NCBI RefSeq assembly: GCF_016428585.1
Contig: NZ_JAELVR010000001.1
Coordinates: 248,001-312,000, forward strand
Length of the DNA: 64,000 nt
Source of the DNA: Sedimentitalea arenosa
GTDB taxonomy: Bacteria; Pseudomonadota; Alphaproteobacteria; Rhodobacterales; Rhodobacteraceae
Direction of reading: 5' to 3'
Made by a program: the position numbers and the translations under genes. The notes under the pieces are model-generated. The model was given only the letters and a program-made list of their open reading frames with translations. It was not told the DNA's origin and ran no database searches. This document shows, in pieces, positions 1 through 64,000 of the stretch; position 1 is the first letter of the stretch; every line of letters begins with the position of its first letter.

Positions 1-1126
1 TGGGACGGTGGACATACAGGCTCATGTCCTCGGCCAGCCGGCCCTTGATGAAGATGTCACGCACCAGACCCTTGTAGCGTGGCCCGTTGAGGATCGTGTG
101 ATGCCCCACGTCGCCCCACATATTCGCGGTTCCGCGTGTGCCGAAATACCAGACGAACAGGCTCATGCTCCACCGTGTGCGCTTCAGTTTGCGCGTGGTC
201 CAGCGGCGGCGGGGCCGGTTGCGCAGCAGGTGGTCATAGGTGTGGCCGGAATCGGCGTTGGATACCACCACATCGGCCTCGACGGTTTCTTTCGTCGCCA
301 ATCTCACCCCTTGCGCGCGCCCGTCGCGTACCAGGATCTCGTCGACCTCGCAGCCAAGCCGCATCAGCCCGCCTTGGGACTCGATCACGCGCCCCATCGC
401 GTCCGCGATGGCGGCGACGCCGCCGATGGCGTAGTGCACGCCGAAGGCTTTTTCGAGGTGGCTGACGAGGATGTACATAGAGGTCACGTGAAACGGATCG
501 CCGCCGATGAAGAGCGGGTGAAAGCTGAAGGCCATGCGCAGGCGCGGATCACGGAACCGCTTGGCAGCATGGGCATGTACCGACCGATCCGCCCGCAGCA
601 TGGCAAATCGCGGCAGCACCTTCAGCAGATCACCCAGGCGGTGCATCGACCGGCGTCCCAGGTCCTCGAAGCCGAATTCGTAACGTGCCTCGCTGTCCCG
701 CAGGAACCGATCGTAGCCCGCGGCGTCATCGGGCGACAGGCGGCTCACCTCGGCGCGCATGGCATCCGTGTCCTGCTGTGCGGTGAAGCGCGAGCCGTCG
801 GGCCAGCGAATCTCGTAGAACGGGGTAAGCGGGCGCAGGTCGACATCTTTGTCGAACTCGCGCCCGCAGGCGGCCCAAAGTTCGCGAAACACCTGCGGTA
901 CGGTGACGATGGTCGGGCCGAGATCGAACCGGTGCCCGTCGCGATGCAGGCATGAGCCGCGCCCTCCGAGGCTGTCGAGCCTGTCGATCACGGTGACGCG
1001 GTAGCCTTTCGCGCCGAGCCGCATCGCGGCGGCCAGGCCGCCGAGTCCGGCGCCGACGACGACTGCATGGGGGCGGGCCTGGGCGTCCTGCGCAGCTTTC
1101 AACGTCGGATCAACACGTGTCATCAT
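1..1126 (-). CDS. crtI: Phytoene desaturase CrtI, C-terminus cut off by the window edge
   Basis: FAD-dependent desaturase that converts phytoene to neurosporene/lycopene in the spheroidene pathway, acting at the membrane. About 375 codons are visible; the family is usually near 500, so the C-terminal quarter lies outside the window. The N-terminus holds the dinucleotide-binding motif VVVGAGLGGLAAAMRL followed by an acidic residue after VTVID, and the middle holds the CrtI-typical stretch GDPFHVTSMYILVSHLEKAF. Two tandem ATG codons (1126-1124 and 1123-1121) can start it, behind a weak GGTG. It diverges from crtA across PpsR-type operators, one of which covers the start codon. CrtD is a related alternative, but the pairing with crtA favours CrtI. 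Confidence 0.88.
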   Translation of the reverse strand, partial: MMTRVDPTLKAAQDAQARPHAVVVGAGLGGLAAAMRLGAKGYRVTVIDRLDSLGGRGSCLHRDGHRFDLGPTIVTVPQVFRELWAACGREFDKDVDLRPLTPFYEIRWPDGSRFTAQQDTDAMRAEVSRLSPDDAAGYDRFLRDSEARYEFGFEDLGRRSMHRLGDLLKVLPRFAMLRADRSVHAHAAKRFRDPRLRMAFSFHPLFIGGDPFHVTSMYILVSHLEKAFGVHYAIGGVAAIADAMGRVIESQGGLMRLGCEVDEILVRDGRAQGVRLATKETVEADVVVSNADSGHTYDHLLRNRPRRRWTTRKLKRTRWSMSLFVWYFGTRGTANMWGDVGHHTILNGPRYKGLVRDIFIKGRLAEDMSLYVHRP

Positions 1127-1135
1127 TTCACCACA
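1118..1135. promoter_or_regulatory. PpsR/CrtJ-type operator, copy 1
   Basis: TGTCATCATTTCACCACA is an exact match to TGT-N12-ACA, the palindrome bound by the redox/light repressor PpsR (CrtJ) in phototrophic Rhodobacterales. It overlaps the crtI start codon. Binding is inferred from the motif and the gene context. Confidence 0.7.
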
Positions 1136-1142
1136 GTAAGAC

Positions 1143-1160
1143 TGTCCAGTTTAATTTACA
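1143..1160. promoter_or_regulatory. PpsR/CrtJ-type operator, copy 2
   Basis: TGTCCAGTTTAATTTACA, exact TGT-N12-ACA. Its centre lies 25 bp from copy 1, in the middle of the crtI-crtA divergent region, with an AT-rich core. PpsR tetramers bind pairs of such sites cooperatively in known species. Confidence 0.75.
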
Positions 1161-1196
1161 ATCTTTCTTCTGACGCTTTCCACCCTCGAGAAATCG

Positions 1197-1214
1197 TGTC
1201 AGACTTGGTTGACA
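1197..1214. promoter_or_regulatory. PpsR/CrtJ-type operator, copy 3, containing a TTGACA -35-like box
   Basis: TGTCAGACTTGGTTGACA, exact TGT-N12-ACA, 54 bp (about five helical turns) from copy 2. Its right half spells TTGACA (1209-1214), a consensus -35 element, so repressor binding would block a promoter reading toward crtA. It also overlaps the furthest-upstream crtA start candidate. Confidence 0.72.
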
Positions 1215-1970
1215 GGATCGCAACGGCAGCTGCCGGCGCGGATATTCGGGGGCAATGTCATTCAGACGGTGACAATCAGCTTTTTCCGGTTCGACGGGGT
1301 TGCGAACAGAGTCTGGGCGCTTGCGATGATGGGCGCGGCGCGGTTGTCGCTGGCGCGCATCGCGGGGCTCGAGTTCTGGAAGCTCTGCGGGTCGGGGAGC
1401 GATGAAGGATTTACTCCGAAACCCAACACCGGAGTTTACGCCATTCTTTGTGCCTGGACCGATCTGGATGTCGCGCGCAGCGCGCTGGCGCAGGCTTCTG
1501 TCTTTGCACGCTACCGCTCGCGTTCTAGCGAACACTGGACGCTGGTCCTGAGTGCGCTGTCCAGCCGTGGCCAATGGTCGGGCAAAGAGCCGTTTCGCGC
1601 GTCGGCTCACGACGGCGGTGCGGGCCCGATCGCCGCGCTGACCCGTGCCACGATCAAACCCGCCGTCGCGATGCGGTTCTGGAAACGCGTGCCGGACATC
1701 AGCCGCGTAATCGGGGCAGACCCGAACGTGCTGTTCAAGATCGGCATCGGCGAGGTTCCGCTCCTGCACCAGGTGACGTTCTCGATCTGGCCCGACGCGG
1801 ACAGCATGGCGGGATTTGCGCGCCAGGACGGCCCGCATGCCCGCGCCATTCGTGCCGTGCGCGAGGGAAAGTGGTTCAGCGAAGAACTCTATGCCAGGTT
1901 TCGCATCATCGATCAGCACGGAAGCTGGAGCGGCGCGCGTCCGATTGCCACGAAGATGGAGACGACATGA
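1209..1970 (+). CDS. crtA: Spheroidene monooxygenase CrtA
   Basis: Converts spheroidene to spheroidenone using oxygen; typical of semi-aerobic and aerobic phototrophic Rhodobacterales. The frame is open from a TTG at 1209 (253 codons). The family-like N-terminus QTVTISFFRFDG begins only about 18 codons later, and the TTG sits inside a PpsR site and a TTGACA box. The real start is more likely an ATT at 1260, 7-8 nt after GGGGGC, or a GTG at 1269; no ATG is available there. Conserved-looking segments include FWKLCGSG, and PNTGVYAILCAW. It overlaps bchI by ATGA (1967-1970), so it heads the crtA-bchI-bchD-bchO operon. The coordinates give the longest frame. Confidence 0.85.
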   Translation: MTGSQRQLPARIFGGNVIQTVTISFFRFDGVANRVWALAMMGAARLSLARIAGLEFWKLCGSGSDEGFTPKPNTGVYAILCAWTDLDVARSALAQASVFARYRSRSSEHWTLVLSALSSRGQWSGKEPFRASAHDGGAGPIAALTRATIKPAVAMRFWKRVPDISRVIGADPNVLFKIGIGEVPLLHQVTFSIWPDADSMAGFARQDGPHARAIRAVREGKWFSEELYARFRIIDQHGSWSGARPIATKMETT

Positions 1971-2971
1971 CACCGGCCTTCCCGTTCTCGGCCATCGTCG
2001 GCCAGGAAGAGATGAAACGCGCGATGATTCTCACGGCGATCGACCCGCGACTCGGCGGCGTCCTCGTGTTCGGAGACCGGGGCACCGGCAAATCGACTGC
2101 CGTGCGCGCGCTTGCCGCCCTGCTGCCGCCGATCACCGCCGTCCGGGGGTGCCCGGTGAACGCAGCCAGCGTCGAAGAGTGCCCGGACTGGGCCGGGCTG
2201 ACGGAGTTTGAGACCGAGGAGCGCCCAACCCCGGTGATCGACCTGCCGTTGGGCGTGACCGAGGACAGGGTAACCGGCGCGCTCGACATCGAACGCGCGT
2301 TGACGCAGGGCGAGAAGGCGTTTCAGCCCGGCCTGCTGGCACAGGCCAACCGGGGTTATCTTTATATCGACGAAGTCAATCTGCTGGAGGATCACATCGT
2401 CGATCTGTTGCTGGACGTGGCGCAGTCGGGCGAGAACGTGGTGGAACGGGAGGGGCTGTCGATCCGCCACCCGGCCCGCTTCGTGCTGGTCGGTTCGGGC
2501 AATCCCGAAGAGGGCGAACTGCGTCCCCAACTGCTGGACCGGTTCGGTCTGTCGGTCGAGGTGCGCTCGCCCGACGATATCGAGGAGCGCGTGGCCGTGA
2601 TCGAGCGACGCGACGCGTTCGAGACCGACCCGGATCGGTTCCTGAAGAAATGGGGACGCGAGGATCGTTCGATCCGGGACCGCATCGGACAGGCCCGCGC
2701 GACCCTCGGTGCGATCAAACGGCCCAAGTCCGTTCTGAGGGATTGTGCCCGTCTCTGCGTCGCGCTTGGTGCTGACGGGCTGCGAGGTGAGTTGACGTTG
2801 CTGCGCGCAGGGCGCGCGCTCGCCGCCTATGAGGGCGACACGACGCTGTCGCGCGATCATCTGCGCAGCGTGGCCGCCATGGCACTCAGCCACCGGCTGC
2901 GCCGCGACCCGCTGGACGAGGCGGGCTCGCAAGCGCGGGTCGCCCGCGTGGTCGAGGACGTTCTGACGTGA
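1967..2971 (+). CDS. bchI: Magnesium chelatase ATPase subunit BchI
   Basis: AAA+ ATPase subunit of magnesium chelatase, which drives Mg insertion into protoporphyrin IX, the first committed step to bacteriochlorophyll. 334 residues, the normal length. Walker A is GDRGTGKST (residues 36-44), Walker B is YLYIDEVNLL, and sensor-like GSGNPEEGELRPQLLDRFG follows. The ATG at 1967 overlaps the crtA stop as ATGA, and its own stop overlaps the bchD GTG, so the genes are translationally coupled. PpsR-type sites upstream of crtA would control it. Confidence 0.97.
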   Translation: MTPAFPFSAIVGQEEMKRAMILTAIDPRLGGVLVFGDRGTGKSTAVRALAALLPPITAVRGCPVNAASVEECPDWAGLTEFETEERPTPVIDLPLGVTEDRVTGALDIERALTQGEKAFQPGLLAQANRGYLYIDEVNLLEDHIVDLLLDVAQSGENVVEREGLSIRHPARFVLVGSGNPEEGELRPQLLDRFGLSVEVRSPDDIEERVAVIERRDAFETDPDRFLKKWGREDRSIRDRIGQARATLGAIKRPKSVLRDCARLCVALGADGLRGELTLLRAGRALAAYEGDTTLSRDHLRSVAAMALSHRLRRDPLDEAGSQARVARVVEDVLT

Positions 2972-4653
2972 CGGAAACCGGGACAGAGCGCGACGAGCAC
3001 CAACCTGTCTGGTCCCGTGCCGGTCTCGCGCTCGATCTGCTCGCCATTGATCCGGTCGGGCTGGGAGGCATGACGGTGCGGGCACGCGCCGGACCTGTGC
3101 GCGACCTGTTTCTTCGCCGCATGGCGCGATTACCCATGCCTCTGCTGCGGGTACATCCCCAGATCGGCGATGACGCGCTCTTTGGCGGGCTCGATCTGGG
3201 CCGGACCCTGGCGCAGGGCAGGTACATAAGGAGCGAGGGGCTGGCCGGTCGCAGCGGCGTGCTGATGCTTGCCATGGCCGAACGCTGCGGTCCCGGCCTG
3301 GCCGCCCGTTTTGCGCGTCTGCTCGACAGCGGTGCGCGGGCGATGATCCTGCTGGATGAAGGTGCCGACGAGGACGAAAGACCGCCCGGAGCGATTTGCG
3401 AGCGGCTGGCCTTTCATGTCGATCTCTCGGATGTGGCCCTTGCCGAAGCGCAAGAGGACGCGGTGCCTGACCTCGCCAGCGCGCGGTCGCGCTATCGCCG
3501 GATCGCAGCATCAGGGGAAGACGTGCGGACCCTGGTCGCGCTCGCGGCCCGTTTCGGGATCGACACCATGCGCGCGCCGATGCTGGCGATGCGCGCGGCG
3601 CGCGCCCATGCGGCACTGGTGGGCCGGGACCGTCTCGAGGAAGGCGACTTGCGGGCCGGCGCCGAACTGGTCTTTCCCGCCCGCGCAACGCGCCTTCCTG
3701 CGCCGCCCGAGCCGCAAGACGCACCGGATCAGCCCAATCCACGCCCCGACACCGAAGATGCGACGGCGCGCGATCCGGGGGACCTGCCGCGCGATATCCT
3801 GATCGAAGCGGTGCGCGCGCTGCTGCCTGATGGTCTGTTGACCGGTCTCGCGACACCTGGGCACAACACGGCGGCCGGAGGCTCGGGGGCGGGCCGTCTG
3901 CGCAAGGGCAACCGGCGCGGTCGTCCTCTGCCACCGCGACCCGGACGGCTGAATGGGCGCAGCCGGGTCGACCTCGTCGCCACCTTGCAGGCCTGCGCCC
4001 CGTGGCAAACCATTCGGCGCAAGTCGATGCCGCAAGCGGGTCGGATCATCATCTTCCCCTCCGACATCCGCGTGAAACGCTATCAGGACAAGAGCGACCG
4101 CCTGCTGATCTTCGTGGTCGATGCCTCGGGGTCGGCCGCCGTGTCGCGTCTGTCGGAAGCCAAGGGCGCGGTCGAGCTGCTGCTGGCGCAATCCTATGCT
4201 CAGCGCGACCACGTGGCGCTGATCGGGTTTCGCGGAGACGGCGCCGATCTGCTGTTGCCGCCGACCCGCTCGCTTGTTCAGACCAAGCGCCGCCTTGCGG
4301 CCCTGCCCGGCGGCGGTGGCACGCCACTGGCCACCGGGCTGCAGGCAGCGGTGCAACTGGCGGAGCATTCGGAGCGTCAGGGTTTGACGCCGTCGATCCT
4401 TCTGCTGACGGACGGGCGTGCCAACATCACTCTCTCGGGCGCGGCGGACCGGCCGCGTGCGCAAGGCGAGGCCGAGCAGATCGCAAGCCTGATCGGAGCG
4501 CGGCGGATCGGCGGCGTGGTACTCGATATCGGCAACAGGCCGCACCCGCCGCTCAAGACACTGTCCCAAGCGATGCAGGCCCGGTATGTGCCGCTGCCCC
4601 GCGCCGATGCCCGCCGCATGAGCGAGGCGGTCGGCGCCGCGCTGGCGCCCTGA
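2968..4653 (+). CDS. bchD: Magnesium chelatase subunit BchD
   Basis: Second AAA+ subunit of magnesium chelatase; it forms a double ring with BchI and links to BchH. 561 residues. The layout is a degenerate AAA+ domain (about 1-240), a proline- and acid-rich linker (PEPQDAPDQPNPRPDTED), and a C-terminal von Willebrand A domain with the MIDAS sequence FVVDASGSAA and ILLLTDG. GTG start at 2968 overlaps the bchI TGA (GTGA). The AAA+ part lacks a clear Walker A, as usual for BchD. Confidence 0.96.
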   Translation: MTETGTERDEHQPVWSRAGLALDLLAIDPVGLGGMTVRARAGPVRDLFLRRMARLPMPLLRVHPQIGDDALFGGLDLGRTLAQGRYIRSEGLAGRSGVLMLAMAERCGPGLAARFARLLDSGARAMILLDEGADEDERPPGAICERLAFHVDLSDVALAEAQEDAVPDLASARSRYRRIAASGEDVRTLVALAARFGIDTMRAPMLAMRAARAHAALVGRDRLEEGDLRAGAELVFPARATRLPAPPEPQDAPDQPNPRPDTEDATARDPGDLPRDILIEAVRALLPDGLLTGLATPGHNTAAGGSGAGRLRKGNRRGRPLPPRPGRLNGRSRVDLVATLQACAPWQTIRRKSMPQAGRIIIFPSDIRVKRYQDKSDRLLIFVVDASGSAAVSRLSEAKGAVELLLAQSYAQRDHVALIGFRGDGADLLLPPTRSLVQTKRRLAALPGGGGTPLATGLQAAVQLAEHSERQGLTPSILLLTDGRANITLSGAADRPRAQGEAEQIASLIGARRIGGVVLDIGNRPHPPLKTLSQAMQARYVPLPRADARRMSEAVGAALAP

Positions 4654-4654
4654 G

Positions 4655-5527
4655 ATGAACTGGGAGCGGGATCTGCCGACATGGCCGCTGTCGGAACTGT
4701 CCCGCCGCGTTCAAGTGCGCCCGCATCGCTGGCATGTTCAGGATGCGGGCTCCGGGCCGATGATCCTGCTCCTCCATGGCGCGGGCGCATCGACTCACAG
4801 CTGGCGTGACGTGCTGCCCCGGCTGGCGGAGATCCACCATGTGGCGGCGGTCGATCTGCCGGGGCAGGGGTTCACGCGGATGGGCGCGACCGGGCGCAAC
4901 GGGCTTGATACGATGGCGGAGGACCTGCTTGCGCTGTGCGAGGACCAGGGGTGGCGACCCGCGGCTTTGGTGGGGCATTCGGCCGGGGCCGCGCTGGCCC
5001 TGCGCCTGTCACACCGGTTGCGCGATGCTGGGGGTGCCCCGCCGCGTGTCATCGGGTTCAACGCTGCGCTCGAAGCTTTCGATGGTCTGGCCGGCTGGCT
5101 GTTTCCGCTGCTTGCCAAGTTTCTCGCCACGACACCGATGGCGGCGCGACTCTTCACGATGGGCGGCAGCCACGAAACCCGCGCCCGCGCATTGATCGAG
5201 AACACCGGCTCGTATCTCGATGACGTGGGGATCGCCCTCTATGCCCGGTTGATCGCGGATCGCGACCACGTCGATGCGACGCTGCGGATGATGTCGCAAT
5301 GGTCGCTTGAGTCGCTGCTGGAGGAGCTTCAGACCACGGTCGCGCCGACCCTGTTTTTGACCGGGGATCGGGACAAGGCGGTGCCACCACGCACTTCGGA
5401 CAGGGCGGCGGCGCGGATGCCCAATGCAGAGGTCCGGACCTGGACGGGTCTGGGGCACCTGATGCACGAGGAAGCCCCCGAACGCGCGGTGAACGAAATT
5501 CTCGGGTTCTTGCGCGCGTCTGAATGA
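4655..5527 (+). CDS. bchO: Alpha/beta hydrolase BchO, putative magnesium chelatase accessory protein
   Basis: Alpha/beta hydrolase found with bchI-bchD in photosynthesis gene clusters; its exact role is not established. 290 residues. The oxyanion-loop region LLLHGAGAS, the nucleophile elbow GHSAGAALAL, an acid strand FLTGDRDKAVPP and a terminal HLMHEEAPE histidine region are all visible. It starts one base after the bchD stop, so it is the last gene of the crtA operon; transcription ends at the hairpin at 5567-5595 shared with the convergent phasin gene. Confidence 0.93.
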   Translation: MNWERDLPTWPLSELSRRVQVRPHRWHVQDAGSGPMILLLHGAGASTHSWRDVLPRLAEIHHVAAVDLPGQGFTRMGATGRNGLDTMAEDLLALCEDQGWRPAALVGHSAGAALALRLSHRLRDAGGAPPRVIGFNAALEAFDGLAGWLFPLLAKFLATTPMAARLFTMGGSHETRARALIENTGSYLDDVGIALYARLIADRDHVDATLRMMSQWSLESLLEELQTTVAPTLFLTGDRDKAVPPRTSDRAAARMPNAEVRTWTGLGHLMHEEAPERAVNEILGFLRASE

Positions 5528-5566
5528 TCGCCATCGGGGCGGCTTGGTTTATGCGCAGGCTCGGAC

Positions 5567-5595
5567 AAAAAAACGCCGGAGGCAGACCCCCGGCG
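5567..5595 (-). terminator. Rho-independent terminator for the phasin gene
   Basis: Stem CGCCGG (5574-5579) pairs with CCGGCG (5590-5595). On the minus strand it is followed by seven Ts (A-run 5567-5573 on the plus strand). It lies about 30 nt after the phasin stop and also between the convergent bchO end. Confidence 0.8.
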
Positions 5596-5624
5596 CTCTA
5601 GAAAGCGAGCTATCTCGGCTTCGA

Positions 5625-6047
5625 TCAGGCCGCTTTGCCCGGACGATAGGTGTCGATGACTTCTTTCATCGGAGCATAGGCTTCTTTCGCCTTGTCCTTG
5701 GTCAGTTCGACGACTTCGCGTGCGTTTGCAGCGGTTGCCTCGATACGGGCATGTGCGTGCGCGGCGTGCAGGTCGAGCACGTCATTCAGGCACTTCGCCT
5801 GGAAGGTTTCCTTGCCGAGGTTGACGTATCCGTCAACAGCGTCCTTGGCATATCCAAGCAGCGCCTTGTCGACTTCGATGATGCCTTCAATCGCCTTGCG
5901 GCCCGAGGTGAAGTAGGCGCTGACGAGTCCGGTCACGGCCTTGCCGGCGTCGGCTGCGGTCGAAAAGGTCGCCTTGGCGGCTTCTTCTGCGGCGGCGGTT
6001 GCTTCGGTCTTGGTCGAGGCAGTGGATTTGGTGGTCTTCGTGCTCAT
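5625..6047 (-). CDS. Phasin family granule protein (PHA block 1)
   Basis: Amphipathic helical protein that coats polyhydroxyalkanoate granules. 140 residues. A low-complexity Lys/Thr/Ala N-terminus (residues 1-30) leads into a phasin_2-type helical body containing SAYFTSGRKAIEGIIEVDKALLGYAKD. It has no signal peptide. The ATG at 6047 follows AAAGGAG with good spacing. Two PhaR-type operator motifs lie 49-80 bp upstream and a terminator follows, so it is a single-gene unit separate from the phaJ-phaC-phaZ-DUF445 run behind it. It is a different sequence from the second phasin at 21890. Confidence 0.9.
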   Translation of the reverse strand: MSTKTTKSTASTKTEATAAAEEAAKATFSTAADAGKAVTGLVSAYFTSGRKAIEGIIEVDKALLGYAKDAVDGYVNLGKETFQAKCLNDVLDLHAAHAHARIEATAANAREVVELTKDKAKEAYAPMKEVIDTYRPGKAA

Positions 6048-6095
6048 TGGATTTCTCCTTTTGATGTCTCTGAGCCATACTTAGGAGTCGAAATG

Positions 6096-6127
6096 CTGCA
6101 ATGCAACATAGAAATGCTGCGACGCAG
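6096..6127. promoter_or_regulatory. Tandem PhaR-type operators before the phasin gene
   Basis: CTGC-AAT-GCAA (6096-6106, one mismatch) and CTGC-GAC-GCAG (6117-6127, exact) fit the CTGC-N3/4-GCAG motif recalled for Paracoccus PhaR. The two are 21 bp apart, two helical turns, on the same DNA face. Binding is inferred. Confidence 0.65.
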
Positions 6128-6153
6128 CGTCATTGCGGAAAAGCCGTTTTTTC

Positions 6154-7407
6154 TCAGTGAAATGCCGATGTCAGAACGAACAGAGCTCCGCCCACGAACG
6201 CCCCCAGAACGGCCCCGTTGATGCGGATGAATTGCAGGTCGCGGCCGACCTCGTTCTCCATACGCTCGACCAGTTCTTCGCTGTCCCACTCCTCGATCAC
6301 CTTGCTGATGTAGTCCACGATCGCCGGGCGGATATTGTCGAGAACGCTCGTCATGGCGTCCAGCAGGCGGCCGTTCAGTTGGGCTTCAAGCTCGGGTGAC
6401 TTGCGCACGGTGTCTGCGAATTCCGTGATCGCACCTGCGATCATGCCGGCCACGCGCTGCGGATCGTCTTCGAGCGTGCGTTCGGCACGGCCGAGGATCG
6501 CGCCGACGATGGCATCGACCGTGGTTTCGAACTCGGGTGAGTCGGCGTATTTCCGGCGTCCCTCTTCGATGTAGCTGGAGATATGCCCCGATTTGTGCAG
6601 ATCGTCGATGAGGTGCACGACCGAGCTGTCGAACTCGGCGCGCAGTTTTGATTTGCCGTCTGAAAGCTCGTCGATGATTGACAGGAGCCCGTCGACCAGG
6701 AGCCGTACGAACTGCTTGTCGACCGAGCTCGCGATCCACCAGCGGCTTCTATCCTGAACGATTTCGGTGACCTTGCCGCGATTCTGGTCCAGTACGTTTC
6801 GCACTTCCAGCAGGATGTCATCGAGCAACCGGCTGTGCACGGCGTCCTTGAGCAGTGTCGAGAGGTTGCGAGACAGGCCTTTGGGGTTGACCGAGGTCAG
6901 GACCATCTCGCGCACGAAGCGGTTGCCTTCGGGCCCCAGTCCGCGTTGGAGTTGATACTTCAGGATCAGTTGCAGGAGGTTCGACAGCTCGCGCGCCACG
7001 ACCCCGGCATTGTCGGGCTTGGAGAGCCAGCCGAACAGCAGGCCTGCGGGATTGATCTTGCGGACCTGTGCCAGCAACTGGTCCGGCACGAGAAAATACT
7101 CGTCGATGAACCGCGCGATGTTGCCGGCCGCGCGTTTCTGGTTCTTTGGCAGTAGGGCAGTGTGGGGGATCGGCAGTTTCAGAGGATGGCGAAACAGTGC
7201 CTCGACGGCGAACCAGTCCGCCAGCCCGCCGACCATGCCCGCCTCGGCCATGGCCCGGATCAGCAACAGCCAGTAGGGCGGGTCGCTGACGGCGAAACTG
7301 GCGAAGAAGATGACGCTGAGCGCACAGAGAATACCCGTAGCGACCCTGCGGACGCTCCGGATTTCGGCGATCCTGTCCCCGTCGAATGGCTCATCTGTCG
7401 CGGACAT
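6154..7407 (-). CDS. DUF445 family membrane protein
   Basis: 417-residue YjiN/DUF445-type inner-membrane protein of unknown function. A transmembrane segment (GILCALSVIFFASFAV, about residues 26-42) and the family signature MAEAGMVGGLADWFAVEALFRHPLKLPIPHT region are near the N-terminus; a long helical cytoplasmic or periplasmic body follows, and a second hydrophobic segment (GAVLGAFVGGALFVL) closes the C-terminus. It starts 9 nt after the phaZ stop with no terminator between, so it appears to be the last gene of the phaJ-phaC-phaZ unit. That context suggests, but does not prove, a link to PHA metabolism. Confidence 0.88.
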   Translation of the reverse strand: MSATDEPFDGDRIAEIRSVRRVATGILCALSVIFFASFAVSDPPYWLLLIRAMAEAGMVGGLADWFAVEALFRHPLKLPIPHTALLPKNQKRAAGNIARFIDEYFLVPDQLLAQVRKINPAGLLFGWLSKPDNAGVVARELSNLLQLILKYQLQRGLGPEGNRFVREMVLTSVNPKGLSRNLSTLLKDAVHSRLLDDILLEVRNVLDQNRGKVTEIVQDRSRWWIASSVDKQFVRLLVDGLLSIIDELSDGKSKLRAEFDSSVVHLIDDLHKSGHISSYIEEGRRKYADSPEFETTVDAIVGAILGRAERTLEDDPQRVAGMIAGAITEFADTVRKSPELEAQLNGRLLDAMTSVLDNIRPAIVDYISKVIEEWDSEELVERMENEVGRDLQFIRINGAVLGAFVGGALFVLTSAFH

Positions 7408-7416
7408 GCTCGAAGA

Positions 7417-8232
7417 TCAGGCGCCTACCATCGATTCTTCATGGATGAAGGCCTCGACCCGATCGGCCACGACTTCCGCCTGCGTCAGCACGAACATGTG
7501 GCCGCATGGCACGTTTTCGAGCGTCGCGTTGGGTAGCCGTTTCGCCAGGATGCGTCCGTTTACGGGCGGCACCAACGGGTCGTCCTCACCCATCAGGATC
7601 AGCGTCGGGATCTTGATCTGACCCAGGAAGAAGTAGCTGGTCCAGCCGAGCCCGGCCAGCAGCTGGTAGACATAGCCGCGCTTGTCGCCCGCGCGCATCG
7701 CGATCGCGTGATCCTTCAGCAGCTCGGTGTTGAACGCGACTTCGCCGCCGTAAATCTCGGCCCCGACCTTGAGCATGTAGTCCGGGTCCTGATAGCGTTT
7801 GGGGGTCGCCATCTTGCTCAGGACGCTCACGTTACCCGGCACCATGATCATGCCCGCGGCCGTCGCCGCGAGCGTCAGCGTGTGACAGCGCTCCTGGAAA
7901 TCGAAGGCGAATTGCTGTGCCAGCGCACCGCCCCAGGAGACGCCGAACACGTCGACCTTGCCCACCCCGAGCTCGTCGAGAATCTTGTTCAGCATCCGTG
8001 TGAGGTTGGTGAACCGGTAGGGCGAGAACGGGGTCGGCGATTTGCCGACACCCGGCACGTCAAAGCCGATCAGCCGCGTCCGCTTGAAGTGGTTCACGAA
8101 CGGCGCGATGGTTTCAACGCTGGCCCCGATGCCGTTGCACAGCAGCAGCGTGCGGTCGGCATCTTTCGGCCCTGCGACCGCGACGTTCCAATCCTGGCCC
8201 ATCACGGAAATGATGCGGGTTTCGATGTTCAA
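7417..8232 (-). CDS. phaZ: PHA depolymerase, medium-chain type (alpha/beta hydrolase)
   Basis: Intracellular depolymerase resembling the PhaZ of pseudomonad medium-chain PHA loci rather than the class I depolymerase at 18542. 271 residues. The nucleophile elbow is GVSWGG (Ser99); Asp218 in GEDDPLVP and His245 in CGHMF complete a plausible triad. Phrases such as YRFTNLTRML, LTLAATAAGMIMVPGN and LLAGLGWTSYFFL match that family as I remember it. The start is TTG (8232-8230), 2 nt after the synthase stop, so translation is probably coupled. Substrate range is inferred from family and neighbours. Confidence 0.85.
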   Translation of the reverse strand: MNIETRIISVMGQDWNVAVAGPKDADRTLLLCNGIGASVETIAPFVNHFKRTRLIGFDVPGVGKSPTPFSPYRFTNLTRMLNKILDELGVGKVDVFGVSWGGALAQQFAFDFQERCHTLTLAATAAGMIMVPGNVSVLSKMATPKRYQDPDYMLKVGAEIYGGEVAFNTELLKDHAIAMRAGDKRGYVYQLLAGLGWTSYFFLGQIKIPTLILMGEDDPLVPPVNGRILAKRLPNATLENVPCGHMFVLTQAEVVADRVEAFIHEESMVGA

Positions 8233-8234
8233 AG

Positions 8235-9878
8235 TCAGGTCCCCTGGACGATTTCACGCACATATGTGCCCGGAGAATCGGCCAACGGCACATGCTTCTC
8301 CGACCCCAGTTGTTCCGGAGCTTTCACCTGAGTTCCAGCGCGTTCTTCGAGCCATTTGGCCCAGTAGAGCCACCAGCTGCCCTCGTTGGTTTCGGCCCCC
8401 TTCAGATAGGCTTCCGAGCTCGCATGATCGCCCTTGTTGGTCATGAAACGCGCCTTGGGGTTGCCCGGCGGGTTGATGATCGCCTGGATGTGGCCCGATT
8501 GGCTGAGAACGAACTCGTTGTCGCCACCGAAGGCCTGCATCGACAGATAGCAGCCTTCCCACGGGGTGATGTGGTCGGTGGTGCCACCGACGACGAACTT
8601 GTCGCATTCGACCTTTTTCAGATCCACCTTGGTGTCCAGCACCGAAATGTCGGCCCCTTCGCGTGCACCGCCCTTTTCCAGCAGCGAAATCATGTCGCCA
8701 TGAAGGGCCGCGGGCAGGTTCGTGGTGTCGGCATTCCAGAACAGGATGTCGAAGGCGGGCGGCTCGTTGCCCAGCAGGTAGTTGTTGACCCAGTAGGACC
8801 AGATCAGGTCGTTGGGCCGCAACCAGGCAAAGGCCTTCTGCAGGTCCTTGCCCGGCAGCACGCCTTTGGAGCGTGAGAAGAGCCGGGCCAGTTCCAGCGT
8901 CTCGAAATTGGCGAACAGACCCATGGTGGTGTCCTTTGCGCCTTCGACGTTCAGGATTGCCACCAGCAGCGAGAACGAGTTCGCCCGCTTGATGCCCTTG
9001 GCGGCCCAGTAGGCCATGAGCAGCGCTGCTGTGATTCCGCCGGAACAGGCCCCGACAAAGTTGAGATCTTTGGACTTGGTGATCTCGCAGGCGACTTCCG
9101 AGGCGCGATCGAGCGCCAGGAGGTAATCGTCCATGGCCCAGTCAGAGTGTTCTTCCCCCGGGTTGCGCCAACTGACGATAAAGACCTGGTGGCCTTGCTC
9201 GAGCAGGAACTCCACGGCCGACCGGCCAGGCGCGAGATCCCAGATATAGAACTTGTTGATCTGGGGCGGGATGATGAAAACCGGGCGTTTGAACACCTTT
9301 TCGGTTTTCGGCTTGTACTGGATCAGTTCGAGGATGTCCTCGCGATAGATCACCTGGCCTTCGCTGGTGCCGAGATTCTCGCCGACCTTGAACTTGGATT
9401 TGTCCACCATCGAGGGCAGGCCGCCATTGTTGACCATGTCCTCGATCAGGTGCTTGGCGCCGGATACGAGGTTCTGCCCGCCGGTCTCCAGCGTCGTCTT
9501 CATCGCGGCGGGGTTGCCCATCAGCATGTTGGTCGGCGCGACGCTGTCGGTGAGGATCGACGTCAAAAGGTTCACCCGCAGCTTGGTGCGCTGATCCATG
9601 TCCAGGGAATCGACCCATTCGGTCAGGCCACGTGACCAGGTCAGGTAGGATTGCATCAGCGACTTGTACGCCGGATTCGACGTCCAGATCGGGTCGTTGA
9701 AGCGCTTGTCGCCACGTTCGGGCTGGGTCTGGGACCCGCCGGTGAGGCTGGCAAAGGTGTCCTGCACCGCGTCGAAATAGGCTGAGAAGAGCTTGTCGGG
9801 TTGCCTCAGCGAGGCGGAGTAGAACTCGCCCATGGCTTTCGCGAGGTCAACAGAAGTCTCTATGGTTTTCTTCGGCAT
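8235..9878 (-). CDS. phaC: Class II-type PHA synthase
   Basis: Polymerises (R)-3-hydroxyacyl-CoA into PHA. 547 residues, shorter than the class I enzyme at 19954 and without its long N-terminus. The lipase-like box is GACSGG with Cys278 as nucleophile; Asp435 (TTDHITPW) and His463 (SGHIQ) complete the triad. The ACSGG box and nearby residues resemble pseudomonad class II synthases, while class I enzymes carry GYCIAG. The ATG at 9878 follows AGGAGGAG. It lies between phaJ (13 nt gap) and the medium-chain-type phaZ (2 nt gap), a complete hydratase-synthase-depolymerase cassette. Class assignment is by motif only. Confidence 0.9.
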   Translation of the reverse strand: MPKKTIETSVDLAKAMGEFYSASLRQPDKLFSAYFDAVQDTFASLTGGSQTQPERGDKRFNDPIWTSNPAYKSLMQSYLTWSRGLTEWVDSLDMDQRTKLRVNLLTSILTDSVAPTNMLMGNPAAMKTTLETGGQNLVSGAKHLIEDMVNNGGLPSMVDKSKFKVGENLGTSEGQVIYREDILELIQYKPKTEKVFKRPVFIIPPQINKFYIWDLAPGRSAVEFLLEQGHQVFIVSWRNPGEEHSDWAMDDYLLALDRASEVACEITKSKDLNFVGACSGGITAALLMAYWAAKGIKRANSFSLLVAILNVEGAKDTTMGLFANFETLELARLFSRSKGVLPGKDLQKAFAWLRPNDLIWSYWVNNYLLGNEPPAFDILFWNADTTNLPAALHGDMISLLEKGGAREGADISVLDTKVDLKKVECDKFVVGGTTDHITPWEGCYLSMQAFGGDNEFVLSQSGHIQAIINPPGNPKARFMTNKGDHASSEAYLKGAETNEGSWWLYWAKWLEERAGTQVKAPEQLGSEKHVPLADSPGTYVREIVQGT

Positions 9879-9891
9879 CGTCCTGCTCCTC

Positions 9892-10359
9892 CTATCCTAC
9901 GACCATGGCCAGCAGTTCCGCGACCACGGCAGGCTTTTCGGCCCCGTCGGCCTGCAGCGTGGCCTCGAGCCGCATCAGCTGGTTGCCGCCGCCCTTGTCG
10001 TCCACTCCGACCAGCTTGTAGCGCGCACGCACGGTCGATCCGGCCAGGACCGGCGCGAGGAAGCGTACCTGGCTCAGGCCGTAGTTGAGCATCGCCTTGG
10101 CATCCTTCGGGGCCACTTCGGCACTTTCTGCCGCGGCCGCAAGCAACGACAGCGTCAGGAAGCCGTGCGCGATCGGACCGCCGAAGGGGCTGTGCTTGGT
10201 GGCTTTTTCGACATCCACATGAATCCACTGGTGATCTCCGGTCACGTCGGCAAAGCCGTTGATCATCTGCTGATCCACGACGACCGGATCGGACTCGCCG
10301 AAGTCGTGGCCAATGCACTCTGCGAGAGTCTTGGTCGAATAGTTGTCAGGCTGTGCCAT
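9892..10359 (-). CDS. phaJ: MaoC-like (R)-specific enoyl-CoA hydratase
   Basis: Hot-dog-fold hydratase that supplies (R)-3-hydroxyacyl-CoA from beta-oxidation intermediates. 155 residues. The hydratase-2 catalytic motif is visible as ADVTGDHQWIHVD followed by PFGGPIAHGFLTLSL. The ATG at 10359 is preceded by GGAGGAG. First gene of the phaJ-phaC-phaZ-DUF445 unit, so substrate supply for the class II synthase is the likely role. A NodN-like hydratase with another substrate is the alternative; sequence alone does not separate them. Confidence 0.82.
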   Translation of the reverse strand: MAQPDNYSTKTLAECIGHDFGESDPVVVDQQMINGFADVTGDHQWIHVDVEKATKHSPFGGPIAHGFLTLSLLAAAAESAEVAPKDAKAMLNYGLSQVRFLAPVLAGSTVRARYKLVGVDDKGGGNQLMRLEATLQADGAEKPAVVAELLAMVVG

Positions 10360-10850
10360 TCCGGGCGCTCCTCCGTCTTGGTTGGTCCGGGCAGCGTTCC
10401 AGGGGGCATATTCTGCGAGAGGTCTTTGCGGAATTGTACCCTTCTTGATCGCCGGACCCCGGATATGCTGGGTCTTTCATCAAATCGTGGCAAGTTTAAC
10501 AGGACGGAAGCGTCGCACCATGCCCTAAACGTGAAGATGGGAGTGTCGAACGTCACGTTCCGGACGGTGTCGTCTGAATATGACGCCACGTTCCATACAA
10601 AGCGTCATTCGATCGGGGTTGGGGCGGTATCGGTCTGTGGGATGCACGGCGGCCGAGTCGGAGGCATGCTTGTCCAGAAAAGCAAGACCTAAGTCTGTCG
10701 ACACCGTTTGTGTCGTGCCCCGCACACAGGGCCCGGCACTGTACGAAAACAGAAAGAAGTCGCGGAATCAGCTTGCGCGGTTCGCACCGCTCTGACCGTG
10801 TCCTGCATACTGCGCGCCCCGTAGGCAGACGGGGCGCTGAAATGGGGCAG
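10360..10850. other. 491 bp noncoding stretch between phaJ and csp
   Basis: I see no convincing gene here: open frames are short, lack ribosome sites and family resemblance. It must hold the phaJ promoter. It contains a direct repeat of CACGTTCC (10554-10561 and 10587-10594, 33 bp apart) and a GTCGACAC element near 10699. No exact CTGC-N3/4-GCAG motif was found, unlike the other PHA promoters. Confidence 0.5.
10814..10837 (-). terminator. GC-rich hairpin after the cold-shock gene
   Basis: Eight-base perfect stem GCGCCCCG / CGGGGCGC with an 8 nt loop, 14 nt past the csp stop on the minus strand. There is no T-run, so it may be a weak terminator or an mRNA-stabilising 3' end. Confidence 0.5.
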
Positions 10851-11057
10851 CTAGAGGGGTTTGAGGTTGGCGGCCATTTCGCGGCCGTCCCGGCCCTCTT
10901 CGAGGTCGTAATTGACCTTCTGGTTGTCGGCCAGGCCCGTCAGACCCGAGCGCTCGACGGCAGAGATGTGCACGAACACGTCCTTGCCCCCGGCATCGGG
11001 CGCGATGAAGCCGTACCCTTTCGTCGTATTGAACCATTTCACGGTGCCAGTCGGCAT
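10851..11057 (-). CDS. Cold-shock protein (CspA family)
   Basis: Single cold-shock domain RNA chaperone, 68 residues, cytoplasmic. RNP1 (KGYGFI) and RNP2 (VFVHI) motifs and the leading GTVKWFN are intact. ATG at 11057 after an AGGAGAC-like site. Monocistronic between a 3' hairpin and a 200 bp upstream region shared with the divergent ArsC-like gene. Rhodobacterales carry several paralogues, so no specific gene name is given. Confidence 0.95.
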   Translation of the reverse strand: MPTGTVKWFNTTKGYGFIAPDAGGKDVFVHISAVERSGLTGLADNQKVNYDLEEGRDGREMAANLKPL

Positions 11058-11268
11058 GTCCCGTGTCTCCTTCTAATTTATCTTCATCCCGACATCGCGG
11101 GACACACGACAGCACGACCCCCGGACCAGCATCCTGCCAACGCATTCGGGTGCAGATTCCAAGCATGTACTGAACTTTAAAATTGCACGCCCGCAGCAAA
11201 AATCAAGAAAAAGGGGCTGCAAATCCGTCAACAGGCGGATATCCCGCAGGAGAATTTGGAGGGTGGAA

Positions 11269-11694
11269 ATGCGTCTTTTTGGATTGAAAAACTGCGATAC
11301 CTGCCGCAAGGCGTTGAAATCTCTGCCAGATGCACGGTTCATCGATGTGCGCAGCGACGGCGTGCCGGAAGAGTTGCTCGTTTCCGCGCTCGATCAATTT
11401 GGCGACGCTTTGCTCAACACGCGGTCAACCACATGGCGGGGCCTTGATCAGAACGAGCGCGCGGAACCGCCCCTGGATCTGCTGAAGAAACATCCGACGC
11501 TGATGAAACGACCGCTTATCGAGTCGCACGACGGGCAGCTGTTTCTTGGCTGGACCGCCGAGGTCAGGAGCGCCCTCAACGTCGACAGAGCCACGACGGA
11601 TCAGGCCAGGCGGCCCATGATCCGGTCGACGGAGAGCGGGCCGGCCCCTTTGACCACGATGATGAGCAGCACGGTGATCCACAGCAGACGTTGA
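11269..11694 (+). CDS. ArsC/Spx family (arsenate reductase-like) protein with C-terminal run-on
   Basis: Thioredoxin-fold protein with the redox motif CDTCRK near the N-terminus and the ArsC-type segments LLNTRSTTWRGL and HPTLMKRPLIE. Members are usually about 110-115 residues, ending shortly after LGWTAEVRSAL; here the frame continues about 30 residues (RATTDQARRPMIRST onward) until 11694 and overlaps the convergent bufD gene by 94 bp. The extension has no family character, suggesting loss of the normal stop. Start chosen at ATG 11269, after GGAGGG; a GTG at 11263 is in frame. The true substrate of this subfamily (often called YffB-like) is unknown. Confidence 0.83.
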   Translation: MRLFGLKNCDTCRKALKSLPDARFIDVRSDGVPEELLVSALDQFGDALLNTRSTTWRGLDQNERAEPPLDLLKKHPTLMKRPLIESHDGQLFLGWTAEVRSALNVDRATTDQARRPMIRSTESGPAPLTTMMSSTVIHSRR

Positions 11695-12149
11695 TCGAGG
11701 ATCAGGCTGCCTGACAGGCCGTCAAACCACGCGCCAAGGGTTTGGGGGTCTGATGCGCCATGCCCGATGACGTCGGTTGCCGATTGCATCAGGATGAAGC
11801 CGATCATCCCGATGGACGCGAGGCGGCTCAGCAGACCGATCACGATCAGGGCCGGCAGGATGAATTCCGCCCATGTTCCGGCAAGGGCGACGGCCCAGTG
11901 GAACACGCCGAGTTGCGAGCTGTCATAGCCGGCCGCTTCCATGGCGCGCGGGAAGATCTGAACATAGGCACCGTCGGACGGGAACAGGATGCCGAAAAAC
12001 CCGTCGCCCAGCTTGGTGGCCGCGGATTTCCAGAAATAGACCAGCAGCACAGCCGCGAAGGTGAACCGGGCAAGCGTCGGCAGGATAAAGCCCGATTGCC
12101 TGTCCAGCCAGTCGAACAGGGCGTTGTGCAGCGTGGCGAGCTTGGTCAT
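11601..12149 (-). CDS. bufD: DoxX family membrane protein, BufD of the bufferin operon
   Basis: 182-residue integral membrane protein of the DoxX/DoxD family with about four hydrophobic helices (for example FTFAAVLLVYFW, FILPALIVIGLL, LLWITVLLIIVV). Starts 3 nt after the bufC stop, closing the DUF2282-DUF692-DUF2063-DoxX gene order that defines bufferin operons. In that system the DoxX member is thought to serve export or membrane steps, but its role is not settled. Its 3' end overlaps the run-on of the convergent ArsC-like frame. Confidence 0.87.
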   Translation of the reverse strand: MTKLATLHNALFDWLDRQSGFILPTLARFTFAAVLLVYFWKSAATKLGDGFFGILFPSDGAYVQIFPRAMEAAGYDSSQLGVFHWAVALAGTWAEFILPALIVIGLLSRLASIGMIGFILMQSATDVIGHGASDPQTLGAWFDGLSGSLILDQRLLWITVLLIIVVKGAGPLSVDRIMGRLA

Positions 12150-12152
12150 CGT

Positions 12153-12908
12153 TCAGTCTTTCGGTGTGAGGGAAATCAGCGCCTGGCCCGAAAGAAGCAG
12201 GGCCAGCGGCGCGGAGAGATCGAACCGGGGATGGTCGTCCAGAGCGAGGTCATAGGCCGCGCCGATCGTCTCACCCTGCCACAACGCGGCCAGCCAGGTC
12301 GCGGCTCCCGGAGGCAAGGCGTACGGAACCGGATCGAACCCGGGCCGCGTGATCAGAACGTCCTGCGCAACCGGAACAGGTTTCGGCGCGTTCTGCTCTG
12401 TGTTGAAGCGCCAGATGCCGTGGATCGGCCAGTTCGACCGCAACACGTTGGCAGCGGGCGCAAGGGTCACTCTGCAGTCCATCAAGCGTTCGGGTGACAT
12501 CTTGCCCAGCGTCGCGGGATCGATCGCCTCGCTGTCGGCGGCATGATACGAGCGGCGCAGCGCCAGTTCCAGCCGTGCGACATCGCCGAGATATCCGAGA
12601 TGTGCCAGTTGCGGCAGGTTCGAAAGGAAGTCGGGAAAATTCTTGCCGAAACGTATCATGAGCGGCGAGTCGGGCGGGTTGTCGCACAGGTAGAGGCGGG
12701 CGAGACCGTTGATGTTCTCGCGTCCGAGAACCCTCGTGATTACCGGGAATCCGGTTGCCAACGCGTCCGTCAGCGAGACGACGACATTGTTGCGATAGAC
12801 GTTGAAACGCCGTGTGGTCGGACGGCCGTTGCCATCGGTCAACCCGTCTGGGACAGGCTGTGCGGGATCCAGCAGCGCATCGCAAAAATGGGCTTGCGAC
12901 ACTGTCAT
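12153..12908 (-). CDS. bufC: DUF2063 protein BufC, partner of the MNIO enzyme
   Basis: 251 residues with the DUF2063 N-terminal hallmarks FNVYRNNVVVSLTDALATGFPVI region and a central FPDFL... helical part. In bufferin biosynthesis the DUF2063 protein acts as recognition partner that helps the DUF692 enzyme modify cysteines of the precursor. The ATG at 12908 overlaps the bufB stop (ATGA), consistent with stoichiometric production of the BufB-BufC pair. No metal-binding signature of its own is evident. Confidence 0.9.
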   Translation of the reverse strand: MTVSQAHFCDALLDPAQPVPDGLTDGNGRPTTRRFNVYRNNVVVSLTDALATGFPVITRVLGRENINGLARLYLCDNPPDSPLMIRFGKNFPDFLSNLPQLAHLGYLGDVARLELALRRSYHAADSEAIDPATLGKMSPERLMDCRVTLAPAANVLRSNWPIHGIWRFNTEQNAPKPVPVAQDVLITRPGFDPVPYALPPGAATWLAALWQGETIGAAYDLALDDHPRFDLSAPLALLLSGQALISLTPKD

Positions 12909-13762
12909 GCCTGCACACGGCTCAACGCGGCCTGCGCGCGTTCGGCTTCCGCACCTAGCACCGGCCAGTCGGGCACGTCATTGTCCCACTCGACCAGAAC
13001 AGGCTTGGGGCCGGTCCGCTCCAGCACGATATCGAGTAGGCGCCAGACCGGGTCGATCACCGGGGCTCCGTGGTTGTCGATCAGAAGCGGTGCGCCGGCA
13101 TCGTCGGCATCCTCGTCGTGTCCGCCAACGTGAATCTCGCCAACCTCGTGCAGCGGGTAGGCGTCGATATAGGCCTGGGGCGACGTGCCGAGATTGGTTG
13201 CCGAGACGAACACGTTGTTCACGTCCAGAAGCAGGCCGCAGCCGGTCCGCCGGCAGAGCTCCGCAAGGAAGTCGGTTTCACTCCAGGTGCTGGTGTCGAA
13301 GGCCAGATAGCTCGACGGGTTTTCAAGGAGCATGCGTCGGCCCAGTCGCTCCTGAACCTGGTCGATATGCGCGGCGACCCTGTTGAGCGTGTCCGCCGTG
13401 TAGGGCAGGGGGAGCAGATCGTTGAAAAACGCGCCGCCATGGGTCGACCACGCCAGATGTTCGGAAAAGCTCGCAGGCTTCAGCCAACCCACCAGATGCG
13501 CGAGACGGTCAAGATGCGCCTCGTCAAGCGGGCTCTCGCCGCCAATGGACAAGCCGACACCGTGCACCGAAATCGGAAAACGCTCCGACAGGCTTCGCAG
13601 TTGGGCGAGCGGTCGGCCGCCATCGCCCATGTAGTTCTCAGCGTGGATCTCCAGCCAGCATACTGGGCCTCGATCGCGGCCGATATCTGCAAAGTGTTGC
13701 GGCTTGTATCCGACGCCCGGTGCCGGTGGCAGTGTGTCCTTGCGGCTTGTGACATCCAGCAT
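12905..13762 (-). CDS. bufB: DUF692/MNIO multinuclear iron oxidase BufB
   Basis: TIM-barrel enzyme of the DUF692 (MNIO) family, 285 residues. Family members use two or three irons to modify cysteines of ribosomally made peptides; bufferin enzymes form thiooxazoles. Diagnostic stretches are WLEIHAENYM near residue 35, VHGVGLSIGG, FSEHLAWS, LLENPSSYL, LLLDVNNVFVSA and EIHVGGHDE, which supply His, Glu, Asp and Asn metal ligands. It lies 69 nt downstream of the bufA precursor, with a small GGGG-ATAGT-CCCC hairpin between, and overlaps bufC. Confidence 0.94.
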   Translation of the reverse strand: MLDVTSRKDTLPPAPGVGYKPQHFADIGRDRGPVCWLEIHAENYMGDGGRPLAQLRSLSERFPISVHGVGLSIGGESPLDEAHLDRLAHLVGWLKPASFSEHLAWSTHGGAFFNDLLPLPYTADTLNRVAAHIDQVQERLGRRMLLENPSSYLAFDTSTWSETDFLAELCRRTGCGLLLDVNNVFVSATNLGTSPQAYIDAYPLHEVGEIHVGGHDEDADDAGAPLLIDNHGAPVIDPVWRLLDIVLERTGPKPVLVEWDNDVPDWPVLGAEAERAQAALSRVQA

Positions 13763-13831
13763 GACGGGCCCGACAGTCGTGAAAGGGGTTGCCGGGCGGG
13801 GGGATAGTCCCCGGCCCGGTCTGTTGATCGC

Positions 13832-14134
13832 TTATGCGGGGAGGTCCCGCTCGAGCGCGCTCAGAGAGCCCTTGCGCTCGGTGCCGTCGGCCATCGCCGG
13901 CAAGTCCATGCTTTCGCAGGTTCCGGCATCGACCAGCGTCCAGGCGTTGCCCTGGTAGTCGACGGTCGACGTGCCCGCGCAGGTGGTGCCGGGGCCGGCG
14001 GCGCAGTCGTTCTGGCCGGCCAGGGACACGCCATAGCACTTTTCCTTGGATTGGGCGCTGACACTGCTGCTGGTGGCCGCCATCGCGGCGGCGACGGCTC
14101 CGGCGACGGCGATGGTCTTGACGGTGGTGGACAT
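13832..14134 (-). CDS. bufA: DUF2282 bufferin precursor BufA
   Basis: 100-residue secreted precursor peptide. A signal peptide (about residues 1-27, ending SVSA before Gln28) precedes a core with four cysteines: Cys33 (EKCYGV), Cys44 (NDC), Cys52 (TTCAG) and Cys73 (GTCE). This spacing fits DUF2282 bufferin 1 peptides, whose central cysteines are oxidised by the MNIO enzyme and which bind copper in the periplasm. The residues after Cys73 form an unusual charged tail ([15 protein letters not shown]). The ATG at 14134 follows GGGAGA. First gene of bufABCD. Confidence 0.9.
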
Positions 14135-14303
14135 GAGGGTCTCCCGGTCTGTTTCGAAAATTGCGATGCTGCCAGCGTATTGACACCAGGCAAGGCCGTG
14201 AAGTCACGAGCCCGTGTCTCACGGTCCCGTCAATGACCGTGACGTTTCACACCGCCCGAGCCTTGGCAAACCGGGCGAATCGACCGGGAATGTTTCAAAC
14301 CGG

Positions 14304-14328
14304 CCCGGGCCGCGGAGCCGCGGCCGGG
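14304..14328 (-). terminator. Hairpin after thrS
   Basis: Near-perfect GC stem (12 bases against 11, one bulged G, 2 nt loop) beginning 9 nt after the thrS stop on the minus strand. It lacks a T-run. Likely 3' end of thrS, separating it from bufA. Confidence 0.55.
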
Positions 14329-14336
14329 CGCTTGTG

Positions 14337-16316
14337 TTACAACTGGTCCGGCGGTGTCGCCTCGCGTCCGAGCGCCTGTGCAACATCCGCCAGCGGCTGG
14401 ACACTGGTCTGCTTCTCGCCAAGCCGGCGAACCGATACGGTCCGTTCCTCGACCTCGCGCGCGCCCACGGCGAGGATCACCGGAACCTTGCCGACGGAGT
14501 GTTCGCGGACCTTGTAGTTGATCTTCTCGTTCCGGATGTCGGCCTCGGCGCGCACGCCGGCGGCCTGAAGCTCGGCGACGACCTCGTGCACGTAGTCATC
14601 CGCTTCGGAGGTGATCGAGGCCACGACCACCTGTCGAGGGGCCAGCCAGAACGGCAGCTTGCCCTCCCAGTTCTCGATGAGAATTCCGATGAAGCGTTCG
14701 AACGAGCCGAGGCAGGCGCGGTGCAGCATATAGGGGCGATGCTTGTCGCCATCCGCGCCGATATAGCTGGCGCCGAGCCGCTCCGGCAGGTTGGGGTCCA
14801 CCTGGAAGGTGCCGCATTGCCAGACCCGCCCGATCGCATCGGTCAGGTAGAAGTCGAGCTTGGGGCCGTAGAACGCGCCATCGCCCGGCTCCAGCACGTA
14901 GTCGCGCCCAACCGCCTTGATCGCGTTTTCCAGCGCCCCTTCGACATGGTCCCAGCTTTCGTCAGAGCCGACGCGCTTTTCGGGCCGGGTGGCAAAACGG
15001 ATTTCGAATTCCGGAAAGCCAAGTTCGCGATAGACGCCAGCGAGGAAGTCGATGAAGCGCGCACACTCCTCCTGAATCTGATCCTCGGTGCAGAAGATAT
15101 GCGCGTCGTCCTGGGTGAACCCGCGCACCCGCATGATGCCGTGCAGGGCACCGGACGGTTCGAACCGCGCGCAGGAGCCGAATTCGGCCAGCCGCAAGGG
15201 CAGGTCGCGATAGCTTTTCAGGCCCTGGTTGAAGACCTGCACGTGACAGGGGCAGTTCATCGGCTTGAGCGCGTTGATCCGCGTTTCGGCGCGGTTCTTG
15301 GCGCTGGCATCATCGTGTTCCCCATCCCGGCTCTCGTCGACTTCGACGATGAACATGTGATGCTGATACTTGTCCCAGTGGCCGGATTTTTCCCAAAGCT
15401 TGCGGTCCACGACCTGCGGCGTGTTGATCTCGTGATAGCCGCCGGCGCGCTGCTTGCGGCGCATGTAGTCCTGCAATTGGGTGTAGATCGTCCAGCCGTT
15501 CGGGTGCCAGAACACCTGACCCGGCGCTTCTTCCTGCATGTGAAACAGATCCATCTCGCGGCCCAGCTTGCGGTGGTCCCGTTTGGCAGCCTCTTCCAGC
15601 ATGTGCAGGTGGGCCTTCAGCTTTTCCTTGCTGGTGAAGGCGACGCCGTAGATACGCTGCAGCATCGCGCGGTCGCTGTCACCACGCCAATAGGCGCCGG
15701 CGATGCTCATCAGCTTGAACGCGTCGCCCGGAACCTGCCCGGTGTGTTGCAGGTGCGGCCCGCGGCACAGGTCCTGCCAGTGCCCGTGCCAATACATGCG
15801 CAGCGGCTCGTCGCCCGGAATCGCCTCGATCAGCTCGACCTTGTAGGGTTCGTTGTTGGCCTCGTAGAACTTGATTGCCCGGTCGCGGTCCCAGACCTCG
15901 GTGGTCACCGGATCGCGCTTGTTGATGATCTCCTTCATCTTCTTTTCGATCAGGCCCAGGTCTTCGGGCGTGAACGGCTCTGCGCGGTCGAAATCGTAGT
16001 ACCAGCCGTTTTCGATGACGGGTCCGATGGTGACCTTGGTGGCGGGCCAGATTTCCTGCACGGCGCGGGCCATGATATGAGCCAGATCATGGCGCACCAG
16101 CTCGTTGGCCTGCGCCTCGTCCTTCATGGTGTGAATGGCGATGCTGGCGTCACTGTCGATCGGCCAGGCCAGATCCCAATGACGACCGCCGACCGTGGCG
16201 CTGATCGCCTTCTTGGCGAGCGAGGTCGAGATGTCTGCAGCGACCTCGGCCGCGGTGACACCCGCGTCGTAGGATCGTGCATTGCCATCGGGAAGGGTGA
16301 GGGTGATCTGAGCCAT
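14337..16316 (-). CDS. thrS: Threonine--tRNA ligase
   Basis: Class II aminoacyl-tRNA synthetase charging tRNA-Thr; cytoplasmic. 659 residues, normal length. Visible in order: N-terminal TGS domain ([19 protein letters not shown]), editing domain with HDLAH and CRGPHL, catalytic core with [10 protein letters not shown] and [23 protein letters not shown] motif 2, zinc ligands Cys and His, and the anticodon-binding domain ([15 protein letters not shown]). Start chosen at ATG 16316 after GAGGAGG because the TGS domain begins there; the open frame extends upstream without homology. Confidence 0.97.
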
Positions 16317-16539
16317 GTCGGCCTCCTCGTCGGTTTGGCGCCCACTGAACGCCCGGTTGCGGGTTATATGTTGTCGCGTTTTGACCCCGTGTACAGGGCG
16401 AGTCAACCAAGGAAAACGCGCAGAACACGCACTGGGACGGCAAAGTTTAATCCGCACACCGCTCTTGTCACCCGGCAGGGAATCCCGATTGAAGTCAGGC
16501 GGAAGCCGTGCATGATCGAGGGTCTGGAAGGAGACCCAC

Positions 16540-17292
16540 ATGCCCACAGAGACGTTCCTCGAGACCCCGCAAGCACGCCGGATCGCCTATCACCTGACGC
16601 CCGGGACGGGGCCGTGCATCGTGTTCCTGGGAGGGCTGAAATCGGACATGGAGGGCACCAAGGCCGTCCACCTCGAATGCTGGGCAAAAGGGCAGGGGCG
16701 TGCCTTCCTGCGTTTCGATTATTCCGGACATGGGGAAAGCAGCGGCACGTTCACCGATGGATGCATCGGCGACTGGGCGGAGGACACGCGTGCCGCCGTG
16801 TCGGTCCTGACCGATGGCCCGCTGCTGGTCGTCGGTTCCTCGATGGGCGGATGGCAGGCCTTGCTGCTGGCACGCGCGGTGCCCGAGCGGATCGCGGGGC
16901 TCGTGACCATCGCCGCCGCGCCCGACTTCACCGAGGACGGATATTGGGCCAGCTTCACCGATGCACAGAAACACGCGCTGAAGACCGTGGGCCATGTGGA
17001 ACTGCCGTCCGACTACATGGAACCCTACATCATCAGCAAACGGATGATCGAGGACGGAAGGCGCCATCTGGTCCTGCGTGATCCGCTGCATCTTCCCTTC
17101 CCCAGCCGGTTCTTGCAGGGCACCGCCGACACCGCCGTGTCGACCGACACCGCCCTGCGTCTGCTTGAACATGCGACCGGGCCGGACATGCGCCTGACCC
17201 TGGTCAAGGATGCGGATCACCGGTTTTCCGATGATGCCTGCCTCGATTTGATCGAAGAAGCGATCACGGACGTTCTTGCGGCGATCGACTGA
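16540..17292 (+). CDS. Alpha/beta hydrolase (serine esterase-like)
   Basis: 250 residues, no signal peptide. Nucleophile elbow [13 protein letters not shown], an oxyanion region [23 protein letters not shown], an acid-strand region [11 protein letters not shown] and a terminal histidine region KDADHRFSD. This pattern is that of ABHD10/YqiA-like carboxyl-ester or thioester hydrolases; substrate not predictable. ATG at 16540 follows GAAGGAGA. Its stop shares one base with the next start (TGATG), so the two genes are coupled. Confidence 0.85.
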
Positions 17293-17960
17293 TGCGCCGC
17301 CCGGCCAGCATGTGGAGCCTCGAGGCCCTTGGGCGCGTGAGGTTGTCACGGCATTTCTTCATGCGCGATTTCCTCTATTCCGAGATCGGCAATTTCCATC
17401 GGGTACAAAACCTGCCGGAAAAACCCGACCTCGCCATCGAGACCGGACGCGCATTGTGCCAGACCCTGCTCGATCCGCTTGAGGAGACGTTCGGCCGTAT
17501 CGCGGTGCGGTCGGGATACCGCTCGCCGGAATTGAACCGCTTTGGCAACGAACACGGATTGAACTGTGCCCGCAACGATCATCCTCTGGAATGCCACATC
17601 TGGGACCGTGGTGAAGAGAACGACCGGATCGCGGGCGCCTCGGTCGTGATCCCTTGGTTCGCCGATCAATACGAGCGCGGCCGCGATTGGCGTGACCTTG
17701 CGTGGTGGCTCTATGACCACGTGCCGTTTTCCGAGGTCTGGTTCTTTCCCAAGCTCTGCGCGGTCAATATCGCGTGGCGGCCGGTCCCGTCACGGCGGAT
17801 CGACAGCTATATCGCGCCGCGCGGACGATTGCTCGCGGCTGGTGAGGCGCCGGGTCTCTCGCGTGAAGACCGGGCCGCGCTCTATGTGGATTTTCCGCCG
17901 TTTCGCGGAATCGATCTGCCTGTCGCACCCGGCAACTGGACGCGGATGCCTCAGGGATAG
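17292..17960 (+). CDS. Conserved protein resembling the peptidase M15 / DD-peptidase fold
   Basis: 222 residues, no signal peptide. The middle carries IAVRSGYRSPELNRFGNEHGLNCARN, similar in layout to the SGYRS...N motifs of M15 D-Ala-D-Ala carboxypeptidases, and later LYDHVPFSEVWFFPKLCAVNIAW, where the usual second metal-binding H-x-H is not evident. A catalytic role is therefore doubtful. It shares one base with the upstream hydrolase and overlaps the convergent neighbour by 10 bp. I know it only as a conserved Rhodobacterales protein. Confidence 0.7.
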   Translation: MRRPASMWSLEALGRVRLSRHFFMRDFLYSEIGNFHRVQNLPEKPDLAIETGRALCQTLLDPLEETFGRIAVRSGYRSPELNRFGNEHGLNCARNDHPLECHIWDRGEENDRIAGASVVIPWFADQYERGRDWRDLAWWLYDHVPFSEVWFFPKLCAVNIAWRPVPSRRIDSYIAPRGRLLAAGEAPGLSREDRAALYVDFPPFRGIDLPVAPGNWTRMPQG

Positions 17961-18529
17961 AGCGCGTCGCGCTCCGCTTTCGTCAGCACATGGACAGGGC
18001 CTGACGGCGTTCCGGTCTGGGGGTCGAAGAACGGGGTTTGCTTCCACCGTCCCGACAACCGGGCCGCACCCATGTTCCTGGCGAGCCGCCAGACCATCGC
18101 GGCTGCGCCTTTGTGTTTCGCCGTGCCGCCCGGCACCTGTATGAAAGCCTGTGCGCGGACCGGACCCAGCGCGTCGCGATCTTTCACACGGTCAACGAGG
18201 ATGCTGGAAAACGGCATGTTGGGGCGCGACAGGGTGATGAAAAGCGGCGCCTTGCAACATGTTGCATACCACCGAAACGGCCCTTTGGGGCCAAGGCGGA
18301 ACGCCGCCAGTCGATCAGCGCCCGCGTCGAAGTGAACCTGGTCGGGCGTGGTTTGAAACAGCCCGACGCCGTCCGGCGCCGGGTCGGGCTGTTCAAGATG
18401 GAGAAGGGCCACGCGGCAATCGCGGCAATGGCAGAGCAGATGCGTGCCGGACCTGGCGGCGTCGGCGGCCAGTGTGCCCTGCACCTGGCCGCAGTTGCAG
18501 GAAAAGGCGATGTCCTTGGGTTGCGACAT
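17951..18529 (-). CDS. GFA-like zinc-binding protein (DUF6151 type)
   Basis: 192 residues with cysteine pairs CNCG (near residue 11), CHCRDC (near 33) and ATCCKAPLF (near 94), the arrangement of the glutathione-dependent formaldehyde-activating (GFA) zinc fold. Function unknown. It starts 12 nt after the phaZ depolymerase stop on the same strand, so it may be co-transcribed with it. C-terminus overlaps the convergent gene by 10 bp. Confidence 0.72.
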   Translation of the reverse strand: MSQPKDIAFSCNCGQVQGTLAADAARSGTHLLCHCRDCRVALLHLEQPDPAPDGVGLFQTTPDQVHFDAGADRLAAFRLGPKGPFRWYATCCKAPLFITLSRPNMPFSSILVDRVKDRDALGPVRAQAFIQVPGGTAKHKGAAAMVWRLARNMGAARLSGRWKQTPFFDPQTGTPSGPVHVLTKAERDALYP

Positions 18530-18541
18530 CGCCCGCTTTCC

Positions 18542-19831
18542 CTATTCTGCCGCCGCGACGTTCTTGTTGGCCGGCTTTTTCGCGCTGCCGCTGCCAGAAC
18601 CGCCGCTGTTGGCGTCGATAAAGTCCAGAACCAGCGGGCGAATGTTGCGTCTCCAGGACTTGCCCGCGAAAATGCCGTAGTGACCGGCGCCAGGCTCAAC
18701 GTGGCTGGCCTTCTTGCTGTCGGGCAGGCCGGTGCATAGATCCAGTGCCGCGATGCACTGACCGGGGGCCGAGATGTCGTCCTTGGCGCCTTCGACCGTC
18801 TTGACCGCGACGCTGGTGATCTTGCCGATATCGACCTTGTGGCCATCCACCACGAACGCATTGCGGGCGATCTCGCGTTCCTTGAAGACTCGCTCGACCG
18901 TGGAGAGGTAGAACTCGGCCGGCATGTCCATCACGGCGAGATACTCGTCGTAGAAGCGGTTGTGTGCGTCGTGATCGGAAGCCTCGCCACGCGAGACGCG
19001 GGCGATCTGGTCCTGAAACGCCTTTGTGTGGCGCTCTGCGTTCATCGACATGAATGAGGCAAGCTGCAGCAACCCCGGATACACCATGCGTCCGACGCCG
19101 GGATACTTGAAACCGACCCGCTGGATCATGGTTTCCTCGAGCTGGCCCATCGTGACGCGGCGCCCGAAATCCGTCACTTCGGTCGGCGTGGCGTCCGGGT
19201 CGACCGGGCCGCCGATCAGCGTGAGCGAGCGAGGCTGCGCATCCGGGTCCTGCTCGGCCAGATAAGCGGTGGCGGCCAAAGTCAGGGGTGCCGGCTGGCA
19301 GACTGCGATCACATGGGTATCCGGTCCCATCTCGCGCATGAAGTCGACGAGGTAGAGCGTGTAGTCCTCGATATCGAACTTGCCCGCTGACACGGGGATG
19401 TCGCGGGCGTTATGCCAATCGGTGATGTAGACTTCACAATCCACGAGGAGCGACTTCACGGTGCTGCGCAGCAGCGTCGCATAGTGGCCGGACATGGGGG
19501 CGACCACCAGCACCTTGCGGGGCTTGGTGTCGCGCCCCGGCACGGCGAAGTGGATCAGGTCACCAAAGGGTTTCTCGACCACGGTTTCGATCTTGACGAG
19601 ATGGTCCTTGCCGTCTTCGCAGGTAAAGGTGCGGATACCCCAGTCGGGCTTTACCGTCATGCGCTGGAACGTGCGCTCCGTCACCTCACCCCATGCAGCC
19701 ATCCAGCTGAGCGCAGGGTTTGGAATCATGCTGAAGATCGGATAGGATGCGATGGCAAGCGCCGAAGCGCCCATCCATTGGTTGGTGTTGCGCGCCGTTT
19801 CCATCAGGTCGTAGGTCATCATGTAGCGCAT
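18542..19831 (-). CDS. phaZ: Intracellular poly(3-hydroxybutyrate) depolymerase, class I cluster
   Basis: Mobilises short-chain PHA granules in the cytoplasm. 429 residues, typical length. The nucleophile is a cysteine, Cys178 in AVCQPAPLTLAA, as in Ralstonia-type intracellular depolymerases, in contrast to the serine enzyme at 7417. Other blocks: VVAPMSGHYATLLRSTV, ITDWHNARDIP, VEPGAGHYGIF with the catalytic histidine. A Gly/Ser/Lys/Ala-rich tail ends the protein. Divergent from phaC across 122 bp holding a PhaR-type site. Confidence 0.95.
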   Translation of the reverse strand: MRYMMTYDLMETARNTNQWMGASALAIASYPIFSMIPNPALSWMAAWGEVTERTFQRMTVKPDWGIRTFTCEDGKDHLVKIETVVEKPFGDLIHFAVPGRDTKPRKVLVVAPMSGHYATLLRSTVKSLLVDCEVYITDWHNARDIPVSAGKFDIEDYTLYLVDFMREMGPDTHVIAVCQPAPLTLAATAYLAEQDPDAQPRSLTLIGGPVDPDATPTEVTDFGRRVTMGQLEETMIQRVGFKYPGVGRMVYPGLLQLASFMSMNAERHTKAFQDQIARVSRGEASDHDAHNRFYDEYLAVMDMPAEFYLSTVERVFKEREIARNAFVVDGHKVDIGKITSVAVKTVEGAKDDISAPGQCIAALDLCTGLPDSKKASHVEPGAGHYGIFAGKSWRRNIRPLVLDFIDANSGGSGSGSAKKPANKNVAAAE

Positions 19832-19918
19832 AGTTCAGGGACTCCATTCATTCACAACCGATCCGGCACAGCATCGGACCTTTGGTCGCTTTGCCCCCCG
19901 AAACCAGCGACCATATTT

Positions 19919-19929
19919 CTGCACAGCAG
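19919..19929. promoter_or_regulatory. PhaR-type operator in the phaZ-phaC divergence
   Basis: CTGC-ACA-GCAG, exact match to CTGC-N3-GCAG, 25 bp before the phaC start codon. It could repress both directions. Inferred from motif. Confidence 0.6.
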
Positions 19930-19953
19930 CGAGACTACGAGGGATTCTTTAAA

Positions 19954-21768
19954 ATGACAACTACCGAAGACAGCACGCCGGCCCTGACGGGTGAACATCT
20001 CGAGCGGCTCACCGAGAACCTCGGCAAGATCGAAATGCTGTCCAAGCGTCTTGTGGAGGTCATGACCAACAAGACCAGTCACCACCCCTCGCTGAACGCG
20101 CCGCGGCAGGACATCTTCGCGAAAGCGGCGACCGCCTACTGGGCCGAGGCCTTGCAGAACCCCAGCAAGATCATCGAACAGCAGGTCGCTTATTGGGGAA
20201 AATCGGTCAAGCATTTCGCCGATGCGCAGGAGGCGCTGGCGCGCGGCCAGTTCCGCGCACCGGAGGATCCCGGCCCCAAAGACCGGCGGTTCACCAACCC
20301 GCTCTGGGACAGCCATCCGTACTTCAACTTCATCAAACAGCAGTACATGATCAACGCCGAAGCGATCCGTCAGGCTGTGGACAGCGTCGATGACATGGAC
20401 GCCAAGGAAAAGCAGCGCCTGAGCTACTTCGCCTCGCAAATCGTCGACATGATGGCGCCGACGAACTTCCTCGCAACGAACCCGGATGCGCTGGAAAAGG
20501 CGCTCGAGACCGAGGGGCAGTCGTTGGTCAAGGGACTTGAGAACCTGATTTCCGATCTCGAGGCCAACAATGGCGAACTGGTCGTCCGGCTGGCCGATGA
20601 AAAGGCGTTCGAGCTGGGCGGCAACATCGCCGTGACTCCGGGCGACGTGGTCTATCGCAATCGGATGATGGAACTTATCCAGTACAAACCCGCGACGGAA
20701 ACGGTGCACGAGATCCCGCTGGTGATCTTTCCACCCTGGATCAACAAGTTCTACATTCTCGACCTGAAGGCGCAGAACAGCCTGATCAAGTGGATCACCG
20801 AGCAGGGCTACACGCTGTTCGTGGTGAGCTGGGTCAATCCCGACGAAAGCTATGCCGAAGTCGGGCTGGATGACTATATCGAAGACGGCTATCTGACAGC
20901 GATCCGCGAAGTCAAATCGATTTGCAACGTCAAACAGGTCAACGCGGTCGGCTATTGCATTGCCGGCACGACGCTGGCGTTGACCCTGTCGTTGCTGAAA
21001 CAGAAAGGCGACACGTCGATCAAGTCGGCGACCTTTTTCACGGCCTTGACGGATTTCGGCGATCAGGGCGAGTTCACGCCCTTCCTGACCGATGATTTCA
21101 TCGACGGGATCGAAGCGGAGGTCGAGAACAAGGGCGTGCTTCAATCCTATATCATGGCCCGCACCTTCAGTTACCTGCGTTCCAACGACCTCGTCTATAC
21201 GCCGGCCATTCGCAGCTACATGATGGGAGAGGCGCCCCCGGCCTTCGACCTGCTTTATTGGAACGGGGACGGTGCGAACCTGCCGCGACGGATGGCGATC
21301 CAGTATCTTAGACAACTCTGCCAGCAAAACCGCTTCACGCAGGACGGTCTCGATCTGCTCGGACACCGCCTCAAGATTTCGGATGTGACCGTCCCGGTCT
21401 GTTCGATTGCCTGCGAGACCGACCACATCGCGGCATGGAAGGACTGTTACAGGGGGGTGCAGATGATGGGTTCGCGCAACAAGACCTTCATCGTCTCTGA
21501 ATCCGGCCACATCGCGGGCATCGTCAACCCGCCGAGCAAGAAGAAGTATGGTCACTACACCAACACCGATCTGAAAGCGACGCCAGCCGAGTGGCTGAAG
21601 GCGGCGGAACGGCATGACGGGTCCTGGTGGCCGCGCTGGCAAAGCTGGCTCAAGAGCCGGTCGGGCAAGCAGGTTCCGGCCCGCGACACGGGTGATTCGG
21701 ATCATCCTTCGCTCGCACCGGCGCCCGGAACTTACGTTAGGGCAAGGGCAAGCCTCGGAAAAAAATAG
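19954..21768 (+). CDS. phaC: Class I poly(3-hydroxyalkanoate) synthase
   Basis: Polymerises (R)-3-hydroxybutyryl-CoA and similar short-chain substrates. 604 residues. Lipase-like box GYCIAG with nucleophile Cys335, Asp490 (CETDHIAAW) and His519 (ESGHIAG). The N-terminal 100 residues carry the PhaC N-domain (NPSKIIEQQVAYW). The ATG at 19954 was chosen because it follows GAGGGA at proper spacing; an in-frame start at 19882 lies upstream of the operator. Divergent from phaZ and followed by phaP and phaR, the standard Rhodobacter/Paracoccus order. Confidence 0.97.
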   Translation: MTTTEDSTPALTGEHLERLTENLGKIEMLSKRLVEVMTNKTSHHPSLNAPRQDIFAKAATAYWAEALQNPSKIIEQQVAYWGKSVKHFADAQEALARGQFRAPEDPGPKDRRFTNPLWDSHPYFNFIKQQYMINAEAIRQAVDSVDDMDAKEKQRLSYFASQIVDMMAPTNFLATNPDALEKALETEGQSLVKGLENLISDLEANNGELVVRLADEKAFELGGNIAVTPGDVVYRNRMMELIQYKPATETVHEIPLVIFPPWINKFYILDLKAQNSLIKWITEQGYTLFVVSWVNPDESYAEVGLDDYIEDGYLTAIREVKSICNVKQVNAVGYCIAGTTLALTLSLLKQKGDTSIKSATFFTALTDFGDQGEFTPFLTDDFIDGIEAEVENKGVLQSYIMARTFSYLRSNDLVYTPAIRSYMMGEAPPAFDLLYWNGDGANLPRRMAIQYLRQLCQQNRFTQDGLDLLGHRLKISDVTVPVCSIACETDHIAAWKDCYRGVQMMGSRNKTFIVSESGHIAGIVNPPSKKKYGHYTNTDLKATPAEWLKAAERHDGSWWPRWQSWLKSRSGKQVPARDTGDSDHPSLAPAPGTYVRARASLGKK

Positions 21769-21783
21769 GCTTTTCAGATTATT

Positions 21784-21823
21784 CTGCATCGCAGCATTTT
21801 TTTCTTGAAATGCCGCGATGCAG
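21784..21823. promoter_or_regulatory. Paired PhaR-type operators before the second phasin gene
   Basis: CTGC-ATC-GCAG (21784-21794, exact) and CCGC-GAT-GCAG (21813-21823, one mismatch), 29 bp apart. They lie between the phaC stop and phaP, so phaP has its own PhaR-responsive promoter. Inferred. Confidence 0.65.
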
Positions 21824-21889
21824 CATTCATATTGTCCTCAGAATACAGATCACCGGCACACGCCGCTGAACACAAAAAGGACTAGGACA

Positions 21890-22333
21890 ATGGCAAAGAC
21901 TCAAGACTTCACCAGCATCATGAAAGACATGATGGGCGCATTCCCCGTGGACACCAAAGCCATGGAAGATGCTTTCAAAACTCAGGCGACCCTGAACGAA
22001 AAGCTGTCCGGCGTCGCTCTGGAAGCAGCCGAAAAATCGGCCGAGATTTCCAGCAAGTGGACCAAAGACACCATCGCCAAGCTGGGCGAGATGACCAAAG
22101 CCAAGGCAGAGCCGGCTGACTACGCAAAGTCGATCACCGATTTCGCTTCCGCCTCCGCTGAAGTCGCAGCCGAGAACATGGCCGCTTTCGCCGAGATCGC
22201 GAAGAAGGTTCAGATGGACACCGTCGAACTGCTGATGGCTGCCGGCAAGGACATCACCGAAGATGCGACCGCCGCTGTCAAGAAAGCCACCAACGACGTG
22301 ACTGCCGCTGCCAAGAAAGCCGCAGCCAAGTAA
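21890..22333 (+). CDS. phaP: Phasin PhaP
   Basis: Major granule-coating protein, 147 residues, all-helical, with a Lys/Ala-rich C-terminus (VKKATNDVTAAAKKAAAK) and a phasin_2-type core (AMEDAFKTQATLNEKLSGVALEAAEKSAEIS region). ATG at 21890 follows AAGGA; a frame-open upstream ATG at 21818 lies inside the operator and is rejected. Its codon use is biased toward preferred codons, consistent with abundant expression. A strong terminator follows at 22388. Confidence 0.94.
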   Translation: MAKTQDFTSIMKDMMGAFPVDTKAMEDAFKTQATLNEKLSGVALEAAEKSAEISSKWTKDTIAKLGEMTKAKAEPADYAKSITDFASASAEVAAENMAAFAEIAKKVQMDTVELLMAAGKDITEDATAAVKKATNDVTAAAKKAAAK

Positions 22334-22387
22334 GGCACGCAAGAAACGCTGATTTGCGCCAACTCCTCCCAACCGGTGCAATCGCGG

Positions 22388-22418
22388 GGGCAGGTCGAAA
22401 GACCTGCCCTTTCTTTTT
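22388..22418 (+). terminator. Rho-independent terminator of phaP
   Basis: Nine-base perfect stem GGGCAGGTC / GACCTGCCC with a GAAA tetraloop, followed by a T-rich tract TTTCTTTTT. Separates phaP from phaR. Confidence 0.9.
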
Positions 22419-22486
22419 GTGCATCCCTTTCTTTCGTGCCGTTGCACCTTTCAAACGGCGCAAACCATGCGCTCTTCCTTTTTCTG

Positions 22487-22517
22487 CTGCACTCGCATAG
22501 TCTTTGCTGCAACGCAT
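22487..22517. promoter_or_regulatory. Paired PhaR-type operators before phaR (autoregulation)
   Basis: CTGC-ACTC-GCAT (22487-22498) and CTGC-AAC-GCAT (22507-22517), each one mismatch from CTGC-N3/4-GCAG, 20 bp apart. The second ends 21 bp before the GTG start of phaR. Suggests autorepression. Confidence 0.58.
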
Positions 22518-22538
22518 CAAACGTCGGGAGGCGAGGAC

Positions 22539-23096
22539 GTGGCGGAACAGGAAAAACCCCTACTTATCAAACGGTATGCCAGTCGGCGGTTGTACAACAC
22601 CGAAACCAGCGACTATGTCACGCTCGAAGATATCGCCGGCTTCATCCGCGAGGGACGCGAGGTTCAGATCGTCGATCTGAAGTCGGGCGACGACCTCACC
22701 CGTCAGTACCTGCTCCAGATCATCGCGGAACATGAAAGCCGGGGCGAGAACGTGCTTCCGGTCACCGTTCTCAACGATCTGGTCCGCAGCTACATGCTGC
22801 CGGGCGGCGGCATGATGCCCCAGTTTCTGCAAAGCTCCTTCGACATGCTGCGCGAGAACCAGGCCAAGATGATGGAAAACATGACCGCCATGAACCCGAT
22901 GACCAAGATGCCCGGGTTCGAAGCCATGCGAGCGCAGCAGCAGGCGTTTCTCAAGGCGATGACAGGCGGCATCACCCGGTCTTGGTCCGCACCCGACAAG
23001 GAGGATGCGGAAAGGGGCGGCGAGGACACCGAGGATCTCGACGAGATCAAGAAACAGTTGGCGGACCTGCAGAACAAGCTGTCCAAGCTGAAGTGA
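22539..23096 (+). CDS. phaR: PHA synthesis repressor PhaR
   Basis: Granule- and DNA-binding repressor of phasin and PHA genes. 185 residues. The PHB_acc N-terminal DNA-binding domain is obvious at residues 8-60 (IKRYASRRLYNTETSDYVTLEDIAGFIREG region), then a Met/Gln-rich granule-binding region (MLRENQAKMMENMTAMNPM) and a heptad-like C-terminus (IKKQLADLQNKLSKLK). GTG start at 22539 follows GGGAGG; an upstream ATG at 22419 lies within the terminator/operator and is rejected. It likely controls every operator pair listed here. Confidence 0.96.
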   Translation: MAEQEKPLLIKRYASRRLYNTETSDYVTLEDIAGFIREGREVQIVDLKSGDDLTRQYLLQIIAEHESRGENVLPVTVLNDLVRSYMLPGGGMMPQFLQSSFDMLRENQAKMMENMTAMNPMTKMPGFEAMRAQQQAFLKAMTGGITRSWSAPDKEDAERGGEDTEDLDEIKKQLADLQNKLSKLK

Positions 23097-23118
23097 CGCG
23101 CACCCCGATCCTGTTCTG

Positions 23119-24321
23119 TCAGGTTCCGTAGGCTGGCAGATCGCCCTTCGCATCGTGGACGGCGTCCAGGATGATATCGGCGATCACGTCCAGCTCGGAC
23201 CGGGTCAGCCGCACTGGAAGGCGCACGTCGCAGGCACGCATCAGCATGGCTCGGGTCTTGGGCAGGTCTGGCAGATCATCTATGAACTTCCAGTTCCAGA
23301 AGGCGCGGGCGTTGTCCTTGCTCTGTCCGAAGACCTGAACCTTGACCCCGCGCTCAGCAGCCAGGTTTGCGAAAGCCGCAGTCTCTGCATCGCTCATCCC
23401 GATCAGGTTGAACTGGATCGAATCCGGGGCGCGCCGTTCCGCCGGCAAAGGAGCTGGCACTTTGATGAACGGCGAGGCTCCGATCCGCTCGGCGACATGG
23501 TCGTGGTTGCGCAATCCATCCCGCACCCGCCGGGCCAGTTCTGGCAGTTGTGGGCGGATGACGGCTGCCGAAAGATTGCTCATCCGCAAGTTATAGAGCG
23601 GCAACCGGTTCTGCCACGTTTCGAAGGCTTCGGCCAACGCCGGACTTGTGCCGTGTTTCTTCCAGTTGTGTTCATACGCGCCCGACATGATGACGGCCCG
23701 CGCCACCAGATCCGCATCGTCGGTGATCAGGATACCGCCTTCACCCGCGTTGATCATCTTGTAGGACTGGAAGGAAAAACAGCCGATCCGCCCGATCGTG
23801 CCAATCTTGCGACCGGCCCACGTGGTGCCCAGCGAATGGGCCGCGTCCTCGATCACAGGGATGCCGCGCGCGTCGCAGAGCGCCGTGATGGCGTCCATGT
23901 CGCTCGTGTGACCGCGCATGTGGCTGATGATCACCGCCGCAATGTCCTGGTCCAGCCGCGCCGCGAAGTCGGCCAGGTCAATCCGGTAATTGTCGTTCAC
24001 TTCGCAGAGCACCGGACTGCACCCGGCATGAACAACCGAAGACGGCACCGCCGCGAAGGTGAATCCGGGGATCAGGACCCGTGCGCCCGCGGGCAGCCTG
24101 AGCGCCTTCAGAGAGAGGAAAAGCGCCGCGGAACAGGACGAGACGGCCAGTGCATAGGTGCTTCCCATAAGGGCCGCGAACTCCGTTTCGAGCAGGGCGA
24201 CCGGGGCATCCTGCGGTGCCGTATAACGGAAAAGGTCACCAGTACGCATCAACTCGTCAAGCGCGGCCCGCGCGGCTTCGGGAATGGCTTCTGCGTCGTG
24301 CACGTTGGGAGGAGTTTGCAT
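23119..24321 (-). CDS. DegT/DnrJ/EryC1 family PLP-dependent aminotransferase
   Basis: 400 residues, fold type I PLP enzyme. The cofactor lysine is Lys188 in FSFQSYKMINAGEGG, with EDAAHSLG supplying the ring-binding Asp, and the substrate-side SSCSAALFLSLKAL. DegT enzymes usually aminate sugars or cyclitols; here it follows gamma-glutamylation genes, so an amine or amino-aldehyde substrate is possible. Start chosen at ATG 24321; the frame is open to 24468 but the homology begins here and an AT-rich promoter-like stretch lies upstream. Convergent with phaR (22 bp gap). Possibly the last gene of the unit from 32643, or separately promoted. Confidence 0.85.
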   Translation of the reverse strand: MQTPPNVHDAEAIPEAARAALDELMRTGDLFRYTAPQDAPVALLETEFAALMGSTYALAVSSCSAALFLSLKALRLPAGARVLIPGFTFAAVPSSVVHAGCSPVLCEVNDNYRIDLADFAARLDQDIAAVIISHMRGHTSDMDAITALCDARGIPVIEDAAHSLGTTWAGRKIGTIGRIGCFSFQSYKMINAGEGGILITDDADLVARAVIMSGAYEHNWKKHGTSPALAEAFETWQNRLPLYNLRMSNLSAAVIRPQLPELARRVRDGLRNHDHVAERIGASPFIKVPAPLPAERRAPDSIQFNLIGMSDAETAAFANLAAERGVKVQVFGQSKDNARAFWNWKFIDDLPDLPKTRAMLMRACDVRLPVRLTRSELDVIADIILDAVHDAKGDLPAYGT

Positions 24322-24434
24322 ATTTCGATTTTCCAAATTTGTATTTTGGATAAGATAAAACACTTGCGCGCCCGTGCCAATCCACGGCGAGACAGGGCGG
24401 GCCGAAAAATCACTATCGAAAGAAAGGCAGGACG

Positions 24435-25742
24435 TCAGATCCCGAGTCGATCGCGCAATGAAAACCACGTCATCGCCAACACCAGAAGCGGCGACCGCAG
24501 CGTTCCGCCACCGGGAAATGACGGTGCCGGAACGCGGGCCATCGTGTCGAACCCGTCGGTTTCACCTTGGATCGCAAGCGCCATCAATTGCCCGGCATGG
24601 GTCGCGGTGCCCACCCCGTGCCCGGAATAGCCCGACGCCGACAGCAGGTTCGGGCCGAGCCGCGCCAGGAAGGGCATTCGCTTCATGGTGATCCCCAGGG
24701 TGCCGCCCCACGCATAGTCGATCCTGACATCCGCAAGATGCGGAAAGATCTGCGTCATCGGCTTGCGCACCAAGGCCGCGATGTCTTTCGGGAAGCGGTA
24801 GCCATAGCTTTCGCCGCCGCCGAAAAGCAGCCGCTTGTCCCGGCTCAGCCGAAAGTAATTGACCACGAACTTGCAATCCGCAACCGCGACGTCCTCGGTC
24901 AGAACGCGCACCGCATCGTCGCCCAAGGGTTCTGTCGCGGCGATGAAATTGTTGATCGGCATGACCCGCGCCGCGACCTGGGAGTGCAGCTTTCCCAGAT
25001 AGCCGTTGCAGGCCAGAATCACGTTGTCGGCAATGACATGGCCCGTTTCCGTCCTGATCCGTACGGGCTGGCCCTCGACCAATTCCAGAACCTCGCTGTC
25101 CTCGTGGATCCGGACGCCCGCCGCCGCGGCGGCGCGGGCGAGGCCGAGCGCATAGTTCAGCGGATGAAGATGCGCCGCGCCCCAATCCAGCGTGCCACCA
25201 ACATAATCGGGCGAGGGGCAGAGCGCATGACAGGCGGCTTGGTCGAGGTCTTCGAGCGCGTCGTACCCGTACTTTTCGCGCAGATGTGCACTGTATCGAT
25301 GCAACTCCTCCACCTCGCGCTTGCTCGACCCCGTATGCGCGACGCCCGGCTTCAGATCGCAATCGATCTCGTGTTCGGCGACAAGGTGTTTGACCAGCGC
25401 CTTGGCGTCTTCGGCCAGTTGCCACAGCTTGGTGGCCTCGGCGACGCCCATGAGGCGCTCCAAGCCGTCCTGGTCCATTCGCTGTCCACTGCCGAGTTGC
25501 CCGCCGTTGCGGCCTGACGCGCCAAAGCCCACGCGATGCGCCTCGAGCAGAACAACGTCGCGGCCCGCCTTCGCCAGATGCAGCGCCGCGGACAGGCCGG
25601 TGTATCCCGCGCCGATCACACAGACATCCGCGCGAGCCTCGCCCTGCAGGCGGGCGAACGGTTCAAGCGGCCGCGCCGTGGCGGCATACCAACTGTTGGG
25701 ATAGGTGCCGCGCACGTCGTTCGAATGCAGCAGATTCATCAT
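24435..25742 (-). CDS. FAD-dependent oxidoreductase, PuuB-like (gamma-glutamylputrescine oxidase family)
   Basis: DAO-family flavoprotein, about 435 residues. The FAD motif VCVIGAGYTGLSAALHLAKAG begins near residue 38, preceded by the family-typical YPNSWYAATA, then GASGRNGGQ and the C-terminal SASGYSGHGVGTATHAGQLMA. In E. coli PuuB oxidises gamma-glutamylputrescine to the aldehyde with H2O2 release. Start is ATG 25742 or 25739; the frame opens further upstream but runs through a hairpin. It follows the puuA-like gene by about 100 nt that include that hairpin. Confidence 0.87.
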   Translation of the reverse strand: MMNLLHSNDVRGTYPNSWYAATARPLEPFARLQGEARADVCVIGAGYTGLSAALHLAKAGRDVVLLEAHRVGFGASGRNGGQLGSGQRMDQDGLERLMGVAEATKLWQLAEDAKALVKHLVAEHEIDCDLKPGVAHTGSSKREVEELHRYSAHLREKYGYDALEDLDQAACHALCPSPDYVGGTLDWGAAHLHPLNYALGLARAAAAAGVRIHEDSEVLELVEGQPVRIRTETGHVIADNVILACNGYLGKLHSQVAARVMPINNFIAATEPLGDDAVRVLTEDVAVADCKFVVNYFRLSRDKRLLFGGGESYGYRFPKDIAALVRKPMTQIFPHLADVRIDYAWGGTLGITMKRMPFLARLGPNLLSASGYSGHGVGTATHAGQLMALAIQGETDGFDTMARVPAPSFPGGGTLRSPLLVLAMTWFSLRDRLGI

Positions 25743-25792
25743 CGGACATCGGCCCTCTCGCGCCGTCTCGCTGTATGGTTCCGGTCGAAAGT

Positions 25793-25835
25793 GCCCCAGT
25801 GCCGACTTCTCAATCGGAGCGGTCGGCACTGGGGC
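25793..25835 (-). other. Long intercistronic inverted repeat between the puuA- and puuB-like genes
   Basis: Fourteen-base perfect stem (25793-25806 with 25822-25835; arm GCCCCAGTGCCGAC) and a 15 nt loop, beginning 8 nt after the upstream stop. No T-run follows on the minus strand, so it may be a 3'-end stabiliser, a processing site or an attenuator rather than a full terminator. Confidence 0.75.
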
Positions 25836-25843
25836 TTCGGGGT

Positions 25844-27202
25844 TCACACGTTCATCAGCAGGTGCTCGCGTTCCCAGGGGGAGATCACCTGGAGGAACTC
25901 CTCGTACTCGGCTCGTTTCACGATGCTGTAGACCCGGGCGAATTCGGGGCCCAGAACCTCGTGCAGCGCGGTCGACTCTTCGAAAAGGTCGAGCGCCTCG
26001 CCCATCACGCGGGGGATGTCTTCCTCACCCTCGTAGGCGTCGCCCTTGAACTGTTTTTCGGGGCGCCTCTCTTCCATCAGGCCCAGATAGCCGCAGGCCA
26101 ACGACGCGGCGATGCCGAGGTAGGGGTTGCAATCCATGCCGCCCAACCGGTTCTCGACCCGGCGCGCGACCGGCCCCGACAGCGGAATGCGGATTCCCGT
26201 GGTTCGGTTGTCGCGGCCCCATTCCAGGTTGATCGGCGCCGCGTGTTCGCGCGTGTAGCGGCGATAGCTGTTCACGTAAGGGGCCATCACGGCGATCGCG
26301 GCCGGCAGGTGATGTTGCAGCCCGGCGATGAAATGGAAGAACGCGTCGGTTTCGCCGCCTTGCGGCCCGGAAAAGATGTTCTTGCCGGTCTCGACGTCAA
26401 GGATCGAATGATGCAGGTGCATCGCGCTCCCGGGCTCGTCAGCGATCGGTTTCGCCATGAAGGTCGCGAAGCAATCGTGCCGCAGGGCGGCCTCGCGGAT
26501 CAAGCGCTTAAAGTAGAAGACCTCGTCGGCCAGCTTCACCGGGTTGCCGTGCCGCAGATTGATTTCCAGCTGTCCGGCACCGCCTTCCTGGGTGATGCCG
26601 TCGATCTCAAAGCCCTGCGCCTCGGCGAAGTCGTAGATGTCGTCGATCACCGGGCCGAACTCGTCCACCGCGGTCATCGAATAGGCCTGTCGTGCCGCCG
26701 CCGGTCGGCCGGAGCGCCCCATCATCGGTTCGATTTCCTTGGCCGGGTCGAGGTTGCGTGCGACGAGGTAGAACTCCATTTCGGGCGCGACGATGGGTTC
26801 CCAGCCCTGGTCACGATAGAGCTGCACGACGCGCTGCAGCACGTTGCGCGGCGAGAAGGGCACGGGCACGCCCTTGCGGTCATAGGCATCGTGGATCACC
26901 TGCAGCGTCCAGTCGCCGGTCCAGGGCGCGGCGGTCGCCGTCGACATGTCCGGCCTCAGGATCATGTCCTTCTCGATGAAGCCGTCCTCGCCCGCGGCTT
27001 CGCCCCAGTCGCCGGTGATCGTCTGATAGAAGATGCTGTCGGGCAGGTGGAAGTACTCCTGCTTTTCGAACTTGCTCGCGGGCACCGCCTTGCCGCGGGC
27101 GATGCCGGGCAGGTCCGAGATGATGCACTCCACCTCGTCCAGCCGGCGGCCTTCCAGATAGGTCTTTGCCGCGTCGGGCAGTTTCTCGAACCAATCTGAC
27201 AT
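25844..27202 (-). CDS. Glutamine synthetase family, gamma-glutamylputrescine synthetase-like (PuuA)
   Basis: ATP-dependent ligase joining glutamate to an amine. 452 residues. GS-fold signatures: APEMEFYLVARNLDP, GAGQLEINLRHGNP, FMAKPIADEPGSAMHLHHS, NRTTGIRIPLSG and RVENRLGGMDCNPYLGIAASLACG. It lacks the tyrosine adenylylation context of GlnA. ATG at 27202 overlaps the preceding amidotransferase stop (TGATG). It is one of two GS-like genes in this operon, only moderately similar to that at 27943, so they may act on different amines. Confidence 0.9.
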   Translation of the reverse strand: MSDWFEKLPDAAKTYLEGRRLDEVECIISDLPGIARGKAVPASKFEKQEYFHLPDSIFYQTITGDWGEAAGEDGFIEKDMILRPDMSTATAAPWTGDWTLQVIHDAYDRKGVPVPFSPRNVLQRVVQLYRDQGWEPIVAPEMEFYLVARNLDPAKEIEPMMGRSGRPAAARQAYSMTAVDEFGPVIDDIYDFAEAQGFEIDGITQEGGAGQLEINLRHGNPVKLADEVFYFKRLIREAALRHDCFATFMAKPIADEPGSAMHLHHSILDVETGKNIFSGPQGGETDAFFHFIAGLQHHLPAAIAVMAPYVNSYRRYTREHAAPINLEWGRDNRTTGIRIPLSGPVARRVENRLGGMDCNPYLGIAASLACGYLGLMEERRPEKQFKGDAYEGEEDIPRVMGEALDLFEESTALHEVLGPEFARVYSIVKRAEYEEFLQVISPWEREHLLMNV

Positions 27203-27882
27203 CAGATCCTCTTTTCCTTGAAAAACGCGGCCATCCGCGCTGCGAATTCGTCGTTGAGCACCGGACCGTCCAGCTTTTCCAGCGCCGAGTCCAGCAGCGC
27301 ATCGGGCACAACGCCCCTGCCGCGCGCCCGGATCAGGCCGTCGATGAAGCGCGCATCGTATTCGGGGTGCGGCTGCATGGTCCAGACCGTGTCGCCATAG
27401 CCGAGAAAGGCATAGGGGCAGAAGGCGTTGCCACCCAGCACCTTTGCGCCTTCGGGCAGTTGCGTGACCTGGTCCTGGTGCCAGGCATTCAGCGTCACGG
27501 TCTCGTCGCCCACCTGGTAGGTCGTGCGCCCGACCGCCCAGCCGCCCGGATACTTCTCGACCTTTCCGCCGAGCGCCTGGGCGATGATCTGGTGACCGAA
27601 ACAGACGCCGATCAGCGGCTGTTTGCGCGCGACGATCTCGCGGATCAGCTTTTCGAGCGGGGCGATCCAGGGATGATCCTCGTAGGCGCCGTGGCGCGAT
27701 CCGGTGATGATCCATCCATCCGCCGCGTCGGCCCCCGGCGGCAACTCGTTGTCGACCACGGCAAAGGCTTCGAAGTCGAAGCCATGCCCGCCCAGCATCT
27801 GCTGGTACATGGTGTCATAGTCCCCGGTCTCGCCCACCAACGCATCGGGGGCGTGTCCGGTTTGCAGGATAACGATTTTCAT
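27202..27882 (-). CDS. Class I glutamine amidotransferase-like hydrolase
   Basis: 226 residues, GATase1 fold. Nucleophile Cys94 in GVCFGHQ, with His172 and Glu174 in MQPHPEY. Stand-alone members beside puuA-type ligases plausibly hydrolyse gamma-glutamyl products, the job of PuuD, although PuuD itself belongs to the related peptidase C26 group. Sandwiched between the two GS-like genes and coupled to the downstream one by TGATG. Confidence 0.85.
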   Translation of the reverse strand: MKIVILQTGHAPDALVGETGDYDTMYQQMLGGHGFDFEAFAVVDNELPPGADAADGWIITGSRHGAYEDHPWIAPLEKLIREIVARKQPLIGVCFGHQIIAQALGGKVEKYPGGWAVGRTTYQVGDETVTLNAWHQDQVTQLPEGAKVLGGNAFCPYAFLGYGDTVWTMQPHPEYDARFIDGLIRARGRGVVPDALLDSALEKLDGPVLNDEFAARMAAFFKEKRI

Positions 27883-27942
27883 GTCTCACCTGTAGATAGA
27901 CCCGGCACACGGCGCGGGTGCGCCAAGTGTCGCAAACAATGC

Positions 27943-29307
27943 TCAGACAGTGTCAAGATAGATCTCCACCTTCTCGGCCGCCGTGACGTCCTGCATGTAG
28001 TGCAGTTCCTGCCGTTTGGTCAGCACGAGGTTCCGGATCAGCTCGGGCGCAAAGATGCGCGCCACCTCGGCGGAGGTTTCGAACCTGTCGATGGCGTCGC
28101 CCCAGTTCGACGGGATCTGGGGCAGATCCGCCTCGTAAGCGTTGCCCGTGATCGGGGCGGGCGGCGCGATGGCGTCCTCGATCCCGTTGAGCGCCGCGCC
28201 GAGGATCGCCGCGACGGTCAGATACGGATTGACGTCACCGCCCGCGACCCGGTGTTCGATCCGCCGCGACACGGGACTGCCACTGGGAATACGGATCGCC
28301 GCGGTGCGGTTCTCATAGGCCCAGCTGATCCCGGTGGGCGCATGGGCGCCCGGCACCATCCGGTCATAGCTGTTGTCGTGTGGCGCGAAGATCAGCGTGC
28401 TGCCGGACATCGCCGCAAGACAGCCCCCGACTGCATGGCGCAGCGTGTCGTTGCCGGTTTCGGAACCATCGTCGAACACGTTTTGCCCTTCGGAATCCAG
28501 GACCGAGAAATGCATGTGCAATCCGGAGCCAGAGTAGTCCTCGTAGGGTTTGGCCATGAAGCTGGCGGCAAAGCCGTGGCGGCGGGCCAAGCCCTTGACC
28601 AACATCTTGAACAGCCATGCGTCGTCCGCTGCGCGTAGGGCATCGTTCTGATGCATGAGGTTGATTTCGAACTGGCCGAGACCGGCTTCCGATATGGCGG
28701 TGTCGGCGGGAATGTCCATCTCCTCGCACGCATCGTAGAGCTCGGTGAAAAAGTTGTCGAACTGATCGAGCGCGCGCAAGCTGAGGATTTCGCCGGCCTT
28801 GCGGCGCTTGCCGCTGCGCGGCGATGGCGGCACCTGAAGATGCCGACCGCTATCGTCGATGAGGAAGAACTCAAGTTCCACCGCGACCACCGGCGTCAGG
28901 CCGCGGGCCTTGTAGCGTCGCACCACCGCATCCAGCGCGTGGCGCGGATCGCCGGCGAAAGGTTTGCCGTCTTCGTGGAACATCCATATCGGCAGCAGCG
29001 CGCTTGGCGTGTCCAGCCAAGGCATCGGCATGAAGCCGCGTTCGGTGGGAAGCAGGACGCCGTCGCGATCACCGCTTTCCAGAACCAGCGGGCTGTCATC
29101 GATATCCTCACCCCAAATGTCGAGATTGAGCACCGACATCGGAAACCGCGTGCCGTCGTCGATCGCCTTGTCGGCGAACCGGACAGGCACCCGCTTGCCG
29201 CGCGGCTGACCATTGAGATCTGCTGCTGCAAGCCGGAGCGAGCGCACCTGTGGATTCTTCCGCAGCCAGTTTTTCATGTTCATCTTGCTTGCGCCGTACC
29301 TGCTCAT
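27943..29307 (-). CDS. Second glutamine synthetase family ligase (gamma-glutamyl-amine synthetase-like)
   Basis: 454 residues in the longest frame. GS blocks: AVELEFFLIDDSGR, GLGQFEINLMHQND, FMAKPYEDYSGSGLHMHFS, ENRTAAIRIPSGSP and RIEHRVAGGDVNPYLTVAAILG. The central insertion PPSPRSGKRRKAGE differs from the paralogue at 25844. Starts possible at ATG 29307, or at in-frame ATGs 24 and 30 nt further in; no strong ribosome site marks any. It follows the ABC permease by 20 nt, linking transport to gamma-glutamylation. Confidence 0.88.
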   Translation of the reverse strand: MSRYGASKMNMKNWLRKNPQVRSLRLAAADLNGQPRGKRVPVRFADKAIDDGTRFPMSVLNLDIWGEDIDDSPLVLESGDRDGVLLPTERGFMPMPWLDTPSALLPIWMFHEDGKPFAGDPRHALDAVVRRYKARGLTPVVAVELEFFLIDDSGRHLQVPPSPRSGKRRKAGEILSLRALDQFDNFFTELYDACEEMDIPADTAISEAGLGQFEINLMHQNDALRAADDAWLFKMLVKGLARRHGFAASFMAKPYEDYSGSGLHMHFSVLDSEGQNVFDDGSETGNDTLRHAVGGCLAAMSGSTLIFAPHDNSYDRMVPGAHAPTGISWAYENRTAAIRIPSGSPVSRRIEHRVAGGDVNPYLTVAAILGAALNGIEDAIAPPAPITGNAYEADLPQIPSNWGDAIDRFETSAEVARIFAPELIRNLVLTKRQELHYMQDVTAAEKVEIYLDTV

Positions 29308-29327
29308 GGAATTTGATCAAATTCCTA

Positions 29328-30137
29328 CTACCGGATCGGATTGAAGCGCAAGCCTATTTTGGAACGGTTTTCCGACGGAAGGTGGCGGTTGAGGCGTTTG
29401 TTGATCAAACCGAACGTGCCGACGATCGCCAGGGTGAACAGGATGAAGTATCCGGCCAGGATGGGGTAGGGGACGAAGGGATTGAAGGTCTTGTCGGCGA
29501 AATAGCTGGCATAGTAGAGCGCGTCGCCGCGCTGCTGCCAGGCGGGAAAGCCCGAGAAGAAAACCAGTGTCGTGGCGTGAAACAGAAAGATCGCCTCGTT
29601 CGTGTAGGCGGGCCAAGCCAGGCGCAGCATGGTCGGCCAGATGATCCGGCGGAACCGCGACCAGCCCGACATGCCATAGGCGTCCGCCGCCTCGATATCG
29701 CCCTTCGGAATCGATCGTAGCGCACCATAGAAAATCTCGCCGCTATAGGCCGCGGTGTTGAAGAACAGCACGATGAGGGCGCCGAGCCAGGCGGCGGTGA
29801 ACGGGTCGAAAAAGGAGTTCACATTCTTCAGGCTGAGGAAAAGGAAATAGGCGAAGAAGAACTGGATGAAGAGTGGCGAGCCCCGGAACACGAAGATGAA
29901 CCATTCCGCCGGTTTGCGCGCCCAGGGGTTGGCCGACCCTTTCGCCACTGCCAGCGCGGTCGCGAGAAAGAAGCCGGTGAACAAGGCCATTACCCCGAAG
30001 TAGACGTTCCAGATCATGCCCGATCCGATCAACGTCACTTGTTCGCACAGGGTGAAACCGTCGCGCGGCAGAAGCCGTTCGCCGATTCCGATCGACCTCA
30101 GCGCATAGTCATGGATGGTCTGCAGGCACTCCGACAT
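29328..30137 (-). CDS. ABC transporter permease, polar amino acid type (HisM/ArtM-like)
   Basis: 269-residue inner-membrane permease of the His/Glu/Gln/Arg/opine (PAAT) family. About five hydrophobic helices; the EAA-loop region reads EAADAYGMSGWSRFRRIIWPTMLRLAWPAYTNE. ATG at 30137 overlaps the preceding permease stop; an upstream open frame is antisense-free but non-homologous. Forms the heteromeric channel with the next gene. Confidence 0.92.
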   Translation of the reverse strand: MSECLQTIHDYALRSIGIGERLLPRDGFTLCEQVTLIGSGMIWNVYFGVMALFTGFFLATALAVAKGSANPWARKPAEWFIFVFRGSPLFIQFFFAYFLFLSLKNVNSFFDPFTAAWLGALIVLFFNTAAYSGEIFYGALRSIPKGDIEAADAYGMSGWSRFRRIIWPTMLRLAWPAYTNEAIFLFHATTLVFFSGFPAWQQRGDALYYASYFADKTFNPFVPYPILAGYFILFTLAIVGTFGLINKRLNRHLPSENRSKIGLRFNPIR

Positions 30138-31021
30138 CAGGCTGCCGCCCGTCTCTGGGCTTCCCCGCCCGACGTCGCCTGGCCATGGGTCAGCTTCTGC
30201 ATGAGCCGCTCGAGCACGATTTCGGAGACGCGCGTGAAGGCGAGGTAGAAGATCAGCAGGAACAGGAAGTACCACATCCGCCAGTCACCATGCGGATAAT
30301 CGGTGAAGCGCGAGGTCTTGGTGCCGCCCAGTTCGCGCGCCCAATAGACGATGTCCTCGATCCCGAGCAGGAACAGCAGCGGCGTCGCCTTGATCAGCAC
30401 CATCCAGAGATTGGACAGGCCGGGGAGGGCATAGACCCACATCTGTGGCACCAGAATGCGCCAGAAGGTCTGGCGTTGGCTCATTCCATAGGCTTCAGCG
30501 GTTTCGAGTTGGGCGCGCGGCACGGCGCGCATCCCGCCGAAGAGCACGTTGGCCGCGAAGGCGCCGAACACGATGGCGAAGGTCACCACCGCCAGCAGGA
30601 AGCCATAGGTTTCGTGCATCCATTGCGGCGCGGTGCTTAGCGGCAGTTTCGCCGCCGTGCAGACGACGAAGTCCGAGCCTTGGCGGATGGGCTGGTCCCA
30701 ATCGGGGCACAGTACCTTGTGGCGCATGTATTCGAAGGCCTGGTCGAGGGCGATGACGAAAAAGAGGAAAAACGCGATGTCGGGCACGCCGCGCACAATG
30801 GCGATATACGTCTTGCCGAACCAGCGCAGCGGCGCAAAACGGGCGCGCGCGGCCATCGCACCCAGGAAGCCGAACCCCAAAGCCACAGGCGCGGTGATCG
30901 CAAGAAGCAGCAGCACCTTGAGGAAGGCCACGTAGAAGGACATGTGGACGCCGGTCGTGAGGTAGCAGGAAAACCAGCGGAAGGTTCCCAGCGTGTCAGG
31001 ATCGGAGCAGTAGGAAAACAT
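30137..31021 (-). CDS. ABC transporter permease, polar amino acid type (HisQ/ArtQ-like)
   Basis: 294 residues with an EAA loop ETAEAYGMSQRQTFWRILVPQMWVYALPGL and hydrophobic helices including VLLLLAITAPVALGFGF. A large loop between helices holds two cysteines (about residues 99 and 116), a trait I recall from alphaproteobacterial members. ATG at 31021 lies 90 nt after the binding-protein stop, behind a hairpin. Confidence 0.92.
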   Translation of the reverse strand: MFSYCSDPDTLGTFRWFSCYLTTGVHMSFYVAFLKVLLLLAITAPVALGFGFLGAMAARARFAPLRWFGKTYIAIVRGVPDIAFFLFFVIALDQAFEYMRHKVLCPDWDQPIRQGSDFVVCTAAKLPLSTAPQWMHETYGFLLAVVTFAIVFGAFAANVLFGGMRAVPRAQLETAEAYGMSQRQTFWRILVPQMWVYALPGLSNLWMVLIKATPLLFLLGIEDIVYWARELGGTKTSRFTDYPHGDWRMWYFLFLLIFYLAFTRVSEIVLERLMQKLTHGQATSGGEAQRRAAA

Positions 31022-31074
31022 GTGTCCGGATGCGCCCGCTCATCTGCCACCATGTGTGGCGCCGCAGTTGCGAA

Positions 31075-31099
31075 CAGGCCCGCCACGGGGGCGGGCCTG
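31075..31099 (-). terminator. Intra-operon hairpin between binding protein and permease genes
   Basis: Ten-base perfect stem CAGGCCCGCC / GGCGGGCCTG with a 5 nt loop, 13 nt after the binding-protein stop. Only two Ts follow. Such hairpins commonly let the binding protein be made in excess over the permeases. Confidence 0.68.
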
Positions 31100-31111
31100 C
31101 GGTGATCACTG

Positions 31112-31840
31112 TCAGTAGGTGGTGGTGTCTTCGCCGAACCACTTCTTGAGCATGGTGTTCAGCGACCCGTCGGCCTTCATCTCGGTGATGATCGCGTCGA
31201 ACCGGTCGCGCAGCTCGCCGTCGCTTTCGCGCAGGCCCATGCCGATGCCGCCGCCCAGCGGAACAGGCTCGCCCACGAACATCAGCTCGCCGCTGGATTC
31301 CTCGACCAGCGGCACGAGGAAGTCATAGTCCGCCAGAACCGCATCGGCCTCGCCGTTGCGCACGGCGGCGATCGTTTCTTCGGGTGTCGCGAACTCGACC
31401 AGGGTGGCGCCGCTCTCGGCGACATGGCCGGCCTGGATCGTCGCGGTCTGCGCTGCGACGACGCCGTTGAGCACGTCCACGCCGTCAGAAGCCGCGACAT
31501 AGGCAGAGGCAGTGGGCGGGAAGTAGTTTTGCGTGAAGTCAATCACCTGGTCGCGTTCGTCGGTGATGCTCATCCCGGCCATGATGGTGTCGTAGTTGCC
31601 GGACACGAGGTTTGGAATGATCGAGTCCCAATCATTCTTCACCCATTCGCAGGTCAACTCGGCACGCTTGCACAGCTCATCACCCAACTCGCGCTCGAAG
31701 CCGTCGACCTCGCCCGCGTCGTTGATGAAGTTGTACGGAGGATACGCGCCCTCGGTGCCCATTCGGATGGTCTGGCCTTGGGCAAAGGCCATGCCGGCGG
31801 CCAGCGCGAGTGCGGCGGTGCCCATAATCAGTGATTTCAT
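31112..31840 (-). CDS. Periplasmic amino-acid-type solute-binding protein
   Basis: 242 residues, SBP family 3. Signal peptide MKSLIMGTAALALAAGMAFA, cleaved before Gln. Ligand-site phrases: GTEGAYPPYNFINDAGEVDGFERELGDELC region, NLVSGNYDTIMAGMSITDER and AVLADYDFL. Arg at the canonical amino-acid carboxylate site appears replaced around ITDERDQ, consistent with an ordinary family 3 pocket; ligand unknown. Two cysteines (about residues 57 and 64) may pair. Confidence 0.93.
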   Translation of the reverse strand: MKSLIMGTAALALAAGMAFAQGQTIRMGTEGAYPPYNFINDAGEVDGFERELGDELCKRAELTCEWVKNDWDSIIPNLVSGNYDTIMAGMSITDERDQVIDFTQNYFPPTASAYVAASDGVDVLNGVVAAQTATIQAGHVAESGATLVEFATPEETIAAVRNGEADAVLADYDFLVPLVEESSGELMFVGEPVPLGGGIGMGLRESDGELRDRFDAIITEMKADGSLNTMLKKWFGEDTTTY

Positions 31841-31866
31841 GAAGAGATCTCCCTTGGTTTTTTTGT

Positions 31867-32643
31867 TTACGCAGCGTGGGTTGCCGAAAGAAACCCGCGC
31901 AGGCGTTCGGATTTGGGCGCACCGAAGAGCGTGTCTGGCGGCCCTTGTTCTTCGATCAGACCCTGGTGCAGGAACACCACATGGTCGGACACGTCATGCG
32001 ACAATTTCATGTCGTGCGTCACGATCAGCATCGTGCGGCCTTCCGCCGCCAGGTCCTTGATGACCCGGACGACTTCCTGTTCCAGTTCCGGGTCCAGCGC
32101 CGAGGTCGGTTCATCGAACAGTAGCGCTTCGGGTTCCATGCACAGCGCGCGCGCGATCGCGGCCCGCTGCTGTTGCCCGCCGGAGAGTTGCGCCGGGTAG
32201 GCATCGCACTTGTCGCCGATGCCGACCTTGTCCAGATAAGCCCGCGCGGCGCTTTCGACTTCGCCGCGATCGCGGCCCAACACCGTCACGGGCGCTTCCA
32301 TCACGTTCTGCAGGATGGTCATGTGCGCCCAAAGGTTGAACTGCTGAAACACCATCGACAGGTTGGTACGGATGCGCAGAACCTGCTTGGCGTCGGCGGG
32401 GCGCCGATTGTGGCCCTCGCCCTTCCACTTGACCGGCTCACCCTTGAAGAGGATCTCGCCTTGCTGGCTGTCCTCCAGCAGGTTGGCGCAGCGCAGCAGG
32501 GTCGACTTGCCGGAGCCCGAAGACCCGATCAGCGACACCACGTCGCCCCGGCTGGCATGGATGTCGACTCCCTTCAGCACCTCGAGCTGTCCATAGCTCT
32601 TGTGCAGGTTGCTGATCTCGATGACGGCGGTGGAGTCTGACAA
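31867..32643 (-). CDS. ABC transporter ATP-binding protein, polar amino acid type (HisP-like)
   Basis: 258 residues. Walker A GSSGSGKST, Q-loop VFQQFNLWAHMT, signature LSGGQQQR, Walker B LLFDEPTSALD, H-loop IVTHD. The only start fitting the homology is TTG (32643-32641), with a weak ribosome site. First gene of the minus-strand unit (ATPase, binding protein, two permeases, ligases, oxidase). Confidence 0.94.
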   Translation of the reverse strand: MSDSTAVIEISNLHKSYGQLEVLKGVDIHASRGDVVSLIGSSGSGKSTLLRCANLLEDSQQGEILFKGEPVKWKGEGHNRRPADAKQVLRIRTNLSMVFQQFNLWAHMTILQNVMEAPVTVLGRDRGEVESAARAYLDKVGIGDKCDAYPAQLSGGQQQRAAIARALCMEPEALLFDEPTSALDPELEQEVVRVIKDLAAEGRTMLIVTHDMKLSHDVSDHVVFLHQGLIEEQGPPDTLFGAPKSERLRGFLSATHAA

Positions 32644-32769
32644 GATGTATCCGCGGGTCTGTTACGCTTCAGTGCGGTAATAGGAATGAAAAATCTGCGC
32701 ATTGCAACTTGCAAAACGGCCGAATGGCGGCCGAAACCTGCGAATTGACCACACGGAAGCCTGTTTTGG

Positions 32770-33504
32770 TCAGGGAGACGGCGGGGTCGGAATGCCGAGG
32801 TATGCCGCCGCGGGGATATCGACCAGTCCCCGCAGGTGCAGAAGGTCGCGCGTTTCGGGAGCGAGGTCCACAATCGCGGAGCGCACCGCCGCGGCGATCG
32901 GCGACGGGTTCCGTCCAGCCGCCGTGATGTAAGGTAGTCCGGGGGTGGGATCGGTCTGGTCGACCACCCTCAGGCGTCGCGCCACCGGGTCATGTTCGCA
33001 CAAAAGCGCCCAAGTCAGGGCGTCGATTCCGGCGAGGTCGGCGGCTCCCTCGGCCACCGTGTCCACCGAGGCCGCGTGTGCGCCGGTCTGGACGAGGCGC
33101 GAGAACCGCACGCCGCGCCGTGTCAGGTATGTTATCGGCCCGGCCCATCCGGATTGTGAAAGCGCCTCGTTATAGGCGAAGACGCCGCCGTCGAAGGCGT
33201 CCACCGTGTCGCCCGACGCGTCCGCATTGGCCACGAGAACCGAACGGTAGTAGCCGGGCGGGCATCCCTGCAGGTCGTAGTCCGGCGTGCCGACCAGCGT
33301 GACATGACCGTGCAGGGAGGTGCGGAACGGCATCCCGCAGGTCTGCGCCAGCAACAGGTCCGGATCGCGCCAGACCGACCACGGATCGCTGTGCCGGCTC
33401 AGTTTCTCGGGCCCATCCCCACAACCCGCGCGGATCAGGCTCCAAAGAGTATCGTTGGCTCTGCGCAGCGGCGGCATGTCGTACATGCCCAACCAGGCGA
33501 TCAC
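32770..33504 (-). CDS. PhnD/SsuA-like solute-binding-fold protein without signal peptide
   Basis: 244 residues of the PF12974-type fold (phosphate/phosphonate-binding-like): MPFRTSLHGHVTLVGTPDYDLQGCPPGYYRSVLVAN, and DAFDGGVFAYNEALSQSGW are typical. No signal peptide or lipobox is present, so it is probably cytoplasmic and not a classic transporter subunit. GTG start overlaps the TerB-like stop (GTGA), tying it to those genes. No transporter partner is adjacent. Confidence 0.78.
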   Translation of the reverse strand: MIAWLGMYDMPPLRRANDTLWSLIRAGCGDGPEKLSRHSDPWSVWRDPDLLLAQTCGMPFRTSLHGHVTLVGTPDYDLQGCPPGYYRSVLVANADASGDTVDAFDGGVFAYNEALSQSGWAGPITYLTRRGVRFSRLVQTGAHAASVDTVAEGAADLAGIDALTWALLCEHDPVARRLRVVDQTDPTPGLPYITAAGRNPSPIAAAVRSAIVDLAPETRDLLHLRGLVDIPAAAYLGIPTPPSP

Positions 33505-33938
33505 GCGTTGGCGGCTTTCTGACGCGCCATTGCGCTGTCCACGTCGCTGACGCCGAGCAGGTTCGCAACCAGCCGCAGCAGGGCGTCCTCCTCCTGAGCG
33601 CGTGCACCATCCGCAAGGACCACCGTCCAGAGCGATTGCACGACCGACACGCGTTCCTCGTAGGGGACCGCGTCCTTGATCGCGCGGGTAAACCGCACCG
33701 TGTCCGGCGCCTCACCTTCAAGCGTTTCGGCCTGGCCGCGCAGTTCCGCGGCCTCGAAAGGAGACAACCCGTAGCGGGCCGAAATGATGCGATCGATGCG
33801 CGCGATCTCGGCGGGCGCATAGTCGTTGTCAGACCGCGCGATACGCACCAGCAACGCGGTCAGCGCAAGACGGGCGTCCTCATCGGGCAGCGGGGTGGGG
33901 TTCGGCTCTGTCAGCCGGCGGAGAAAATCACCAAACAT
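33501..33938 (-). CDS. TerB-like protein 1
   Basis: About 145 residues, all-helical TerB (tellurite resistance B) fold: LALTALLVRIARSDNDYAPAEIARIDRII and AVPYEERVSVVQSLWTVVLADGARAQEEDALLRLVANLLGV are the family's two acidic metal-binding-type helices. Start ATG 33938 was chosen by alignment with the paralogue; a GGAGG stands 15 nt upstream, far for ATG. Second of two tandem paralogues. Confidence 0.85.
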   Translation of the reverse strand: MFGDFLRRLTEPNPTPLPDEDARLALTALLVRIARSDNDYAPAEIARIDRIISARYGLSPFEAAELRGQAETLEGEAPDTVRFTRAIKDAVPYEERVSVVQSLWTVVLADGARAQEEDALLRLVANLLGVSDVDSAMARQKAANA

Positions 33939-33974
33939 ATTTGTCAGTATAATCCTCCTCGCGGGGGAGGCCAA

Positions 33975-34427
33975 TCAGGAAACCTGCCTGCGCGCTTCGA
34001 TGGCGCGTTCGCGGGCGGCCTTGCTTTCGATGAAGCTGAGCCCCATGGCCTTGCGAGCGCTTTCCAGCACCCGCAGTTCGGCTTCCTTCGGTTCGCCATC
34101 TGCCAGCACCACTTCCCAAAGGGCATCCAGCGCCGCGAGCCGCTCGGACAGGCCGGTCGTTTCGCGGATCAGCTTGGCGAAGGTGTCTGTTTCGGGCGCG
34201 GCGTCGTGCAGCTTTTCGCAGGTTGCGCGGATCTTCGCCGCCTCGATGGCATTGTGCTGGAACAGCCGCGCCAGGATACGGTCGATCAGGCTGATTTCCT
34301 CGACCACATAGTCCTGGTCCGACTTCGCGACGCGCACCAGAAGCGCCCCCAGGGCCAGTTCGGCATCCGGGTCGGGCAGTTCTTCCGTGTTGTTGGCGCG
34401 GAATGCCGCGAAAAGCTTGTTCAACAT
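33975..34427 (-). CDS. TerB-like protein 2
   Basis: 150 residues, paralogue of the gene at 33501 (same LLVRVAKSDQDY and ALWEVVLADGEPKEAELRVLESARKAMGL layout). Lies 36 nt upstream of it on the same strand, so the unit reads terB-terB-phnD-like. No other ter genes are visible, so tellurite resistance is not implied; in Rhodobacterales these are uncharacterised. Confidence 0.85.
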   Translation of the reverse strand: MLNKLFAAFRANNTEELPDPDAELALGALLVRVAKSDQDYVVEEISLIDRILARLFQHNAIEAAKIRATCEKLHDAAPETDTFAKLIRETTGLSERLAALDALWEVVLADGEPKEAELRVLESARKAMGLSFIESKAARERAIEARRQVS

Positions 34428-34469
34428 GGAAAAAGACTAACCCACATATGGGGTTTCGCCAAGCTGTTC

Positions 34470-34763
34470 CTACCCGTCATAGCCTTCTATGATCACCAGA
34501 TCGCCGGTCGAGACCGGGTCCCGCAGGGCCTTGGCGTCCTGGTAGCCGACACTGTCATAACACGCGCGCGCGGCCTCGAAGCTGTCGAATTCGATCACCA
34601 CGGTGCGCGCCCGCGCCTGGCCTTCGCGCACCTCGCGTGGGCCACCCCGCACGAGGAACCGCGCACCGTATTCGGCGAAGGGCGCGGCATTGGCCGCGAT
34701 ATAGTCCTTGTACCGTTCCATGTCGTCAATATCCACATGCGCGACCCAGTAGCCTTTGGCCAT
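34470..34763 (-). CDS. DUF1330 protein
   Basis: 97 residues, dimeric alpha+beta barrel fold: MAKGYWVAHVDIDDMERYKDYI, FLVRGG, TVVIEFDSFEAARACYDS and GDLVIIEGYDG are the family blocks. Function unknown. ATG at 34763 follows GGGAGGG at 5 nt. Lies 103 nt after pyrG on the same strand. Confidence 0.9.
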   Translation of the reverse strand: MAKGYWVAHVDIDDMERYKDYIAANAAPFAEYGARFLVRGGPREVREGQARARTVVIEFDSFEAARACYDSVGYQDAKALRDPVSTGDLVIIEGYDG

Positions 34764-34866
34764 TGTTCCCTCCCGTTCCGTGGTTTGGCGTACAGACTGG
34801 AACAGACCGGCCCCACAGGCAATCTCGTTGAATCCGAAGGGGCGCAGTGCCCCCGCAGACGTTGGG

Positions 34867-36510
34867 TCAGACCAGCCGCGACGTTTCCTTGGCCGCGCGC
34901 ACGAAATCGGCAAACAGCGGATGCGGCGCGAAGGGCTTGGATTTGAGCTCGGGATGGAACTGCACGCCAATGAACCATGGATGCTCGGTCCATTCCACGA
35001 TTTCTGGCAGGCGACCATCAGGGGACATGCCCGAAAACCGCAGACCGACCTCCTCGAGCTTTTCGCGGTATTTGATGTCCACTTCATACCGGTGGCGATG
35101 ACGTTCTTCGATATGCGGCGCGCCATAGACCTCGGCCACGCGCGAGCCCGGCGCCAGCGTGGCGTCATAGGCGCCCAGGCGCATCGTGCCGCCCTTGTCA
35201 TCGCCCAGCTTGCGTTCGACCGTATGATTGCCGCGCACCCATTCCTTGAGGTGATAGACGACCGGTTCGAACCGCTTCTTGCCGGCCTCGTGGTCGAACT
35301 CCTCCGACCCGGCTGTCTTCAGCCCGGCCACGTTTCGGGCGGCCTCGATCACTGCCATCTGCATGCCGAGGCAGATGCCGAGATAGGGCACGTTGTGTTC
35401 CCGCGCGAACTGCGCCGCCTTGATCTTGCCCTCGGTGCCGCGTTCGCCGAATCCGCCGGGTACGAGGATCGCGTGGAAGCCTTCGAGATAGGGCGCGGGA
35501 TCCTCGGTATCGAATATTTCGGCATCGACCCATTCGATGCTGACCTTGACGCGATTGGCCATGCCGCCGTGGGTAAGAGCCTCGGCGATCGACTTGTACG
35601 CATCCTCGAGCTGGGTGTATTTGCCCACGATGGCCACCTTGACCTCGCCCTCGGGGTTGTAGATGCGGTCGGCCACGTCTTCCCAGCGTTCGAGATTCGG
35701 TTTCGGCGCAGGTGTGATCTGGAACGCGTCCAGCACCGCTTGATCGAGACCCTCGCGGTGATAGGCGAGGGGAGCTTCGTAGATCGACTTGAGATCCTGT
35801 GCCGCGATCACCGCGTCCGGGCGCACGTTGCAGAACAGGGCCAGCTTCTCGCGTTCCTTTTCGGGAATCGGTCCCTCGCTGCGGCAGACAAGAATGTCGG
35901 GCGCGATGCCGATGCTGCGCAGTTCCTTGACACTGTGCTGTGTCGGCTTGGTCTTGAGTTCGCCGCTCGCCTTGATGAAGGGCAGGAGAGTCAGGTGCAT
36001 GAAGATGCACTGTCCGCGCGGTTTTTCCTGGCTGAACTGGCGGATCGCCTCGAAGAAGGGGAGGCCCTCGATGTCGCCGACCGTGCCTCCGATCTCGCAG
36101 AGCATGAAATCGACCTCGTCCTCGCCGATCGAAATGAAGTCCTTGATCTCGTTGGTGACGTGGGGGATCACCTGGATCGTCTTGCCGAGGTAGTCACCGC
36201 GCCGTTCCTTTTCGAGCACATTGGAATAGATGCGCCCCGAGCTGACGCTGTCGGTGCTGCGCGCCGCGACACCGGTGAAGCGTTCATAGTGGCCGAGGTC
36301 GAGGTCGGTTTCGGCGCCATCGTCGGTCACGAAGACCTCGCCATGCTCGAAAGGCGACATGGTTCCTGGGTCGACATTCAGGTACGGGTCAAGCTTGCGC
36401 AGGCGGACCGAAAAGCCGCGCGCCTGCAACAGCGCTCCGAGCGCCGCCGAGGCCAGCCCCTTGCCGAGAGAGGAGACAACGCCACCGGTGATGAAAATGA
36501 AACGTGCCAT
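34867..36510 (-). CDS. pyrG: CTP synthase
   Basis: Converts UTP, ATP and glutamine to CTP. 547 residues. N-terminal synthetase domain begins [18 protein letters not shown] with [23 protein letters not shown]-terminal amidotransferase domain has the nucleophile in GICLGMQ and the HPEL histidine/glutamate. Follows secG by 170 nt, a common Rhodobacterales order. Confidence 0.98.
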
Positions 36511-36680
36511 GCTGTCGGCTGCCCCCGTGAGTGTCGAAATTTCAGTGCCGGACCGGTTTGAAAAACCGGAGCATCACGGGATTTCTCCCTTATAGGATTC
36601 GCGCTTCAAGCGCAAGGGAACCGCAAGATGCTGTTGCGATTCCGTTCCGGTCTTCAAGGTCTTGTAGACGTGCCTTGGTG

Positions 36681-37040
36681 TCAGTCCGCGCGCGGTACCA
36701 GCGGGGCGGTGTCGCCGTCAGCCGGCGGCAGCAGGTCCTCGCCCGTGGGCAACGCCGGAACGGTTTCTTCAACCTCGGGAGCCGAACCGCCAAGCCGGTC
36801 GAGCACCGATGTGCCCGACGCTTTCTGTGCCGCGAGAATGGTCAGGGTGATCGACGTGCAGATGAACGCAATCGCCAGCAGCCATGTCACCTTTCCGAGC
36901 GCCGTGGCCGCCGCGCGCCCGCTCATCGCGCCGCCGCCGCCGCCCATGCCGAGCCCGCCGCCTTCGGAGCGCTGCAACAGCACGACCCCGATCAGGCCAA
37001 GAGCCAGGAGGAGGTGGACGATCAGAATGACATTTTCCAT
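36681..37040 (-). CDS. secG: Preprotein translocase subunit SecG
   Basis: 119-residue membrane protein assisting SecYE. First helix VILIVHLLLALGLIGVVLLQ, then the conserved GGGLGMGGGGGAMSGRAAA glycine loop and second helix VTWLLAIAFICTSITLTIL. The acidic proline-rich tail is longer than in enterics, usual for alphaproteobacteria. ATG at 37040 was chosen because upstream in-frame sequence is non-homologous. Divergent from the nitrile hydratase operon across 125 bp. Confidence 0.95.
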   Translation of the reverse strand: MENVILIVHLLLALGLIGVVLLQRSEGGGLGMGGGGGAMSGRAAATALGKVTWLLAIAFICTSITLTILAAQKASGTSVLDRLGGSAPEVEETVPALPTGEDLLPPADGDTAPLVPRAD

Positions 37041-37165
37041 GGAGACCTTCGGCGTGCAGCGTGAGCGGTGGCGATATCGCGCGGTATGTAGGGAAGATTG
37101 CCGATGGGAGCAAGGGACGATCTGGGGGCTGGACAAAACCCGCCGCGCGGGCGCAGAGTTTCGAC

Positions 37166-37783
37166 ATGCCGCATGATCACGACCCCGACCATCCGCACAC
37201 GCTCCTGCCGCCGGAACCGGCGCTCAGGGTCAAGGCGCTTGAAACCATCCTGACCCGCAAGGGTCTGGTTGACCCGGCCGCGCTCGACGAGATCATCGAC
37301 ACCTATCAGAATCGCATCGGGCCGCAGAACGGCGCGGACGTGGTGGCGCGCGCCTGGAGCGATCCGAGCTTTCGCAAGGCGCTGTTGGAGGATGCCACGA
37401 CGGTCGTGGCCGATCTTGGCTACTACGGGCGGCAGGGCGAACACATCGTCGTCGTCGAGAATACGCCCGAGCGTCACAACATGGTCGTCTGTACTCTGTG
37501 CAGCTGCTACCCGTGGCCTCTGCTCGGCATTCCGCCGGGCTGGTACAAGTCCGATGCTTACCGCGCCCGTGCCGTGCGCGAACCGCGCAAGGTTCTGGCG
37601 GAGTTCGGCGTCGCGTTGTCCTCCGACACCGCGGTGAGGGTATGGGATTCAACGGCGGAAGTGCGGTATCTGGTCCTTCCGATGCGTCCCGCGGGAACGG
37701 ACGGGCTCGACCGCGCGGCGCTCGCCGCTTTGGTCACCCGCGACAGCATGATCGGCACCGGATTGCCGCAATCCCCGTCATGA
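37166..37783 (+). CDS. Nitrile hydratase alpha subunit, cobalt type
   Basis: Metal-bearing subunit of the enzyme that hydrates nitriles to amides; cytoplasmic. 205 residues. The claw motif is VCTLCSC (Cys109, Cys112, Ser113, Cys114); threonine after the first cysteine indicates the cobalt rather than the iron type. In known enzymes Cys112 and Cys114 are oxidised. ATG at 37166 has only a weak ribosome site. Overlaps the beta gene by ATGA. Order alpha-beta-activator differs from the beta-alpha order common in cobalt-type Rhodococcus operons. Confidence 0.95.
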   Translation: MPHDHDPDHPHTLLPPEPALRVKALETILTRKGLVDPAALDEIIDTYQNRIGPQNGADVVARAWSDPSFRKALLEDATTVVADLGYYGRQGEHIVVVENTPERHNMVVCTLCSCYPWPLLGIPPGWYKSDAYRARAVREPRKVLAEFGVALSSDTAVRVWDSTAEVRYLVLPMRPAGTDGLDRAALAALVTRDSMIGTGLPQSPS

Positions 37784-38457
37784 CGCGGGTCCACGACATG
37801 GGCGGTCGGTTCGGTGACGGTGCTGTGCTGCCGGAACCGCAGGGTATCCCGGACATGGGTCCGGAATGGCAGGCGCGCGCGCTCGCGATCACGCTGGCAA
37901 CCGGCGCTCTGGGAGAATGGAACATCGACATATCCCGCCACGCGCGGGAGCGCCTGTCGCCCAAGGATTACACTCGGTTCACGTATTACGAGAAATGGGT
38001 GGCCGCGCTTGCCGATCTGTTGGTCGAGACCGGCCTGCTGACACGCGATGATCTGCAGAGCGGCGGTGATCTTGCGCCGGAACCGCTCGTCGAAAGGGCG
38101 CTGCGCCATCCCAAGGTGGCCGAGGTTCTGGCAAAGGGCGCCCCAGCGGATCGTGTGGGCGGGCCGACCGAACGCTTTGCCGTCGGGCAGGCGGTGCGCA
38201 CGCGGCGCCCTGCCGGCAATCGCCTTTGTCCTGGCGGCCACACGCGTTTGCCGACCTACGCGTCCGGCGCGCGCGGTACGATCTTGCGGCTGCACGGCAC
38301 CCACGTCCTGCCCGACAGCAGCGCGCATCGGCTGGGTGACGCGCCGGAGCCGCTCTATGCCGTGGCCTTTCCAGCGCGCCAGCTCTGGGCGTTTCCCGAA
38401 CATCCGGACGACGAGGTAATTCTGGACCTCTGGCAATCCTACCTCGAGCCCGCATGA
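37780..38457 (+). CDS. Nitrile hydratase beta subunit
   Basis: 225 residues. N-terminus MTRVHDMGGRFGDGAV, the helical NHase beta N-domain (LSPKDYTRFTYYEKW), and C-terminal SH3-like domain (YASGARGTILRLHGTHVLPDSSAH and LYAVAFPARQLW) are all present. ATG at 37780 overlaps the alpha stop and its own stop overlaps the accessory gene, so all three are coupled. Confidence 0.94.
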   Translation: MTRVHDMGGRFGDGAVLPEPQGIPDMGPEWQARALAITLATGALGEWNIDISRHARERLSPKDYTRFTYYEKWVAALADLLVETGLLTRDDLQSGGDLAPEPLVERALRHPKVAEVLAKGAPADRVGGPTERFAVGQAVRTRRPAGNRLCPGGHTRLPTYASGARGTILRLHGTHVLPDSSAHRLGDAPEPLYAVAFPARQLWAFPEHPDDEVILDLWQSYLEPA

Positions 38458-38792
38458 GCCGACCGACCGAACCCGCATTCAGCGAGCCTTGGCATGCGCA
38501 GCTTTTCGCGCTGACCGTTCATCTGAACGAGTCGGGCCACTTCGACTGGCCCGATTGGGCGGCCCGTTTCTCGGCGACGCTGGCGCGGCATGGGCTGACG
38601 CGTGATCTCGATGGTGGCGATGACTACTTTGTCGCCTGGCTTGAAACGCTCGAAGAGCTGTTGGCCGAGCAAGGCGCGGCCAATCCGGGTGAGGCGGCGC
38701 ATATGCGCAACGCTTGGGAAGCGGCCTATCTCGCGACCCCGCACGGCCAACCGGTCCGCCTGTCGGACGCACAGCCTCACACTCCAGATTGA
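38454..38792 (+). CDS. Nitrile hydratase accessory/activator protein
   Basis: 112 residues resembling the N-terminal part of NHase beta (EPAFSEPWHAQLFALTVHLNESGHFDW and DDYFVAWLETLEELL). In cobalt enzymes this small protein complexes with alpha to load the metal by subunit swapping. ATG at 38454 overlaps the beta stop (ATGA). No amidase or cobalt transporter gene follows; purA comes next. Confidence 0.9.
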   Translation: MSRPTEPAFSEPWHAQLFALTVHLNESGHFDWPDWAARFSATLARHGLTRDLDGGDDYFVAWLETLEELLAEQGAANPGEAAHMRNAWEAAYLATPHGQPVRLSDAQPHTPD

Positions 38793-38858
38793 GGTTTCGC
38801 TGCCATCGCGGCCCGGCTATACCGTCGCGGGTTTCATCGAGAACTGGAAGGACTTGAA

Positions 38859-40151
38859 ATGGCCAATGTCGTCGTGGTCGGCGCCCAGTGGGGCGACGAG
38901 GGAAAAGGCAAGATCGTGGATTGGCTCAGTGAGCGCGCCGACGTGATTGCCCGGTTTCAGGGCGGCCACAACGCCGGTCACACGCTGGTCATCGACGGAA
39001 CCGTCTACAAGTTGCACGCTCTGCCCTCGGGCGTCGTGCGCGGCGGCAAGCTGAGCGTGATCGGCAACGGCGTGGTTCTCGATCCGTGGCATCTCCTCAA
39101 GGAAATCGAAACGATCCGCGCGCAGGGTGTGACGATCACGCCCGACACGCTGATGATCGCCGAAAACACCCCATTGATCCTGCCGTTCCACGGAGAGCTC
39201 GACCGGGCGCGCGAGGCGCAGAACTCGGTCGCCAAGATCGGAACCACCGGGCGCGGGATCGGTCCGTGCTACGAGGACAAGGTCGGTCGCCGAGTAATCC
39301 GGGTTGCGGATCTCGCCGACGATGCGACATTGCAGCTGCGGGTCGACCGCGCGTTGGTCCATCACGATGCGCTGCGCCGCGGACTGGGGCTTGACCCGAT
39401 CGACCGTGACGCGCTGCTTGATCAGCTGCGGGAAATAGCGCCGCGGATCCTGGAATACGCGGCGCCGGTCTGGAAGGTGCTGAACGAAAAGCGCAAGGCC
39501 GGCAAGCGTATCCTGTTCGAGGGTGCACAGGGCGCGCTCCTGGATATCGACTTTGGCACATATCCCTTCGTGACCAGTTCCAACGTGATCGCCGGTCAGG
39601 CCGCCACGGGCACCGGCATCGGTCCCGGATCGATCGATTTCGTGCTTGGAATCGTCAAGGCCTATACAACGCGGGTGGGCGAGGGACCTTTCCCCAGCGA
39701 ATTGCACGATGCCGATGGGCAACGGCTGGGCGAACGTGGTCATGAATTCGGAACCACGACCGGTCGAAAGCGGCGCTGTGGCTGGTTTGACGCTTGCCTC
39801 GTGCGCCAGACCTGCGCCACCAGCGGCGTGAACGGCATCTCACTGACCAAGCTGGATGTTCTGGACGGGTTCGAAACTCTCAAGATCTGCGTCGGCTATG
39901 AACTCGACGGAGTGCGGCTTGACTATCTGCCGACGGCGGCGGATCAGCAGGTGCGTTGCACGCCGATCTACGAGGAAATGCCCGGCTGGTCCGAAAGCAC
40001 CGAGGGCGCGCGCAGCTGGGCCGATCTTCCGGCGGCGGCGATCAAGTATGTCCGCCGGGTCGAGGAGTTGATCGAGTGCCCGGTCGCGCTACTTTCAACT
40101 TCGCCAGAGCGTGAGGACACGATCCTCGTCACCGACCCATTCGCGGATTGA
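38859..40151 (+). CDS. purA: Adenylosuccinate synthase
   Basis: GTP-dependent first step from IMP to AMP. 430 residues. N-terminal [24 protein letters not shown] with GDEGKGK GTP loop, [21 protein letters not shown] and [11 protein letters not shown] are intact. Starts 66 nt after the nitrile hydratase activator on the same strand. Followed immediately by the DUF2842 gene. Confidence 0.98.
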
Positions 40152-40152
40152 C

Positions 40153-40395
40153 ATGACGACACCTTCGAAACCCGGTCTCAGCTACAAGGCCCGCCGCCGA
40201 TGGTCCCTGGTCATCCTGCTGGTGGGCCTGCCACTTTACATCGTCGCCGCGGTCACGATCATGAACATGATCGACCGCCCGCCCATCCTTGTCGAGTTCT
40301 TGGTTTATATCGGCCTCGGCATTCTGTGGGCGTTGCCGTTCAAGTTCGTTTTTCGCGGGATCGGCCAGGCCGATCCGGACGCCAAGGACGGCTGA
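40153..40395 (+). CDS. DUF2842 small membrane protein
   Basis: 80 residues with two predicted transmembrane helices (SLVILLVGLPLYIVAAVTIMNM and LVEFLVYIGLGILWALPFKFV) and a basic N-terminus KARRRW. One nucleotide after the purA stop. Typical alphaproteobacterial DUF2842; function unknown. Confidence 0.88.
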   Translation: MTTPSKPGLSYKARRRWSLVILLVGLPLYIVAAVTIMNMIDRPPILVEFLVYIGLGILWALPFKFVFRGIGQADPDAKDG

Positions 40396-40759
40396 CTCTC
40401 TCCATTTTTTCGATGGCATTTGTCTTGAATGCATTCTGCCTTCACGCATGTGATTCGCGTTTTTCGGGTTAGATTTCCCCGGCAGTAAATTGATTTTAAA
40501 AAATTTTCCGCGCAGTTTCGTAATTCTGTGCTGCAAGGCCCTTCGTCGGAATGTCGCATTTTTGCCTAAGTTTTGGGCGTGGTTCCCCGAAAACCCGAGA
40601 TTCCCGAAGAGTCCCATTACAACCAACCTATAGTTGAACCTGGCAGGCATAATTGACGACTCGCGCTGCGGTTCATGGGTACGGACCTGCCACAAGGGAC
40701 CTGCCTGCCCCGTGCCCCGGCCGAGACTTCAAGGCGGGAGCGACAGGAGGTACTCCAGA
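40396..40759. other. 364 bp noncoding stretch before the UspA-like gene
   Basis: No convincing gene. It contains an AT-rich island (around 40490-40505, unusual for this high-GC window) and a direct repeat GGACCTGCC (40683-40691, 40697-40705). It must hold the promoter and a long leader for the usp-symporter pair. I could not assign a riboswitch. Confidence 0.5.
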
Positions 40760-41197
40760 ATGACGACAAAACTGATAATAGGTCTCGACGGGCTCAGTTC
40801 CGGGGAGAGAGCGTTGGACTACGGTTGCAACCTTGCCCGCCTGATCGGGGATTGCGAACTGGTGGTGGTCTACATCATCGAGTGGTCGCCCTATTCTTTC
40901 CAGACCCCGGAAGAGAACGCCGAGCGCCACAAGCGCCGCGAAGAAGAGATTTCGACGGCAAAGGAACGCATCGTGGCTCCCGCGGTCGAACGGATTTCCA
41001 GTGGTGGACTGTCCGCGACAGGCGTGGTGCGTCACGGCAACGTGGCCGATGCGCTGATTGCGATCGCAAAAGAGCAGAAGGCCGATCAGATCATCGTCGC
41101 CCGATCACGCGAGCGCAGCCTGTCCAAGCGCATTTTCGGCGGCTCGACGGCCAACCTGGTCATGGAAGCCTCCCTCCCCGTGACCGTCGTCGGATAA
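40760..41197 (+). CDS. Universal stress protein family (UspA-like)
   Basis: 145 residues, UspA fold: [50 protein letters not shown]. The C-terminal nucleotide motif, normally G-x2-G-x9-G-S/T, reads [17 protein letters not shown], so the first two glycines are lost and ATP binding is doubtful. ATG at 40760 follows GGAGGT. Lies 11 nt before the symporter gene, suggesting a dedicated regulatory or accessory role there. Confidence 0.9.
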
Positions 41198-41208
41198 AGG
41201 AGCACGCA

Positions 41209-42759
41209 ATGAAAAACCCTATTCGAACCGGACTTCTAGCCCTTCCTCTCGTGGGCTCGCTCTCCGCACCTGCCATTGCGCAGGAGGCGATGAGCCTCGA
41301 TGACAAGGTCAACGAGGCCTTCGCCAACGCCACGGGCCCGTTCGTGAACCTGATCTTCGCGCCGTTCCCGGGCACCGATTTTCCTTGGATCGTCATGTGG
41401 CTGGTGGTCGCGGCAACGGTGTTCACGCTGTATTTCGCTTTCGTGCAGTTCCGTTTCTTCGGGCACGCTATCGCACTGGTCAAGGGCGACTACTCCGACC
41501 CGAACGATGCAGGCGAAGTCAGCCATTTCCAGGCACTTGCGACGGCGCTCTCGGGAACCGTCGGCCTCGGTAATATCGCAGGTGTTGCCGTTGCGGTCGG
41601 GATCGGTGGGCCGGGCGCGACCTTCTGGATGATCCTTGCCGGTCTGCTCGGAATGGCGTCCAAGTTCACCGAATGTACGCTCGGCGTGAAGTATCGCAAC
41701 GAGTATCCGGACGGCACCGTGTCCGGGGGTCCCATGTATTACATGTCCAAGGGGTTTGGAGAGTTGGGCCTGCCTGGTGGCAAGATACTCGCCATTCTGT
41801 TCTCGATCTTCTGTATCCTTGGTGCCCTTGGCGGTGGAAACATGTTCCAGGCCAACCAGGCGCATGCACAGATTTCCGGTATCGTGGGGGATTATCCTGG
41901 TTGGATCACCGGCCTCGTGTTCGCAGGCGTGGTCTTCATGGTGATTGTCGGCGGTGTGAAATCCATCGCCCGCGTGACTGAAAAGATCGTTCCGTTCATG
42001 GGAATTTTGTATGTCGGTGCGGCCCTGATCATCATTCTTGTCAACTATGACAAGATTGGTTGGGCGTTCGGCCAGATTTTCCAAGGCGCGTTCACCGGTC
42101 TTGGCGTGGCGGGCGGTATGGTCGGGGCCCTGATCCAGGGGTTCAAGCGGGCCGCGTTCTCCAACGAAGCCGGCGTCGGTTCCGCGGCGATTGCGCACTC
42201 TGCCGTTCGCACCAAGGAACCGATCACGGAGGGGTTCGTCTCCCTGCTCGAGCCCCTGATCGACACTGTCGTGATCTGCACGATGACCGCGCTCGTCATT
42301 ACCATTTCGGGTCAGCTGATCATCGATCCTGCGACCGGGCTCTACGTGCTTGACGGCAACCAGATCTCGACCGTGGACGGCAACAGCGGCGTCGCTCTCA
42401 CCTCGGCGGCATTTGGATCGGCCATCGGCTGGTTCCCCTATGTGCTGGCGCTTGCGGTCGTCCTGTTCGCCTTTTCGACGATGATCTCTTGGTCCTATTA
42501 TGGTCTGAAGGCGTGGACTTATCTGTTCGGCGAAGGCAAGACGACCGAGCTGGTGTTCAAGTTGATCTTCTGCGTCTTTATCGTGATCGGAGCGGCAGCG
42601 AGCCTCGGGCCGGTCATCGATTTCTCGGACGCTGCGATCTTCGCGATGGCGGTGGTCAATATCTTCGCGCTTTATTTCCTGATGAAGGTCGTTCGCAAGG
42701 AATTGGCCTCCTACAGCGCCCGCCTGGCATCTGGCGAAATCAGGAAGTTCGTCTCCTGA
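41209..42759 (+). CDS. Alanine/glycine:cation symporter family protein (AGCS)
   Basis: 516-residue inner-membrane Na+-coupled amino acid carrier. N-terminal leader ends in PAIAQ; about ten helices follow, with family signatures [40 protein letters not shown] and [19 protein letters not shown]. Alanine or glycine is the usual substrate. ATG at 41209 after AAAGGAG. Co-transcribed with the usp gene and ended by a strong hairpin. Confidence 0.95.
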
Positions 42760-42793
42760 GTGCACCGCAGGTCTTCGATGCCAAAGGAAACAT

Positions 42794-42824
42794 GCGGCGG
42801 CCCGTTCTGGGCCGCCGCTTTCGT
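42794..42824 (+). terminator. Terminator of the usp-AGCS unit
   Basis: Ten-base perfect stem GCGGCGGCCC / GGGCCGCCGC, 5 nt loop, followed by TTTCGTTT. Also lies 20 bp from the end of the convergent acidic-protein gene. Confidence 0.82.
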
Positions 42825-42837
42825 TTCCAACTCCGGG

Positions 42838-45327
42838 TCAGCTCCAACCTGCCGAGTGGTGGTCCGGTCGGAAGCCTATTTCTCCGGAGGCCGTGAACCG
42901 TCCGCCGCCGGTTTTTTCGATCTTGCCGTCGCGCAGCAGCAGCCCGAAGGACCGCAAGCTGTCCTCGCGATTGAATCCGATCGCATCGACCTGACGCACC
43001 TTGTTCATCAGTTGCGGTCGAGAAAACTGTGCACGCCCTTCGACGAAGACCAGATACGCGGCCGCTGCTTCAAGAAGGTCAGGCAAGGCTTCGGCCTTCA
43101 TTTCGGATGCGAATTCCGCAAATCCACTGTGGTCGGCTTGCATCTCGCCGTCTGGTTCCGCGTCCGTGCTGATGCGTCGCGGTCTCACGGGGCCTTGTTT
43201 GGCAGCGGCGGCATCGGTATCGACGCGTTGATCGGGTGACAGCTTCAACGGCGCTGGGCGCAGTTCCGTATTCGGTCGCTCCATGCTCTTCCCGCTAACA
43301 ACAGGGCGTCGCGGGCGCACGACATCTGCCAGGTCGGAGCGATACACTGCTTCCTCGCAATCGTCCGGCAGACCGTCTTTGATGTCCGAATTGGCCGCGG
43401 CCACGGCCCCCCGGAGATGATCGTAGGTTGTGCGCGCATCGGTCGCTTCAGGGGTGTCCATCTCGCGTTCGACCGCTGCCATCAGCCGGGAGACGTCGTC
43501 CTCATCGCTTTCGAACTCGCCGTCGCGCGGCGTTGGGGAGCCCTCGGCCGAAGCCTGGGCAACTGCCGCTGAGTCATCATCCGAACGGTCTGCAGAACTC
43601 TCTTCGTCTGAAGCACATGCTTCGTCGGCAGCGACACTTGGTGCTTCGAGCGTCGAAGTGCTCTCCGCACCAAAACATGTATCCGGGGTCGGCTGGGTCG
43701 CGGCCTCCAGGTCTTCAAGCTGTCCTGTTGCGACGGCAGCCTCGAAATCCGCGCGCTTGACCTTTATCACGTTTGGTTGGTGGAATGCAGTTTCCAGGTT
43801 GGCGTTTGAGCCAACTTCGGTTTCCTCGTTGCCGGCGTTCTCAGAGTTTGGATCTTCATCCGGGTCGCCGATCTGCACGGCGTGCTCTGCTTCGTCTGTG
43901 GCGTCGGCATCATCGCCTACGGCGTGATCATCCTCGAATTCGGCATCGGGGTTGTCTGAGGATTCCACCTTTACATCCGCTTCTGGATCGCCCTCCGCTT
44001 TGTTGGGGCAGTTGTCTTCCATGTGCTGCGGTGCGTCTTCAGCATCTGTGCCATGCGGACTGGCGGCCTCGTCGACTGCTTCTTCGGACGGCTGCAGTTG
44101 TCCGCTCGCCGCGGTTTGTGGCAGGGCTTCTTCCTCGGCAACGCACTGCAGGTCCTCCGTCTTCGCGAAAGCTGCGATAGGTGACGCGTCGCCATCTTCT
44201 GGCGCATCTGTGTCCGGGACATTCAGGAGGGCATCAAGACGGTCCAATGCTTGCTGGAGTTCATCTTCTTCGTCCGGACCAGACGACTCGCCCACAAAAG
44301 CCTCTACAAGCTCGCTCGGTATCGGATCGTGTTGTTGCGTCGGGTCATTGGGCTGGTGTCCCGTCGCGACGAATTTGTCTCCCTCCTCCGGCACCACAGC
44401 GTCGAGTGACTTTTCCTTAATCCAAGGTCCCGCAGACTCCGAGATGTCTTGTGACGCGGCCAGCGCGACTTCGGAATACGCTTCAAGAGGCGCGGATTCA
44501 GCGGGCGTTGAAGGCTCCCCTTCCTGCGACACGCCGTCTTCCGGTTCACGGCAAGTCTCGGTGCCACGATGGTTTGAGTCGTCGTCTGGCGAGGTGGATG
44601 CTCCAGACAGAACCTCAGTCATGTCTTCGGCCGCGGAGTCGATGATGTCCTGCTCCACCAGTTTCGACTGGGCGCCGCGCTGAAATGGTCCGCCGGATAC
44701 CACAGCACGGATACGCTGCAGTTTGGCCGCGATACTTTCACCGTCACGTCCGGTCGTCTCGACCAGTTCTGCTTCGAAGATCGGCACCGAGTCGTCCACG
44801 GTGCCGGTGATCGCGGCGTGAAGCGAACAACCAGCGGACACGTCAGGCAGAACCGACTCGCATTCCTCGTCGGTTTCGGTGTCCTGGAAAGGGTTTAGCG
44901 GAACAGGTGATGCGCCCTTCGAGGACGCCACGTCCTCCTGATCGTCCTTCGGAGGTGGGGCCGCTGGCCTAGCGGCGGTTTCCATGTCCGGGTCATCCGG
45001 CGCGCCGCTCTTTTCAGCTTGCTTGCTATCGGGACCCGCGGCGGTCAAGGCTTTTGCCTCTGGACTGGTTGGATCGGCACGCAGCACATAACCGCCGCTG
45101 TCCTCCTGTCGTGCCTCGACCCGGCGCGAAATCTCGCGCTGTGCGATACGGGCAAGCATCTCGGTATCCGGCGCGGGCGGTTCGGCACCGAAATACCGGT
45201 CCTCCGAGGCGAGTTCGCGGAAGTATTCCGCGATCGCCTTCATGGTGTCGAAGGAATCGTCGAACCCTTCCAACGTGCAGGAGAACGTACCGTAGGAGAC
45301 CGTCAGAATCTTGTTGTTGTGAACCAT
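42838..45327 (-). CDS. Very acidic 829-residue protein of unknown function
   Basis: Well-formed N-terminus (MVHNNKILTVSYGTFSCTLEGF, DTMKAIAEYFRELASEDRYFGA) and C-terminus (ALPDLLEAAAAYLVFVEGRAQFSRPQLMNKVR, and SLRSFGLLLRDGKIEKTGGGRF) flank about 550 residues rich in Glu, Asp, Ser, Ala and Pro with little hydrophobic content, so disordered. No signal peptide or transmembrane segment. The end domains look conserved in Rhodobacterales, sometimes labelled loosely as chemotaxis CheA-like, which I do not support. ATG at 45327 chosen with GAGG 11 nt upstream. Confidence 0.82.
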   Translation of the reverse strand: MVHNNKILTVSYGTFSCTLEGFDDSFDTMKAIAEYFRELASEDRYFGAEPPAPDTEMLARIAQREISRRVEARQEDSGGYVLRADPTSPEAKALTAAGPDSKQAEKSGAPDDPDMETAARPAAPPPKDDQEDVASSKGASPVPLNPFQDTETDEECESVLPDVSAGCSLHAAITGTVDDSVPIFEAELVETTGRDGESIAAKLQRIRAVVSGGPFQRGAQSKLVEQDIIDSAAEDMTEVLSGASTSPDDDSNHRGTETCREPEDGVSQEGEPSTPAESAPLEAYSEVALAASQDISESAGPWIKEKSLDAVVPEEGDKFVATGHQPNDPTQQHDPIPSELVEAFVGESSGPDEEDELQQALDRLDALLNVPDTDAPEDGDASPIAAFAKTEDLQCVAEEEALPQTAASGQLQPSEEAVDEAASPHGTDAEDAPQHMEDNCPNKAEGDPEADVKVESSDNPDAEFEDDHAVGDDADATDEAEHAVQIGDPDEDPNSENAGNEETEVGSNANLETAFHQPNVIKVKRADFEAAVATGQLEDLEAATQPTPDTCFGAESTSTLEAPSVAADEACASDEESSADRSDDDSAAVAQASAEGSPTPRDGEFESDEDDVSRLMAAVEREMDTPEATDARTTYDHLRGAVAAANSDIKDGLPDDCEEAVYRSDLADVVRPRRPVVSGKSMERPNTELRPAPLKLSPDQRVDTDAAAAKQGPVRPRRISTDAEPDGEMQADHSGFAEFASEMKAEALPDLLEAAAAYLVFVEGRAQFSRPQLMNKVRQVDAIGFNREDSLRSFGLLLRDGKIEKTGGGRFTASGEIGFRPDHHSAGWS

Positions 45328-45463
45328 CGGATGCATGTCCTCGCGGTTGTTGGGGCACCATTCACCATGCTGAGCATTTCGGAACCCGACCGATTCCTTG
45401 CATACACGGGAGCTATCGACCGTTAGATTGTGGTCTGTTTCCAAACACGCCATTAACGACGCC

Positions 45464-46159
45464 ATGAAAAATACCAAAATTTCTTCTGACCGGCCGGTCA
45501 CACTGGTCGGTGGCGGTGACCTCGGTCGTGACGATCTGGAGGACGCCCTGCGGCGTGCGCCTCTGCTCGTGGCGGCCGATGGCGGGGTCGCGCACGCGCT
45601 TGAGGCGGGTCATGTGCCGAGCGCGGTCATCGGCGATCTCGACAGTCTGCGGGAGAGTGACCGGACGCAACTACCGCAGGATCGGATCTTCAGGATCTCC
45701 GAGCAGGAAACTACGGATTTCGACAAGGCGTTGCGTCATGTCTCGGCGCCGATCGTACTGGCCGTCGGGTTTCTTGGCGGTCGACTGGACCATCAGCTCG
45801 CCGCGCTGAACGTGCTGGTAAGGTATCCTGTGCGACCGTGTATTCTGATCGGGCCGGGGGAGATCGTTTTTCACCTTCCGTCATCCCTGACGATCGACCT
45901 TGTGGACGGCGATATTGTCTCGCTGTTTCCGATGGGGCGTGTCACGGGACGGTCGGAGGGATTGGCCTGGCCCATCGACGGATTGACGCTGGACCCCACG
46001 GAACGCATCGGAACGTCGAACCGGGCGTTGGGTCAGGTGCGGATATCGACCGACGGTCCCGGTTTGCTCGCGATCCTACCGCGCGCCGCGCTGGATGCCG
46101 TCATGCGGGCGATTGAATCGTCGCGGACTTCGCCTCCCGGACAACGGCTCGGGCGATGA
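45464..46159 (+). CDS. Thiamine pyrophosphokinase
   Basis: Transfers pyrophosphate from ATP to thiamine. 231 residues. Conserved TPK motifs: ADGGVAHAL, GDLDSL, TDFDKAL and FLGGRLDHQLAALN. ATG at 45464 lacks a clear ribosome site; an upstream in-frame start at 45398 overlaps the divergent gene's promoter. Its 3' end overlaps the convergent DMT gene by 59 bp. No TPP riboswitch is evident upstream. Confidence 0.9.
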   Translation: MKNTKISSDRPVTLVGGGDLGRDDLEDALRRAPLLVAADGGVAHALEAGHVPSAVIGDLDSLRESDRTQLPQDRIFRISEQETTDFDKALRHVSAPIVLAVGFLGGRLDHQLAALNVLVRYPVRPCILIGPGEIVFHLPSSLTIDLVDGDIVSLFPMGRVTGRSEGLAWPIDGLTLDPTERIGTSNRALGQVRISTDGPGLLAILPRAALDAVMRAIESSRTSPPGQRLGR

Positions 46160-47084
46160 TCTGCTCGCGAATGACGATGTAGAGACCGGCACCAATCGTG
46201 ATGCAGATCCCGACGCTGGCCAAGGCGTTCGGCAGGTCTCGGAAGATCAACCACCCGATCACCGTCGCCACGGGAATCTCGAGATACTGCATCGGAGCCA
46301 CCGTGGCCGAAGGTGCAAATTTGAGCGACCAGGTCATCAGCAGATGGGCCAGCGTGCCGAGGATGCCGATGGCCAGCAGCAGACCCCAATCCGATGCGGT
46401 GGGGGCCATGAAGGACAGCGAGGGCCAGCCGATCAGGTCGCCTGCGAACAGCACCGGCAACATGCCGATGGTCGCGATGACGCCGCTGATGGCCTGAAGT
46501 CCGATGGGGTCCGTCTCCTTGGCGATCTGACGCGTCACCAGCATGAAGAACGAGAATATGACAGCGACCGCAAGCGGCAGCAGAGCCGGCCATCCGACCT
46601 CGGCAAAGCTCGGCTGAACGACAAGGAGCGTGCCCAGAAAACCGACGACGCAGGCGAGCAGACGCCGCGTTCCGACCTCTTCGTCGAGAATGTACTTGCC
46701 GAGCAGAAGCATGATGAAAGGCATCACGAAGGCGATCGCCACCGCATCCGCGAGTGGCAGATACTTGAGCGCCGTGAACATCGCTCCGATCCCCGCGATG
46801 TGCAGGACGGTGCGAAGCACCACCAGCCGGAACACCCGCGCGTTCATGCGCCAGACCCGTCCAGCCATGAGCACGATCGGTATCAGGATGATCGCCTGGA
46901 TGCCGAAGCGCACCAGAAGCAACTGTCCCAGCGGGACCGATTGTCCCAGGAGTTTGGCGACCGCGTCGCCCATTGGCGCCACGATGCAGAATCCCAGCAT
47001 CAAGAGAACGCCCAGGACGGGCCGATCAGCATACATGCCGGTTACGTTAGCGAGGTTCGCAAATGATGCAAGCAAAGGTTGCAT
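46101..47084 (-). CDS. EamA/DMT-family drug/metabolite transporter
   Basis: About 310-327 residues, ten predicted transmembrane helices in two EamA repeats; the first contains GDAVAKLLGQSVPLGQLLLVRFGIQ, the second SGVIATIGMLPVLF and QYLEIPVATVIGWLIF. Exports or imports small metabolites; substrate unknown. The start may be the ATG at 47036 (MYADRPVLG) rather than 47084, since the first 16 residues lack homology-like character. Overlaps thiamine pyrophosphokinase end-to-end. Confidence 0.88.
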   Translation of the reverse strand: MQPLLASFANLANVTGMYADRPVLGVLLMLGFCIVAPMGDAVAKLLGQSVPLGQLLLVRFGIQAIILIPIVLMAGRVWRMNARVFRLVVLRTVLHIAGIGAMFTALKYLPLADAVAIAFVMPFIMLLLGKYILDEEVGTRRLLACVVGFLGTLLVVQPSFAEVGWPALLPLAVAVIFSFFMLVTRQIAKETDPIGLQAISGVIATIGMLPVLFAGDLIGWPSLSFMAPTASDWGLLLAIGILGTLAHLLMTWSLKFAPSATVAPMQYLEIPVATVIGWLIFRDLPNALASVGICITIGAGLYIVIREQIIARAVVREAKSATIQSPA

Positions 47085-47130
47085 TGACCGAAGGTCAATC
47101 GAAAGACCCTCCGTCGCACCCTTCAGAAGG

Positions 47131-48504
47131 TCAGCAATTGGGCACGTTGACGGCCAGCCCGCCCAGCGAGGTTTCCTTGTATTTCTCGCTCATGTCCATG
47201 CCGGTCTGACGCATCGTTTCGATGCAGGCGTCGAGCGGGACAAGGTGTGTTCCGTCGCCGCGCAGGGCGATGCTGGCGGCGCTGACCGCCTTGATCGCGC
47301 CCATCGCGTTGCGCTCGATGCACGGCACCTGGACCAGGCCTTTGACCGGATCACAGGTCATGCCGAGGTGGTGCTCCAACGCGATTTCGGCAGCGTTTTC
47401 AACCTGCCCGGGCGTGCCGCCCATCACGGCGCAGAGCCCGGCCGCCGCCATGGCCGAGGCGCTTCCGACTTCCGCCTGGCAACCCGCCTCGGCGCCCGAA
47501 ATGGATGCGTTGTACTTCACGAGGCCGCCGATCGCGGCCGCCGTCAGCAAGAAATCCTCGATGTGGGCGGTCGAGGCGCCGGGGACGTGATCGAGGTAAT
47601 ATCTTAGCGTAGCCGGCAGAACACCGGCAGCTCCGTTCGTCGGTGCGGTGACGACCTGGCCGCCGGCGGCGTTCTCCTCGTTCACGGCCATCGCATAAAC
47701 GCTCATCCAGTCGTTGATGGTGTGCGGCGCGGTCAGGTTCATGCCGCGCTCTGCCTGAAGTGCATCGTGAATCGCCTTGGCGCGACGTTTTACCATCAAC
47801 CCGCCGGGCAGGATGCCGTCGCTGTTCAGACCGCGATCGACGCAGTCGTTCATGACCTGCCAGAGCCGCTGCGTGCCCTTGTTCAGATTGGCTTCGCCAC
47901 CGCGCGCGATTTCGTTGGCCCGTTTCATGGCAGCGATCGACTTGCCGCTTGCCCTTGCCATTTCGAGCATTTCAGCAGCGGATTTGAAGGGGAACGGGAC
48001 GGGCGCGCCTGCATCGGTGGCCTTGCCGGCTGCAAGCTCATCTTCGGTCATCACGAAGCCTCCGCCGATCGAATAATAGATCTGCTGCAGGATGACGTCA
48101 CCCTGCGCATCGGTCGCGATCAGGATCATTCCGTTGGCGTGGCCGGGAAGCGTACGGTCGTAGTCGAAAACCAGGTCGGTCGCCGGGTTGAACTTCAGAT
48201 CGCCAAGACCCTCCGGACTCACCATGTGCCGTGACTTTATGTCGGCCAGGGCGCAGGCGGCCGCCTCGGCATCGTAGGTTTCGGGATGAAACCCGGCGAG
48301 ACCGAGGATCGTGGCCTTGTCCGTCGCATGTCCGACCCCGGTGAAGGCGAGGCTGCCATGCAGCGACGCGCGCAGGCCCGCGAAACGGAAGGGCGAGGCG
48401 CGCATCTGGTCCAGGAACCGCGCCGCGGCGACCATTGGTCCCATCGTGTGGGAGGAGGAGGGACCGATACCCACCTTGAACATATCGAAAACGGAAAGAA
48501 ACAT
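47131..48504 (-). CDS. sdaA: L-serine ammonia-lyase, iron-sulfur type
   Basis: Deaminates serine to pyruvate using a [4Fe-4S] cluster. 457 residues, single-chain type with an N-terminal beta domain ([15 protein letters not shown]) and catalytic alpha domain; cluster-binding cysteines lie in [27 protein letters not shown], and the C-terminal NVPNC tail that acts as a competing ligand in homologues. ATG at 48504. Gap of 46 nt to the DMT gene on the same strand. Confidence 0.95.
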
Positions 48505-48749
48505 TCAGGTTGGACTCTCTTACGGCAGGACAAGATGATCGGCGACGCGATGACGGCGGTGAATCGTATTGGGCAACGTTATGTCATGACCTGTGGTCTA
48601 TGCTGTTTCGTTCCGAAACCCGAGGTCAAAAGCGACATGGCCAACAGGATTGCGAAGCCGTCGCCCGATCGGCAGGCGTTGCCAAATTCGCCTCTCGCCC
48701 CTCGGAGGCAACTGTCCTATAAGGCCCTGAACCGTACGGAGACCCGCTC

Positions 48750-49538
48750 ATGACAGCAGAGATGTCGCCTATCGACAAGGCCAAGTTCGTCGCCGCGAAA
48801 CGCGCATCCGATCTCGTCGAGACCGGGATGCGTATCGGGTTGGGAACCGGCAGCACGGCGGCATGGCTGGTGCGGTGTCTCGGAGAGAGAGTGCGCGATC
48901 AGGGACTGCGTATCCGCGCGGTGGCGACGTCGACACGGACGGCCGCTTTGGCGCGCGAGGTCGGTATCGACGTGATCGCGCTGGACGAGGCCGGATGGCT
49001 CGACCTTACAATCGACGGTGCCGACGAGTTCGATGGCGATCTCAACCTGATCAAGGGCGGGGGCGGAGCGCTGCTGCAGGAGAAGATCGTCGCCACCGCG
49101 TCCGATCGGATGGTCGTGATCGCCGATGCCGGCAAGGAAGTCGAGAAACTGGGCGCCTTTCCGTTGCCGGTCGAAGTCATTCCCTTTGGCTGGAAAGCGA
49201 CTCAGAAGATGATAGAGGAAATGCTGGTGTCCATGGACGTGCTGGGGCGCAAGACCAGCCTTCGCATGGACCAGGATGCGCCTTTCGTGACGGACGAGGG
49301 CAACCGCATTCTCGACCTGCATCTCAACCGGATCGGCAACGCGCGCCAGTTGGCGCTGGCGTTGAACCAGGTGCCCGGCGTGGTCGAGAACGGGCTTTTC
49401 ATCGACATTTGCGACGCGGTTGTGATCGGCCACGGCGACGGGCGGGTCGATCTGCGCGACATCAACGCGGGCACGGTCGAGCATGACCGGCTGGACCTCG
49501 GGGAAAGCGACAACCTGTTCAGTGATCTCGCCGACTGA
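48750..49538 (+). CDS. rpiA: Ribose-5-phosphate isomerase A
   Basis: Interconverts ribose- and ribulose-5-phosphate in the pentose phosphate pathway. 262 residues, somewhat longer than E. coli RpiA. Motifs GLGTGSTAAWLV, TSTRTAALA, DGADEFDGDLNLIKGGGGALLQEKIVA are intact. ATG at 48750 after CGGAGA. Twelve nucleotides before gor on the same strand: NADPH-supplying pathway beside an NADPH consumer. Confidence 0.97.
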   Translation: MTAEMSPIDKAKFVAAKRASDLVETGMRIGLGTGSTAAWLVRCLGERVRDQGLRIRAVATSTRTAALAREVGIDVIALDEAGWLDLTIDGADEFDGDLNLIKGGGGALLQEKIVATASDRMVVIADAGKEVEKLGAFPLPVEVIPFGWKATQKMIEEMLVSMDVLGRKTSLRMDQDAPFVTDEGNRILDLHLNRIGNARQLALALNQVPGVVENGLFIDICDAVVIGHGDGRVDLRDINAGTVEHDRLDLGESDNLFSDLAD

Positions 49539-49549
49539 AAGGACTGCAA

Positions 49550-51016
49550 ATGAGTTTTGACTACGACCTGTTCGTCATCGGCGGAGGCTCTGGCGGCGTC
49601 CGCGCTGCGCGGGTGGCCGCGGGCGAGGCGGGCGCTAAGGTGGGCCTTGCCGAATCCGATAGATACGGCGGCACATGCGTGATCCGGGGCTGCGTCCCCA
49701 AGAAGCTGATGGTTTTCGCGTCGGGCTATGGCGCCATGCCGGCCGAGGCGCGTGAATACGGCTGGGACATCGCGGATGGCGCGTTCGACTGGACGGCCTT
49801 TCGCACCAAGCTGAACAAGGAACTCGACCGGCTCGAAGGGGTGTATCGCAACCTGTTGAAGAATTCGAGCGTCGATACGTTCGATGCCCGCGCGACGTTG
49901 AAGGATGCTCATACGGTCGAACTGTCCTCCGGCGAATGCTTCACCGCAAAGCATATCCTCGTTGCGACTGGAGGGCATCCGGTGCGTCCCGACATGCCAA
50001 ACGCGGATCTCGGCATCGTGTCCGACGATATCTTTCACCTGCCCGACCTGCCCAAGTCTATCCTGATCATCGGTGGGGGGTATATCGCCTGCGAATTCGC
50101 CTGCATCCTGCACGGGCTCGGCGTTCAGGTCACCCAGTACTACCGGGGCGCGCAGATCCTGCGTGGTTTCGATGACGAAGCACGTGGGCTCGTGGCCGAC
50201 TCGATGCGCGAGCGGGGCATAGACCTGCATCTGGGTACCAACGTTGTCGAAATGACGCGCGCCGACGCGGATCATGCGCTCAGCCACTCCGGGACCAACT
50301 CTGACGCGGCCATGGGCCCGGCGGCGCAGGACCGGGACGTGCCGACGCGCGACGATGGCGGGGCAGGCAAGGGTGGCCCTGTCTGGGTCAAGTCCACAAA
50401 CGGCACCGAGCGGGTGTTTGACATGGTGCTCTTCGCCACCGGTCGCGATCCCAATGCACGGGACATGGGGCTCGAAAAGATCGGTGTCGAAATCGGGCGC
50501 CGTGGCGAGATCGTCGTGGACAAGTACAGCCAGACCGCGGTGCCCTCGATCTATGCGATCGGCGACGTGACCAACCGGGTGAACCTCACCCCTGTGGCGA
50601 TCCGTGAAGGCATGGCCTTCGTGGAGACCGTGTTCAAGGGCAACCCGACGCCAGTTGACCACGAACTTGTCGCCAGCGCGATCTTCACCCAGCCCGAAAT
50701 GGGGACGGTGGGCCTGAGCGAAGAAGAGGCGCGCGACCGCGAGCCGGTCGATATCTATTGCACCAGCTTCAGGCCGATGCAGTCGGCCTTCGCCGGCCAC
50801 TCGGACCGCGTCTTGATGAAGCTGGTCGTGAGCAAGGCCAGCCGGAAAGTCCTGGGATGCCACATCGTAGCGCCCGATGCGGGCGAGATGATCCAGCTTG
50901 CGGGCATCGCCATCAAGATGGGGGCAACAAAGGAGGACTTCGATCGCACGGTTGCGGTTCATCCGACGATGTCCGAAGAGATCGTGACGATGAGAACCCC
51001 GATGCGCAGTGCCTGA
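49550..51016 (+). CDS. gor: Glutathione-disulfide reductase with an extra loop
   Basis: NADPH-dependent flavoenzyme. 488 residues, versus about 450 usually. FAD motif DLFVIGGGSGGVRAARVA, redox disulfide GGTCVIRGCVPKKLM, NADPH motif GGGYIACEFACILHGLG, and the C-terminal HPTMSEE catalytic histidine are intact. The extra length is a Gly/Ala/Asp-rich insertion around residues 243-285 (SGTNSDAAMGPAAQDRDVP onward), at the end of the NADPH domain. ATG after AAAGGA. Confidence 0.95.
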   Translation: MSFDYDLFVIGGGSGGVRAARVAAGEAGAKVGLAESDRYGGTCVIRGCVPKKLMVFASGYGAMPAEAREYGWDIADGAFDWTAFRTKLNKELDRLEGVYRNLLKNSSVDTFDARATLKDAHTVELSSGECFTAKHILVATGGHPVRPDMPNADLGIVSDDIFHLPDLPKSILIIGGGYIACEFACILHGLGVQVTQYYRGAQILRGFDDEARGLVADSMRERGIDLHLGTNVVEMTRADADHALSHSGTNSDAAMGPAAQDRDVPTRDDGGAGKGGPVWVKSTNGTERVFDMVLFATGRDPNARDMGLEKIGVEIGRRGEIVVDKYSQTAVPSIYAIGDVTNRVNLTPVAIREGMAFVETVFKGNPTPVDHELVASAIFTQPEMGTVGLSEEEARDREPVDIYCTSFRPMQSAFAGHSDRVLMKLVVSKASRKVLGCHIVAPDAGEMIQLAGIAIKMGATKEDFDRTVAVHPTMSEEIVTMRTPMRSA

Positions 51017-51101
51017 CCAATTTAGTCTTGAATATTCACGACGCGCATACAGGTAACACGACAGAGCCGCGACGCGCGGCATAGGAAGGGAAAGCAACAA
51101 T

Positions 51102-52259
51102 ATGGCGGGCAACAGCGGTGGCCCCTGGGGGGGCGGAGGCTCCTCCGGTGGAGGCGACAACGACGGAAGAAACGGCAGCGGCAACAACGGCGGTGGGCGC
51201 CGGCCCGGCGGCGACGGGCCGCAAATTCCGGAAATCGACGATCTGGTGAAGAAAGGCCAGGAGCAGCTGCGCGTCCTCATGGGCGGCCGTGGCGGCTCGG
51301 GGCAGGGCGGCGGCGGTGGCCGCGGTTCCGGCGGCGGCGGGCCGCTCTTCACCAAGGGTACGATCGGGCTTGCCGTGGTCGCCGGCGCGGTGCTCTGGGG
51401 CCTAGCCAGCTTTTATACGGTCAAGCCGGAAGAGCAGTCGGTCGAACTGTTTCTCGGCGAGTTCTACGCCATCGGACAACCAGGTCTGAACTTTGCACCC
51501 TGGCCCCTGGTCACGGCAGAGGTCATTCCGGTGACCCGCGAACAGACCGAAGACATGGGTGGCAACCGGGGCGGCAATGACGGCCTGATGCTGACCGGCG
51601 ACGAGAACGTGGTCGACATCGACTACCAGGTTGTCTGGAACATCAACGATCCGGCGAAGTACCTGTTCAACCTCGCCGACCCGCGCCAGACCATTCAGGC
51701 GGTTTCGGAATCGGCCATGCGCGAGATCATCGCGCAGTCGGAACTGGCCCCGATCCTGAACCGTGACCGGGGAATCATCGGCGATCGTCTTCAGGATCTC
51801 ATCCAGATCACGCTCGACAGCTATGACAGCGGCGTGAACATCATCCGCGTCAACTTCGACAAGGCCGACCCGCCCGAAAAGGTCATCGATGCGTTTCGCG
51901 ACGTTCAAGCCGCCGCCCAGGAGCGGGACCGCCTGCAGAACGTGGCCGATGCCTATGCCAACCGGGTTCTGGCCGAGGCGCGCGGTGAAGCCGCGCAGCT
52001 CCTGGAAGAGGCCGAGGGCTATCGCGCTCGCGTCGTCAACGAAGCGACCGGTGAGGCCAGCCGTTTCTCGGCGGTTCTCGAAGAATACGAGAAAGCTCCG
52101 GAAGTGACGCGCAAGCGTCTCTATCTGGAAACCATGGAGCAGGTCCTGGGTGGTCTGAACAAGATCATCATCGACGAAAACTCCGGTGGCTCGGGCGTCG
52201 TGCCCTATCTTCCACTCAATGAACTGCGCCAACCAAGCTCAACTGGAGGAACGAACTGA
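51102..52259 (+). CDS. hflK: Membrane protease modulator HflK
   Basis: Band-7/SPFH protein that with HflC encloses FtsH. 385 residues. N-terminal Gly/Asn/Ser-rich cytoplasmic region (residues 1-85), one transmembrane helix (IGLAVVAGAVLWGLASFY), SPFH domain (PEEQSVELFLGEFYAIGQPGLNFAPWP), coiled coil (QERDRLQNVADAYANRVLAEARGEAAQL). Stop overlaps the hflC ATG. Confidence 0.96.
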   Translation: MAGNSGGPWGGGGSSGGGDNDGRNGSGNNGGGRRPGGDGPQIPEIDDLVKKGQEQLRVLMGGRGGSGQGGGGGRGSGGGGPLFTKGTIGLAVVAGAVLWGLASFYTVKPEEQSVELFLGEFYAIGQPGLNFAPWPLVTAEVIPVTREQTEDMGGNRGGNDGLMLTGDENVVDIDYQVVWNINDPAKYLFNLADPRQTIQAVSESAMREIIAQSELAPILNRDRGIIGDRLQDLIQITLDSYDSGVNIIRVNFDKADPPEKVIDAFRDVQAAAQERDRLQNVADAYANRVLAEARGEAAQLLEEAEGYRARVVNEATGEASRFSAVLEEYEKAPEVTRKRLYLETMEQVLGGLNKIIIDENSGGSGVVPYLPLNELRQPSSTGGTN

Positions 52260-53146
52260 TGCGGAAAACCACATTTCTTCTTCCCATTCTGGTCATCGCA
52301 GTCGCAGCCCTGCTGTCGTCGATCTTCATCGTCGACGAGCGCGAGAAGGCCTTGGTCCTGCAGTTCGGTCGCGTCGTTGCGGTCAAGGAAGATCCGGGCC
52401 TCGCCTTCAAGATTCCGCTGATCCAGGAAGTCGTACGTTATGACGACCGGATCCTGTCGCGGGACGTCGAGCCGCTGGAAGTCACTCCTCTGGATGACCG
52501 TCGTCTTGTCGTCGACGCCTTCGCGCGCTACCGGATCAGCGACGTCAACCAGTTTCGCCAAGCGGTCGGTGTCGGCGGCATTGCCATCGCCGAAAACCGG
52601 CTGGACTCGATCCTCCGCGCCGAAACGCGGGAAGTTCTGGGTTCGGTCAGTTCCAAGGATATCCTGAGTTCCGACCGTGCGGCTCTCATGCTGCGCATCC
52701 GCAACGCGGCGATCGCCGAAGCGCGCGGACTTGGGATCGACATCATCGACGTGCGCCTGAAGGCGACAGACCTGCCGACGCAGAACCTCGAGGCGACGTT
52801 CGAACGGATGCGCGCTGAACGGGAACGGGAAGCGACGGACGAACGCGCGCGCGGTAACGAAGCCGCCCAGCGGGTGCGGGCCCAGGCCGATCGGACCGTG
52901 GTCGAACTCGTTTCCGAAGCTCAGCGGGAAGCCGAGATCATCCGAGGCGAGGCGGACGCGCTGCGTAACAACATCTTCGCGCAAGCCTTTGGCCGGGATG
53001 AGGAGTTCTTCGAGTTCTACCGCTCGCTCACGGCGTATCAGCGGGCGCTTCAGGGCAGCAACTCCTCGATGGTGATGAACCCGGATTCCGAGTTCTTCAA
53101 CTATCTTCGCTCACCCACTGGCGAGTCGTCGGCGCCACAGGAGTAG
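52259..53146 (+). CDS. hflC: Membrane protease modulator HflC
   Basis: 295 residues. N-terminal membrane anchor (FLLPILVIAVAALLSSIFIV), SPFH domain (ALVLQFGRVVAVKEDPGLAFKIP), and C-terminal coiled coil with EREREATDERARGNEAAQRVRAQADR. Partner of HflK in the FtsH holoenzyme; ATG shares the last base of the hflK stop. Confidence 0.96.
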   Translation: MRKTTFLLPILVIAVAALLSSIFIVDEREKALVLQFGRVVAVKEDPGLAFKIPLIQEVVRYDDRILSRDVEPLEVTPLDDRRLVVDAFARYRISDVNQFRQAVGVGGIAIAENRLDSILRAETREVLGSVSSKDILSSDRAALMLRIRNAAIAEARGLGIDIIDVRLKATDLPTQNLEATFERMRAEREREATDERARGNEAAQRVRAQADRTVVELVSEAQREAEIIRGEADALRNNIFAQAFGRDEEFFEFYRSLTAYQRALQGSNSSMVMNPDSEFFNYLRSPTGESSAPQE

Positions 53147-53151
53147 TACCC

Positions 53152-53349
53152 GTGGGCTTCGTTTTCCTGGCCCTCGGGCTGGTTCTGATCGTGGAGGGGC
53201 TGGCCTGGGTGCTGGCCCCTTCCGCTTTGGAGCGTCTGCTTGAAATGCTGCGTGGCGTTCCCGACCAGGTGCGCCGCCAGATCGGCGCGCTCGCCATCGT
53301 CAGCGGATTGTTTCTGTTGTGGATCGCGCAGGCGCTCGGCGCATTCTGA
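53152..53349 (+). CDS. DUF2065 small membrane protein
   Basis: 65 residues, two transmembrane helices (FVFLALGLVLIVEGLAWVL and IGALAIVSGLFLLWIAQAL). GTG start at 53152, five bases after the hflC stop, after GGAG. DUF2065 is regularly found between hflC and degP; function unknown. Confidence 0.9.
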   Translation: MGFVFLALGLVLIVEGLAWVLAPSALERLLEMLRGVPDQVRRQIGALAIVSGLFLLWIAQALGAF

Positions 53350-53509
53350 CCGCCCGCCACCTCATGCCCGCACCGGTTGGACTTTCACATCCGCTTGAAA
53401 CGGTGCAACACTGTTTGCGGGCCGCGACAATGCGCCTACATTGTTCCCCAAGCAAGGCGCTGGCCCGGCAAAGGCGCAGCGCCGCTGCAATTCAAAAGGA
53501 GACGGCACA

Positions 53510-54991
53510 GTGAAGCCCCAGGCAATCGCAATTACAGGTCGACATTCGAATGACGCCGGGGCCCTCGTGCGGCTGGTCTGGCTGTCCGCGCTCGCGGTGG
53601 TGTTCGTGCTGATGCAGGCGCTTGCAGCACAGGCGCGGCCCGAAAGCCTCGCACCGTTGGCCGAAAAGATAAGCCCTTCGGTGGTGAACATCACGACCTC
53701 GACCACGGTCGAGGGCCGCACGGGGCCGCAGGGCATCGTTCCCGACGGCTCGCCCTTCGAGGATTTCTTCCGCGAGTTCCAGGATCGTAACCGGGACGGC
53801 GAAGGTCCGCGTGCACGCCGGTCCTCGGCGCTTGGCTCGGGCTTCGTGATCTCCGAAGACGGTTATGTCGTCACCAACAACCACGTGATCGACGGTGCCG
53901 ACGAAATTCTCGTCGAGTTCTTCTCGGGCGAGGAACTGGCCGCGACAGTTGTGGGCACCGACCCGAACACGGATATCGCCCTGCTCAAGGTCGAATCCGA
54001 CGAACCGCTCCCTTTCGTGAGCTTCGGAGACAGTGACAGCGCACGGGTCGGAGACTGGGTCATCGCCATGGGCAACCCGCTGGGACAGGGGTTTTCCGTC
54101 TCGGCCGGCATCGTGTCGGCGCGCAATCGGGCGCTGTCGGGCACCTATGACGACTACATCCAGACCGACGCGGCGATCAACCGCGGCAACTCGGGCGGTC
54201 CGCTCTTCAACATGGACGGCGAGGTTGTCGGCGTGAACACGGCAATCCTTTCGCCCAATGGCGGCTCGATCGGGATCGGCTTCTCGATGGCGTCGAACGT
54301 GGTCACGCGCGTTGTCGACCAGCTGAAGGAATTCGGTGAGACGCGGCGCGGCTGGCTGGGCGTTCGGATTCAGGATGTGACCGATGAAATCGCCGAAGCG
54401 ATGGGCCTCGAGCAGGCCGCTGGCGCGCTCATCACTGATGTACCGGAGGGGCCCGCGAAAGAGGCTGGACTGTTGTCTGGCGACGTGATTCTGACCTTCG
54501 ACGGCGTGGACGTGGCCGACACGCGGGCGCTGGTGCGCCAGGTCGGAAACACCGCTGTCGGCAAGTCGGTCCGGGTCGTGGTGTTCCGGGACGGCGGCAC
54601 GCAAACCGTCATGGTGACGCTTGGCCGCCGCGAAGAAGCCGAAGCCGCCGTTCCTGCCGCGATGCAGGACGACGACACACCCGACGTGAAAGAAAAGACC
54701 GTGCTGGGGATGACCCTCAGCATCCTGACGGACGAGATGCGCGAAGAACTCGGTGTGCCGGATAATCAGAACGGACTGGCGGTCCTGTCCGTCGATGAGC
54801 TTTCCGAGGCTTTCGAGAAGGGTCTGCGCTCCGGTGACATCATCACCGAGGCGGGTCAGCAGAAGGTGGCGTCGCTGGATGAACTGGATGATCGGATCGA
54901 GGAAGCTAAGGAAGCCGGGCGGAAGTCTCTCTTGCTGCTGGTGCGGCGGGGTGGCGACCCACGGTTCGTTGCGCTGAGCTTGGCTGACTGA
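53510..54991 (+). CDS. Periplasmic Do-type serine protease DegP/HtrA
   Basis: 493 residues. N-terminal hydrophobic signal (residues 18-42), trypsin-like domain with His125 (TNNHVIDG), Asp155 (NTDIALL) and Ser228 (NRGNSGGPLF), then two PDZ domains (RGWLGVRIQDV; NGLAVLSVDE). GTG start at 53510 follows AAGGAG. Position after hflKC-DUF2065 is the standard quality-control cluster of these bacteria. A long terminator follows. Confidence 0.95.
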   Translation: MKPQAIAITGRHSNDAGALVRLVWLSALAVVFVLMQALAAQARPESLAPLAEKISPSVVNITTSTTVEGRTGPQGIVPDGSPFEDFFREFQDRNRDGEGPRARRSSALGSGFVISEDGYVVTNNHVIDGADEILVEFFSGEELAATVVGTDPNTDIALLKVESDEPLPFVSFGDSDSARVGDWVIAMGNPLGQGFSVSAGIVSARNRALSGTYDDYIQTDAAINRGNSGGPLFNMDGEVVGVNTAILSPNGGSIGIGFSMASNVVTRVVDQLKEFGETRRGWLGVRIQDVTDEIAEAMGLEQAAGALITDVPEGPAKEAGLLSGDVILTFDGVDVADTRALVRQVGNTAVGKSVRVVVFRDGGTQTVMVTLGRREEAEAAVPAAMQDDDTPDVKEKTVLGMTLSILTDEMREELGVPDNQNGLAVLSVDELSEAFEKGLRSGDIITEAGQQKVASLDELDDRIEEAKEAGRKSLLLLVRRGGDPRFVALSLAD

Positions 54992-55002
54992 CAGAAACCG
55001 GA

Positions 55003-55041
55003 AAAAAAAGAGCCATGTGCATTCGCACATGGCTCTTTCCT
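55003..55041. terminator. Strong bidirectional terminator after degP
   Basis: Fourteen-base perfect stem (55007-55020 with 55025-55038) closed by a 4 nt ATTC loop; eight As precede and TTT ends it, so it can stop transcription in both directions. Confidence 0.92.
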
Positions 55042-55102
55042 CTTGGACCGGTCAGGGGGAGCACACAAGGAAGGACCGGCCCGGGGGATAGTGGCAGGGG
55101 CC

Positions 55103-55261
55103 CTAGGGCCACCTGCCGGGAGGATGCAGCTTTGCCTGTGCTCGGCGGAACTGGTTATCGGTATCCACCAGCCAACTCAGGACGGTTCCAAATGCTCCCT
55201 GCGGCTGCTTCGGAAGAAACGTGCAGGCGCGCTTGCGGAGCTTGGTCGGACGTCGTGTCAT
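55103..55261 (-). CDS. Small basic protein, 52 residues, unknown
   Basis: Open frame ATG 55261 to TAG 55103 behind AAAGGAG at 6 nt. The product starts MTRRPTKLRKRACTFLPKQP, continues QGAFGTVLSWLVDTDNQ and ends FRRAQAKLHPPGRWP. The basic first half and WL...FRRAQAKL segment faintly recall DUF1127 proteins. A direct repeat GGGAACTC (55286-55293, 55301-55308) lies 25-47 bp upstream of the start. Codon choice is GC-rich and plausible. Its 3' side meets the bidirectional terminator. I do not recognise a family. Confidence 0.6.
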   Translation of the reverse strand: MTRRPTKLRKRACTFLPKQPQGAFGTVLSWLVDTDNQFRRAQAKLHPPGRWP

Positions 55262-55458
55262 GATGGCTCCTTTCATCGTCAACAGGGGAACTCGTGAAAC
55301 GGGAACTCTTTACTCGGGATTACTCTCTATGGGTGGTTCGTTAAATCTTGCCTTTGGACTTCGCTGTTCTCGTAGGTCCAACATGCGTCAGAATCGTGCC
55401 GCTGTATGTGAACCAGCACACACAAGATCTGGAAAATCTCAGGCTTCGAGAAAAAATC

Positions 55459-56133
55459 TCAGATCTGGTCGGGTTCGGCCAGAACCTGCAGCGCGTCGAG
55501 ATCCTTGACCACCAGCCCGCCGCGGGCGCTGTCGATCACGCCCTCGCGCTTCCAGCTCGACAGGATCTTCGAGACGGCTTCGCGGGTGGCGCCCACGAAC
55601 TCGGCGAGTTCTGCCTGCGATAGCGATATCTTGAAGGGCGGAGACGAGCCTTCGGGCGAGAGATGCAGAACCTTGCGGGCCAGACGGGTGGGCAGGGGCA
55701 GGAATACCTGTTCGTTCAACTGCCGCCCCATCCAGCGCATGCGCTGACCGGCCAGGTGAATCATGTCGACGGCAAGATCCGGGCGCTGGCGGATCTGTTG
55801 CAGCACGTCCGCATGGCGCACGCGGCAGAGCAGCGTTTCCTCGACCGCCGTGGCGGTCGCCGTGCGTGCGCCGGGGTCGAAGAGCGAGATTTCCCCGAAC
55901 AGTGCTCCGGGACGCATCATGTCGAGCGTCAGCTTTCGGCCATCCATCGCCAGCACGCTGAATTCGACCGCGCCGCTCATGATCGCGAAGAGGGCGTCGC
56001 CCACATCACCTTGTTCGAACAGGATATCGCCCGGTTGCAGCGTCACGTCGGTTGCCTGTTCCGAAAGCATCGTTCTGAGATCGGCGGACACGTCGGACAG
56101 GAATCCGATTTTCGGCAAACTGCGCGCGCCCAT
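55459..56133 (-). CDS. Crp/Fnr-family transcriptional regulator
   Basis: 224 residues. Cyclic-nucleotide-binding-like beta roll (LQPGDILFEQGDVGDALFAIMSG, GALFGEISLFDPGARTATATA), dimer helix (MIHLAGQRMRWMGRQL) and winged helix (LSQAELAEFVGATREAVSKILSSWKREGVI). No N-terminal Fe-S cysteine cluster, so not an FNR-type oxygen sensor. ATG at 56133. Regulatory target unknown. Confidence 0.93.
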   Translation of the reverse strand: MGARSLPKIGFLSDVSADLRTMLSEQATDVTLQPGDILFEQGDVGDALFAIMSGAVEFSVLAMDGRKLTLDMMRPGALFGEISLFDPGARTATATAVEETLLCRVRHADVLQQIRQRPDLAVDMIHLAGQRMRWMGRQLNEQVFLPLPTRLARKVLHLSPEGSSPPFKISLSQAELAEFVGATREAVSKILSSWKREGVIDSARGGLVVKDLDALQVLAEPDQI

Positions 56134-56175
56134 TGAGTATCCCTCTCATGTTCCCCGAGTCATGTTACCAAGTTT

Positions 56176-56580
56176 TCACGCGTCGGGAACAGGGGAATGC
56201 GGCTGGCAGGGCTTGGCGGTGTGTTCCGGGTCGAGCAGCCGGTCCAGCAGGGGCGAGATATCCTCGATCCGCTCTGCAATCACGTGGGTGACGGAATGGG
56301 CCCGCTGCAGGCGTCCGCTGACGCGCAACATCCGTCCGGCGATCACCGCGCGGCGAAACCGCTCGTAGATCTTGCGCCAGACGATCACGTTGACCACCCC
56401 GGTCTCGTCCTCGAGCGTCAGAAAGATCACGCCCTTGGCGGTTCCGGGGCGTTGGCGCAGGATGACCAGTCCGGCGACGGTCACGGCGGCGCCTTCAGGC
56501 GAATCCTGCAACCGCGACGCGGTCAGGCAGGAGGGCGGACCGGCCCGGTTCGGGCGGGAAAACGGAGCAATGACGGACAT
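56176..56580 (-). pseudogene. OB-fold remnant of error-prone DNA polymerase DnaE2 (ImuC) C-terminus
   Basis: 134-codon frame whose body (VAGLVILRQRPGTAKGVIFLTLEDETGVVNVIVW, RFRRAVIAGRMLRVSGRLQR, HVIAERIEDISPLL) matches the C-terminal OB domain of the roughly 1,100-residue DnaE2. Nothing of the polymerase lies upstream: the frame soon meets the ferredoxin promoter. No ribosome site precedes the ATG at 56580. Either a decayed relic or a reused stand-alone nucleic-acid-binding protein; the intact reading frame leaves both open. Confidence 0.72.
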
Positions 56581-56686
56581 GGAACAAAGATAGAACAAGC
56601 TGCAAAAATGTCCAGTCTTCCAGCGGCGAGGGCAGATTGCTCTGGCACGCCACGAGTCGCTTGGATAGACAACAGCCGACATATGA

Positions 56687-57024
<338 letters not shown>

Positions 57025-57025
<1 letters not shown>

Positions 57026-57813
57026 TGACAGGCCGGGCGCGGCGTCTGCCCGCCCGCTCGTGGCCCGCGATCGCTCGCCGCGCGCTTCTGGCGTTGTGTC
57101 TGTGGCAACCCGTGCAGGTGTCGGCGGACACGGCGTCGATCTGTGCGGCCACCTATGCGGAGCCGACATCGGACTACCCACATGGGGTTCTCGGAGATGA
57201 GTTGGAATGGGCAGCTCTAGACGTCATCGTCGGGCGGAAATGCAACGCGACCGCATCCGCGTCTTTCGTGACCTATCGTCTGAAGGCGCCATCCAACACG
57301 GTGTTCGAGGATCTGGCGCCGCGTCTGTGGGACGTCAGCGGGGACGGAGAACCCGAGGTCGTCGTGGTCCGCAGCCATCAGCGTTTCGGCGGGCAACTCG
57401 TGATCTACGGATTGAATGGTGTCGTTCCGGTCGAACGTGCGGCGACGCCGCCGATCGGTCACAGGTTCCGCTGGCTGGCCCCGGTCGCCGCCGCCGATCT
57501 GGACGGGGACGGTCATGTCGAGATCGCCTATATCGACCGCCCACATTTGGCCAAGACTCTGCGGATCTGGCGGTATCGGGATGAAACCCTCTCGCCCCTG
57601 CTCACGGTGCCCGATATGACCAATCACCGGATCGGCTGGGATTTCGTGGTCGGGGGGCTCAAGTCCTGCACGACGCCGCCTGCTGTGGTTGCGATTTCAG
57701 GTGACTGGAGGCGCGTGATCGAAGTCACGTTGCAGGATGGAGCTGCGGTCTCGCGCGACATCGGGCCGTATCAAGGCCCTGAAAGCGTGGCGACAGCCCT
57801 TCGGTGCGACTAG
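57025..57813 (+). CDS. Secreted FG-GAP/VCBS-like protein
   Basis: 262 residues. Signal peptide-like N-terminus (RRALLALCLWQPVQVSADT). Two calcium-loop motifs of FG-GAP repeats: DVSGDGEPEVVVV and DLDGDGHVEIAYID. Cysteines at about 41, 73, 215 and 260 fit a periplasmic disulfide-bonded protein. Translationally coupled to the ferredoxin. Function unknown. Confidence 0.8.
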
Positions 57814-57852
57814 ACTGTCCGCAAGGCACCAAACCGTACGGGCCGAGCCATT

Positions 57853-59118
57853 TCACTCGAGCGCGCGCCAGCCGATATCCTTGCGGCAGAACCCCTCGGG
57901 CCAGTCGATGTGCTCCACCATCTCGTAGGCGCGCTCCCGCGCCTCGGCCAGGGTTTCGCCTCGGGCGGTCAGGTTGAGAACCCGGCCGCCACTTGCCCGA
58001 TAGGCCCCATCCCGGCGCTCGGTCCCTGCGTGGAAACACATCTGCCGACTCGTTTCGGGCAGCTTGTCCAGCCCCTTGATGACGCTGCCCTTCGCATACG
58101 CGCCGGGATACCCGTCTGTCGCCATGACCACCGTCATTGCATGATCGCCGGACCAGTTCACGCGCATGTCCTTCAGGCGCCCCTCTGCCGCTGCGTGCAT
58201 CAGGTCGAGCGCTTGCGCTCCGAGCCGCATCATCAGGACCTGACATTCCGGATCGCCGAAACGCACGTTGTATTCGACAAGGCGCGGTTCGCCATCGCGG
58301 ATCATCAAGCCGACATAGAGCACACCTTGGTAGGGTGTGCCGCGCTGTGCCATCTCGGCGATGGTGGGGCGCACGATACGGTCGAGCGCCCGTTGCGCCA
58401 CAATGTCATCCAGCACCGGTGCGGGAGAATACGCACCCATGCCGCCGGTGTTCGGGCCGGTGTCGCCGTCTCCCACGCGCTTGTGGTCCTGGGCGGTTCC
58501 GATCGGCAACACGTTATCGCCATCGCAGAGCACGAAGAACGAGGCCTCTTCGCCCTCCATGAATTCCTCGATCACCACCTCCGTGCCGGCCCCGCCGAAA
58601 GCGCCCTCGAACATGTCGTCGACTGCGGCCAGCGCTTCGTCCTCGGTCATGGCTACGATCACGCCCTTGCCGGCAGCCAGCCCGTCCGCCTTGACCACGA
58701 TCGGCGCGCCTTGTGCTCGAATGTGCGCCTTTGCCGTCTCGGGATCGGTGAAGTGGCCATAGGCGGCGGTCGGGGCGCCGGCGGCGTCGCAGATCTCCTT
58801 GGTGAAGCTTTTCGAAGCCTCGAGCCGCGCCGCAGCCGCCGATGGGCCGAACACCAGGAAGCCCGCATCACGCAGCCGGTCCGCGACCCCGGCCGCCAAG
58901 GGCGCCTCCGGGCCGATTATGACGAAGTCGATCGCGTTCTCCTCGGCGAAGGTCGCGACGGCACCGCCATTCTCGATGTCGAGCGCCGCGCAATCGGCGA
59001 TCTGGGCGATTCCCGCGTTTCCGGGGGCGACGATCAGCTTGTCGCATTTCGGGTTCTGCAACACCGCCCAGGCCAGGCTGTGTTCGCGCCCGCCGCTGCC
59101 GAGGATGAGGATGTTCAT
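57853..59118 (-). CDS. purD: Phosphoribosylamine--glycine ligase
   Basis: Purine biosynthesis step 2, ATP-grasp fold. 421 residues. MNILILGSGGREHSLAW, GPEAPLAAGVADRL, PIVVKADGLAAGKGVIVA and NVRFGDPECQVLMMRL are intact. ATG at 59118; an upstream ATG adds 30 non-homologous residues. Divergent from xseA across 76 bp. Confidence 0.97.
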   Translation of the reverse strand: MNILILGSGGREHSLAWAVLQNPKCDKLIVAPGNAGIAQIADCAALDIENGGAVATFAEENAIDFVIIGPEAPLAAGVADRLRDAGFLVFGPSAAAARLEASKSFTKEICDAAGAPTAAYGHFTDPETAKAHIRAQGAPIVVKADGLAAGKGVIVAMTEDEALAAVDDMFEGAFGGAGTEVVIEEFMEGEEASFFVLCDGDNVLPIGTAQDHKRVGDGDTGPNTGGMGAYSPAPVLDDIVAQRALDRIVRPTIAEMAQRGTPYQGVLYVGLMIRDGEPRLVEYNVRFGDPECQVLMMRLGAQALDLMHAAAEGRLKDMRVNWSGDHAMTVVMATDGYPGAYAKGSVIKGLDKLPETSRQMCFHAGTERRDGAYRASGGRVLNLTARGETLAEARERAYEMVEHIDWPEGFCRKDIGWRALE

Positions 59119-59194
59119 GAAATGCGCTCCGATCTGCTTGGCCTCGCCTGGCCCGCGTTCTAAGCTGGCTCCCAAGGCGAAACAAGGCATCCCC

Positions 59195-60763
59195 ATGTCC
59201 GATCTCATCGACGACCCGGTTCCGGGTCAGAACCTGCCGGAATACTCCGTGTCCGAGATTTCCGGCGCGGTGAAACGCACTCTGGAAGACGAATTCGGAC
59301 GCATCCGCGTCCGCGGCGAGGTCGGCCGCGTATTCAAGGCACGGTCGGGCCATCTCTACTACGACGTCAAGGATGACCGCTCGGTGCTGGCCTGCACCAC
59401 CTGGAAGGGCCAGATCGCCGGATTGTCGGTTGTGCCCGAGGAGGGGCTCGAGGTGGTCGTGACCGGCCGCCTCACGGCGTTCGGCGCGCAATCGAAGTAC
59501 AACCTCAACGTCGACGAAGTAGCAGTGGCGGGGCAGGGCGCGCTCATGGCGCTGCTGGAAAAGCGTAAGGCGCAACTGGCCGCCGAGGGCTTGTTCGATC
59601 CCGCCCGCAAACAACCGCTGCCCTACCTGCCCGAGATCATCGGTGTCGTCACCTCTCCCTCGGGCGCGGTGATCCGCGACATCCTGCACCGGTTGCGTGA
59701 CCGGTTTCCGCGCAAGGTGCTGATCTGGCCGGTGGCGGTTCAGGGGGCGGCCTGCGCGCCAGAGGTCGCTCGCGCCATCGCCGGTTTCAACGCGCTGAGC
59801 GAGGGCGGTGCCTTGCCGCGGCCCGATCTGTTGATCGTCGCGCGCGGCGGCGGGTCGGTCGAAGATCTTTGGGGCTTCAACGAGGAGGTCGTCGCACGCG
59901 CAGCGGCGGCGTCGCGGATTCCGCTGATCTCGGCTGTGGGGCATGAAACCGACACGACCCTGATCGACTTCGTGTCCGATCAGCGCGCGCCAACACCGAC
60001 CGCGGCGGCGGAACTGGCGGTGCCGGTGCGACTGGACCTGCTGGCGAATGTCGACGCGCAGGGAGCGCGGATCAGCCGGGCGATCAGCAATGGTATCGCC
60101 CAGCGGCGGCAACGGCTGACCGACCTCTCCCGCGCCTTGCCCCGGCCCGAGGGGCTGCTCGACTCGCCGCGCCAGCGCCTCGACCAACTCGCGCACAAGC
60201 TGCCGGGCGCGCTGATTGCGGGCGTGCGGCAGCGCCACATCCAGACGGCCCGGCTGGGCGGGCGTCTGCATCCGGGCATGTTGCAGCGGATGGTGAAGGG
60301 CGAACGCGACCGGCTGGATCGCGGATCGCGGAATCTCGGGCCGGCCCTGCATCGCGCGTTGAACGAGCACCGCGGGAGGCTCGATCGCACGTCCGCGCGG
60401 CTCAAGACCGACCGGCTGGATACCCGGCTGTCGCAGGGCAGGGTGGATCTGGCCGCGCTGGGGCGTCGCCTCTCGCGCGCGGGCGCGCAGCAGATCGAAC
60501 ATTTGAAGAAGCAGGTCGCGGCCAATGATCGTCTGCTGGCCTCGCTCGGCTACGAGGCCACCCTTGCACGCGGCTATGCGGTGGTCCGGGCCGAGGGTGA
60601 ACTCGTGACCACGCAGGCTGCTGCGACCAAGGCCGGCGCTCTGGAAATTCAGTTCGCCGATGGGCGACTGGACGTGCTGCCCGTGTCCGGGCGCAAACCC
60701 GCGAAACCCGCAAAACCGGCGCAGCACGCTCCGGATGAGTCCGACCAGGGTTCGCTCTTCTGA
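59195..60763 (+). CDS. xseA: Exodeoxyribonuclease VII large subunit
   Basis: 522 residues. N-terminal OB domain (YSVSEISGAVKRTLEDEFGRIRVRGEVGR region), catalytic core (GVVTSPSGAVIRDILHRL, ARGGGSVEDLWGFNEE, SAVGHETDTTLIDFVSD, APTPTAAAELA), then long basic coiled coil. ATG at 59195 with only a weak AAGG upstream. The Lys/Pro-rich tail (GRKPAKPAKPAQH) is common in this order. Confidence 0.97.
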   Translation: MSDLIDDPVPGQNLPEYSVSEISGAVKRTLEDEFGRIRVRGEVGRVFKARSGHLYYDVKDDRSVLACTTWKGQIAGLSVVPEEGLEVVVTGRLTAFGAQSKYNLNVDEVAVAGQGALMALLEKRKAQLAAEGLFDPARKQPLPYLPEIIGVVTSPSGAVIRDILHRLRDRFPRKVLIWPVAVQGAACAPEVARAIAGFNALSEGGALPRPDLLIVARGGGSVEDLWGFNEEVVARAAAASRIPLISAVGHETDTTLIDFVSDQRAPTPTAAAELAVPVRLDLLANVDAQGARISRAISNGIAQRRQRLTDLSRALPRPEGLLDSPRQRLDQLAHKLPGALIAGVRQRHIQTARLGGRLHPGMLQRMVKGERDRLDRGSRNLGPALHRALNEHRGRLDRTSARLKTDRLDTRLSQGRVDLAALGRRLSRAGAQQIEHLKKQVAANDRLLASLGYEATLARGYAVVRAEGELVTTQAAATKAGALEIQFADGRLDVLPVSGRKPAKPAKPAQHAPDESDQGSLF

Positions 60764-60775
60764 CCTCGGGCCGGG

Positions 60776-61183
60776 TCAGTTGTCGACCTGGTGCACCTCG
60801 ATCACGTTACCGTCCGGATCATAGAAGAAGATCTGGTGCCACCCCGTGACCGCGGTGTTGCCCCAGTCCGAATAGGGGATGCCCTGCGCGTCCAGATGCG
60901 CCTTGAAGGCGGTGAGATCGTCGGTGCGATAGGCGATATGCCCTTGGCTGACCGGGTTGACGATCTGCCTGGTCGCAAAGCCGGCTTGCACGTCCTTCTG
61001 GGCAATGTGGGTCTGGACCGCGCCGTCCGTGACGAAGGCGACATCTCCCGCATACCCTTTTTCCTTTTCGAGCGTCGGCAAGCCGCCGGTCTCGCGCGCA
61101 AGGCCCAGCACGTCGCGATAGAAGGCGTCCATGCGGGCGACGTTATCGGTGGACAGGTTGATGTGATGGAGGGTCAGCTTCAT
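60776..61183 (-). CDS. VOC superfamily (glyoxalase-like) protein
   Basis: 135 residues, one beta-alpha-beta-beta-beta pair set. KLTLHHINLSTDNVARMDAFYRDVLGL, SQGHIAYRTDD and FFYDPDGNVIEVHQVD carry the metal-site histidines and glutamate. Substrate not predictable. ATG at 61183 chosen; upstream frame is not homologous. Confidence 0.88.
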   Translation of the reverse strand: MKLTLHHINLSTDNVARMDAFYRDVLGLARETGGLPTLEKEKGYAGDVAFVTDGAVQTHIAQKDVQAGFATRQIVNPVSQGHIAYRTDDLTAFKAHLDAQGIPYSDWGNTAVTGWHQIFFYDPDGNVIEVHQVDN

Positions 61184-61331
61184 GTCGGCGCCTTTCGCGG
61201 AGAACTCGCCGCCCACTCTGTCGGCGGGGCGACGCCCGATCAAGCCCGGTCCGGGGGCATTTTGCGGCGCTCAGGCTTGCGAGCCGGGCGCCGCAGGGGT
61301 AAACGCGCTCTGACACAGCACGAGGACCCCC

Positions 61332-61619
61332 ATGTCGATTGATCAGACTACCGCCGCCCGGGTGGCCAAGCTGGCCCGGATCAAGGTCGAAGAGGATGCG
61401 CTGCCTGCGCTGGCGGCTGAATTCAACACCATTCTGGGGTTCATCGAACAGTTGAACGAGGTCGATGTGGACGGGGTCGAGCCGATGACCTCGGTCACGC
61501 CGCAACGCCTGAAACGGCGTGCCGATGTGGTGACGGATGGCAACCAGCAGGCCAAGGTTCTGTCGAACGCGCCCGATGCGCGCGAGGGCTTTTTCGCGGT
61601 TCCGAAAGTGGTGGAGTAA
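61332..61619 (+). CDS. gatC: Asp/Glu-tRNA amidotransferase subunit GatC
   Basis: 95-residue small subunit of GatCAB, which converts misacylated Asp-/Glu-tRNA to Asn-/Gln-t[40 protein letters not shown] and [12 protein letters not shown] are typical. Followed after 2 nt by gatA. gatB is not in the window. Confidence 0.96.
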
Positions 61620-61621
61620 TC

Positions 61622-63109
61622 ATGACCGATCTGAACACTCTGGGCCTGGCGGAGGCGCGTGACGCGCTGCGTGCAGGCGAGACCACGGCGGTCGAGCTGA
61701 CCGAAAGCTGTCTCAAGGCGATCGACGCGGCGGATGCGCTGAACGCCTTCGTGCACAAGACGCCGGAAATCGCGATGGAGCGTGCCGCGGCCGCCGATGT
61801 GCGGCTCAGGGCGGGGGATGCGCCGGCCATGTGTGGCCTGCCGATCGGCATCAAGGATCTGTTCTGTACGCGCGGTGTGCCGTCGCAGGCGGGCAGCAGA
61901 ATCCTGCAGGGCTTCCTGCCGGAATACGAATCCACCGTCAGCCAGAACCTTGCCGACGCGGGGGCCGTCATGCTGGGTAAGCTCAACATGGACGAATTCG
62001 CCATGGGCAGCAGCAACGAGACCAGCACCTATGGCAACGCGATCAGCCCGTGGCGGCGTGGAAATGATGATGCGGCGCTGACGCCGGGCGGCTCCTCCGG
62101 TGGCTCCGCCGCAGCCGTGGCGGCCGATCTCTGCCTTGCGGCGACCGGCACCGACACTGGCGGCTCGATCCGTCAGCCCGCCGCCTTTACGGGCACAGTC
62201 GGGATCAAGCCCACCTATGGGCGCTGCTCGCGCTGGGGCATCGTGGCCTTTGCCAGTTCTCTCGATCAGGCCGGGCCGATGACCAAGTCTGTGCGCGACG
62301 CGGCGATCATGCTGGAAGCGATGTGTGGGCATGATCCCAAGGACAGCACCAGCGCCGATCTGCCGGTGCCGGATTTCGAAGCGATGCTGAGCGGTGACAT
62401 CAAGGGCAAGACCATCGGCATTCCGCGCGAGTACCGCATGGACGGCATGCCGGGTGAGATTGAAACGCTATGGTCTCAGGGTACGGACATGCTGCGCGAT
62501 GCCGGTGCCAAGATCGTCGATATCAGCCTGCCACACACGAAATATGCGCTGCCGGCCTACTACGTCATCGCGCCTGCCGAAGCGTCGAGCAACCTCGCCC
62601 GCTATGACGGGGTGCGCTATGGCCACCGCGCCAAGCTCGCGCAGGGCGACGGCATCACCGAGATGTATGAAAAGACCCGCGCCGAAGGCTTCGGCCACGA
62701 GGTGCAGCGTCGGATCATGGTGGGCACCTACGTTCTGTCCGCAGGGTTCTACGACGCCTACTACAACCGTGCGCGCAAGGTCCGTACGCTGATCAAGAGG
62801 GACTTCGAGAACGTCTTCGCCGAGGGGGTCGACGCGATCCTGACCCCGGCTACCCCGTCTGCGGCCTTTGGTCTGGGCGAGATGACGGATGCGGATCCGG
62901 TACAGATGTATCTCAACGATGTCTTCACCGTGACGGTCAACCTGGCCGGCCTGCCGGGGATCTCGGTGCCCACGGGACTGGACAGCCAGGGCCTTCCACT
63001 TGGCCTGCAACTGATCGGCCGTCCATGGGAAGAGGGCGATCTGCTGAACACGGCCTATGCGCTGGAGTCCGCCGCGGGCTTTGTGGCCAAGCCCGGGAAA
63101 TGGTGGTAA
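61622..63109 (+). CDS. gatA: Asp/Glu-tRNA amidotransferase subunit GatA
   Basis: 495-residue amidase-signature subunit releasing ammonia from glutamine. Catalytic Lys in [10 protein letters not shown], cis-Ser/Ser in [15 protein letters not shown] and [17 protein letters not shown] two bases after the gatC stop. The protein ends FVAKPGKWW, normal. Confidence 0.97.
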
Positions 63110-63150
63110 TCATCTCGCCATCCGTAATCAGCATCCGCAAGGCAGGAGAC

Positions 63151-63921
63151 ATGCGCAATTTCGTCCGACCCGTCCTGATGGCAGGGGCTTTCGCGGCCTC
63201 TCTCGCCGCTTGTGCGCCACAGGTGCCTGACAGCGGCGCAGGTATCGGTTTCGGCAGCGAGGCCGAGGCGATGCAGGCGCGCGAGCGCGAACTTGCCGGG
63301 GTACCGGCGACTGCCGACAGACTGGCGCCACCGCAGGCCTTGTCGAGCGAAACCCTGCCGCCCGCGGATCCAATGATGCAGCCCGCGCCACGCTCGCCAG
63401 GCTCGGTCTCTGCGGCACAGAGCGGATCGGCGGACGACATTGCCGCGCAAACCGCCGCCGTCCTCGCCTCGACCGCGCCGGCGACCGGTGGCGGCACCCT
63501 CGGCTCGCCCGAGGTGGTCACGACCGAAAGCGGCCTGTCAGCCGAGAACGATTTTTCAGCGGTGGCGGAAACCCGCACCATCGAATCCGACGCGGCCCTG
63601 ATCGCGACCAATCGCGCGCAATACGAGGTCGTGCAGCCGACCGCCGTGCCCGATCGCGACGGTGCGACACAGCCCAATATCGTCAGCTATGCGTTGTCGA
63701 CCTCGCATCCGGTCGGTACGCGCGTCTACAGCCGAAGCGGCATCAACCTGGAGGGGCGTGCCGAGCGGGCGTGCCGCAATTTCTCGTCCGCCGACCTTGC
63801 GCAGATCGAGTTCCTGTCGCGCGGGGGGCCAGAGCGGGACCGTGCGGGGCTGGACCCGGATGGCGACGGTTATGCCTGCAACTGGGATCCGTCGCGCTTC
63901 CGCAAAGCGGTGCAGAACTGA
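63151..63921 (+). CDS. Lipoprotein with C-terminal excalibur-like calcium motif
   Basis: 256 residues. Lipobox SLAAC (Cys near residue 21). A long Ala/Pro/Ser-rich linker leads to the C-terminal RACRNFSSADLAQIEFLSRGG and LDPDGDGYACNWDPSRFRKA, where DPDGDGYACNWD is the excalibur calcium loop. Function unknown. ATG at 63151 after GGCAGGAG, 41 nt after gatA. Confidence 0.85.
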   Translation: MRNFVRPVLMAGAFAASLAACAPQVPDSGAGIGFGSEAEAMQARERELAGVPATADRLAPPQALSSETLPPADPMMQPAPRSPGSVSAAQSGSADDIAAQTAAVLASTAPATGGGTLGSPEVVTTESGLSAENDFSAVAETRTIESDAALIATNRAQYEVVQPTAVPDRDGATQPNIVSYALSTSHPVGTRVYSRSGINLEGRAERACRNFSSADLAQIEFLSRGGPERDRAGLDPDGDGYACNWDPSRFRKAVQN

Positions 63922-63928
63922 CCCCGCG

Positions 63929-64000
63929 ATGGGGGACGCGATCCGCTGGCAGCCTTCGCCGAATTTCGGGCCACGGCGCGACGGGCTGACGCCTGAACTG
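63929..64000 (+). CDS. Start of AmpD-like N-acetylmuramoyl-L-alanine amidase, cut by the window edge
   Basis: First 24 codons only: MGDAIRWQPSPNFGPRRDG, then LTPEL. The SPNFGPRRDG phrase is the N-terminal signature of Rhodobacterales AmpD-type amidases, where VVLHYT usually follows. Seven nucleotides after the lipoprotein stop. Call rests on this short match. Confidence 0.6.
   Translation, partial: MGDAIRWQPSPNFGPRRDGLTPEL

Follow-up and report, generated by a model that had tools for sequence, protein, structure and literature searches.

Bufferins of the Buf1 type are described as peptides with four cysteines, of which the central pair is modified and the outer pair forms a disulphide (PMC12452194), and the formation of a 5-thiooxazole is reported to remove 4 Da per cysteine (PMC13097082). 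In Caulobacter exposed to copper stress, the buf genes are reported to be driven by sigma-F (PMC8224329). A DoxX gene is frequent in Buf1 clusters, though not obligatory. The preliminary description of the locus analyzed here held that such systems are largely unstudied in its order, the Rhodobacterales. No bufferin study in this order was among the literature matches listed, which is weak evidence of absence, and to that extent the statement stands; it needs qualifying in that DUF692 clusters of Sulfitobacter, Paracoccus, and Rhodoalgimonas are in print, described as RiPP-, bacteriocin-, or methanobactin-like, with no copper mentioned in the sections available (PMC11278168, PMC8273931, PMC10608839), and DUF692 transcripts are reported from marine biofilms (PMC11278168).

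In the stretch of DNA that we analyzed, 64,000 nucleotides long and called the window throughout, an intact four-gene operon, bufA-bufB-bufC-bufD, lies on the minus strand at positions 11601-14134. The first gene, bufA (13832..14134), encodes a Buf1 (DUF2282) precursor of 100 amino acids with cysteines at residues 33, 44, 52, and 73; bufB (12905..13762) encodes an MNIO (DUF692) bufferin maturase of 285 amino acids, bufC (12153..12908) a DUF2063 (PME-type 1) partner protein of 251 amino acids, and bufD (11601..12149) a DoxX-family membrane protein of 182 amino acids, all on the minus strand. There is a 4-nt overlap of bufB with bufC and a 3-nt spacer between bufC and bufD, and the 69-nt gap between bufA and bufB is the sole sizeable one within the operon. 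The DUF2282-DUF692-DUF2063-DoxX order and the four cysteines in the translated bufA bear out the preliminary description, which had claimed a complete bufABCD operon with precursor cysteines at these positions. Three features go beyond that description: an element upstream of bufA, a stem-loop after it, and a conserved motif in the BufA tail.

The assignments of BufA, BufB, and BufC are secure. BufA scores 87 bits against the DUF2282 profile (cutoff, 22.4), BufB scores 346.4 against MbnB_TglH_ChrH (cutoff, 25) and 369.9 against the NCBIfam model MNIO_BufB (cutoff, 310), and BufC scores 80.3 against DUF2063 (cutoff, 27.2); BufB is also related to 3bww (E, 4.4e-41). Among NCBIfam models, BufA reaches no BufA model (BufA2, 20.2 bits versus a cutoff of 60), BufC falls under the cutoff of its nearest model, HvfC (53.6 bits versus 142), and BufD falls under that of HvfX. 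Taken alone, the window BufD scores 19.8 against DoxX, under the Pfam cutoff of 23.6; the DoxX name holds because all 52 aligned BufD sequences, the window's included, match DoxX at an E value of ≤0.01. Its predicted model is mostly helical (mean pLDDT, 87.1). Neither the BufA model nor the BufD model matched a PDB fold with an E value of ≤0.001, and searches of PDB sequences returned two unrelated matches only for the BufA profile (E, about 0.4), two unrelated matches only for BufC (E, 0.6-0.7), and none for the BufC and BufD profiles. BufA has a putative signal peptide, judged by eye to be Sec-type and cut after VSA27, with a similar one in its relatives, and the four-cysteine core is nearly unchanged across them. 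As a whole, the locus is best explained, with high probability, as a Buf1-type bufferin operon.

Of 244 genomes sampled from the order, 184 contain DUF2282, and all those listed belong to the window's family; at the level of the class, 135 of 385 sampled genomes contain it. The Buf1 cluster is standard and not rare in the order. The window genome itself carries a single DUF2282 gene and a single MNIO gene. For comparison, we used 80 named loci that were found with BufB as the best 80 matches listed in a capped scan and are hence close relatives, related by descent, so that counts over them are not independent. By tblastn, bufA, bufB, and bufC are present in conserved order in 80/80 of these loci, bufD in 79/80, and thrS in 78/80, with arsC-like (75/80) and csp (74/80) genes as recurring neighbours, and we infer that the operon has been inherited vertically. 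All 80 loci yield a four-cysteine BufA (81 in all), although the search pattern itself demanded four cysteines, so that the result is informative only in that no locus failed. In one of the loci, L100 of Shimia marina, bufA occurs twice in tandem (5252-5557 and 5688-5990, plus strand), and both copies are RDLP-tailed.

The redox protein that had been noted beside the operon corresponds to an ArsC-family open reading frame (ORF) at 11269-11694 on the plus strand, which does adjoin bufD; it is convergent with bufD, an orientation for which we rejected it as an operon member and which does not support it as a partner. It covers the 3' end of bufD antisense by 94 nt and is longer than the 105-amino-acid copy of L036; in L035, the arsC-like match overlaps bufD too. 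In two loci, a 122-amino-acid hydrophobic ORF lies between bufD and arsC, opposite to bufD (L036:8142-8510 and L099:8180-8548, both minus strand). Many of the 80 loci have a gap of similar size between bufD and arsC; in the window, such an ORF would not fit. Two photosynthetic reaction-centre (Photo_RC) genes (L033, L034; G000:C1:233781-235447) lie 12.5 to 14 kb left of the window start, so the earlier portrayal of the host as a phototroph is fair.

NrsF is absent from the window genome, and no sigma-F-like promoter of the form GTAAC-N16-18-CGAA was found upstream of the window bufA. Sigma-F control in this genome is thereby ruled out, and copper induction is not simply transferable from Caulobacter. 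Since Buf1 clusters both with and without sigma-F genes are described in print (PMC12452194), the lack of sigF-nrsF is not in itself new. A promoter that is not of the sigma-F type would also suit a bufferin that acts chiefly on a different metal, or in oxidative or envelope stress, and not in copper excess. Operons in other species are reported to respond to Au, Ag, Cr, and Cd besides Cu (PMC8224329, PMC3511200), and doxX genes have been suggested as a sign of other stresses (PMC12452194); however, Caulobacter Buf1 is described in the latter source as binding Cu and aiding growth in excess Cu, and the near constancy of the four-cysteine core also argues against such a role, which we consider unlikely.

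Upstream of bufA, 98 to 70 nt before the gene in the window, is a tandem-dyad element, TGAC-N6-GTGA-N2-CAC-N6-GTGA (14204..14232, minus strand), which we propose as an activator site; 24 nt after it comes TACGCT (14174..14179, minus strand), a proposed −10 hexamer of the form TAnnnT. The element, with the consensus T.AC-N6-G(T)GA-N2-CAC-N6-GTGA, is found by best match in 77/77 upstream regions, comprising 76 named loci and the window; the other 4/80 named loci (L062, L082, L090, and L112) were left out owing to a contig end or the parsing filter. With each site taken as the best seed match (19 to 33 of 34 positions agreeing), positions T0, A2, C3, G10, A17, C18, G25, and T26 are invariant in 77/77. 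A regular expression finds the element in 74/77 regions, all except L100, L109, and L110, and in each of these 74 sites the pairs 3/10, 17/26, and 18/25 are complementary. The two dyads lie 15 bp apart within the element, and a weaker T.AC is found 10 bp upstream of it. TAnnnT occurs at +22..27 in 63/74 sites, compared with a mean of 6.0 and a maximum of 12 in shuffled sequences, and its start lies 24 or 25 nt past the element in 62/74. Judged from sequence, this spacing is the layout of an activator-dependent promoter. A scan for sigma-70 consensus promoters found none, which says little given that 0.1 was expected by chance.

The element is nearly confined to bufA. In the window genome, one copy is found at up to 3 mismatches of the window-type pattern, and one by a looser minimal pattern. 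Across 121 genomes of the order, the minimal pattern gave 53 exact matches in 51 genomes, versus 7 for the reversed pattern. By coordinates, the element is within 450 bp of bufA in 46 of these 51 genomes, and by inspection it is also at bufA in G118, one of the 29/30 fetched loci that have bufA downstream. Copies elsewhere were found in G048, G100, and G110, plus second matches in G021 and G077, and the match in G105 was counted in neither group. When the order loci were scored with a weight matrix built from the named loci, 66 of 90 outscored every one of the 900 single-base shuffles, at least one of these 90 loci (L205) being of a species in the training set; 24/90 lack a good element. Among 69 class loci (one of 70 was dropped), none exceeded the class maximum of the shuffles and 2 exceeded its 99% level.

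Dyad symmetry also suits dimeric repressors, and the element could instead be a repressor operator or part of a transcribed leader. We find this improbable, to much the same degree as a role outside copper excess: with TAnnnT where it is in those 62/74 sites, the end of the element falls roughly at the expected start of a −35, and an Rfam scan of positions 13700-14420 gave three matches, none at the gathering score. The best of these, c-di-GMP-I-GGC (22.5 versus 59), is on the opposite strand just after thrS and was taken as chance. It seems very unlikely that CenR (TGA-N8-TGA) or another known envelope regulator binds the element: TGA-N8-TGA is present in the window copy and in 50/74 sites, and activated CenR operons are reported to carry sites upstream of the −35 (PMC9275681), but these six bases are easily met by chance, 24/74 sites break them, the element is longer and dyadic, and no buf gene was found in the available text of PMC9275681; CenR of Rhodobacter sphaeroides is only a lead. 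ChvI was rejected, its consensus, given as TTGC-N3-GCAA (PMC9731502), being unlike the element.

NrsF scores over the cutoff in 11 of the 121 order genomes, and these share only one genome, G067, with the 46 that have the element at bufA, and its NrsF lies on a different contig. Were the two independent, an overlap that small would have a probability of 0.003 among 90 DUF2282 genomes, a figure that relatedness weakens. A relaxed sigma-F pattern, GTAAC-N16-18-CGAA, which was chosen after seeing the sequences, is found in 9/24 element-poor order loci, 0/66 element-rich order loci, and 16/70 class loci, and the strict published pattern, GTAACC-N15-17-CGAA, is found in 0/90 order loci (0 element-poor and 0 element-rich) and 5/70 class loci. 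From these counts, it seems that the two promoter types substitute for one another within the order.

Near the C terminus of BufA is the motif (G/P)(S/A)L-x4-RD(L/I)P, present in 82/82 BufA sequences including that of the window, where residues 89-100 are encoded at 13835..13870 on the minus strand. The stretch between the last cysteine and the motif is mostly of length 15 (69 sequences) or 10 (11 sequences), one L100 copy being misparsed in this table. The codons for the invariant residues vary synonymously, so it is the protein sequence that is conserved. We also surveyed loci from 90 of the 184 order genomes and 70 loci from positives outside the family; because the 30 top-scoring loci per group were taken and the rest were hand-picked, the fractions are rough. 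The strict motif ends 75/90 order proteins, with a near form (RDMA) in 4 and, among the other 11, RDLP followed by an extension in 5; outside the family, the motif is found in 14/70, plus 4 near forms. In L030, L213, L214, L219, and L222, BufA runs past RDLP into Met-containing extensions. The charged tail after Cys73 had been called unusual; it exists, but it is the norm in the clade, and the counts of 82/82 and 75/90 rule it out as a peculiarity of the window genome. In the AlphaFold2 model of BufA (overall pLDDT, 72.6; pTM, 0.55), the tail has a pLDDT of 84 over residues 81-90 and 81 over residues 91-100. The RDLP tail may be a working part of the precursor, either in recognition by BufBC or in folding; the signal peptide is reported, on preliminary evidence, to belong to the recognition sequence (PMC12452194).

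The bufA-bufB gap contains a stem-loop (13792..13819, minus strand), 12 nt past the stop codon of bufA. Stems of at least 9 pairs, with one mismatch allowed, occur in 67/80 such gaps, compared with 1.8% of dinucleotide shuffles, and 53/80 gaps exceed the best of 30 of their own shuffles; L100, with its 10-nt gap, was left out of this count. The best stems comprise 75 distinct sequences and start at a median of 16.5 nt past the bufA stop. Fold energy has a z score below −2 in 54/81 gaps (single-base shuffles), that of the window being unexceptional at only −1.1. In the wider survey, a stem of 9 pairs within 75 nt was found in 73/90 order loci and 15/70 class loci, leaving 17/90 order loci without one. 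No T run accompanies the window stem-loop, and a search of the window for terminator-like sites gave none, so termination on the one hand and mRNA stabilisation or processing on the other are equally likely; in each case, bufA would be favoured relative to bufBCD.

We propose that transcription would start from the TAnnnT promoter, activated by a candidate regulator at the tandem dyad, and that the stem-loop would keep bufA mRNA in excess over bufBCD. BufA would be made with its signal peptide, and, by homology to the Caulobacter system, from which thiooxazole chemistry, copper binding, and function are all inferred, a BufB-BufC complex would turn the two central cysteines (44 and 52) into thiooxazoles, while Cys33 and Cys73 would form a disulphide. 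The mature peptide, of about 73 residues, would then bind copper in the periplasm and buffer its excess, with BufD as a presumed accessory membrane protein. More broadly, we suggest tentatively, as possible rather than probable, that the bufferin operon has been rewired in much of the Rhodobacterales, with a dedicated activator at the near bufA-only tandem dyad in place of sigma-F/NrsF, a stem-loop setting precursor excess, and a C-terminal RDLP module acting in maturation or in handling within the periplasm. Sigma-F controls the best studied bufferin operon; a near bufA-only element across much of the order is a direct bait for another sensor, and a clade-specific promoter makes its regulator findable. 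The conserved tail and stem-loop are small precursor-handling features that can easily be mutated and tested.

Among known systems, the captophorins (fontiphorin, oxazolin, and gonophorin) are likewise described as having an MNIO and a PME1 partner that place 5-thiooxazole on cysteines (PMC13097082), but their precursors are reported there to be of the EGKCG type, not DUF2282 as in the window. The gig operons of Cupriavidus metallidurans and Legionella pneumophila are named bufferin clusters (PMC12452194), a likeness taken from that description. Closest is the Caulobacter Buf1 operon (CCNA_03363-03366; CC3254-CC3257), which is reported with the same gene content and order (PMC3511200, PMC8224329) and whose precursor is described as having four cysteines, like that of the window, and a signal peptide (PMC12452194), which is putative in the window BufA. 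The window operon differs from it in the absence of NrsF from the genome and of GTAAC-N16-18-CGAA upstream, in having another conserved element, and in its long RDLP tail.
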